A stretch of DNA of 32,846 nucleotides from Leptolyngbya sp. DLM2.Bin15 (GTDB lineage Bacteria > Cyanobacteriota > Cyanobacteriia > RECH01): NCBI GenBank assembly GCA_007694125.1, contig RECH01000185.1, forward strand, positions 1 through 32,846, given 5' to 3'. Under the pieces are notes generated by a model. The model was not told the DNA's origin. It did no database searches and saw nothing but the letters and a program-made list of their open reading frames with translations. Positions 1 to 32,846 of the stretch are shown here, piece by piece (the stretch's first letter is position 1; each line of letters opens with the position of its first letter). The position numbers and the translations under genes are program-made.

Positions 1-382
1 GGGGTTCGGCCTCCTCGTAACGCCCTTGTGCTTGATACAGATTAGCCAGGTCGTAGAGGCTTTTTGAGATGTCAGGGTGGCGATCGCCCAACTGCTCTCG
101 GAAAATCTCCAGGGTTTGAAGGAGGAGGGGTTCAGCCTCGGCATAGCGCCCGGCTTGATACAGCTCAAATCCTTGGGCATTCAAACGCCTAGCCTCTTCT
201 ACTAGTCTCGCTGATCCTTCTACATTAGTCGTTGTCCCAGACTGTAATGCCAACTGATCAGGGCTAACGTTACTTGGATGCGTTGTCTCTGCCGTCACCT
301 CTGCCCAAGCACTCGGCAGCCCTCCCGTCACCACCACCGTCGCCAGGGTCAAGCTCAACAATCGTCGCGTCCGGTGCGTCAT
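1..382 (-). CDS. TPR-repeat exported protein, N-terminal part only
   Basis: This is the first 127 codons of a gene that runs off the left edge of the window. The product starts MTHRTRRLL, followed by a hydrophobic stretch (LSLTLATVVVTGG) and an Ala-x-Ala-like site (SAWAE), so a cleavable signal peptide is likely. From about residue 70 it carries tetratricopeptide units of the kinesin-light-chain type: FELYQAGRYAEAEPLLLQTL, then a unit with LYDLANLYQAQGRYEEAEP. Such repeats form protein-binding superhelices; the partner cannot be inferred. The start at 382 has a GGGGA ribosome site a few bases upstream; an in-frame ATG at 421 would add 13 residues ahead of the signal peptide. Many cyanobacterial proteins of this type carry a long TPR array and sometimes a CHAT domain, but that part is outside the window. 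Confidence 0.8.
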   Translation of the reverse strand, partial: MTHRTRRLLSLTLATVVVTGGLPSAWAEVTAETTHPSNVSPDQLALQSGTTTNVEGSARLVEEARRLNAQGFELYQAGRYAEAEPLLLQTLEIFREQLGDRHPDISKSLYDLANLYQAQGRYEEAEP

Positions 383-634
383 AGATTTCCCCAGTCTTCG
401 CTGTTTCGCTCGATCGCCCATGGGTTTTCACCTGTACACATCAGCTATGTCTACCTATGGCTGGGGCAACACCACCTATGCACGCCGTGCACCCAGATCT
501 GAATCCACTCACCTAGACCAATACAGCCTTAACGATACACGAGATAATATTTCAGACAAAACCGTCATATCTGTTGTGCGCCATCTTAGGCACATTTGGC
601 ACAGGATAGACGGTACCACGACGCTGAGGACACT

Positions 635-919
635 ATGAGCCAACCCAAGAGCGATCGCTACGTTAGCTTTCAGGGCATTGACTGTGATGGTAAAGCCCGA
701 CGGCTTCTCGACTACATCGCGCACCATATGGCAGAACCACCCCACCCTAGCCCTTGGGTTGACTACTTCCGCACAAAATTGGCAGATCAGCAAGCTCTGG
801 GCCAAGACGACCTGTACTTTGTGGGCAGTCAAATCAATGCGATTCACGCCTTATTTGAGGAGTATGACAACGAAGAGGCCCTAGCGCTTCTAGAAAACGT
901 GGAAGAGGAATGCTGCTGA
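635..919 (+). CDS. cowN: CowN-like protein, protects nitrogenase from CO
   Basis: A 94-residue soluble protein with the layout of CowN as I remember it: a start region with DRYVSF (7-12) and IDCDG (15-19), a middle YF-x-x-KL (44-49), SQIN (65-68), LFEEYD (73-78) and a C-terminus of acidic residues ending EECC. CowN sustains N2-dependent growth when carbon monoxide is present and was described in Rhodospirillum rubrum and Gluconacetobacter diazotrophicus, where it acts on the nitrogenase side. I chose ATG 635 because GAGG lies five bases upstream and family members begin just before DRYVSF; an upstream in-frame start at 596 has no such support. No nif gene is visible nearby and the neighbours (TPR protein, pgk) are unrelated. 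A hairpin follows 60 bp downstream. Identification is from remembered family sequence, not a search. Confidence 0.8.
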   Translation: MSQPKSDRYVSFQGIDCDGKARRLLDYIAHHMAEPPHPSPWVDYFRTKLADQQALGQDDLYFVGSQINAIHALFEEYDNEEALALLENVEEECC

Positions 920-979
920 TGTGCTCTTCCAAATCGGGACGCAGGATGGATGCTTGAGTCAAGGGGGCGATCGCTACTC

Positions 980-1015
980 AACAGCCCAGCAGATGACAAG
1001 ATCTACTGGGCTGTT
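980..1015. terminator. Hairpin between cowN and pgk
   Basis: A perfect 10-bp stem (AACAGCCCAG at 980-989, CTGGGCTGTT at 1006-1015) with a 16-base loop lies between the converging cowN and pgk genes. On the + strand it is followed by only a short T run, so it fits a terminator for cowN best; it could also slow transcripts from pgk. Confidence 0.6.
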
Positions 1016-1070
1016 TAACGCAGGCGTTATGGATTGAGGTTGATGAATCGAGCGACTAGGCTAACCTGGC

Positions 1071-2276
1071 TTAGGCTTCATCCAGGGCTGCGATACCCGG
1101 CAGCACTTTGCCTTCCAGCAGCTCCAAGCTAGCGCCACCGCCGGTGGAGATGTGGCTCATTTGATCGGCCACGCCCACTTTTTCCACGGCTGCCACGGAG
1201 TCGCCGCCGCCGATGATGGTGGTGGTGCCTTTGGGGGTTAGTTCTGCCAGCGTATGAGCGATCGCTTCGGTTCCGGCGGCAAATTTATCGAACTCAAACA
1301 CACCCATGGGGCCATTCCAGATGACGCTCTTGCAGTCTGCTAGGGCGGCTTGGAACACCTTGATGGAGTCGGGGCCGATATCGAGACCCATCCAACCATC
1401 GGGGATAGCGTCGATGCTTACGGTTTGGGCATTGGCATCGGGAGAAAAGTTGTCGGCTACTACAACGTCGGTGGGCAGTAGAAGATCAACACCTTTTTCC
1501 TTGGCCTTGATTTCTAGCGCTTTGGCGAGTTCCAGCTTGTCTTCTTCCACTAAGGACTTACCAACGCTGAGGCCACGGGCCTTGTAGAAGGTGAAGATCA
1601 TGCCGCCGCCAATCAGCAGCTTGTCTACTTTTTCCAGCAGGGTTTCAATGACGCCAATCTTGCTCGATACCTTCGAGCCGCCAACGATCGCTGCTAGGGG
1701 AGGCTTAGGATTTTCGATCGCATTCTGGAGATACTGCAGTTCCTTGTCGATCAAGAAGCCAGCCACGGAGGGGCTGAGGTAGTGGGTCACTCCTTCTGTG
1801 GAGGCATGGGCGCGGTGAGCGGTGCCGAAGGCGTCATTGACGTAGAGGTCAGCAACGGATGCTAGCTTCTTGGAGAAGTCTGGGTCGTTTTTCTCTTCTT
1901 CTGCATAGAAGCGCACGTTTTCTAGGAGTGCAACTTCACCATCCTGCATACCAGCAACGGCGGCGGCCACAGCATCGCCAATGCAGTCGTCACATTTGAG
2001 GACGGGCTTGCCGAGCAGCTCGGAAAGGCGAGTTGCCACCGGCGTGAGCCGCATACTGTCAACCACCTTGCCCTTGGGACGACCAAAGTGGCTGGTGAGG
2101 ATGACCTTGGCTCCGTTGTCGCTCAGGTATTGAATGGTGGGTAGAGCAGCCCGAATACGGGTGTCGTCGGTGATGCTGCCTTGATCATCGAGGGGTACGT
2201 TGAAGTCTGCACGCACCAGCACTCGCTTGCCAGACAAATCTGCTTTGGATAAGGTCGCTAATGTTTTTTTCGCCAC
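1071..2276 (-). CDS. pgk: Phosphoglycerate kinase
   Basis: Catalyses the reversible phosphate transfer between 1,3-bisphosphoglycerate/ADP and 3-phosphoglycerate/ATP. In a cyanobacterium the same cytosolic enzyme serves glycolysis and, in reverse, the Calvin cycle. The 401-residue length is typical. Visible family motifs are RADFNVPL (23-30), SHFGRPKG (62-69), LLENVRFY (117-124), [13 protein letters not shown] (147-159) and GGSKVSSK (199-206) in the N-lobe, and GGGDSVAAV and STGGGASLE near the C-terminus, where nucleotide and domain closure are handled. The start codon is GTG at 2276 (protein MAKKTLATL); an AGGGGG run lies about ten bases upstream. It is monocistronic here, diverging from the universal stress gene and converging on cowN. 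Confidence 0.97.
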
Positions 2277-2701
2277 GGCGAATGAACCCCCTAACTCAAT
2301 AAGTGTTTTTACCTATGGACATTATTGTCTCATGACTGCGTCTGAGAACCGTCCTAGCCCTGGACTTTTCTAGGTACTTTTTTCCATCGTTGTATCCCAT
2401 GACGCTCTGCTCAACAGACCTCAGTGGGATCCACTGCACACCCATCTCACGGATCTGACATCTGAGAGGGCGGGTGACAAGGTCTGGGAGCTGGTCTGGT
2501 GGTCATCTCAACTAGATGCCCATCCCTTAGACGGGAGCACAAAAATTGACAAGATATTAAACCAGATGGAATAACGGTTCACCTAGGCTTTAGCCTTAGA
2601 GAATAGACAGCGATAGATCCCGCTATGGGATGTCTATTGCTTTATGTCTTATGTTGTATCGTCCATATTGTACCGGAGTCTGCGTTCTAGTAAGGCACCC
2701 T
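2277..2701. other. Divergent spacer, pgk / universal stress gene
   Basis: This 425-base spacer has no supportable gene. It must hold both promoters. On the + strand TTGACA at 2546-2551 is followed 17 bases later by GAATAA, a plausible but unproven promoter for the stress-protein gene. An in-frame ATG at 2630 would extend that protein by 24 Cys-rich residues with no family support, so I treat it as leader. Confidence 0.4.
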
Positions 2702-3100
2702 ATGTTTGAGACTGTTTTGTATCCCATTGACCAAACCCGTGAGTCGATTGAGGCAGCGGGGATGGTGGCTCAGGTGGTCAATCTTTGCCACAGCCGCCTT
2801 GTCATTCTTTCGGTTGTGGATCAGGAGGCGGAGGAGGCAGCTCAATCTGCCGCCTATGAGGCGATCGCTAAGCTGTTAGATGAAATCAAGACGTTATTTG
2901 GAGAGAGAGGAATTACAGCGGAAACGATGGAGCGCACCGGCAACCCGGCGTTCATGATTTGTGATGTGGCGGATGAAATTAATGCCAAGGTCATTATTAT
3001 GGGATGTCGCGGTTTGGGGCTCACGGAAGAGGGGGCGGCGGAGAGTGTCACCAATCGAGTGATCAATCTGGCTCCTTGTCCGGTGTTGATTGTGCCCTAG
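2702..3100 (+). CDS. Universal stress protein (UspA family)
   Basis: A 132-residue single-domain UspA protein. It begins MFETVLYPID, the first beta strand of the fold with the Asp that normally contacts adenine, has a second strand LVILSVVDQ, and ends with the nucleotide-loop region MGCRGLGLTEEGAAESVTNRV and a final strand CPVLIVP. The ATP-binding consensus is G-x2-G-x9-G-[ST]; here GCRGLG is present but the later G-[ST] reads ESV, so ATP binding is uncertain. These cytoplasmic dimers help cells survive stress by mechanisms that differ among members. The start at 2702 is preferred over 2630 because the fold begins there. A non-coding palindromic repeat cluster lies directly downstream. Confidence 0.9.
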   Translation: MFETVLYPIDQTRESIEAAGMVAQVVNLCHSRLVILSVVDQEAEEAAQSAAYEAIAKLLDEIKTLFGERGITAETMERTGNPAFMICDVADEINAKVIIMGCRGLGLTEEGAAESVTNRVINLAPCPVLIVP

Positions 3101-3140
3101 GTTAATCTCGTCCAGTTGGAGGTGCTGATGCTCCAGTCGT

Positions 3141-3176
3141 AGGGTGCGGTTAGGCGAAGCCGTAACGCACGATCTC
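3141..3176. repeat. Palindromic dispersed repeat, copy 1
   Basis: A stretch containing GGCGAAGCCGTAACGCAC and GATCTC. It repeats about 70 bp further on (3214-3275) and again at 22009-22065. It is GC-rich, self-complementary in part (GGTGCG near CGCAC) and intergenic, as for REP-type elements. Confidence 0.6.
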
Positions 3177-3213
3177 TGTGACAGATCGACCCAAACGGTT
3201 TTACTTCCGTCCT

Positions 3214-3275
3214 AGGGTGCTAGGCGAAACCGTAGCGCACCATCTCATGAGGCTTGGAGCGTTACGCGATCGCTT
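3214..3275. repeat. Palindromic dispersed repeat, copy 2
   Basis: Contains GGCGAAACCGTAGCGCACC followed by ATCTCATGAGGCTT and then a GCG-TTACGCGATCGCT tail. The first and middle parts match 22009-22065 closely, including the stretch CACCATCTCATGAGGCTT; the tails differ by a few bases. The inner GTGC...GCAC and the later GCGTTACGC permit folding. Confidence 0.65.
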
Positions 3276-3305
3276 GAGCGGAGCCGTGCTGCCGCTAGGT
3301 CAAAG

Positions 3306-3512
3306 CTAGTCCACCACCACGACAAATTCTTCGCCTTCAACCACGACGCGATCGCCCCCCACCAATTTCCGCCCGCGTCGGGTTTCTATGGTTCCATTCA
3401 CCAAAACTCGACCGTCTTGAATCATCAGCTTGGCCTGGCCGCCCGTGCGCGCTGTGCCGGTGAGCTTCAAGAACTGGTCGAGTTTAATGGTATCTGGCTG
3501 CAGATCTGACAT
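3306..3512 (-). CDS. Small S4-domain RNA-binding protein
   Basis: A 68-residue protein that is almost entirely one S4 domain, the fold used to hold structured RNA in ribosomal protein S4, pseudouridine synthases and YaaA/RlbA-type proteins. Diagnostic parts are IKLDQFLKLTG, GGQAKLMIQDGRVLVNG and the basic ETRRGRKL followed by GDRV. It is probably a ribosome- or RNA-associated factor; the RNA is unknown. I start at ATG 3512 (MSDLQPDTIKLDQ) because the homologous domain begins there; the frame stays open upstream to 3641, but those residues are low-complexity and partly encoded by the inverted repeat of the terminator at 3614-3645. No strong ribosome site is visible. It follows the RodZ-like gene on the same strand but the hairpin separates them. 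Confidence 0.85.
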   Translation of the reverse strand: MSDLQPDTIKLDQFLKLTGTARTGGQAKLMIQDGRVLVNGTIETRRGRKLVGGDRVVVEGEEFVVVVD

Positions 3513-3613
3513 GGAGGGTCTCGGTACGGGATGGAGGTGAGAAGCGGATCTGGGATTTGGGGGCATGACAGCGTCTGCTCTCCACGGTCTAGCTTGCCCC
3601 TGCGACTCAAACG

Positions 3614-3645
3614 GCCCATGGGTTTCTCGGAAGAAACCCATGGGC
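3614..3645 (-). terminator. Perfect 14-bp hairpin after the RodZ-like gene
   Basis: GCCCATGGGTTTCT at 3614-3627 pairs perfectly with 3632-3645 around a four-base loop. It starts 28 bases beyond the stop codon of the RodZ-like gene. On the minus strand it is followed by CGTTTGAG, a short T run, so it is a strong hairpin with a weak tail. Confidence 0.75.
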
Positions 3646-3672
3646 TATAGCATCTACAGGCAAGGGAGGGGG

Positions 3673-4596
3673 TTAGTTGGTGCTGGGGCCACTGGGGGTG
3701 TAGGTGACTTCTGCGGTTTGGCCGCGATCGCCCATGGAGGTAGCTTCCCCACCGTTGTAGGACAGGGTGACGCCGCCAGCATTGCCGGTGAAGATCACGA
3801 GTTCTTGCTGGGCTTCCCATTGGCGCTCGGTGCCGGCGGGCAGGGTGCCTTCGTAGTCTGTTGTGCCATCCACCGTGATGCTCACCCAAGCCGGTTCGCT
3901 GGCGTTGAGGGTGACTGCAATGGGCGCGGCTGGGGTTACGGCTGGGGGCGGAGTGGGTTCGGTCGGTTCTTCAACCAGCGGCTCTGCTGCAGTGATGTCT
4001 GGCTCTGTGATGGGAGCGATCGCTTCGGGGTCATCTGAGGGTGAACGATTGGCCACGCCTACGGCAACACCGATGCCAATGATCACCAGCGCTCCTGTAC
4101 CCAAACCCAGCCAGAGGGGAAACCCACCAGAAGAGGGCGATCGCCGCGACATGCGTCGAGCAACGAGATCGTCTTCCGGGGTAGGCAACACGGTTTGCGT
4201 CAACGCAAAGGCATCGTCGTTGGGCTGTTGGATAGCTTTTTCGTCTAATTCAGGGTGATCTAGCGGAGGTTGATCCGCAGACGTCTCCGCCGCAGATGGA
4301 TTGACGGGAAACTGTTTGGCGACTGCAATCCCATCTAGACCTAGGGCTTCAGCATGGCGGCGAATAAAGCCTTGGACAAAGACAGCTTCTGGCAAAATGT
4401 CGACTTGCCCAGATTCTATGGCCCGCAGCATTCTGAGGGGCACGTAGGTGGTTGCCGTTATTTGCTCCAAAGAAATTCCCTGCTCTTCTCGCACTTGGCA
4501 AAGAAAAGCCCCGATTTCAATGAGGTGTTGAACTTGAATTGGAGTTAGCTTGCCCACGCGCGTCCTCAAATTCCCTGGCATCATGTTTGCTTTCAT
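3673..4596 (-). CDS. RodZ-like membrane HTH protein (HTH_25, DUF4115)
   Basis: A 307-residue single-pass membrane protein. Residues about 20-90 form a Cro/RodZ-type helix-turn-helix (IGAFLCQVREEQGISLEQIT, then VPLRMLRAIESG and EAVFVQGFIRRHAEALGLD). A polar linker leads to Arg-rich RRMSRRS, then a transmembrane segment (LWLGLGTGALVIIGIGVAVG, about 160-182), a Pro/Glu-rich spacer and a C-terminal beta domain of the DUF4115 type (APIAVTLNASEPAWVSITVDG ... GNAGGVTLSYNG). In RodZ the HTH binds MreB and organises cell-wall synthesis. Whether this protein serves MreB or another envelope role is not shown here. Start is ATG 4596 with AGAAG just upstream; Met 5 or 6 are alternatives. It diverges from the thioredoxin gene. 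Confidence 0.88.
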   Translation of the reverse strand: MKANMMPGNLRTRVGKLTPIQVQHLIEIGAFLCQVREEQGISLEQITATTYVPLRMLRAIESGQVDILPEAVFVQGFIRRHAEALGLDGIAVAKQFPVNPSAAETSADQPPLDHPELDEKAIQQPNDDAFALTQTVLPTPEDDLVARRMSRRSPSSGGFPLWLGLGTGALVIIGIGVAVGVANRSPSDDPEAIAPITEPDITAAEPLVEEPTEPTPPPAVTPAAPIAVTLNASEPAWVSITVDGTTDYEGTLPAGTERQWEAQQELVIFTGNAGGVTLSYNGGEATSMGDRGQTAEVTYTPSGPSTN

Positions 4597-4912
4597 CTTC
4601 TGACGTTACAGTACACCAATCTGCCGAACTGTGGGCGATGTATTGCCCATATTAACCACTATTGGAGCAATTCCTGCTGCTCAAAGAATATCGCGAATGG
4701 CGTTGTCTGAATACTACCTTTTGAGAGACGTCTAGGAAGAGGTCAACGAATAATAGGATTGCTGCTTATCATAGGGTGAGGTATGGGGTTGGTTGTAGCA
4801 GGCCAGCAACAAAAAATTACCAACTTTCGGGAGTATCCATAGCAAGAAGCCAGAGATGTGCGACTAGACTGGTGGTAGCAACCATATTAGTAGCTTAAGG
4901 AGCCTGCCTCCT
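4597..4912. other. Divergent spacer, RodZ-like / thioredoxin
   Basis: The 316-base spacer has no open frame I would call. It should contain both promoters; I could not assign -35/-10 pairs with confidence. The last 15 bases hold the ribosome-site hairpin described separately. Confidence 0.35.
4898..4912 (+). promoter_or_regulatory. Ribosome site paired in a small hairpin
   Basis: The thioredoxin ribosome site AAGGAG (4897-4902) lies inside AGGAG-CCTGC-CTCCT, a 5-bp stem and 5-base loop ending directly at the ATG at 4913. In RNA the stem would cover both the Shine-Dalgarno bases and the approach to the start, so initiation could depend on melting. The pairing is visible; regulation is inference. 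Confidence 0.4.
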
Positions 4913-5242
4913 ATGGTGACCAAACAGACATTTTCTAGCTTTGATGATATGTTAGCCACCTCCGAACAGCCGGTACTGATCGACTTCTATGCGCCTTGGT
5001 GTGGGCCTTGCCAACTCATGGCGAACATTCTTAAGGAGGTGAATGCTCAGCTTGGGGAGCGGCTGCGCATTGTGAAAATCAACACGGATAACTATCCAGC
5101 GATCGCCTCCCAGCATGATATTCAGGCTCTTCCTACCCTGGTGTTGTTCAAAGACGGCCAGCCAATCGAACGCATTGAAGGGGTGGTGCGCAGTCATCAA
5201 CTGATCCCCCATCTCACAAGCTTGCTCGACGACGCGTCTTGA
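4913..5242 (+). CDS. Thioredoxin
   Basis: A 109-residue cytosolic thioredoxin, the usual length for a single-domain member. It reduces disulfides in target proteins through the WCGPC site (Cys30, Cys33), and keeps the FYAPWCGPC context and the cis-proline loop ALPTLVLF (Pro74). The central strand IVKINTD and C-terminal GVVRSHQL helix complete the fold. After Cys33 it has QLMANIL where classic TrxA has K-M/I-x-A-P-x-L: the usual lysine is Gln and the helix proline is absent, which places it outside the canonical m-type group and closer to the divergent cyanobacterial thioredoxins. The strong SD AAGGAG is 11 bases before the ATG. A peroxiredoxin gene lies 1.5 kb away, but they are not co-transcribed. 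Confidence 0.93.
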   Translation: MVTKQTFSSFDDMLATSEQPVLIDFYAPWCGPCQLMANILKEVNAQLGERLRIVKINTDNYPAIASQHDIQALPTLVLFKDGQPIERIEGVVRSHQLIPHLTSLLDDAS

Positions 5243-5283
5243 TCCATGGTCTCCTAAGTTCTATCTAACCTTTTTTTCTTCCT

Positions 5284-5364
5284 ATGCTGAGAAATTTAGT
5301 TGCCTTCGCAACCCTGTTCATTTCCATTGGTATTTTTGTCTATTTTTCGAAGGATATTCGCTAG
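5284..5364 (+). CDS. Possible 26-residue single-helix membrane miniprotein
   Basis: Between the thioredoxin stop and the C39 peptidase there is a short frame ATG...TAG encoding 26 residues: MLRNLVAF, a hydrophobic run ATLFISIGIFVYF, then the polar end SKDIR. The shape (short N-terminus, one membrane helix, charged C-terminus) is that of the tiny subunits common in cyanobacterial membrane complexes, but it matches none of the small Psb, Psa or Pet subunits I remember. Against it: no Shine-Dalgarno site, only a pyrimidine run (CTTTTTTTCTTCCT) before the ATG, and short hydrophobic frames arise by chance. It sits 41 bp after thioredoxin, so it would be read on the same transcript. Confidence 0.28.
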   Translation: MLRNLVAFATLFISIGIFVYFSKDIR

Positions 5365-5389
5365 GGCGATCCAGTTGGGGGCAGCCGGT

Positions 5390-6469
5390 TCATTCAAACA
5401 ATCTGCCCCAGCCGTTTTTGCGCCGGTGGGTGAGCCAGCGAGCATTCAACAGTTCGCGGCTGTACCTTTCAGACTGTCCACCCTTACCTGAGTAGCCATC
5501 ATGGATGGTGCCGTAGGGATCGTGGCAGATGTAGCCAGCGTCATACTGGCCGATTACCACAATCATGTGACCGCCTGAGGGTGCGGTGATCGGCCCGCGA
5601 TGTAGGATGCCAATGACAATGGGCTTTCCTTGCTCTAGGCTGCGATCGAGATCGTCATAGTCTAGGTTGTAGTGAAAGGCGGAGCGGATGCCATAGGACT
5701 GCAGCACTCGTGTTTGCACGGCGTGATCGGTGGTATCGCCAATGGCAACCACTTTTCTCAGGTATTCATCATCATTGGTGATCGGTGCCCCGAGAAACCG
5801 AGCTGCCATGGCGCAGGCTGAGCTATTGCAGGTGCGCCACGACTGAATGTAGTTGTCTCGCTGGCTGAAGTAGGGGACGGCTAAGGGTTTCTTGTCGGCC
5901 CGTTTTTCTACAACTGGGTAGACCATTTTGCCATCTTGCTCCACCCGGGCATGGGGGGTATAGACAAACCACGTATTGCGACCCCGCAGGAACTGGTTTT
6001 TCAGCGAGATGCGGATGTGGTTATCAAAGTTTTGCCCTGCACTGGCATAGGCATAGGACTGGATTTCAAACTGCGTGCCGATGGGAATTTGGCAGCGTTC
6101 TGTTTCGCCGAGATGACTGGACTGTAACGGCCGCAGCTTGAACATGGTGTTTTGGGTGACGACCAGCACCTGCCCTTTGCGTAGGGGGGCATGTTTATCG
6201 GGCGGTGGGTAAACCGCTCTGCCGTCGTAGAAGATTTGGGCGTGGCGATCGTAGATGTACCAGGTGTTAAAGCCGTTGAGGGTTTGCCCGTCTAAGGCAA
6301 CCTTGACGTGGCCATTAAAATCCATGCCGCCGCTGGCGTAGGCATAGGATGCGATGGGAAATTCTTGACCAGCGATCGCCCGATATTGCTCTTGTTCTGG
6401 CAGCTTGGACGATTGCTCGGTGCGCCGCTTGAGAACCGTATCCACCGTGACCCGTAAGAGCTTAACCAT
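5390..6469 (-). CDS. C39-family peptidase with two N-terminal repeats
   Basis: A 359-residue protein in three parts. Residues 8-88 and 104-185 are two copies of one ~80-residue module, recognisable by SYAYASGGMDFNGH / SYAYASAGQNFDNH, then NTWYIYDRHA / NTWFVYTPHA and DGRAVYP / DGKMVYP. From about 194 comes a papain-like C39 peptidase domain: VPYFSQRDN, TCNSSACAMAARFLG (nucleophile Cys214 or Cys219), GGHMIVVIGQYD with His301, and HDPYG with Asp317, giving a plausible Cys-His-Asp triad. Related domains cut peptides or bacteriocin leaders, or act in cell-wall and phage contexts; the substrate here is unknown. There is no signal peptide and no ABC-transporter domain, so it is not a classic bacteriocin exporter. 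It is monocistronic, with a perfect palindrome 33 bases upstream of its ATG. Confidence 0.85.
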   Translation of the reverse strand: MVKLLRVTVDTVLKRRTEQSSKLPEQEQYRAIAGQEFPIASYAYASGGMDFNGHVKVALDGQTLNGFNTWYIYDRHAQIFYDGRAVYPPPDKHAPLRKGQVLVVTQNTMFKLRPLQSSHLGETERCQIPIGTQFEIQSYAYASAGQNFDNHIRISLKNQFLRGRNTWFVYTPHARVEQDGKMVYPVVEKRADKKPLAVPYFSQRDNYIQSWRTCNSSACAMAARFLGAPITNDDEYLRKVVAIGDTTDHAVQTRVLQSYGIRSAFHYNLDYDDLDRSLEQGKPIVIGILHRGPITAPSGGHMIVVIGQYDAGYICHDPYGTIHDGYSGKGGQSERYSRELLNARWLTHRRKNGWGRLFE

Positions 6470-6501
6470 ATGCTGTCTACGCCCACTAAAGACCCTATTT
6501 G

Positions 6502-6516
6502 CATGATGCCATCATG
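6502..6516. promoter_or_regulatory. Perfect 15-base palindrome upstream of the C39 peptidase
   Basis: CATGATG-C-CATCATG is a perfect inverted repeat 33-47 bases upstream of the peptidase ATG on its own strand, a position suited to an operator. No regulator is identified. Confidence 0.35.
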
Positions 6517-6560
6517 GCACCACAATACCAAGCAAATACTCTGATTAGCTGACTTATGTT

Positions 6561-6669
6561 TCCCCTCATCCCCCAGCCCTTTCTTCCACAAGGGTAGAAG
6601 GGGAGCAAGAAAGGACAAGTGTTCTCAAAGCCCCTCTACCGACCTGGGAGAGGGGTTTGGGGTGAGGGT
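6561..6669. repeat. MITE-like GC-rich element with inverted ends
   Basis: About 110 bases that open with CCCTCATCCCCCAGCCC and close with GGTTTGGGGTGAGGG, which are imperfect inverted repeats of each other. Inside are two further inverted pairs: CTTCTTCCACAAGGGTAGAAG, and CCCCTCTACCGACCTGGGAGAGGGG. Elements with these ends are scattered between genes of many cyanobacteria and are thought to be non-autonomous. No transposase is encoded. Confidence 0.7.
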
Positions 6670-6713
6670 CTTCGAGTTGTGTTCATCAACCTCTGTTGGC
6701 TAACCTCACGCCA

Positions 6714-6743
6714 TAAAAAAACGGTGCAGACTTCTGCACCGTT
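6714..6743 (-). terminator. Rho-independent terminator of the peroxiredoxin gene
   Basis: On the minus strand a stem AACGGTGCAG/CTGCACCGTT with a short loop is followed directly by a run of seven T. It lies 44 bases beyond the peroxiredoxin stop codon and is the clearest intrinsic terminator in the window. Confidence 0.9.
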
Positions 6744-6786
6744 CCCAAACATCATAAAACCCAAGTCGCTAGAAGCGATCGCGCCC

Positions 6787-7422
6787 CTACTTGTTGGGCT
6801 GGGGGGTCATGCGCAGGTAGGGCTTGACTTCGGTCACGCCTTTGGGGAACTGCTTCTTGGCATCTTCGGTGGAGATGGAAGGCACCACGACGCAGTCGCC
6901 GCCGTCGGTCCAGTTGGCGGGGGTGGCTACCTTGTGGTAGTCGGTCAACTGGAGGGAGTCAATCACTCGGAGGATTTCATCAAAGTTACGACCGGTGCTG
7001 GCGGGGTAGGTGAGGGACAAGCGCAGCTTTTTGTTGGGGTCGATGATGAACACCGTGCGCACGGTCAGCGTGTTGCTGGCGTTGGGGTGGATCATGTCGT
7101 ATAGGTCAGACACGGTGCGATCGGGGTCTGCCAAGATCGGGTAGTTGAGGGCAGTGCTTTGGGTTTCTTCAATGTCGCACACCCAACCCTTGTGAGAATC
7201 AACGTCATCGACACTCAGGGCGATGGTTTTCACGTTACGCTTGTCAAATTCTGGCTTGAGCTTGGCAACCGTTCCCAACTCGGTGGTACATACCGGAGTG
7301 TAGTCAGCGGGGTGGGAGAAGAGCACAACCCAGCTATCGCCAGCCCAATCGTAAAAGTTAATTTCGCCTTCGGTTGAGGCTTGGGTAAAGTTCGGAACAG
7401 TATCACCGAGTCGAAGCGCCAT
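6787..7422 (-). CDS. 1-Cys peroxiredoxin (Prx6 type)
   Basis: A 211-residue thiol peroxidase that reduces hydrogen peroxide and alkyl hydroperoxides in the cytosol. The peroxidatic cysteine is Cys45 in HPADYTPVCTTELG, the hallmark of the Prx6 group (typical 2-Cys members have FVCPTE). Length and C-terminal arm also match Prx6: NWTDGGDCVVVPS and a lysine-rich end with KPYLRMTP. Two further cysteines (Cys82 in GWVCDIEE and one in GGDCVVV) are not at the usual resolving position, so an external reductant is expected; the thioredoxin at 4913 is a possible but untested partner. ATG 7422 gives MALRLGDTVPNF, the usual family start. Transcribed alone and ended by a strong terminator. Confidence 0.95.
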   Translation of the reverse strand: MALRLGDTVPNFTQASTEGEINFYDWAGDSWVVLFSHPADYTPVCTTELGTVAKLKPEFDKRNVKTIALSVDDVDSHKGWVCDIEETQSTALNYPILADPDRTVSDLYDMIHPNASNTLTVRTVFIIDPNKKLRLSLTYPASTGRNFDEILRVIDSLQLTDYHKVATPANWTDGGDCVVVPSISTEDAKKQFPKGVTEVKPYLRMTPQPNK

Positions 7423-7821
7423 AATTCCTTAGTCCTGTGAATCGAAACTGTAGTACATGCATGACTGACGTCACCGATGCCTAAATCCTGGGAAACGCTA
7501 CAAGCGATCGCGCCTTTAGCTCCTGAGTTAAGACATCCTATGTGAACCTATATGCCATGATGCCATAAAACCCCGGTTTTCCGGTCGGAGTTTAGATCTT
7601 TTTATATTTTTTTCCAAGGACGACCTAGGGGCGATCGCAGTTAAGACTTGCCCTGTGGTCTGTTGGGGCAATGACCCTATTCCCCGGTGAGCTGGTGATC
7701 ATTCGGGTTTGGCTGGGATGCTGGGGGCTGGGGGAGCGATCGCCCTGGGTAGATTGTCCGGCCGCTGGCGGAATCGATAGCATAATAAAAGAGTGTGTTA
7801 CATAGGTTCACAAACGGCATC
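7423..7821. other. Divergent spacer, peroxiredoxin / ubiD
   Basis: Nearly 400 bases without a protein gene. It contains two short palindromes near the peroxiredoxin start (CATGCATG at 7456-7463, TGACGTCA at 7466-7473), an orphan + strand terminator-like structure at 7567-7613, and an AT-rich CATAATAAAA just ahead of ubiD that may be its -10 region. ubiD could also be read from a GTG at 7795, but its conserved start is at 7822. Confidence 0.4.
7567..7613 (+). terminator. Orphan terminator-like hairpin with T tract
   Basis: AAACC-CCGG-TTTT-CCGG-TC-GG-AG-TTT folds as a bulged hairpin and is followed by AGATCTTTTTATATTTTTTT. No + strand gene lies upstream, since the neighbour on that side is on the other strand, so this may end a small RNA starting within 7440-7560. 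Evidence is structural only. Confidence 0.4.
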
Positions 7822-9333
7822 ATGGCGAGAGACTTACGGGGATTTCTCAATCTCATTGAAGAACGGGGGCAACTGCGCCGCATTAAGGCCCTGGTAGATC
7901 CAGACTTGGAAATTGCAGAAATTTCAAATCGAATGCTGCAGTGCGGCGGCCCAGCGTTGCTGTTTGAGAATGTTAAAGGCTCTCCCTATCCAGTGGCTGT
8001 GAACACCATGGGCACGGTGGAACGCATCTGCTGGGCCATGAAGATGGAAGCGCCGGAGGAGCTGGAAACCCTAGGCAAAAAGCTAGGGATGCTGCAACAG
8101 CCGAAGCCGCCGAAGAAAATTTCCCAGGCGGTGGATTTCGGTAAGGTGCTGTTTGATGTGGTGCGAGCCAAGCCAGCTCGGGATCTGCTGCCCGCTTGTC
8201 ATCAGGTGGTGGTGCAGGGTGAGGATCTAGATCTCAACCAAATTCCCATGATTCGCCCCTATGCCGGGGATGCGGGCAAAATCATCACCCTAGGGCTGGT
8301 GATTACCAAAGATTGCGAAACCGGCATTCCCAATGTGGGGGTCTACCGGCTACAGCTTCAGTCACAGACGACGATGACTGTGCATTGGCTATCGGTGCGG
8401 GGCGGGGCTCGGCATCTGCGCAAGGCGGCGGAGCGGGGCAAGAAGCTGGAGGTGGCGATCGCCCTTGGGGTTGATCCGTTGATCATCATGGCGGCGGCGA
8501 CGCCCATTCCGGTGGATTTATCCGAATGGCTGTTTGCCGGGCTCTATGGCGGTTCGGGCGTGCATCTGGCGAAGTGTAAAACGGTGGACTTGGAAGTCCC
8601 TGCGGATTCTGAGTTTGTGCTGGAAGGCACGATCACCCCTGGCGAAATGCTGCCCGATGGCCCCTTTGGCGACCACATGGGCTACTACGGCGGCGTGGAG
8701 GATTCGCCCCTGGTGCGCTTTCACTGCATGACCCACCGGCGCAATCCGGTCTATCTCACCACCTTCAGCGGTCGCCCTCCCAAGGAAGAGGCGATGATGG
8801 CGATCGCGCTGAATCGCATCTATACACCGATCCTGCGGCAGCAAGTCTCGGAAATTGTAGACTTTTTCCTGCCCATGGAGGCCCTCAGCTACAAAGCTGC
8901 GATTATTTCCATTGACAAAGCCTATCCGGGGCAAGCTCGTCGCGCTGCCCTGGCTTTTTGGAGCGCCCTACCCCAGTTCACCTACACCAAGTTTGTGATT
9001 GTGGTGGACAAGGAGATTAATATCCGCGATCCGCGTCAAGTGGTATGGGCGATCACCTCAAAGGTGGATCCTAGCCGAGACGTGTTCATTTTGCCGGATA
9101 CGCCCTTTGATACCCTCGACTTTGCCAGTGAGCGCATTGGCTTGGGTGGCCGCATGGGGATTGATGCCACCACCAAAATGCCCCCGGAAACCGATCACGC
9201 TTGGGGTGAACCGCTCATGTCGGATCCGGAGGTGGCGGCCTTGGTCGATCGCCGTTGGGCAGACTATGGTCTGGGTGATGTGCAGTTTGGCTCGGTGGAT
9301 CCCAATCTCTTTGGCTACGATATGCCTCGGTGA
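7822..9333 (+). CDS. ubiD: UbiD-family prenylated-FMN decarboxylase
   Basis: A 503-residue member of the UbiD family. These enzymes use prenylated FMN made by UbiX to remove carboxyl groups from aromatic or unsaturated acids; in cyanobacteria the likely role is decarboxylation of the polyprenyl-4-hydroxybenzoate precursor in plastoquinone synthesis. It starts MARDLRGFLNLIEERGQLRRI, usual for the family, and shows the cofactor and catalytic region around LPDGPFGDHMGYYGGVEDSP and VYLTTFSGRPPKEEAMM, with the Glu/Arg residues of this region conserved. The C-terminal part has the expected DATTKMPPE. ATG 7822 is chosen over the in-frame GTG 7795 because homologues begin at MARDL. No ubiX is visible nearby. 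It converges on the ppx gene. Confidence 0.93.
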   Translation: MARDLRGFLNLIEERGQLRRIKALVDPDLEIAEISNRMLQCGGPALLFENVKGSPYPVAVNTMGTVERICWAMKMEAPEELETLGKKLGMLQQPKPPKKISQAVDFGKVLFDVVRAKPARDLLPACHQVVVQGEDLDLNQIPMIRPYAGDAGKIITLGLVITKDCETGIPNVGVYRLQLQSQTTMTVHWLSVRGGARHLRKAAERGKKLEVAIALGVDPLIIMAAATPIPVDLSEWLFAGLYGGSGVHLAKCKTVDLEVPADSEFVLEGTITPGEMLPDGPFGDHMGYYGGVEDSPLVRFHCMTHRRNPVYLTTFSGRPPKEEAMMAIALNRIYTPILRQQVSEIVDFFLPMEALSYKAAIISIDKAYPGQARRAALAFWSALPQFTYTKFVIVVDKEINIRDPRQVVWAITSKVDPSRDVFILPDTPFDTLDFASERIGLGGRMGIDATTKMPPETDHAWGEPLMSDPEVAALVDRRWADYGLGDVQFGSVDPNLFGYDMPR

Positions 9334-9357
9334 GGGTTGCGTCGGTGGAATGGTCAA

Positions 9358-9396
9358 CATCCCGTGGGCTCAGGAGCGATCGCAGCCGACGGGATG
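9358..9396. terminator. Hairpin between ubiD and ppx
   Basis: CATCCCGT at 9358-9365 pairs with ACGGGATG at 9389-9396, with an inner GGCT/AGCC pair. It lies 25 bases after the ubiD stop and 15 before the ppx stop. There is no T run, so its role as a terminator for both converging genes is tentative. Confidence 0.45.
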
Positions 9397-9410
9397 CTGC
9401 CGAGGAGAGG

Positions 9411-11003
9411 CTAGATGTAGCGCAGAATTGGCACCAGCTTGAGGTGATAGGCCGATTCGAAGCTGCTCTTTTTGTTACCCAAGCTCCATAGTTCTAGGGC
9501 ACAGTCATCGCCGGATTGGGTTGGGGTGAGCAAGAGGTGCAGGGTTTTGATTTCCGGGTGATATTGACATTCCACTTTCTTGATTGCGCCAATTTGCCGG
9601 CGATCTAGGGCGACGGCGATGCGCAGCAGGGGACTGAGTTGCTCGACAATCTGCCGGTAGATCTTACTGCCCAGGTTGCGGTAGTTGTCGTGCTTTTTCT
9701 TGGGGTCGCTCTTGCGATGGTAGCGGGCTAGGTTGGCGATCGCTTCAATTTCTAGCTCGGTATAGCCCAGCAGTTCTCCGTGGCGAATCAGGTAGTAGGA
9801 ATGCTTATGGTGGGCAGCATGGCTAATGAAGTGGCCGCTGTTGTGTAAAATCGCGGCGGCCCAGAGCAGTTCTCGTTCGCCTGCACCCCAATCATGGAGG
9901 CGGCCTTGGGTTTGGTCAAATAAATTGACGGCAAATTCGGCCACCCGTTCGGCATAGGCCAGGTTGACCTGATACTTTTGGGCCGACCGGAAGACACTGC
10001 GCTGCCGTACAGAACTTTGAAAGCGCAGCCGATCTTCAATTAAGCCATGGGTGAGCATCCAATCGACAATCACGCCCTCCCGCAGCGATCGCTCGCAGAG
10101 GGTAATGTGATCTTGTTTCAGCAGGGTCATGGCTTCCTGGAGGATTACCGCTCCCGGCAGGATGATTTCTGCCCGCCGATCGGACAAGCCTGGAATCTTG
10201 AGGCGATCGCTGTAGCTCAATTTACGCAAGCGCTCTACGATATCCCGTAGATCCTCTAGGCTAAACTCGTAGCCCTGGAGTGGATCGGGCGCTGTTCCTA
10301 GATGCTCGCAGGCGTGCATGGTGGCGAGGGCTTCAATGGTGCCCGATGTGCCCACCATGATCGGATGGCTGTTGGGCGAAACGTGGGACTGCAGTTCCTC
10401 AGTGGATCGTTCCAACATGCCGCGCACGAAGGCTTTGAGGCGATAGAAATCCTCATCTTCAATGGGGTCAGACGCCACAAATTCTGACGTTAGCCGCACG
10501 GCACCGACTTTCGTGCTGCTCAAAAATGCGGCCTCGTGGCCGTCCCCTAGAACCAGTTCTGTAGACCCACCGCCAATGTCAATGATGATGTGGGGATGCT
10601 GGTTAAACTCCATCGCCGACAGCACGCCTAGATAGATGCGTCGGGCTTCTTCGGGGCCAGAGATGAGGTCAATCGATAACCCCAACTCGGCTTCGACGCG
10701 ATCGAGAAATTCTCGACCATTGGGTGCTTCACGGACGGCGCTGGTGGCCACGGCCACAATGTCTTCTACGCGGCGGCTTTTGGCGATCGCCATACAGCGC
10801 TTAAAGGTTTTCATCGCCCGATCCATGGCTTCTGGCGTGAGGTTGCCGGTGTCTGGATCGCGCTCCCCCAATCGCACCATATCTTTTTCGCGATCGATGA
10901 TCGTAAACGACGGCAGATCAGGCTGAATGCGAACCACTGCCATGTGAATCGAGTTGGTGCCAACGTCGATCGCAGCAAGGATGCGGTCTTGCTCAATGAC
11001 CAT
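9411..11003 (-). CDS. ppx: Ppx/GppA phosphatase (exopolyphosphatase)
   Basis: A 530-residue enzyme of the actin/hsp70-like ASKHA fold that removes terminal phosphates from polyphosphate or converts pppGpp to ppGpp. The two phosphate loops are AAIDVGTNSIHMAV (10-23) and IIIDIGGGSTELV (about 140-152); SGPEEARRIYLG precedes the second, as in the family. The C-terminal half carries an HD-like region with HNSGHFISHAAHHKHSYYLI and ARYHRKSDPKKKH, as in the long (about 500 residue) class. Sequence alone does not separate Ppx from GppA activity. The start is ATG 11003 (MVIEQDRILAAIDVG) without an evident ribosome site. A DUF4126 gene lies 200 bp upstream on the same strand, possibly in one transcript. 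Confidence 0.93.
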   Translation of the reverse strand: MVIEQDRILAAIDVGTNSIHMAVVRIQPDLPSFTIIDREKDMVRLGERDPDTGNLTPEAMDRAMKTFKRCMAIAKSRRVEDIVAVATSAVREAPNGREFLDRVEAELGLSIDLISGPEEARRIYLGVLSAMEFNQHPHIIIDIGGGSTELVLGDGHEAAFLSSTKVGAVRLTSEFVASDPIEDEDFYRLKAFVRGMLERSTEELQSHVSPNSHPIMVGTSGTIEALATMHACEHLGTAPDPLQGYEFSLEDLRDIVERLRKLSYSDRLKIPGLSDRRAEIILPGAVILQEAMTLLKQDHITLCERSLREGVIVDWMLTHGLIEDRLRFQSSVRQRSVFRSAQKYQVNLAYAERVAEFAVNLFDQTQGRLHDWGAGERELLWAAAILHNSGHFISHAAHHKHSYYLIRHGELLGYTELEIEAIANLARYHRKSDPKKKHDNYRNLGSKIYRQIVEQLSPLLRIAVALDRRQIGAIKKVECQYHPEIKTLHLLLTPTQSGDDCALELWSLGNKKSSFESAYHLKLVPILRYI

Positions 11004-11207
11004 AGTGAATGATGAATGAAGGAATGTATATCGGCGGTATGGTTAGCGGGAGGGAGCAACAAGGGATGGGGTTTTGATGGATGGCCGCTGGATGGCCAGT
11101 TGCTGGGCTCACGCCTGTAGAACACCCCGAGGTGGGATGAAGTGCCATCATCTTATCGTGCCATGTGAACCGATTTGGGGCGATCGCTGGAAATGTGAAG
11201 CTGGCCC

Positions 11208-11804
11208 CTAGTCTGGATCTTGCTTATAGCGGCGGGGATGGTGGCGATCGCCCGGTGAGGACTGCCGTTGATACCAGCGCTGCCATTCTTTTGAGCTGCG
11301 GATGGCAAACCATAGGAGCAGCAAGGCAATGATGCCGCCCTGTTCTGGCGCATCGAAGGCCAAGAGGACGAGGGTAATGCAAAGGAGATCTTGAGCAAAG
11401 ATCAGCCAGATGGGTGTGCGGCGTAGGCGATAAAACCAACCGACTTGCACCAGTTGCAGAACCAAGGCCAGCAGACCGCCCACAATACCCAAGACTCCGG
11501 TGAGGACACTGGGTAGTTGGGCCGATCGGGCCACGGCAATGCCCGCGATCGCGCCCACAATTGGACTAAACAAAAGCTGCACAATTTGGATGCCCCGTTG
11601 ACCTACGGGCTCCTTCGACAGCAGCAGCTCAATGAGCGACCAGCTTACCAACACGCCTAGCACTAAGGAGGGATGAAACTGAGACAGAATCGGGACGTCT
11701 GCCCAAAGATTGTCGCTGTAGAGCAAACCAATGATCAGGAGGGGGAGCCCAATTCTGACGCCAGCCGCCGCAGAAACCGATAGAGCAGCGAGAATCTCAA
11801 TCAT
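11208..11804 (-). CDS. DUF4126-type integral membrane protein
   Basis: A 198-residue hydrophobic protein. It opens with MIEILAALSVSAAAGVRIGLPLLIIGLLY, which resembles the A-A-S/A-G-x-R/N start of the DUF4126 family, and has about five membrane segments: the start, HPSLVLGVLVSWSLIELLL, a middle pair around SPIVGAIAGIAVA and GVLGIVGGLLALVLQLV, and LIFAQDLLCITLVLLAF with a final helix. The C-terminal 30 residues are polar and basic and probably face the cytoplasm. Function is unknown; a transport or membrane-organising role is only guesswork. It starts at ATG 11804 and is followed by ppx on the same strand. Confidence 0.8.
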   Translation of the reverse strand: MIEILAALSVSAAAGVRIGLPLLIIGLLYSDNLWADVPILSQFHPSLVLGVLVSWSLIELLLSKEPVGQRGIQIVQLLFSPIVGAIAGIAVARSAQLPSVLTGVLGIVGGLLALVLQLVQVGWFYRLRRTPIWLIFAQDLLCITLVLLAFDAPEQGGIIALLLLWFAIRSSKEWQRWYQRQSSPGDRHHPRRYKQDPD

Positions 11805-12125
11805 AATGATGCCGCCGACTCACCCTAAAATCTAATGCCATACATTGAGCCCAAGGAACGAGTCCAGCCCGGTTCTGTTGCCAGATCCCATGGCTGATCT
11901 TGGAATACACGTTGGTCGTGATCATGAAGCAACTGAATAATCCTTCCTGGGCCGGAGAACAGGGGTAGTGCCTTTTGGTTGTGATCGGGGTGCGAGAGGT
12001 ATTCATCGTCCCGACGTCTTACCCTATGTCTTACCATAAGACACTTAAGGATGACCTAGGATGAGCGATCGCCGCTATCCTACCAGACATCCATAGACTT
12101 GTACTGTTCCCTTATACTGTTCCTA
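11805..12125. other. Spacer between the DUF4126 gene and tRNA-Arg
   Basis: The 320 bases downstream of the tRNA (minus strand) and upstream of the DUF4126 gene have no supportable gene. Two short minus-strand frames at 11797-12037 lack ribosome sites and any family resemblance. Confidence 0.4.
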
Positions 12126-12198
12126 CGCCCCAGGTAGGATTCGAACCTACGGCCGTCTGCTTAGAAGGCAGATGCTCTATCCACTGAGCTACTGGAGC
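12126..12198 (-). tRNA. tRNA-Arg (anticodon UCU)
   Basis: A 73-base tRNA gene on the minus strand. The acceptor arm GCTCCAG pairs with CTGGGGC (one G-T wobble) and is followed by a G discriminator. The D arm has AGCTCAGTGGATAGAGC, the anticodon arm CTGCCTTCTAAGCAG with TCT in the loop (reads AGA, and by wobble AGG), and the T arm GTAGG-TTCGAATC-CTAC. No CCA is encoded at the 3' end; the gene continues TAG, so the tail must be added after transcription, a job of the nucleotidyltransferase at 18634. Confidence 0.97.
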
Positions 12199-12730
12199 AA
12201 TTCTTATGGGAATCGGTCATCTTCCCAGTCTTTCCACATGTCTAGACCCATGTCTTAGCGCGGTGAGTTGACCCAATACGGGCGGGAGTGACGGGAGTCA
12301 TCAACGATGCGATCGCCCCCGTCAGTATAGTACCAAAATCAACCCCAGACTGCGAGGGCTCATCGAATCATGACCCAGCATCACCAAGGGCGATCGCTCC
12401 GCCATGGGCAGAAAAGGGATGGAGATTCATCCAATGCAGCGAGCAATGCTGAAGTAGCGTAATATCATTTATAAACTGATGACTCGGCTAGATTCTAGAT
12501 GCACGTGTGATTCACGATGCACTGGGAGCATTGCTTCTAGTCGTTCTAGCGATCGCTAAGCCAGTCTGTTGTCACCTCTATCTACCATCTAATCGTGGGA
12601 AATCGCTTCATCGGCGATCGCCAAGTGTTACTCGTGAGTGGTGTCCGTTCTTTGATGCTATACGTTCGTGCCGATCTAAGACATCTGCACAGCCGATCCC
12701 CGTCCCTGACAGGAGCTAACTGAGCACGTC
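12199..12730. other. Long spacer upstream of the conserved hypothetical
   Basis: Over 500 bases with no supportable gene. An open frame at 12507-12719 has no ribosome site and a composition unlike its neighbours. The region holds three HIP1 octamers and an AT-rich stretch (AATATCATTTATAAACTGATGA at about 12460-12482) that could be a promoter; CAGGAG at about 12711 is too far from ATG 12731 to be a good ribosome site. Confidence 0.4.
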
Positions 12731-13402
12731 ATGTTTATCTTAAAGAGACAGGATGTTGAAATTTCTGCCATTCAGCACCCCAAACGGGATCAAAAAATTC
12801 CCATCCTTAGCTATCAAGGACAGACCTTTCGGCTCATTAGTGTCTTCAGTGCAGCTCAGGAAGAAGAGGCCAAAGCCTTTTGGCGAGACCTCACGGATAA
12901 TCGCGGTAAAGCCTGTGTTTTGCTAGAGGAACCCGATCGCTATAGCGTATGGGGAAAAGTCCGCCTAGAAAGCCTGGGGAGCGATGCCGGTGGTGGGGAT
13001 GCGGATACGGACATCGCCCCGGCGATGACCCAAGCCTGTTTGCTGTTGCTGCAAGCGGTTTACATCGATATTGAAGACCTCCTGGGCGATCGCCAAATTG
13101 CCTTGTTTCAGAAAGAAATTTCCGCTGTTTTTCAACAGTGGCGCTTTCCCCAGTCAGAAACCCCTGCGGAGATCAATCAACTTTTGACGGTTGATCCCCT
13201 GGCGTCTCTGCAAATTCCCCCTTGGCAAGAACATCACCTCAATACCCTGTTGCAAGAGCTCTATCGCATCGCCAAAGACCACTTTGGTAATGCAACCTTC
13301 ACGGCCCGCGTGTTAGATGCCTTGCAGGATATGCCCGACGACGATCGCCGTCGATTTTTGGACTGGCTCAAGCAATCGCCTACGGGACGAGTGTGGCAAT
13401 AG
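12731..13402 (+). CDS. Conserved hypothetical protein, cyanobacterial
   Basis: A 223-residue soluble protein I do not recognise functionally, though its start and style resemble a widespread cyanobacterial hypothetical family. Residues 1-75 look like a beta-rich module (MFILKRQDVEISAIQHP, then IPILSYQGQTFRLISVF, then ACVLLEEPDRYSVWGKVRLE). A Gly/Asp-rich linker (about 84-94) leads to an all-helical region with QACLLLLQAVYIDIEDLLGDRQ and a C-terminal helix pair that includes LPW-like PPWQEHHLNTLLQELYRIAKDHFGN and DDDRRRFLDWLKQSPTG. No signal peptide, membrane segment or catalytic motif is visible. It is followed by the membrane protein at 13695 with a 290-base gap, so co-transcription is uncertain. 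Confidence 0.75.
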   Translation: MFILKRQDVEISAIQHPKRDQKIPILSYQGQTFRLISVFSAAQEEEAKAFWRDLTDNRGKACVLLEEPDRYSVWGKVRLESLGSDAGGGDADTDIAPAMTQACLLLLQAVYIDIEDLLGDRQIALFQKEISAVFQQWRFPQSETPAEINQLLTVDPLASLQIPPWQEHHLNTLLQELYRIAKDHFGNATFTARVLDALQDMPDDDRRRFLDWLKQSPTGRVWQ

Positions 13403-13694
13403 CTATAAAAAAACCGGGTCGATGGCCCCTGAGTCGTTTATGATTCAGGCAACCCCACTATGGGCATGACTTGAGCAGGCCATGCACCTGTGTTGACCCA
13501 CGGCTGCCCAAGAGGGACTTGTGTCCACTACTTTCTATGACGTCTGTTCATGATCTACAAGAACAGCCTGATGATGAGACGATATGATTCGACATTGGGA
13601 TACGACATATGTCTGTTTGTCCTTTTGAACCTCACCGATCCGAGAGGGTGGTGGATCATAACCCAGATACCCGCACTGATTGAGGAGCAGTCTG

Positions 13695-14708
13695 TTGACT
13701 AGAAAAACCCCTGGCTCAAAGTCCATACTTTCTGCCCAGGTCGTCGTACTAGCGGCGATTGGGTGGGCCTTTATATCATTGCTATTTTTTCTGCTGTTCA
13801 GCGACTTCATTCCCACTGAGGGGTTTCCCACGTGGTATGGCATTGTCACCTACATCTTAGAAAATGTAGCCTTCTTGGGAGCTACGCTATTGTGTTTTCG
13901 CAACTGGCGTAGCTCTCAGATTGTGAGTGGACGTACCGTGTGGCTCATGCTAGGGCTGGGCATGTTGTCCTTTTTTATTGGTAATTTAATTTTGTTCTAC
14001 TGGGAGATCATTCTGGGCAAGGATGCGGATGTATCGCCCGGTGATATTTTCTTCCTGTTGAACTATTTCTTCCTGGGGATCGGGATGTTTTTGGCGGTGA
14101 TGACCCGTCGACTGAATCTTTCTATCGCCCAGTGGGGAACAGTGGTAGCGATTGGGGTAGCAGGTATCGTCATTGCTTACTACACCTCTGTGGCGGTGCC
14201 CGAGGAGCTGGTGGGCGATCGCCCCAGTCTTCCCACATCTGCCCAGGTGAGTTGGGTCGCTCCTGCCTATGCTACAGCTCCTCCCGTTGAGCCGGTGGAG
14301 CCAAGTCTACCCGATGCACCGCCCAGCGATCCCCTGCCCGTTGAAGCAGAGAGCACTGCCCCAGGGTGGGCGATCGCTGCAGAAGCCTTCTTAGCTCCCT
14401 ATGCCGAGTGGATTGCCCTGCTTTATATTTTGGGCGATATTTTGCTGCTGATCATGGCTACGATGCTGCTTCTAGCCTTTTGGGGCGGGCGGTTTTCCAC
14501 CTCTTGGCGATTCATCGCGGCGGCGGCGTTCTCCTTTTATATCGCGGATATTTGGTTTAACTTTGCTATTAGCTATATTCCCAACTACCAGACCGGCGCA
14601 CTGCTGGAAGTCTTTTGGATTTTTAGCGCAGTTTTGGTCAGCATTGGTGCTGCCTTGGAGTACGACTTGTCCACCCGTTCTCGCCGCACGACCCGTCGCC
14701 GGATGTAG
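13695..14708 (+). CDS. Eight-helix membrane protein with Pro-rich insertion
   Basis: A 337-residue integral membrane protein of unknown function. Five helices come first (VVVLAAIGWAFISLLFFLLF, the region before CFRNWR, TVWLMLGLGMLSFFIGNLI, IFFLLNYFFLGIGMFLAVM and VVAIGVAGIVIAYYTS), then a 65-residue Pro/Ala/Glu-rich loop (about 165-230), then three more helices and a basic tail (RSRRTTRRRM). The pattern GNLILFYWEIILG...DVSPGDIFFLLNYF recalls the 7-helix sensory region found in front of GGDEF or histidine kinase domains, but no output domain follows. The start is TTG 13695, because GAGGAG stands 7 bases before it; the earlier TTG at 13680 would place the ribosome site inside the gene. Confidence 0.75.
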   Translation: MTRKTPGSKSILSAQVVVLAAIGWAFISLLFFLLFSDFIPTEGFPTWYGIVTYILENVAFLGATLLCFRNWRSSQIVSGRTVWLMLGLGMLSFFIGNLILFYWEIILGKDADVSPGDIFFLLNYFFLGIGMFLAVMTRRLNLSIAQWGTVVAIGVAGIVIAYYTSVAVPEELVGDRPSLPTSAQVSWVAPAYATAPPVEPVEPSLPDAPPSDPLPVEAESTAPGWAIAAEAFLAPYAEWIALLYILGDILLLIMATMLLLAFWGGRFSTSWRFIAAAAFSFYIADIWFNFAISYIPNYQTGALLEVFWIFSAVLVSIGAALEYDLSTRSRRTTRRRM

Positions 14709-14887
14709 AGCGGCTGCATCCCCCCAGTCAAGGCTGAGTTTCTTTCAAGAATCCCGTACGGATTGAGCAAAGACGCGTTATTCTAGGAAAGCCTCGGCTG
14801 TACTGAACGATCCATGCTTGGATCAAGATTAGTAGGGAGCTGCGCAAAGGGCGAAGGGCTTGGGAACTGCGGGAGGATAGCAACAAC

Positions 14888-15856
14888 ATGGCTCCTAAAA
14901 AACTATCGGATGCGGACAAGCAGACCATTATTGAGCTGTATCGCCATCCAGATGAATCAACCTCAACGCTGGCCAACCGCTTTGGAGTCAGCAGCAGCAC
15001 CATTAGCCGCATTGTGAAGCAAGGTCTGCCAAGCGCTGAATATGAAGATCTGGTGCAGCAAAAGCGCAGTGGTCCCCGGTCGGTGATCCAATTTGAGCTA
15101 TCACCGACGGTTGATCTTGCTCCAGAGGTGGAGCCAACACCAGTGCCGATCCCAGATCCTGTACCGGAACCGGTAGCTAAACCTGAAATTCCTCGGCCAC
15201 GGCGGGTGCGGCCGCGCCTAGAGCCCGCCGTGGTGTCTGAGCCTGAAGAGCCTCAGGAGTCTCAGGAGGATAAGGAGAAGCCAGACAAGCCGGTTAAAGA
15301 GCGCTTGATTTTGCCCAATATTCGTTCTTCTGCGCCTGCTCCGTCGGTAGGTCGGTTGGATGAGGACGAGACGAGCGATCGCAAGGTGTCAGCGGATCTG
15401 GATGATGACGATGACGACGATGACGATGAGGATGACCTCGACGACCTCGACAATGCTGATTACAGCGATGACGATGAGGATGACGACGAGGATGACGACG
15501 ATGGAGGTGCGTTTCAAGGGCTATCTGCTGGGGGCGATCGCTTCACCCCGCTGGAGATCCGTCCGCTGATTGAAGCTTCGCTCACCCGGAGCTACTATGT
15601 CGTCGTCGATCGCTCCGCTAATTTAATTACTCGCCCCCTCAAGGACTTTGCCGACCTGGGGCAAATTGACGAAGCCGAAACTCGGGAACGGACGCTGCCG
15701 GTGTTTGACAACCACCGGATTGCCCGGCGCTTTTCTCGCCGCACCCAGCGCATTGTCAAGGTGCCTGATGGCAAGGTGTTGCATAAGGTTAGCCGCTATC
15801 TCAATGCCAAGGGCATTACTCGTTTGTTCGTGGATGGGCATATCTACGAGGTTTAA
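14888..15856 (+). CDS. HTH protein with long Asp-rich tract
   Basis: A 322-residue protein in four parts. Residues 5-46 are a homeodomain-like helix-turn-helix of the kind in IS630/IS3 transposases (LSDADKQTIIELY, STLANRFGVSSSTISRIV). Residues 70-165 are Pro/Glu/Arg-rich and probably unfolded. Residues 170-205 contain about 26 Asp and 6 Glu with hardly anything else. Residues 217-322 form a conserved-looking domain (FTPLEIRPLIEASLTRSYYVVVDRSANLITRPL, VSRYLNAKGITRLFVDGHIYEV). No transposase catalytic domain is present, so it is probably a regulator or a DNA/RNA-associated protein with a DNA-mimicking acidic region. ATG 14888 has GGGAGGA ten bases upstream. It is followed 66 bases later by thiE on the same strand. 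Confidence 0.8.
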   Translation: MAPKKLSDADKQTIIELYRHPDESTSTLANRFGVSSSTISRIVKQGLPSAEYEDLVQQKRSGPRSVIQFELSPTVDLAPEVEPTPVPIPDPVPEPVAKPEIPRPRRVRPRLEPAVVSEPEEPQESQEDKEKPDKPVKERLILPNIRSSAPAPSVGRLDEDETSDRKVSADLDDDDDDDDDEDDLDDLDNADYSDDDEDDDEDDDDGGAFQGLSAGGDRFTPLEIRPLIEASLTRSYYVVVDRSANLITRPLKDFADLGQIDEAETRERTLPVFDNHRIARRFSRRTQRIVKVPDGKVLHKVSRYLNAKGITRLFVDGHIYEV

Positions 15857-15922
15857 TCATGTTCCAGATCTCCCTGGCAGGAGCTGCCTCCTCCCACCTA
15901 TGACGTTGTTACGGAAATCACC

Positions 15923-17020
15923 ATGGGCGAAATTGATGATCATTCCGTTGGCAAGCAGCCAGACTTCAGTCGGTCGGCGGTGCATCGCATTTTAGATGCC
16001 AACCTAGACCGGGCTCGGGAAGGCCTGCGCACCATTGAAGAGTGGTGCCGGTTTGGCCTGAATGAAGGGGCGTTGACGGACGAATGTAAGCAACTGCGTC
16101 AGGAGCTAGCCCGCTGGCATACCCCGGATATTCGGGCGGCCCGCGACACCTTGGCCGATGTGGGTACTGACCTGACTCACGTCCAAGAAGAGCAGCGCCA
16201 GAGCATTACCCATCTGCTCCAGGCCAACTTTAGCCGCATCCAGGAAGCCCTGCGGGTGCTGGAAGAATATGGCAAGCTCTACTCCAGCGAGATGGGGGCG
16301 GCCTGCAAGAAAATGCGCTACCGGGTGTATGTACTCGATAGCCAGCTCACTGGCCAACAGCGCCATCAGCGCTTAGGGCGATCGCCTCTTTATTTAGTCA
16401 CCTCTCCCCAAGAGAATCTACTATCAGCGGTGGAAGCGGCCCTGCAGGGCGGGTTGTCTCTGGTGCAATATCGGGATAAAACTGCCGACGATACGACTCG
16501 TCTGCAGCGGGGTAAGGACTTGTGTGACCTGTGCCATCGCTATAATGCTCTGTTTATCATGAACGACCGGGTGGATTTAGCCCTGGCGGTGAATGCCGAT
16601 GGCGTGCACCTGGGTCAGCAGGATATTCCCATTGCCTTGGCGCGGCAGATTTTGGGGGCTAATCGGATTATTGGCCGGTCTACCACGAACCCTGATGAGC
16701 TGCACCAAGCGATTCAGGACGGTGCCGACTATGTGGGGGTTGGCCCGGTGTATGAAACGCCTACCAAGGCCGGCAAGGCGGCGGCGGGGCTGGGCTATGT
16801 GCGCTACGCCGCTGAGCATTGCCCGATTCCCTGGTATGCCATCGGCGGTATTGATGCCGACAATCTCACCCATGTGTTGGGAGCTCAGGCGGAGCGGGTG
16901 GCCATTGTCCGCGCCATTATGCAGGCGGAGCAACCGACGCTGATCACCCAGTATTTTCTGTCCCAACTGGGTCGGGTGCAGATGATGCGGGGGAGTCAGT
17001 CTCCGTCGGCGTCTTCCTAG
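15923..17020 (+). CDS. thiE: Thiamine-phosphate synthase with N-terminal domain
   Basis: A 365-residue two-domain enzyme. From about residue 153 it is a ThiE TIM barrel, which joins HMP pyrophosphate and thiazole phosphate to give thiamine phosphate: LYLVTS, QYRDK, LFIMNDRVDLALAVNADGVHLGQQD, IIGRSTTN, YVGVGPVYETPTKAGKAAAGL and YAIGGID with the phosphate-binding end. The first 150 residues are a helical domain (VHRILDANLDRAREGLRTIEEWCRF, RIQEALRVLEEYGKLY) found fused to ThiE in cyanobacteria; its role is not known to me. The ATG at 15923 has a GGA close upstream. thiS follows 54 bases later, so the two are probably one operon. No TPP riboswitch motif is seen ahead of it. Confidence 0.94.
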   Translation: MGEIDDHSVGKQPDFSRSAVHRILDANLDRAREGLRTIEEWCRFGLNEGALTDECKQLRQELARWHTPDIRAARDTLADVGTDLTHVQEEQRQSITHLLQANFSRIQEALRVLEEYGKLYSSEMGAACKKMRYRVYVLDSQLTGQQRHQRLGRSPLYLVTSPQENLLSAVEAALQGGLSLVQYRDKTADDTTRLQRGKDLCDLCHRYNALFIMNDRVDLALAVNADGVHLGQQDIPIALARQILGANRIIGRSTTNPDELHQAIQDGADYVGVGPVYETPTKAGKAAAGLGYVRYAAEHCPIPWYAIGGIDADNLTHVLGAQAERVAIVRAIMQAEQPTLITQYFLSQLGRVQMMRGSQSPSASS

Positions 17021-17074
17021 ATTGCCTGTTCACCCTAGATTCTGCCCTTCTTAGATGTCCCGGTACGCTGCTGT

Positions 17075-17290
17075 ATGACTTCAGTTCCTGTAACCCTGAC
17101 GGTGAATGGGGAAACCCAAACCTGTCCACCCCAAACGTCGTTACCTCAGTTTTTAATCCTGATTGGCATGAATCCTCGCCTGGTGGCGGTGGAATATAAC
17201 GGCGAAATCCTCCATCGTCAGTTTTGGGAGCAGACGCTGATCCAAGAGGGCGATCGCCTTGAAGTGGTCACAATTGTGGGCGGCGGCTAG
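17075..17290 (+). CDS. thiS: Sulfur-carrier protein ThiS
   Basis: A 71-residue ubiquitin-like protein that carries sulfur as a C-terminal thiocarboxylate to thiazole synthase ThiG. The defining end VVTIVGGG with terminal Gly-Gly is intact, and VTLTVNGE, PQTSLPQFL and VAVEYNGEILHR match the family's strands. Length is typical (65-72). It lies 54 bases after thiE on the same strand, a thiamine gene pair; thiG is not in the window. A dispersed repeat starts immediately after its stop codon and may supply the transcript end. Confidence 0.95.
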   Translation: MTSVPVTLTVNGETQTCPPQTSLPQFLILIGMNPRLVAVEYNGEILHRQFWEQTLIQEGDRLEVVTIVGGG

Positions 17291-17292
17291 GT

Positions 17293-17394
17293 GACTAGTA
17301 CTCTGAGGCGGAAGTAAGCCGCCTATTGGCTGAGGTGGGAAACCTTGTGTGTCCTGGAATCCCTTTTCGTTTTTCTGTCTTCGTTCTTCTATCT
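17293..17394. repeat. Dispersed ~100-bp repeat, copy A
   Basis: Starts three bases after the thiS stop with CTAGTACTCTGAGG, then GGAAGTAA-CCGCCTATTG, GGGAAACC, GTGTGTCCTGG and a CTTTTCGTT...TCTTCGTTCTTCTATCTT tail. The same order of blocks recurs at 32743-32846 with a few substitutions and small indels. No ORF is shared. Confidence 0.85.
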
Positions 17395-17587
17395 TGCGGT
17401 ACTAGTTCGGATATTCCCCATAAATTCCTCCTTAAGCTCGCCCCTGTTCTGAAGAACAAGACAGTACAGTAATAAGTAGGGAGCGTAGGATGCTCAACGC
17501 CATCGACCCAACCTTGAGCATCAACGATCGCTCTAGATGAAGCGATCGCTATCCCTGGTCTTGGTTTGCTGGAATAACACAATCACT

Positions 17588-18541
17588 ATGCACAACACAC
17601 GAATTAAACGCTTCAAATCCCTACTCAAGCCGCTGTTAGCCCTTGCCCTTATGGTTGCCTTGGTCTTCGGTCAGGCGGATAGTGCGTTGGCGGCCCGTGG
17701 CGGACGGATGGGAGGCGGTAGCTTCTCCCGGTCAATGCCCAGTCGCACCTACACTTCTCCAGCGCGGCCGGCTCCAGGGGGCGGCTATTATGGCGGCGGT
17801 GGGTTCGGCTTTCCCTTCTTGATCCCCTTCTTCGGCTTTGGCGGCGGCTTTGGCGGTCTGTTCACCATTTTTATGGTGATTGCCGTGGGCAACTTCCTGA
17901 TGTCGGCGGTGCGGCGATCGCAGGAGAACGCCACGGTGGAGGAAACCTACAACCCCACCATGTCGGTGAACAAACTGCAAGTGGCGCTGTTGGCTGATGC
18001 CCGCACCCTGCAGGATGACCTAAACCGCATTGCGGAATCCGCCGATACGGGTTCAGCCGCTGGGCTGGCCCAAGTGCTGCAAGAAACCACCCTATCGCTG
18101 CTGCGACATCCGGAATATTGGGTCTACGGCAGCAGCAGCAGCCAACAGGCCAAGATGGATTCTGCGGAACTGCAGTTTAACCGACTGGCGTTGACGGAGC
18201 GCAGTAAGTTCAGCGAAGAAACCCTGTCTAATGTGAATAACCAACTGCGTCAGGCGAGCGATCGCTTGGCCCTAGGTTCTAAAGGCGAGATTGACCCCGC
18301 TAAGCTACCGGATCAACCCGGAGAATACATTGTGGTCACGCTGATTACGGCCAACCAAGGCAAGCTGGATCTGCCGACTATTCAAAGTTCTCAAGATCTG
18401 CGCCGGGCTCTGAGCCAGATGGGGGCGATCGCCGGGGACAAACTTGCAGCTCTAGAGGTGCTATGGACACCCCAAGCCGAGGGCGATACCCTATCGGCAG
18501 ACGAGCTGCTGGCGGAATATCCTGACCTACGACTGGTCTAG
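17588..18541 (+). CDS. DUF1517 membrane-anchored protein
   Basis: A 317-residue protein of the DUF1517 family, conserved in cyanobacteria and plastids, function not established. It has a basic N-terminus (HNTRIKRFKSLLK), a hydrophobic signal segment (PLLALALMVALVFGQ) with a possible cleavage site ADSALAA, then Gly/Ser/Arg-rich sequence (RGGRMGGGSFSRSMPSRTY, GGGYYGGGG), a second membrane segment around FPFLIPFFGFGG...LFTIFMVIAVGNFL, and a helical soluble domain starting VNKLQVALLADARTLQDDL and ending with a YIVVTLITAN strand region. ATG 17588 is used because it leads straight into the signal peptide; an in-frame ATG at 17537 would add 17 residues before it and has no ribosome site. Ends at a bidirectional hairpin shared with the cca gene. 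Confidence 0.85.
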   Translation: MHNTRIKRFKSLLKPLLALALMVALVFGQADSALAARGGRMGGGSFSRSMPSRTYTSPARPAPGGGYYGGGGFGFPFLIPFFGFGGGFGGLFTIFMVIAVGNFLMSAVRRSQENATVEETYNPTMSVNKLQVALLADARTLQDDLNRIAESADTGSAAGLAQVLQETTLSLLRHPEYWVYGSSSSQQAKMDSAELQFNRLALTERSKFSEETLSNVNNQLRQASDRLALGSKGEIDPAKLPDQPGEYIVVTLITANQGKLDLPTIQSSQDLRRALSQMGAIAGDKLAALEVLWTPQAEGDTLSADELLAEYPDLRLV

Positions 18542-18582
18542 ATGAGCCTCGGCGAGCCTCGGTTGGCTCGCAGAACACAATA

Positions 18583-18619
18583 AGACGGGTGGGTCTAGTA
18601 ACAAGACTCACCCGTCTTT
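18583..18619. terminator. Bidirectional hairpin between DUF1517 and cca genes
   Basis: AGACGGGTGGGTCT at 18583-18596 pairs with AGACTCACCCGTCT at 18604-18617 (14 positions, one G-T). The + strand continues TTGC. It lies 41 bases after the DUF1517 stop and 17 before the cca stop, so it can end both converging transcripts. Confidence 0.8.
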
Positions 18620-18633
18620 GCTGTGGAATGACG

Positions 18634-19938
18634 CTAGGCCAGGTTGTTTTCCACCAGCGATCGCGCCCAGGCCATGGCCTCCGATGCCGTGTGAACATGG
18701 CCTTCAGCGTGGGCCAGTTGAATGGCTTCCAGCAGTTGACCAATGCGGGGACTGGGGCGAATTTGCAGATGCTGGATTAAGTCTCGACCGCTAACTAGGG
18801 GAACGGGATGGGCGATCGCATCCTGAGGATCCAGGAACCGCTCAATCAGGGGGGCGATCGCGCCTAGGGCAACGCCTTGGCCTAGCGCCAACACTACCAG
18901 CGCCGGCATCGCCGCTCCTATATGGCGGAAGACGTAATATTGCTCGCGGGCTGATAGGCCATGCTGGGCAAAGGTATGCAGCATACCGACATGGTTGAGC
19001 GCAGTGACCACCGACTGCACCTCGGCGCGGCTATATTTCAACTGCCAGAGTTCTGCCTCTGCCTGGGCAGGCACCGACGAGACGAGGCAGGCCAGCTTAG
19101 CGATGCGTAGCCAACTGCGCCCTACGCCCGAAGCATGCTGCTGGTCGCGCATCCAGGTGGTGAGTTCGGCGGCAAGGGCGGGATAGTGTTCCTCAAGGGC
19201 GATCGCGGCCCGGTCAATCTGGGCGATGCAGGCCATGGATGCGGCCGTGGCCTGGCTGAGCCAATGGCGAAAGAGCCCATCCTGCCAAGCCATGGTCAAA
19301 AATGCCGTACCGCTGGGGGCGCTGAGCAAATAATTTAACTCCGACTGCACCCGCTCGGCGGCAATATGCTGCAAGAGTGGTGTGAGCCCCTGAATGGTGT
19401 GCCGGGTGTCGGCATCGAGCCAGAAGCCAAGCTGGGCTGCCTGGCGGTAGGCCCGCAGCAGCCGTAGGGGATCATCCTGAAGGTTACTGGGGGCAATCAT
19501 GCGGATTTGCCGCTGCTGTAGGTCAGCATAGCCCTGGAGCGGATCAAAGAGGGTCTGACTGGCTGGATGGTAGGCGATCGCATTCACCGTAAAGTCACGC
19601 TGCTTGAGATCGGCGTCAATGGTTTCACCAACCTGCTGGGCAAAGTCTGCCGTGGCTTGGTGGAAGACGACGCGGGCAATTTGGCGTTCTGCATCGAGCA
19701 CCACAAAGCCAGCTCGGTAATGTTTAGCGATCGCTTTTGCGGTTTCCACCGCGTGATGGGGCAGCACAAAGTCTAGATCCAGATAGTCGGCGTGCCGTTC
19801 TAGTAAGGCATCGCGAACATTGCCACCCACCAAGTAGGCATCGGATGGTAGCCAATTGACGCTGAATGGCCACGTCTCTGGGGATAAGACCGATGCGGAT
19901 TTAGGCACCTGTTGTAAAGAAATCAAGGGATAGAACAC
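18634..19938 (-). CDS. cca: CCA-type tRNA nucleotidyltransferase
   Basis: A 434-residue class II nucleotidyltransferase that adds C and/or A to tRNA 3' ends. Motif A is LVGGNVRDALL (36-46) with the metal-binding D-x-D in DLDFVLP (54-60); then RDFTVNAIAY, DPLQGYADL and DDPLRLLRAYRQAAQLGF (motif with the RRxx-type arginines), and a C-terminal LIQHLQIRPSPRIGQLLEAIQLAHAEG. Some cyanobacteria split CCA addition between separate CC- and A-adding enzymes, so the exact activity cannot be read from the motifs alone. The start is ATG 19938; the first 30 residues before the catalytic motif are less conserved. It diverges from ycf34. The tRNA-Arg in this window lacks an encoded CCA. Confidence 0.92.
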   Translation of the reverse strand: MFYPLISLQQVPKSASVLSPETWPFSVNWLPSDAYLVGGNVRDALLERHADYLDLDFVLPHHAVETAKAIAKHYRAGFVVLDAERQIARVVFHQATADFAQQVGETIDADLKQRDFTVNAIAYHPASQTLFDPLQGYADLQQRQIRMIAPSNLQDDPLRLLRAYRQAAQLGFWLDADTRHTIQGLTPLLQHIAAERVQSELNYLLSAPSGTAFLTMAWQDGLFRHWLSQATAASMACIAQIDRAAIALEEHYPALAAELTTWMRDQQHASGVGRSWLRIAKLACLVSSVPAQAEAELWQLKYSRAEVQSVVTALNHVGMLHTFAQHGLSAREQYYVFRHIGAAMPALVVLALGQGVALGAIAPLIERFLDPQDAIAHPVPLVSGRDLIQHLQIRPSPRIGQLLEAIQLAHAEGHVHTASEAMAWARSLVENNLA

Positions 19939-20057
19939 AGCCTCCCAGAGGGGAGGGTACGACAGTAATTGGGACAGTTATGGAGATAGTCATGGGGACA
20001 TGAATCTGCCGAGCCCACACCTACATCGGGGAGGATGGATGGGGCGATCGGGGAATC

Positions 20058-20072
20058 GTTGCATTTTGCAAC
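20058..20072. promoter_or_regulatory. Palindrome in the cca-ycf34 divergent spacer
   Basis: GTTGCA-TTT-TGCAAC is a perfect 6-bp inverted repeat with a three-base centre, located midway between the divergent cca and ycf34 starts, 97 bases before the ycf34 ATG. Its position fits an operator; the regulator is unknown. Confidence 0.35.
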
Positions 20073-20168
20073 ATCTACCCAACGACAGCCCAGATTCGGC
20101 AAAACATGAGTTAGATTAACAAAAAACGGTCATTGGTTGGTCATTTTTACCCAGGGGGAGGCTTTGAG

Positions 20169-20417
20169 ATGTGTATTTGCGTCAACTGCCGCTACGTCGA
20201 TCGCTGTATTACCTATCATGAGGTCGAGCACCAGCATCAGCAACCCCATCTCACAGAATCTCCAGATTTCGAAGCTGTTGAACCGACGATTAATGTCAAT
20301 ATCCGCCACCATGATCAAGAAATTGAGATGGAGTGGGATGTTGTTGGGTGCGAAAGTTTTACCGCTGATCAAGGCAAGTGGTCGCGGCTGCGTCCCGGAG
20401 AACTGGTTCCCACCTAA
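20169..20417 (+). CDS. ycf34: Ycf34, iron-sulfur protein of photosynthesis
   Basis: An 82-residue protein matching Ycf34, conserved in cyanobacteria and red-lineage plastids. It begins MCICVNCRYVDRC, giving Cys2, Cys4, Cys7 and Cys13, then YHEVEHQH...QPHL, PTINVNI and EMEWDVVGCESF with Cys61 followed by GKWSRL. Ycf34 from Synechocystis was reported to bind a 4Fe-4S cluster and to affect photosynthetic electron transport and pigment levels. I start at ATG 20169: a GGGGGAGG ribosome site lies seven bases upstream and family members begin MCIC. An in-frame ATG at 20133 would add residues without support. The next gene starts 5 bases after its stop, so the two are surely co-transcribed. Confidence 0.93.
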   Translation: MCICVNCRYVDRCITYHEVEHQHQQPHLTESPDFEAVEPTINVNIRHHDQEIEMEWDVVGCESFTADQGKWSRLRPGELVPT

Positions 20418-20480
20418 TCCATATGCAAATTCTTGAGCAAACTCCTCAGCGATTGGTCATTCGGTATAATCCTGTGCATC
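20275..20480 (+). repeat. Segmental duplication, left copy (5' high-identity part)
   Basis: The 3' half of ycf34 and the first ~18 codons of the next gene recur at 21290-21495, 1,015 bases downstream, in the same order and strand with roughly nine in ten bases equal by eye. Beyond this part the copies are similar mainly at protein level. Confidence 0.85.
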
Positions 20481-20944
20481 GCTGGCTGATGGCAGCAGGG
20501 GCGATCGTCTACATTTTTGTGTCGGGTGTGTCGGGCAGTGCCGCGGCCCGCGCCATTTATGCCGTCTTTCTGCTGAGCATTGCCCTGGTTCTGTTGCTCT
20601 GGCGGGGAGATCAGGTGACCTGCGCGTTTGATAAGCAAAAGGGCCGCCTCACCTATCAACGCAGTGGACTAAGGGGCACCAATACCACGGTCGTTCCCTT
20701 GCCCACCGTTTCCCATATCACCCTGCAAGAGCGACGGTATCGCCGCCGGTCGTGGCGGGAGGGACGGGTCTATTGGGTGTACCTAGAGCTGCGCTCATCG
20801 CGGGAGCGGCTGGCCCTGTCGTCCGATACGTTCTTTGACTTAGAAAAAGCCCAGAATGCTGCCTGGCTGGTGTCAGATTTTCTCGGTCTACCGCCGTTCA
20901 GTTTTGTTGAAGCTCCTCCTCTGTCCCTGTTTTCGTTTTACTAG
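20423..20944 (+). CDS. Small membrane protein with PH-like domain, copy 1
   Basis: A 173-residue protein: MQILEQTPQRLVIRYNP, two closely spaced membrane helices (WLMAAGAIVYIFVSGV and AIYAVFLLSIALVLLLW), then a soluble beta-rich part QVTCAFDKQKGRLTYQRSGLRG...TTVVPLPTVSHITLQERR...VYLELRSSRERLALSS and a C-terminal helix AQNAAWLVSDFLGLPPF. The arrangement resembles bacterial PH-domain (bPH) membrane proteins, whose function is mostly unknown; I do not claim more. It begins 5 bases after ycf34, suggesting translational coupling. A second copy lies at 21438-21980, about half identical over the soluble part. The ATG is chosen because both copies start MQILEQT. Confidence 0.8.
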   Translation: MQILEQTPQRLVIRYNPVHRWLMAAGAIVYIFVSGVSGSAAARAIYAVFLLSIALVLLLWRGDQVTCAFDKQKGRLTYQRSGLRGTNTTVVPLPTVSHITLQERRYRRRSWREGRVYWVYLELRSSRERLALSSDTFFDLEKAQNAAWLVSDFLGLPPFSFVEAPPLSLFSFY

Positions 20945-21289
20945 ACCCTGCTCTTATCCGTAGCTGGATCTTTTAATACACCGTGGTGTAGGATGCCGTT
21001 AGAGCCCGCACTATCTAGTCAAACATCTAGTCAAGTTGATGGAGACTAACGCTAGTAAAGCATTCAGGCTCATTTGGTTGGTAAATCTAATGTCTTTTGC
21101 ATGAGGAAGCAATAGGTTGAGAACTTGCTTGACCCATTTTCTTACGTTAGATATGCCACTAAGTGGGAAGACTTAACGATTGGCAGGCATTTCGACGTCG
21201 CTCAATGCTCAAATCCTGATGAGGAGAGGATTGAGCGTAGTCGAAACCCGGCAATTTGGCTTCATTGAATGGAGTCCACCTACTTAGCA
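20945..21289. other. Spacer between the duplicated units
   Basis: About 345 bases without a gene, separating the left duplicate from the ycf34 remnant. It contains the hairpin repeat at 21190-21246. The first half shows nothing I can identify. The 5' half of ycf34, including the cysteine cluster, is absent at the place where it would be expected. Confidence 0.5.
21190..21246. repeat. 57-bp hairpin element
   Basis: TTTCGACGTCGCTCAAT (21190-21206) and ATTGAGCGTAGTCGAAA (21230-21246) are inverted copies with two mismatches around a 23-base loop. The arm resembles the TTTCGACTACGCTCAA motif common in cyanobacterial intergenic palindromes. It ends 43 bases before the duplicated ycf34 piece. Confidence 0.7.
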
Positions 21290-21437
21290 CTGTTGAACCA
21301 ACGATAAAGGTCAATATCCGTCGCCATGATCACGAGATGGAGATGGAGTGGGATGGGCTTGGGTGCGAAAGTTTGACCGCTGATCAAGGCAAGTGGTCGC
21401 GGTTGCGTCTTGGAGGACTGGTACCAACCCAATCACC
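21290..21437 (+). pseudogene. Truncated ycf34 remnant
   Basis: The frame from GTT at 21292 reads VEPTIKVNIRRHDHEMEMEWDGLGCES, GKWSRLRLGGLVPT, clearly the C-terminal half of Ycf34 at 20169. The N-terminal 37 residues, with four of five cysteines, are missing, and the stop codon has mutated (ACC-TAA to ACC-CAA), so the frame runs on into the next gene. A TTG-initiated frame from 21256 could make a 78-residue product without a cluster-binding site, but there is no ribosome site. I call it a pseudogene. Confidence 0.85.
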
Positions 21438-21980
21438 ATGCAAATTCTTGAGCAAACTTCTCAGCGACTGGTCATTCGGTATAATCCCATGAATTACTGG
21501 CTGCTGACATTAAGGGCGATCGCTTTCATTTTTTCGGCGGTTGTGTTGGTCGGTACTTTTGGGGTGGCTGTGTTGAGCGGTGATTGGTTTTTGAACATCC
21601 TCTGTATATTCTACCTACCAATTCTTGCCTTGCTGTGGCTCTTACCGGAGGGGCAGGGGCAGGTCACCTGCACGTTTGATAAGCAAGCGGACCGCCTCCT
21701 TTATCAACGCAGGAGCCTGCGGGGTACCACCACGACGGTAGTTGCCTTGTCTACCGTTTACCAGATCACTCTTCAGGAGGAGCGGCCGGTGCAGAATTAC
21801 ACCTACTTCCCCGGGGAGATACTGTATAGTGTGTACCTAGAACTGCGCTCATCGCGGGAACGGTTTACCCTGCTGCCTGCTAATTCTTTCAACATGGTAA
21901 AAGCCCAGAAGATAGTCTGGCTGGTGTCAGATTTTCTCGAACTACCTCCGTTCAATCTTATCGAATTTGTTGAACCATAA
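21438..21980 (+). CDS. Small membrane protein with PH-like domain, copy 2
   Basis: A 180-residue paralogue of the gene at 20423. The first 17 residues are almost identical (MQILEQTSQRLVIRYNP). The membrane region has diverged (LLTLRAIAFIFSAVVLVGTFGVAV, then ILCIFYLPILALLWLL), the soluble part is again similar (QVTCTFDKQADRLLYQRRSLRGTTTTVV, VYLELRSSRERFTLLP, AQKIVWLVSDFLELPPFNL). The frame is intact with no stops, so selection has probably kept it even though its upstream ycf34 partner decayed. Its ribosome site must lie in the remnant; GGAGG at about 21414 is 20 bases from the ATG, so translation may be weak. Its transcription start is unknown. Confidence 0.78.
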   Translation: MQILEQTSQRLVIRYNPMNYWLLTLRAIAFIFSAVVLVGTFGVAVLSGDWFLNILCIFYLPILALLWLLPEGQGQVTCTFDKQADRLLYQRRSLRGTTTTVVALSTVYQITLQEERPVQNYTYFPGEILYSVYLELRSSRERFTLLPANSFNMVKAQKIVWLVSDFLELPPFNLIEFVEP

Positions 21981-22008
21981 GCAAAAGAGCCGCCGCACCC
22001 CTCAACCC

Positions 22009-22065
22009 GGTGAGGCGTAGCCGTAACGCACCATCTCATGAGGCTTTGATGCGTTGCGCTGTCGC
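22009..22065. repeat. Palindromic dispersed repeat, copy 3
   Basis: GGTGAGGCGTAGCCGTAACGCACC followed by ATCTCATGAGGCTT and GATGCGTTGCGCTGTCGCT; matches 3214-3275 in order and sequence with a few changes. Here it lies downstream of the second PH-like gene. Confidence 0.65.
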
Positions 22066-22147
22066 TCACACATCCTGCCTATCTATAGAGTTTGCTACTC
22101 AGAACGTCATCGAACTCAGGTATGAGAAGGGTAGGGCTGGGCGATGG

Positions 22148-22750
22148 TCACGTGAGTTTTTCACCACTCAGAATAAAAATGGGATCCACGGCGGCAAAGA
22201 CCTGGTTGTTACCCCGCGACTCTAGGCGGTTGACGGCAGATTGGATGACTTCCACGTTGCGCGCCTGTAGTTCTGCCAAGGTTTCTGACAGGGCATAGAG
22301 GCTGGTGAGATCGGTGGCGGTGGCGACGATGCGGCCTGGCGCTTTGAGGCAGGCCCAGGCGGTTTGGGCGATCGCTTTCACGGATCGTCCACCTTCAATG
22401 AAGACGCAGTCGGGTAGGGGTTTGAGATTTGTCAGACAGTCGGGGGCACTTCCTTCAACCACCTGCACATTGGTGACGCCAAAGCGATCGCAGTTGCGGC
22501 GAATTAGGCCAGCCACCTCTTCATCGCGCTCAATGGCCATAATTTTTCCCTTAGGACAGAGCAGACCCACTTCCACGGGAATGGTGCCGGTGCCTGCGCC
22601 GATATCCCACAGCACGGCATCAGGGCGTAGGTATAGGTGGGAAATCAGCAAGACACGCACCTCGCGCTTACTCATGGGAATGCCGGGCAACCGTTCAAAC
22701 AGTCGATCGGGGATGCCGGGGGTTTGGTAGGGCCAAAGTTCAGAAACCAT
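22148..22750 (-). CDS. cbiT: Precorrin-6B / cobalt-precorrin decarboxylating methyltransferase CbiT
   Basis: A 200-residue SAM-dependent class I methyltransferase. CbiT methylates C15 and decarboxylates the acetate at C12 of cobalt-precorrin-7 (or the aerobic equivalent) in corrin ring synthesis. It starts MVSELWPYQTPGIPDRLFERLPGIPMSKREVR, typical for CbiT (the G-I-P-D and M-T/S-K-R/E-E-V-R stretch), followed by the SAM loop WDIGAGTGTIPVE (48-60), AIERDEE and an FIEGG strand end. The start is ATG 22750; the frame upstream overlaps the decarboxylase gene and is not conserved. It follows the Orn/Lys/Arg decarboxylase on the same strand with a 40-base gap, probably co-transcribed although the pathways differ. 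CbiE is not in the window. Confidence 0.9.
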   Translation of the reverse strand: MVSELWPYQTPGIPDRLFERLPGIPMSKREVRVLLISHLYLRPDAVLWDIGAGTGTIPVEVGLLCPKGKIMAIERDEEVAGLIRRNCDRFGVTNVQVVEGSAPDCLTNLKPLPDCVFIEGGRSVKAIAQTAWACLKAPGRIVATATDLTSLYALSETLAELQARNVEVIQSAVNRLESRGNNQVFAAVDPIFILSGEKLT

Positions 22751-22790
22751 AGGATCAGGATGATGAGGTTGTAGGCAGCGCTGGGGGAGC

Positions 22791-24254
22791 TTAGGGACGG
22801 GCGATCGCTTCTTCCACAATACTCAAGGTTTGTAAGGTGGGATCGGCACAGCCGGTGATCGTGCCTCCCATGGTACAGATCTGGGTGAGGTAGGCGATCG
22901 CTTCGATGGTAATCGGTTCGCCGGGCATGAGGACGGGAATACCGGGGGGATAGGGACAGATGAGTTCAGCACAGACCTGACCGATGGCGTCTGAGACCGG
23001 CACGGTACGGCGGCGGCTGAAAAAGGCCTGGCGCGGGGAGAGGATCGGCACCTGCAGCGGCGGCAGGGGGAGGTTGGGCAGGGACAGGGGCGATCGCTTG
23101 GCCTGCGCTAAGGCTTGGATGCCTTGTACAAGATGCCTCAGATCCTCACGGGTATTGCCGAGGCTGATGATCAACGTGAGATGGTGCAGGCTGGGCAGTT
23201 CTGCGGTCACCCCTAGGGTTTGGTGCAGGTGCTCGTCGGCTGCAAACCCTGTCCATCCCAAACCGCTCACATCGACGGTCAGGCGGGTGCGATCCCAGGG
23301 GGTACCAGTGGGAGGCGTCCAAACGCGGACACCGTCAATCTTGGCTAGCTCTAGCCTAGCCCAATCGGCCAGATCTAAAGTTTGCGCCATCAACATTTCG
23401 CCATCGATCGCCATCTGATGCCTCGCTGCATCTAAAGATGCCAGGAGGAGGTAGCTGGGACTGCTGGACTGCACGAGGGCCAGGCTATCAACCAAGCGAT
23501 CGCGATCGATGCGGCTGTGGGCATGGCTGTGCACCATGGCGGCTTGGGTCATGGCTCCTAGGGTCTTGTGGATAGACTGCACGGCTAGGTCTGCCCCGGC
23601 GGCGATCGCGGTCTGAGGCAATTGGGGATGGAAGGCGAAGTGGGCCCCGTGGGCTTCATCGACGATCAGGGGCAGGTTGTAGCTATGAACCAGGGAGGCG
23701 ATCGCCTCTAGGTCACTACTGACGCCGTGGTAGGTGGGCGACACCAGCAGCACAGCGGCGGCAGGATGCTCTAGCGCCTGGGCGATCGCTGCTGGGGAGA
23801 CACCTAGGGGAATCTGTCCTTGGCTATCCAGCTCCGGGGTCACAAACATCGGCATGGCTCCCGATAGGATCAAGGCGGCGATCGCACAGCGGTGGGCATT
23901 GCGCGGCAGGATCAGAGCATCACCCGGCGCACAGGTGGCCAACACCGCTGCCTGAATGCCACAGGTGGAACCATTGGCCAAGAACCAGGTTTCTCCGGCA
24001 CCAAAGGCGATCGCGGCTAGATCCTGGGCGGCGCGAATCACGCCTTCGGGGGCAAACAAGTTATCGAGATCGGGGAGTTCTGGCAGGTCGGCGCGAAAGA
24101 CCTCGGTTCCGAAGAGGGCGGCCAGGCGTGGAGAGATTCCCTGCCCTCGTTTATGTCCGGGGGTGTAGAAGGGCGCATGGGGGCGCGTGGCGGCGGCCCG
24201 CAGGGCGTCGAGTAGGGGAGTTTGGCGGGCATCAAGCTGGTCGAACTGGGACAT
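22791..24254 (-). CDS. Orn/Lys/Arg decarboxylase family protein
   Basis: A 487-residue PLP enzyme of fold type I. The N-terminal APFYTPGHKRGQG (27-39) is the family's opening motif; LANGSTCGIQAAVLA holds the phosphate loop, DEAHGAH (199-205) the cofactor Asp and SIHKTLGAMTQAAM the PLP lysine (Lys230). The C-terminal domain (VSDAIGQVCAELICPYPPGIPVLMPGE) is also typical. Members decarboxylate arginine, lysine or ornithine to polyamine precursors; the substrate is not predictable here, and this short cyanobacterial type differs from the inducible enterobacterial enzymes by lacking their wing domain. The start is uncertain: ATG 24254 (MSQFDQLD) is given, ATG 24281 is possible. A 40-base gap separates it from cbiT. 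Confidence 0.9.
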   Translation of the reverse strand: MSQFDQLDARQTPLLDALRAAATRPHAPFYTPGHKRGQGISPRLAALFGTEVFRADLPELPDLDNLFAPEGVIRAAQDLAAIAFGAGETWFLANGSTCGIQAAVLATCAPGDALILPRNAHRCAIAALILSGAMPMFVTPELDSQGQIPLGVSPAAIAQALEHPAAAVLLVSPTYHGVSSDLEAIASLVHSYNLPLIVDEAHGAHFAFHPQLPQTAIAAGADLAVQSIHKTLGAMTQAAMVHSHAHSRIDRDRLVDSLALVQSSSPSYLLLASLDAARHQMAIDGEMLMAQTLDLADWARLELAKIDGVRVWTPPTGTPWDRTRLTVDVSGLGWTGFAADEHLHQTLGVTAELPSLHHLTLIISLGNTREDLRHLVQGIQALAQAKRSPLSLPNLPLPPLQVPILSPRQAFFSRRRTVPVSDAIGQVCAELICPYPPGIPVLMPGEPITIEAIAYLTQICTMGGTITGCADPTLQTLSIVEEAIARP

Positions 24255-24344
24255 GGAGGGCGATCGCGCTACAGCAGTCATTATCCTGCATGTCCCTGTC
24301 TTCATGAGATGGCAAAGAGGATCAGGTGTTGAGGGGGGCACGGT

Positions 24345-24551
24345 CTAGGGCGTGACAAGTAAGGTCAAGCCTTGCCGGCCAATCACTCGCACTTGCTGCC
24401 CCAGCTCTAGGGGACTGTTGATGGGCATGACTAGACTAGCGGGCCAGGTTGAGGCGGAATAGGTGACGCGCAGACGGGGTTCTACCCATTCCACGGTAGC
24501 GATCGCGGGCATGGCTGAAAAATCGAAGGGGTCAATAGCGTTCCAAGTCAT
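24345..24551 (-). CDS. Small NfeD-like OB-fold protein
   Basis: A 68-residue protein. The sequence ATVEWVEPRLRVTYSASTWPASL, then LELGQQVRVIGRQGLTLLVTP, has the pattern of the soluble OB-fold domain at the end of NfeD proteins (a Gly turn, V-x-V strand and G-x-x-L-x-V ending), without membrane helices. The start at ATG 24551 is supported by GGAGG eight bases upstream; longer frames lack this. It precedes the decarboxylase gene by 90 bases on the same strand, so it may be the first gene of a three-gene transcript with cbiT. Function unknown. Confidence 0.65.
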   Translation of the reverse strand: MTWNAIDPFDFSAMPAIATVEWVEPRLRVTYSASTWPASLVMPINSPLELGQQVRVIGRQGLTLLVTP

Positions 24552-25027
24552 GATCACGGCCTCCAGGCATCCTGATAGTGAACCATTACCTCTATCTCGG
24601 ATGACTAGGGAACCGACTATGCAGTGCCACAACCAATTGAGAAACTGTCCTAGGGGGATCGCTCTTGATAGAACATGAGATTGAGGCTGGAATGCAGCTA
24701 TTCAAAGGAAAACTTAGTCGGGATCATTACAAACTAGTCTGGTTACGATTTCTCATTCAAGTTTAATTGCAAATTAAAGCCAGCTTTCGAGAAATTCGCT
24801 ACAGTGAATATGAGCTGAATAGGCTCATCCACGCCACGCTCTTGCCTTCAATCTTCCCTTAATAACACCCCCTTACAGCAATCCATCCTTGGTCGCAATT
24901 GCCGGATTTTAAGCCCCAACCCCGGAGCGATCGCCCTGATGGTTTGCCCTTCATATGAAAACCATACCTCTGTTCATCGATAGAAGGCGATCGCTGTGGT
25001 GCCATAGACAAATTCAGGGATTTCAAT
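24552..25027. other. Divergent spacer upstream of def
   Basis: A 476-base AT-richer spacer. No open frame is supported. It holds one short inverted repeat (ATGAGC / GCTCAT at 24810-24828) and must contain promoters for def and for the small NfeD-like gene. Confidence 0.4.
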
Positions 25028-25573
25028 ATGGCCGATAAACGACCGATTTCGCAATTGGGTGATCCCGTCCTGCGGCAAACTGCCCGCCCTATCTCCAATG
25101 TTCAGGATGATTGGGTGCAGCCGCTGATTGATGATCTGATTCTGACGTTGATCCAATCTCAGGGGGTGGGCATCTCGGCCCCCCAAGTGGGTAGTCCTCA
25201 TCGGATTGTGGTGATGGCCTCCCATCCCAACGAGCGCTATCCCGATGCACCGATGATGGAACCGACCGTGTTGATCAACCCTCGGGTGATTGATCACTCG
25301 GATGCTTATGTGACCGATTGGGAAGGCTGTCTGAGCATTCCCAATATTCGTGGTCGAGTGCCCCGCTACCAGGCCGTTGAGGTGGAATACACCACCCCGG
25401 CTGGCAAACTGCAGCGGCAGGTGTTCACCGATTTCATTGCCCGGATTTTCCAGCATGAGTTTGATCATCTGGAAGGCATGGTATTTCTCGATCGCCTGCA
25501 AAAGCCCCAAGAGCTGATGACCGAACAGGAATACCGCCAACGGGTGCTGACGCCTGTGCTGGCTGGGCGATAG
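25028..25573 (+). CDS. def: Peptide deformylase
   Basis: A 181-residue metalloenzyme that removes the formyl group from the N-terminal methionine of new proteins. All three motifs are present: GVGISAPQ (46-53, motif 1), EGCLSIP (99-105, motif 2 with the metal-binding Cys101) and QHEFDHLEG (142-150, motif 3 with His143 and His147 and catalytic Glu144). Motif 1 has I-S where many enzymes have L-A; such variants are known in the family. The ATG has AGGGA eight bases upstream. Its stop codon is two bases from the stop of argS on the other strand. Confidence 0.97.
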   Translation: MADKRPISQLGDPVLRQTARPISNVQDDWVQPLIDDLILTLIQSQGVGISAPQVGSPHRIVVMASHPNERYPDAPMMEPTVLINPRVIDHSDAYVTDWEGCLSIPNIRGRVPRYQAVEVEYTTPAGKLQRQVFTDFIARIFQHEFDHLEGMVFLDRLQKPQELMTEQEYRQRVLTPVLAGR

Positions 25574-25575
25574 GG

Positions 25576-27333
25576 CTACATACGCTCTAGGACAGAAATG
25601 CCTAGCAGCGATAGTCCTAGGCGAATAGTCCGGGCAGTTAGATCTGCTAAGACGAGTCGAGACGTACGTTTCGGCTCGTCTGCTTGTAAAATCGGGCAGC
25701 GATCGTAGAACTGGTTAAACTTCTGGCTTAGTTCAAATAAATATTGACAGAGGCGATTGGGCAGCAGGTCGGTCTCCACCGCCAGAATCACCTCATCCAA
25801 TTGCAGCAGATGGCGCGCCAAGGCAAATTCGGTCTCGTCGTCTAGATCCACTGGCACGGTTTGCTGGAGCTGGCTCCAGTCAATATCACCCTTGCGGCTA
25901 ATTCCCTGCACCCGCACGTAGGCGTAGAGCATGTAGGGGGCTGTATTGCCCTGCAAGGCCAACATGCGATCGTAGTTGAAAATGTAGTCACTGGTGCGGT
26001 TTTGGCTGAGGTCGGCGTACTTCACCGCTGCCATGCCGATGGTTTCCGCAGCATGGCGAATGAACTCTGGCGACTCTTGCCGCTCTTCTTGCTGTAGGCG
26101 GCTTTCCACATCGGCTTGGGCGCGGCGCACTGCTTCATCTAGCAAATCCTTCAGGCGGACGGTATCTCCCGATCGCGTCTTAAATTTTTTGCCATCATCA
26201 CCCTTGACCACGCCAAAGGGCACGTGAATGAGTTCGACGCCTTCGGGCACCCAGCCGGCCCGGCGGGCCACCTGAAAGACCTGGGTGAAGTGGTTGGCCT
26301 GGCCAGCATCGACGACATAAATCACCCGCTCGGCTCGATCTTGCTGGGTGCGGTAGCGAATGGCGGCCAGGTCGGTGGTGGCGTAGTTGTAGCCGCCGTC
26401 GGATTTTTGAATAATCAGCGGTAGGGGATTGCCCTCTTTGTTGGTAAATCCTTCGAGGAAGACGCATTGGGCACCCTGGTCTTCCACAAGGAGCCCCGAT
26501 GCTTTTAGATCGGCTACCACGTCGGCCAGTAGGGGATTGTAGAACGACTCGCCCCGCTCGGTGATGCGGATATCCATGCGATCGTAGAGCTGCTGAAACT
26601 CTCGGCGCGACTGGTCGCAGAGCACTTGCCAAGCTTTTCGGGCAGATTCATCACCAGCCTGCAGTTCTACCACGGCTTGGCGCGATCGCTCCTTGAAGTC
26701 ATCTTCGGCATCAAAGCGCTGCTTGGCCTGGCGATAGAAGGCTACCAGGTCGCCAATATCGACGGTGCTGGCATCGGTGATCGCCTCGGGGCAAACGTCT
26801 CGCAGGTGGGTGATCAACATGCCAAATTGCGTACCCCAGTCGCCAACGTGGTTGAGCCGCAAAACGTCATGGCCGCGAAACTCCAGCAGCCGCGCTAGGG
26901 AGTCGCCAATGATCGTGGTGCGCAGGTGGCCCACATGCATCTCTTTGGCAATGTTGGGGCTGGAAAAGTCTACAATCACCCGCTGGGGCGTTGGGGTGGG
27001 GGCCACACCGAGGCGATCGCTTTGGTGCATCTGCCGTAGTTGGTCTTGCAGATAGTCGGTGCGCAATTTTAGGTTGATGAACCCTGGGCCCGCGATCGCT
27101 GGTGGTTCGCAACAGTCGCTGACCTCTAGCTTGGCTACCAAGGCCTCGGCGATCGCCCGAGGTTTATCCTTGAGACGCTTGGACAAAGACAAGGCCACGT
27201 TGGCTTGGTAGTCGCCAAACTTAGGATTGGTGGTGGGTACCAAGACCGGATCGGTGCCGGCCAGGTCGGGGCCAAAGGCGGCAACCAGGGCAGCTTCAAG
27301 TTGAGTCGTAAGGTAGGCGATCGTGGAGTTCAT
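25576..27333 (-). CDS. argS: Arginyl-tRNA synthetase
   Basis: A 585-residue class I synthetase that charges tRNA-Arg. It has the Arg-specific N-terminal domain (to about 115), [20 protein letters not shown] with the HIGH motif as HVGH (133-136), [11 protein letters not shown], the KFKTRSGD loop in place of KMSKS, and the anticodon-binding helical domain ending [12 protein letters not shown], the usual C-terminus of bacterial ArgRS. Length fits (about 570-590). The start is ATG 27333. It lies tail-to-tail with def, with only two bases between the stop codons, and is preceded by an mscS-like gene on the same strand. Confidence 0.97.
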
Positions 27334-27398
27334 GAACCTAGGAATGTTCGAGGATAAACGTGAGTTGGATGAGGTTACTGTTCCACGATACCCCGAAC

Positions 27399-29105
27399 TT
27401 AGATCGTTGATTCGGCTGAGGGCGTATGGGTCGCGTCGGATGGTGGGTAGGTCATGGACGGAGGAGCGATCGCCACTTCGGTATCATGGAGCCACAGCTC
27501 TTGCTGGGAAAGCATCAGCGGGATTTTGGCTCGGTCGAAGGCTACTTTAATCCGCCGACGATATTCGCGGGCCGCATTCCATTGCTCTAACGGCTGGGTG
27601 CGAATCCACACGCGGATCACCATGCCGCGATCGCCAAATTCATCTAGCCCTAGGGTCAGCGGTTTGGCTAAAATCCTGCCGATCCATTCTTCGTCTAAAG
27701 CCAACTCTTCCCCCACCTGCCGCACAATGGCTAAGGCCTGGTCAATATCGGCGCTATAGGCCACCGGGATGCGAATATCGGCTTGGGAATGGCGGCTGGA
27801 TAGGTTGGAGACGACCTTGACTTCGCTGTTGGGAATGGTAATTAAGCGCTCTTCTGGATCGCGGAGCTGGGTGATGCGCAGGGTGATGTTTTCCACCATG
27901 CCAAAGACGGCGTCTACGACGATCACGTCGCCTACCGCATACTGATCTTCGACCAAGATTAAAAAGCCATTAATCGCATCTCGAATCAGGTTTTGGGATG
28001 CTAGGGAGATCGCGACACCAATTAAACCAGCACCAGCAATCAGGGGGGCTATATCCACTCCAATGTTAATCAGCATAATAAAAATGCCGATCAGCACCAG
28101 GAGGAGCACCGTTACACCTTTGACAACCCGAGAAATGGTCGAGACTCGTTGCTGTAACCGCTGGTTGCGGCTGGGAGTGAGCAATCCGCCATCGACGAGG
28201 GTGTCGATAAACCAGTCAATGGTGACAAAACTAAGGCGAATGCTGATATAAATGCCGAGGCCAATCAGCGGCATGGATAGATAGGTGGGTAGATGGGTCA
28301 AGACCCATACCTGAATCCAGCGGGTTTGGGGAAATAATCGCAGGATCAACAGAACGCCTGCTGACCACACCAATGCTTGACTAAGCTGGAAGGCTAAGGT
28401 CTGAATGGCACTTAGGTCTTCTCGGCGGCGCTGGCTAATGTGCGAGGTGGAGGGCGACTGACTGGCTGCGGCCCGCCGTCGCGATCGCCACTGATGCTGG
28501 GCGACGGAGATGCCAAAACTAGAGACACACATGCCCAATAAAAGGGCGATCGCCCATTTGGATTGATCGGCTAGGGCTGACGACTGTCGCTCTCGGGCCG
28601 ATTCTCGCAGGGCGCGGGGAATGGTATCCCTCAGACGTTCGGCATGGGCCATGGGAGTGGTCATCTCAAGCTGGGCATCCAGATGAGTGACGGTCATCAC
28701 ATAGCGATCGTTGATGTAGATGGTGGGGAGATCGGCAACGCCCCGCAGCTCTAGGTTTATCTCTGGCGTTGTGCTCTCGCGATAGGCCCGGCTCACGCCA
28801 GCTAGGTTGCGTTGAATATCTTGAACCCGCTGACTGAGGTCTGATGCTGGGGCAGCTACTCGAAAGATCGGTCGTCCATCTAGACGCACCCAGCCGCTTC
28901 CGATCTCATCTTGCGATAGGGTGGATTTAAATATGGGTAGCGGATCGGTAAAGTCCGCAGGATTGGGAAGCTGGGCAGAAGCGGAGACAATATGGAGCCC
29001 GCTGATCAGCACCAGCAACAGCATCATACATGCCAGCCATTTCACCCAAAGATGCTTGGCTTTCACCTGCAGCGATCGCCGCCATCGAGTTCTAGATCGT
29101 TTCAT
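27399..29105 (-). CDS. MscS-family mechanosensitive channel with N-terminal extension
   Basis: A 568-residue membrane protein. A signal-like segment ([23 protein letters not shown]) is followed by a ~120-residue likely periplasmic domain, one helix ([21 protein letters not shown]), a basic loop, and several more helices before the MscS core: [35 protein letters not shown], the pore helix TM3 and its continuation, then the beta domain ([30 protein letters not shown]) and the alpha/beta cytoplasmic domain. It releases solutes on hypo-osmotic shock, or acts as a gated small-ion channel. The start is ATG 29105, where GAGG stands six bases upstream; GTG 29117 and ATG 29108 are less well placed. 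Monocistronic or ahead of argS. Confidence 0.93.
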
Positions 29106-29431
29106 CATGTACCTCACACCAGATGGGCAGAACTAGGACGTTAACTATCAAGATGGATATCCATTATGAAGCGTTCGCTGACGATTTGATTCATGTTGCC
29201 ATGGCCAGGCTAGGCTGCGATCGCCTCCTCGCCCTCCACCGATCAGATGAATTTTGATGGTTTCTGAGGTAATGTTGGCCGCATAACGCTCAAGATGCTT
29301 TGATCTGGGAAAACGGAGCGGGGCTCGAAAATCCGCACCAAATCGACCCATAATGGAAACAGGATTGGGGTGAGCTCCGTGCATTCTTCCCTAATCCATC
29401 CACTGTCGAGTTTTCAGCCGTTTTACCCTTC
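29106..29431. other. Divergent spacer, mscS-like / trpC
   Basis: This 326-base spacer shows no supportable gene or strong hairpin. A trp leader or attenuator was looked for upstream of trpC: there is no leader peptide with tandem Trp codons and no terminator/antiterminator pair. Confidence 0.4.
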
Positions 29432-30313
29432 ATGCAGATTCGCCGCCGTCCGCCTAGCCCTGCCATCCAAGTCAGCTATCTTCAGTATCAGGTTGCTGCT
29501 CCTGGTGCCGAGCCGCTTCATCTCCTCGAAAAAATTGTGTGGCATAAGGAAAATGAGGTGGATGCGTTGCGCGATCGCCTTCCCTTGCTGGATCTACGCA
29601 AACAGCTCCCGGATGCAGCGCCGCCCCTCGATGCGCTAGCTGCTCTGCGCCAAGGCCGCACTACTCCAGCTCTGATTGCCGAAGTGAAAAAGGCATCGCC
29701 TAGTAAAGGGGTCATCCGCCCTGATTTCGATCCGGTGGCGATCGCTCAGGCCTATGCTGAGCACGGCGCAACCTGCATCTCGGTGTTAACCGATGAGGAA
29801 TTTTTCCAAGGCAGCTTCGACTACCTCAAGGCCATCCGCGCCGCTGTAGACATTCCCCTGCTCTGCAAAGACTTCATCATCTACCCCTACCAAATCTATA
29901 AAGCCCGCACCTGTGGAGCCGATCTGATCCTGCTCATCGCGGCCATTTTGTCGGACGCGGATCTGCAATACTTCCTGAAGATTGTGCGCACGGTTGGCAT
30001 GACTGCCCTTGTGGAAGTGCATACCCTGGAAGAGCTGGATCGCGTCTTGGCGCTTGATGGCGTGCAGTTGGTGGGCATCAACAACCGCGACCTTGAAACC
30101 TTTCATGTTGATCTGCAAACCACTTGCCACGTCATGGCAGAGCGGCGGCAGACCCTGCAAGAGCGCGATATTATCGTGGTAAGTGAGTCGGGTATTCACA
30201 CCGCCGCTGATGTGCAAACGGTGACCCAGGCGGGGGTCAATGCCATCTTGGTGGGAGAATCTTTGATGCGGCAAGATGATCCTGGGGCAGCGATCGCCTC
30301 CCTGCTGTCCTAA
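29432..30313 (+). CDS. trpC: Indole-3-glycerol phosphate synthase
   Basis: A 293-residue TIM-barrel enzyme of tryptophan synthesis that closes the indole ring from 1-(2-carboxyphenylamino)-1-deoxyribulose 5-phosphate. It contains [13 protein letters not shown] (81-93) with the catalytic lysine region, [25 protein letters not shown] with the second lysine, [20 protein letters not shown] and VVSESGI plus AILVGESLM. The first 30 residues ([10 protein letters not shown]...[14 protein letters not shown]) are an extension usual in cyanobacterial TrpC. The other trp genes are not next to it, as is common in cyanobacteria. A conserved small gene follows after 175 bases. Confidence 0.96.
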
Positions 30314-30488
30314 ACCTTGCCTAGCCATGTTGGAGCAGTGGGATCGCCCTCTTATCCGCTATAGATCTCTGATTCTGCGCCAGCATCAGTCCATTGCCTA
30401 GCTGTTCTACCCCGAAAACCGGGCATGTTAACCCCATAGCGTGCCTAGTCTCGTCCTACTATCGTTACGGCTGAATTAGCTTACCCCT

Positions 30489-30752
30489 ATGGATCGCATC
30501 CCCCTACCCTCTCATATTCACTATGAACTACTGCTGCAATTGCTAGAACGCCAAACCTCCCATGCGGTTGGTAATCAGCCCCAGTTGCGAGAACAGTTGA
30601 ATGAACTGATCATTACCCTACGCAAAGCCCGTAGTCAGCAGCGACATCTAGAAGAAAGCTGCCAGCGCGCTCATATTGACATCGATTTTCACTGGTCTCT
30701 CAACGACGCCACCTCAGAGCCATCTCCCTCGGAGCGATCGCTCCCTTCCTAA
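30489..30752 (+). CDS. Small conserved hypothetical protein
   Basis: An 87-residue soluble protein of unknown function. It is helical for most of its length: IPLPSHIHYELLLQLLERQT, then QLREQLNELIITLRKARSQQRHLEESC, and ends in a Ser/Pro-rich tail. It resembles a small cyanobacterial family (possibly DUF5340; from memory, not checked). The gene ends 6 bases before the EamA transporter start on the same strand, so the two are translationally coupled or at least one operon. ATG 30489 has no obvious ribosome site. Confidence 0.7.
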   Translation: MDRIPLPSHIHYELLLQLLERQTSHAVGNQPQLREQLNELIITLRKARSQQRHLEESCQRAHIDIDFHWSLNDATSEPSPSERSLPS

Positions 30753-30758
30753 CGATCC

Positions 30759-31706
30759 ATGACGCTACATCAAACCTCTGGACGGTGGCAGTACGGGATG
30801 ATCCTCGCTGCCACGACGATGCTGCTATGGGGAATTCTGCCCATTGCCCTGGCCGTTGTGCTGAATGTTTTAGATGTGTACACGATCACCTGTGTACGAT
30901 TTGTGATTGCCTTCAGCGTTCTGACCCTCTATCTCAAACAGCAGGGACAATTTCCCCAGGGAAAACAGCTTCGCAGCGCCTCTTTCAAGCTGATGGCGAT
31001 CGCTATTGTGTTTTTAGGGCTGAACTATTTATTTTTCCTGATTGGCTTGAAACTCACGTCTCCCACTAATGTGGAAGTCTTGATGCAGCTTGCGCCGGTC
31101 ACCTTTGGCCTGGCTGCCCTCGTGATTTTCAAGGAGCGCTACAGTCGCCTGCAGTGGACAGGTCTGGGAGTGATGACCTTGGGACTGGCGCTGTTTTTCC
31201 ATGAGCAACTGCAGGTCTTGCTGCAATCTACCGCCAGCTACCTCTTGGGGAATGGCATCACGGTTTTGGCCTGTCTTACATGGACGATCTACGCTTTGGC
31301 CCAAAAGCAACTGTTGAGGGTGCTTCCCTCTCCCGCCATCATGCTGGTGATCTACGGTGGCTGTGCTCTGCTGTTTTTACCCCTGGCCCAATTACCGGAT
31401 CTACTAGAACTGTCGCCTTTTCAATGGGGCATGTTGATCTTCTGCGGCATCAACACCCTCCTGGCCTACGGTGCTTTCAGCGAATCCTTGGAACACCTAG
31501 AAGCCTCGCGGGTCAGCGCCATTATTTCCCTCACGCCGTTGGTGACGATCGCTTCCATGCAGGTGGCAGCGCGCTGGTTTCCGGGATTAGTAGCGCCAGA
31601 ACATATTAGCGCCCTAGGTTTTGTGGGAGCGCTGTTGGTGGTGGGTGGTTCGGTGGCGATCGCCCTCAGTAAACGCATGGGGCAACCGGATTCGCTACAG
31701 AGCTAG
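30759..31706 (+). CDS. EamA-family (DMT) transporter
   Basis: A 315-residue membrane protein with ten predicted helices in two EamA halves. Half one runs from MILAATTMLLWGILPIALAVVL to about residue 150 (including LTSPTNVEVLMQLAPVTFGLAALVIFKERYSRLQWTGLG, the family's signature end of helices 3-4 and the ERxxxxQWxG loop); half two repeats it with LLAYGAFSESLEHLEASRVSAIISLTPLVTI. Members export or import amino acids, metabolites or purines; the substrate cannot be told. It starts 6 bases after the preceding small gene and lacks its own ribosome site, which favours coupling. The C-terminal tail is short and cytosolic. Confidence 0.92.
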   Translation: MTLHQTSGRWQYGMILAATTMLLWGILPIALAVVLNVLDVYTITCVRFVIAFSVLTLYLKQQGQFPQGKQLRSASFKLMAIAIVFLGLNYLFFLIGLKLTSPTNVEVLMQLAPVTFGLAALVIFKERYSRLQWTGLGVMTLGLALFFHEQLQVLLQSTASYLLGNGITVLACLTWTIYALAQKQLLRVLPSPAIMLVIYGGCALLFLPLAQLPDLLELSPFQWGMLIFCGINTLLAYGAFSESLEHLEASRVSAIISLTPLVTIASMQVAARWFPGLVAPEHISALGFVGALLVVGGSVAIALSKRMGQPDSLQS

Positions 31707-31937
31707 AGCGCTATGTGCTTCATGAATATGCATAAAGAATGATGAACAAGCTAGCAATTGTCGGTATATTTCATTAGATGCTAAAGGACAGTCGTCGATT
31801 CTTCACGGCTTTTCAACAAAACTCAGCGCATTCTCAGTTCAAACCCTGAGAAAATTGTTAAGTTTAATGAAGAACGTCCGCCGATAGACTTTAATCTGTC
31901 CTCCGGTGGTCTCGCTCGGTTGATCGCATGGTTTGCT

Positions 31938-32525
31938 ATGAATGTTCAATTTAACGCCTCCCAATCGGTCTGCTTGGCTGTTCCTGAGCAATCGGTGCCC
32001 ATCCAGCACTATCTCCGCCAACCCCAGCGCTTAATTCGGGCTTTGGTGGATCCCAAGCGCACAGAACAACTGAGTCCGGAAGTCTTTCGTCTCAAGATGC
32101 GATCGCTCAGTTTCATGATGATTAGCGTGCAGCCCACGGTGGATTTGCGACTGTGGGGCAGTTCAGATGGCACGATTCACCTGCGATCGGTGGGGTGTGA
32201 GATTCGCGGCAATGACTATATCAACCAGCGGTTTAGCCTGGATTTGCTGGGGAAGCTCCGTCCGCAGATCCAAGATGACAAAACCCACTTGGTGGGACAA
32301 GCGGATCTTTCCGTCGGTGTCGATCTACCGCCACCCCTTTGGCTAACGCCGCGTCCTATTTTGGAAGCGACCGGTAATGGACTGCTGCAGAGCGTTTTGC
32401 TGACCATCAAGCAGCGTTTGATGCATCAATTGCTGTCAGACTATGCGGTTTGGGCAACGGATCCAGAGCAGCATTCTCTGGCACCCAAGGGTATGGTGTT
32501 GGGCAATAGTCCTCTTAGTTCCTAG
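31938..32525 (+). CDS. DUF1997 family protein
   Basis: A 195-residue soluble protein of the DUF1997 family, found in cyanobacteria and plants, of unknown function. Visible features are IQHYLRQPQRLIRALVDP, EVFRLKMRSLSFMMISVQPTVDLRLW, a beta-rich middle (GTIHLRSVGCEIRG) and a helical end PRPILEATGNGLLQSVLLTIKQRLMHQLLSDYAVWA. The pattern recalls SRPBCC-like lipid or ligand pockets, but that is only an impression. The start at ATG 31938 is chosen over a TTG at 31920, since MNVQFNASQ reads more like a beginning; no clear ribosome site is seen for either. It stands alone, with 230 bases of featureless spacer before it. Confidence 0.82.
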   Translation: MNVQFNASQSVCLAVPEQSVPIQHYLRQPQRLIRALVDPKRTEQLSPEVFRLKMRSLSFMMISVQPTVDLRLWGSSDGTIHLRSVGCEIRGNDYINQRFSLDLLGKLRPQIQDDKTHLVGQADLSVGVDLPPPLWLTPRPILEATGNGLLQSVLLTIKQRLMHQLLSDYAVWATDPEQHSLAPKGMVLGNSPLSS

Positions 32526-32704
32526 CCTGATTGATCGACAAAACTTCTGTCATCCTGATTCTCACGTAGGCCGGGTTAGCGTCAGCGTCACCCAGCGAAC
32601 TCTAAGCTGATGCTGAGTTTCCCGCTGCTCGAACCAGCCTACAGAACAAGATTTGTCAGTCAACCAGGTGCTTAGCTGTTGATGATTGCCATCGACCGAC
32701 AGAA

Positions 32705-32733
32705 AATCCCCAGTTGCTCAGCCGCTGGGGATT
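32705..32733 (+). terminator. Terminator-like hairpin after the DUF1997 gene
   Basis: AATCCCCAG at 32705-32713 pairs with CTGGGGATT at 32725-32733 (9 bp, 11-base loop), followed by ATTGG. It is 180 bases beyond the stop and has a weak T tail, so it may instead belong to the repeat next to it. Confidence 0.55.
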
Positions 32734-32742
32734 ATTGGTATG

Positions 32743-32846
32743 GCTAGTACTCTGAGGCTGAGGAGGAAGTAACCCGCCTATTGACTAAAGCGGAAACCTT
32801 TGTGCGTCCTGGCATCTCTTTTCGTTCTTCTATCTTCGTTCTTCTA
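32743..32846. repeat. Dispersed ~100-bp repeat, copy B (runs to the edge)
   Basis: CTAGTACTCTGAGG, then GGAAGTAACCCGCCTATTG, CGGAAACC, TGTGCGTCCTGG, CTCTTTTCGTTCTTCTATCTT and TCGTTCTTCTA follow the order of copy A at 17293. The copies differ by scattered substitutions and a six-base insertion here (CTGAGG duplicated). The right end is cut by the window. Confidence 0.85.

Follow-up and report, generated by a model that had tools for sequence, protein, structure and literature searches.

The analysed stretch of Leptolyngbya sp. DLM2.Bin15 DNA (32,846 nucleotides; hereafter, the window) carries two copies, A and B, of a unit composed of ycf34 and the small membrane protein gene that follows it (here called mem). 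In the interpretation that we favor, with a probability of about 60%, copy B is a rather old extra copy that would have been rearranged at dispersed repeats, its membrane gene (memB) has been retained by selection, and both mem products would adopt a fold similar to that of EROS/CYBC1 and, by analogy, play a role in assembly. The initial annotation of this DNA had overlooked the MITE-like element at the edge of copy B, the fragment of a third copy and the relationship with EROS.

Organization of the duplicated locus

The ycf34-mem unit, initially annotated as present twice, 1,015 bases apart, was recovered as a direct repeat (20275-20539 and 21290-21554; spacing 1015, 83% identity), which resumes at 20612-20731/21660-21779 (78% identity) and again at 20771-20911/21825-21965 (77%). 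Past in-frame insertions the spacing of the two copies grows from 1015 to 1048-1054, and every indel distinguishing A from B within the mem gene has a length that is a multiple of three. The features of the locus are compiled in Table 1. In copy A, memA starts 5 nt past the ycf34 stop codon. The sole Rfam match in the window is a tRNA gene (12126-12198, minus strand).

Table 1. Features of the duplicated ycf34-mem locus (positions in the window).
Feature	Position	Strand	Remarks
ycf34, copy A, full length, with N-terminal Cys cluster MCICVNCRYVDRC	20169..20417	+	PF10718, E=3.4e-39
memA, 173 aa, two-helix hairpin in PH-like domain (EROS-like, predicted)	20423..20944	+
Spacer	20945..21159	.	20985-21016 resembles the sister-species repeat downstream of mem
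MITE-like dispersed element, 127 bp	21160..21286	.
Copy B ycf34 remnant, limited to the 3' half	21290..21431	+	alignment to copy A and sister species
memB, EROS-like paralogue, 180 aa/codons, intact frame	21438..21980	+
Third mem copy, A-like, 36-nt fragment	21977..22012	+
Second dispersed repeat (GTGAGGCGTAGCCGTAACGCACC...)	22010..22080	.	right edge of the inserted segment

The duplication is real. The concern, raised with the initial annotation, that the two copies might stem from a collapse or a mis-join, i.e., from an assembly error joining two genomic places, can be set aside as highly improbable, since the longest exact match between A and B is only 27 nt and the flanks on both sides are collinear with two independent assemblies, those of two congeneric species (G001 and G002; hereafter, the sister species). 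Moreover, the genome contains no other copy of B. The point in favor of an error is the draft state of the assembly (384 contigs).

The intact ycf34 gene and its remnant

The ycf34 gene of copy A encodes a protein that covers positions 1-78 of the PF10718 model, including the N-terminal Cys cluster, and is identical to the Ycf34 proteins of the two sister species. In Synechocystis, ycf34 is reported to affect photosynthetic electron transport; the presence of memA in one operon with ycf34 fits a role in redox assembly and proves nothing. The remnant in copy B matches only positions 38-77 of the model (E=2.3e-10) and lacks both a start and the Cys cluster, and its stop codon TAA reads CAA; the loss of the cluster and of the stop had been described correctly before. 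Without a start, a Cys cluster and a stop, it cannot be a working Ycf34. The remnant shows 16 differences, of which 1, 4 and 11 fall on first, second and third codon positions, respectively (P=0.007, several segments tested); this third-position excess is only a hint that the remnant may have stayed functional for some of the time over which it diverged.

Distribution of the ycf34-mem unit in related genomes

Both sister species have a single ycf34-mem unit in the collinear place, in agreement with the initial idea of an extra local copy, and mem is followed there by approximately 100 bp, a dispersed repeat and then cbiT. No trace of copy B was detected in either of them. The memA product shares 93-95% protein identity with the sister orthologues, and the memB product 58-59%. 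With one unit in both sister species, copy B is either an addition of about 1 kb in this genome only or was lost in the sister lineage. The ycf34-mem gene order, which the initial annotation had proposed to look for in other cyanobacteria, is found within the genus and is absent from the rest of the ten genomes checked. In the single other genome of the family that was compared (G003), the order is pcnB-ycf34, without a mem gene, and ycf34 is followed by a kinase gene whose product has a start similar to MSYCLNPxC (L024, 2663-3226). For the mem family as a whole, we found no conserved gene neighborhood that holds across the class.

Repeated elements at the edges of copy B

The 127-bp element at the left edge of copy B has terminal inverted repeats (TAAGTGGG/CCTACTTA) and a strong internal palindrome (fold z-score -5.7), and its flanks show no clear target-site duplication beyond the TA of its ends. 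Searches with the spacer yielded matches in all three genomes of the genus (57, 48 and 46) and none in G003, and nearly all of these matches correspond to the 127-bp element; the spacer part 21017-21159 had no counterpart and no further copies in the four genomes searched. The homology of copy B starts at 21290, 3 nt after the element, and the rest of the spacer holds no convincing remnant of the missing ycf34 head. The MITE-like element may explain this absence: a deletion or rearrangement at the element would have removed the head, at the stage of the history proposed below.

At the other end of copy B, the segment 21977-22012 shares 30 of its 36 bases with memA, the same number with each of the two sister orthologues, and 22 with memB. 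Being closer to memA and the sister genes than to memB, it is considered a scrap left by a third, A-like copy. The second dispersed repeat, which adjoins it, gave at least 35 matches in each genome of the genus, and those in G003 were few and weak; it also sits at the corresponding site in the sister species. Further members of this repeat family are present in the window at 3147-3176 and 3222-3274.

Divergence and age of copy B

The memA and memB products share 54-58% identity. The worst conserved part is the second helix region, which can hardly be aligned (22%; alignment columns 41-60), compared with 35-75% in the soluble part, a pattern of strong divergence in the helices and moderate divergence in the soluble domain that had already been recognized in the initial annotation. 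The accompanying statement that the first ~200 bases of the copies are nearly identical was not confirmed, the actual identity being 87%.

Silent divergence (dS) between memA and its sister orthologues amounts to 0.25-0.36, within the range of 13 neighboring genes (0.10-0.40), and reaches 0.38-0.45 between B and the three copy-A orthologues (helix region left out). The ratio of the two silent distances, B-to-orthologues to A-to-sister, is 1.50 (95% interval 1.06-2.28; P=0.012 for a ratio <=1). Calculated by part, it is 1.19 (0.62-2.15) for the 5' part and 1.71 (1.11-2.83) for the soluble part, with overlapping intervals. The A-to-sister dS itself is 0.19-0.22 in the 5' part vs. 0.29-0.35 in the soluble part. 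Gene conversion, one of the two explanations offered initially for the similarity of the 5' ends, is therefore not needed, since this stretch also shows the lower divergence when the species are compared. As for the other explanation, a strong constraint, a start of the form MxxVxQTxxxLxLxxxPxxxW is kept in distant members of the family, which lends it some support.

In phylogenetic comparisons the best tree joined B to G001 (weight 0.70), and no topology was rejected. Judged by its silent divergence, copy B is probably about as old as the crown of the genus or older; the trees leave its age open, and since B may be placed in more than one way, a younger origin combined with a raised silent rate would be possible. 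A recent derivation of B from the present-day copy A is not supported: the silent distance of B is 1.5 times that of A to its sisters, and the tree uniting A and B was not preferred, though not rejected. We consider it unlikely that the tandem duplication of the initial annotation took place recently, within the species, and that memB diverged very fast thereafter. Such an event would account for the presence of B in this genome only and in tandem, for the result of a relative-rate test (memB faster than the orthologue, 14 vs. 4, P=0.03) and for a 5' silent divergence of B no greater than that of the sisters, but it disagrees with the overall silent distance and with the copy-A-specific sites, at which B has the sister state in 24 cases and the A state in 10 (counted over every aligned column; the non-homologous tail accounts for several of the latter).

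Somewhat less doubtful is the transfer of B from a lineage, within the genus or the family, that has not been sampled, with insertion at a repeat beside memA. In favor of transfer are the best tree, in which B stands with G001 and not with A, the third-position bias of the ycf34 remnant, which looks as if the sequence had diverged while it was a working gene, and the lack of any trace of B in the two sister species; only three genomes represent the genus. However, a search of 390 genomes of the class revealed no donor, the edge element is native to the genus itself, and an old duplication followed by loss in the sister lineage predicts the same pattern.

Selection on memB and its expression

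The dN/dS values obtained for memB vs. the other genes (0.6-0.7) exceed those for memA vs. its sister orthologues (0.08-0.15). In a neutral test, an ancestor (assumed to equal the orthologue majority) was evolved neutrally to an equal count of differences, and the products were scored, outside the helices, with a profile of 23 distant family members (27 rows). memB scored 80.1 and the ancestor 82.0, compared with -11.6 +/- 18.4 for the stop-free neutral products, none of which (0 of 171) scored as high as memB; the frame stayed stop-free in about 3-6% of the runs (5.7% in the simulation scored here). In addition, memB has changed at 8 of 42 conserved family columns vs. 37 of 85 others (P=0.01). 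The neutral simulation, the avoidance of conserved columns and the frame-keeping indels together argue that memB was selected for its fold during most of its history. The gene is thus apparently fast-diverging but still under selection, and it most likely makes a working protein. The initial proposal that this paralogue was kept, and is not decaying, agrees with its intact frame and with a family profile score that is unchanged where neutral evolution would have lowered it. Partial relaxation of constraint would likewise be compatible with a dN/dS near 0.6. Ahead of the second helix, the changes in memB show no bias toward third codon positions.

The promoter scan revealed nothing upstream of memB; its one site lies inside memB and is below chance expectation. 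The spacer holds a terminator-like hairpin and a palindrome, and with no promoter match upstream the expression of memB is therefore doubtful. A promoter match lacking upstream, a lost operon partner and a dN/dS near 0.6-0.7 would all suit a pseudogene that has yet to meet a stop codon. Such an origin of the intact frame is nevertheless quite improbable, given how few neutral runs stayed stop-free and that their profile scores never reached that of memB; furthermore, at equal alignment depth the AlphaFold (AF2) model of memB has a higher pLDDT (83) than that of memA (76).

A membrane protein family related to EROS/CYBC1

The human phagocyte NADPH oxidase requires EROS, a chaperone that helps to build this white-cell enzyme. 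To our knowledge, the link between EROS and photosynthetic organisms has so far been drawn via Ycf4 alone. EROS has a PH domain into which a transmembrane hairpin is inserted, between strands 2 and 3, and the protein binds immature gp91phox before the addition of haem and shields it from degradation (PMC9767466). EROS and Ycf4, the latter required for the accumulation of photosystem I, have been described as orthologues (PMC5379978, which also summarises the Ycf4 requirement).

Neither memA nor memB matched any Pfam or NCBIfam family above the cut-off, and PHROGs gave no family either. A profile search of the PDB (27 rows) returned human EROS/CYBC1 (8kei chain D) as the single match (E=4.8e-13), and EROS was again the sole match when the profile was built from the nine closest sequences (E=2e-10). 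Foldseek searches with the predicted structures also placed EROS (8kei_D) on top (E=2.1e-7 for memA and 1.3e-6 for memB), with nothing else below 0.001; the TM-scores of the fold match are 0.65-0.75 (0.69/0.75 for memB). The predicted order of elements in both proteins (beta1-beta2, hairpin, beta3-8, helix) is that described for EROS. Based on these profile and model comparisons, we identify the mem proteins as cyanobacterial relatives of EROS/CYBC1 and, more distantly, of Ycf4. With respect to the Pfam Eros model (PF15169; cut-off 27 bits), memA scores 11.6 bits and memB gives no match, and they are therefore called EROS-like relatives and not Eros orthologues; two other members, L067 (28.6 bits) and L014 (27.0), reach the cut-off. 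The latter, exactly at 27 bits, is a longer paralogue of 354 aa from the same genome (G000:C113, 1204-2265, minus strand), with EROS-like/PH and TPR matches.

With a nine-sequence profile, relatives were detected in 130 of 390 class genomes; a single genome contains as many as seven, and this one six. The Pfam Eros search of the same genomes found 3, which is an undercount, since it missed a member in this genome that hmmscan finds, and it was therefore not used for the distribution. Several arrangements of family genes were observed in other genomes: (i) a tandem pair, 79% identical and about 90 nt apart, not beside ycf34 (L007, 859-1392 and 1501-2025; G019:C245); (ii) clusters in G122:C134 and G075:C200, with one match containing in-frame stops; (iii) in one group of genomes, an EROS-like gene divergent to a gene for a zinc-ribbon Ser/Thr kinase starting with MSYCLNPxC (L071, L073, L074, L076, L077, L082, L083 and L086); and (iv) members convergent with a pair encoding cytochrome-b-like and molybdopterin-oxidoreductase-like proteins (G054 and G027) or downstream of two peroxiredoxin-like genes (G151), judged by eye from the sequence (L006, 82-1471; L044, 1488-2818).

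Proposed history and significance

In the history that we propose, the 3' part of the ycf34-mem operon would have come to be present once more, between memA and cbiT, in this species alone; the divergence of copy B from the single-copy orthologues would go back roughly to the diversification of the genus or beyond. The B locus would then have been rearranged at short dispersed repeats, leaving the MITE-like element in place of the ycf34 head and, at the other end, a repeat together with the scrap of a third copy. With the ycf34 head lost, memB would have been left alone and would have evolved fast under selection for its fold. Purely by analogy with EROS, the mem proteins would most likely bind a membrane redox protein that is still immature and stabilize it while it is being assembled, memA in the context of the ycf34 operon and memB perhaps for the same client or for another one.

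The duplication itself represents ordinary genome evolution at dispersed repeats, and what deserves to be followed up is the relationship of the protein family to EROS. The single-copy sister species provide a natural before-and-after comparison. A broader and tentative extension, on which we would not insist, is that a large family of EROS-type assembly chaperones, distinct from Ycf4, often with several members per genome and expanding by local duplication, has gone unrecognised in cyanobacteria, and that memA and memB have been caught diverging to different clients. If true, a second widespread cyanobacterial family linked with EROS would offer simple bacterial systems for studying client recognition by the PH-plus-hairpin fold.

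Comparison with known systems

Like MITEs and the short dispersed repeats of cyanobacteria, the 127-bp element is short, multi-copy and non-coding and has terminal inverted repeats. With regard to Ycf34 (PF10718), copy A is a full, ordinary representative, and copy B is homologous to it across the 3' half. Ycf4 (PF02392), the photosystem I assembly factor, appears to be a distant relative of the mem family (hhalign probability 92.6%, E=4.6e-7), but memA and memB do not match the Pfam model (cut-off 34.7 bits), and the true Ycf4 of this genome is encoded elsewhere (G000:C368, 276 bits). From EROS/CYBC1 (PF15169), whose known client gp91phox is an animal protein, the mem proteins differ in being about 20% identical to it, and they share with it both the profile relationship and the predicted PH-plus-hairpin fold.
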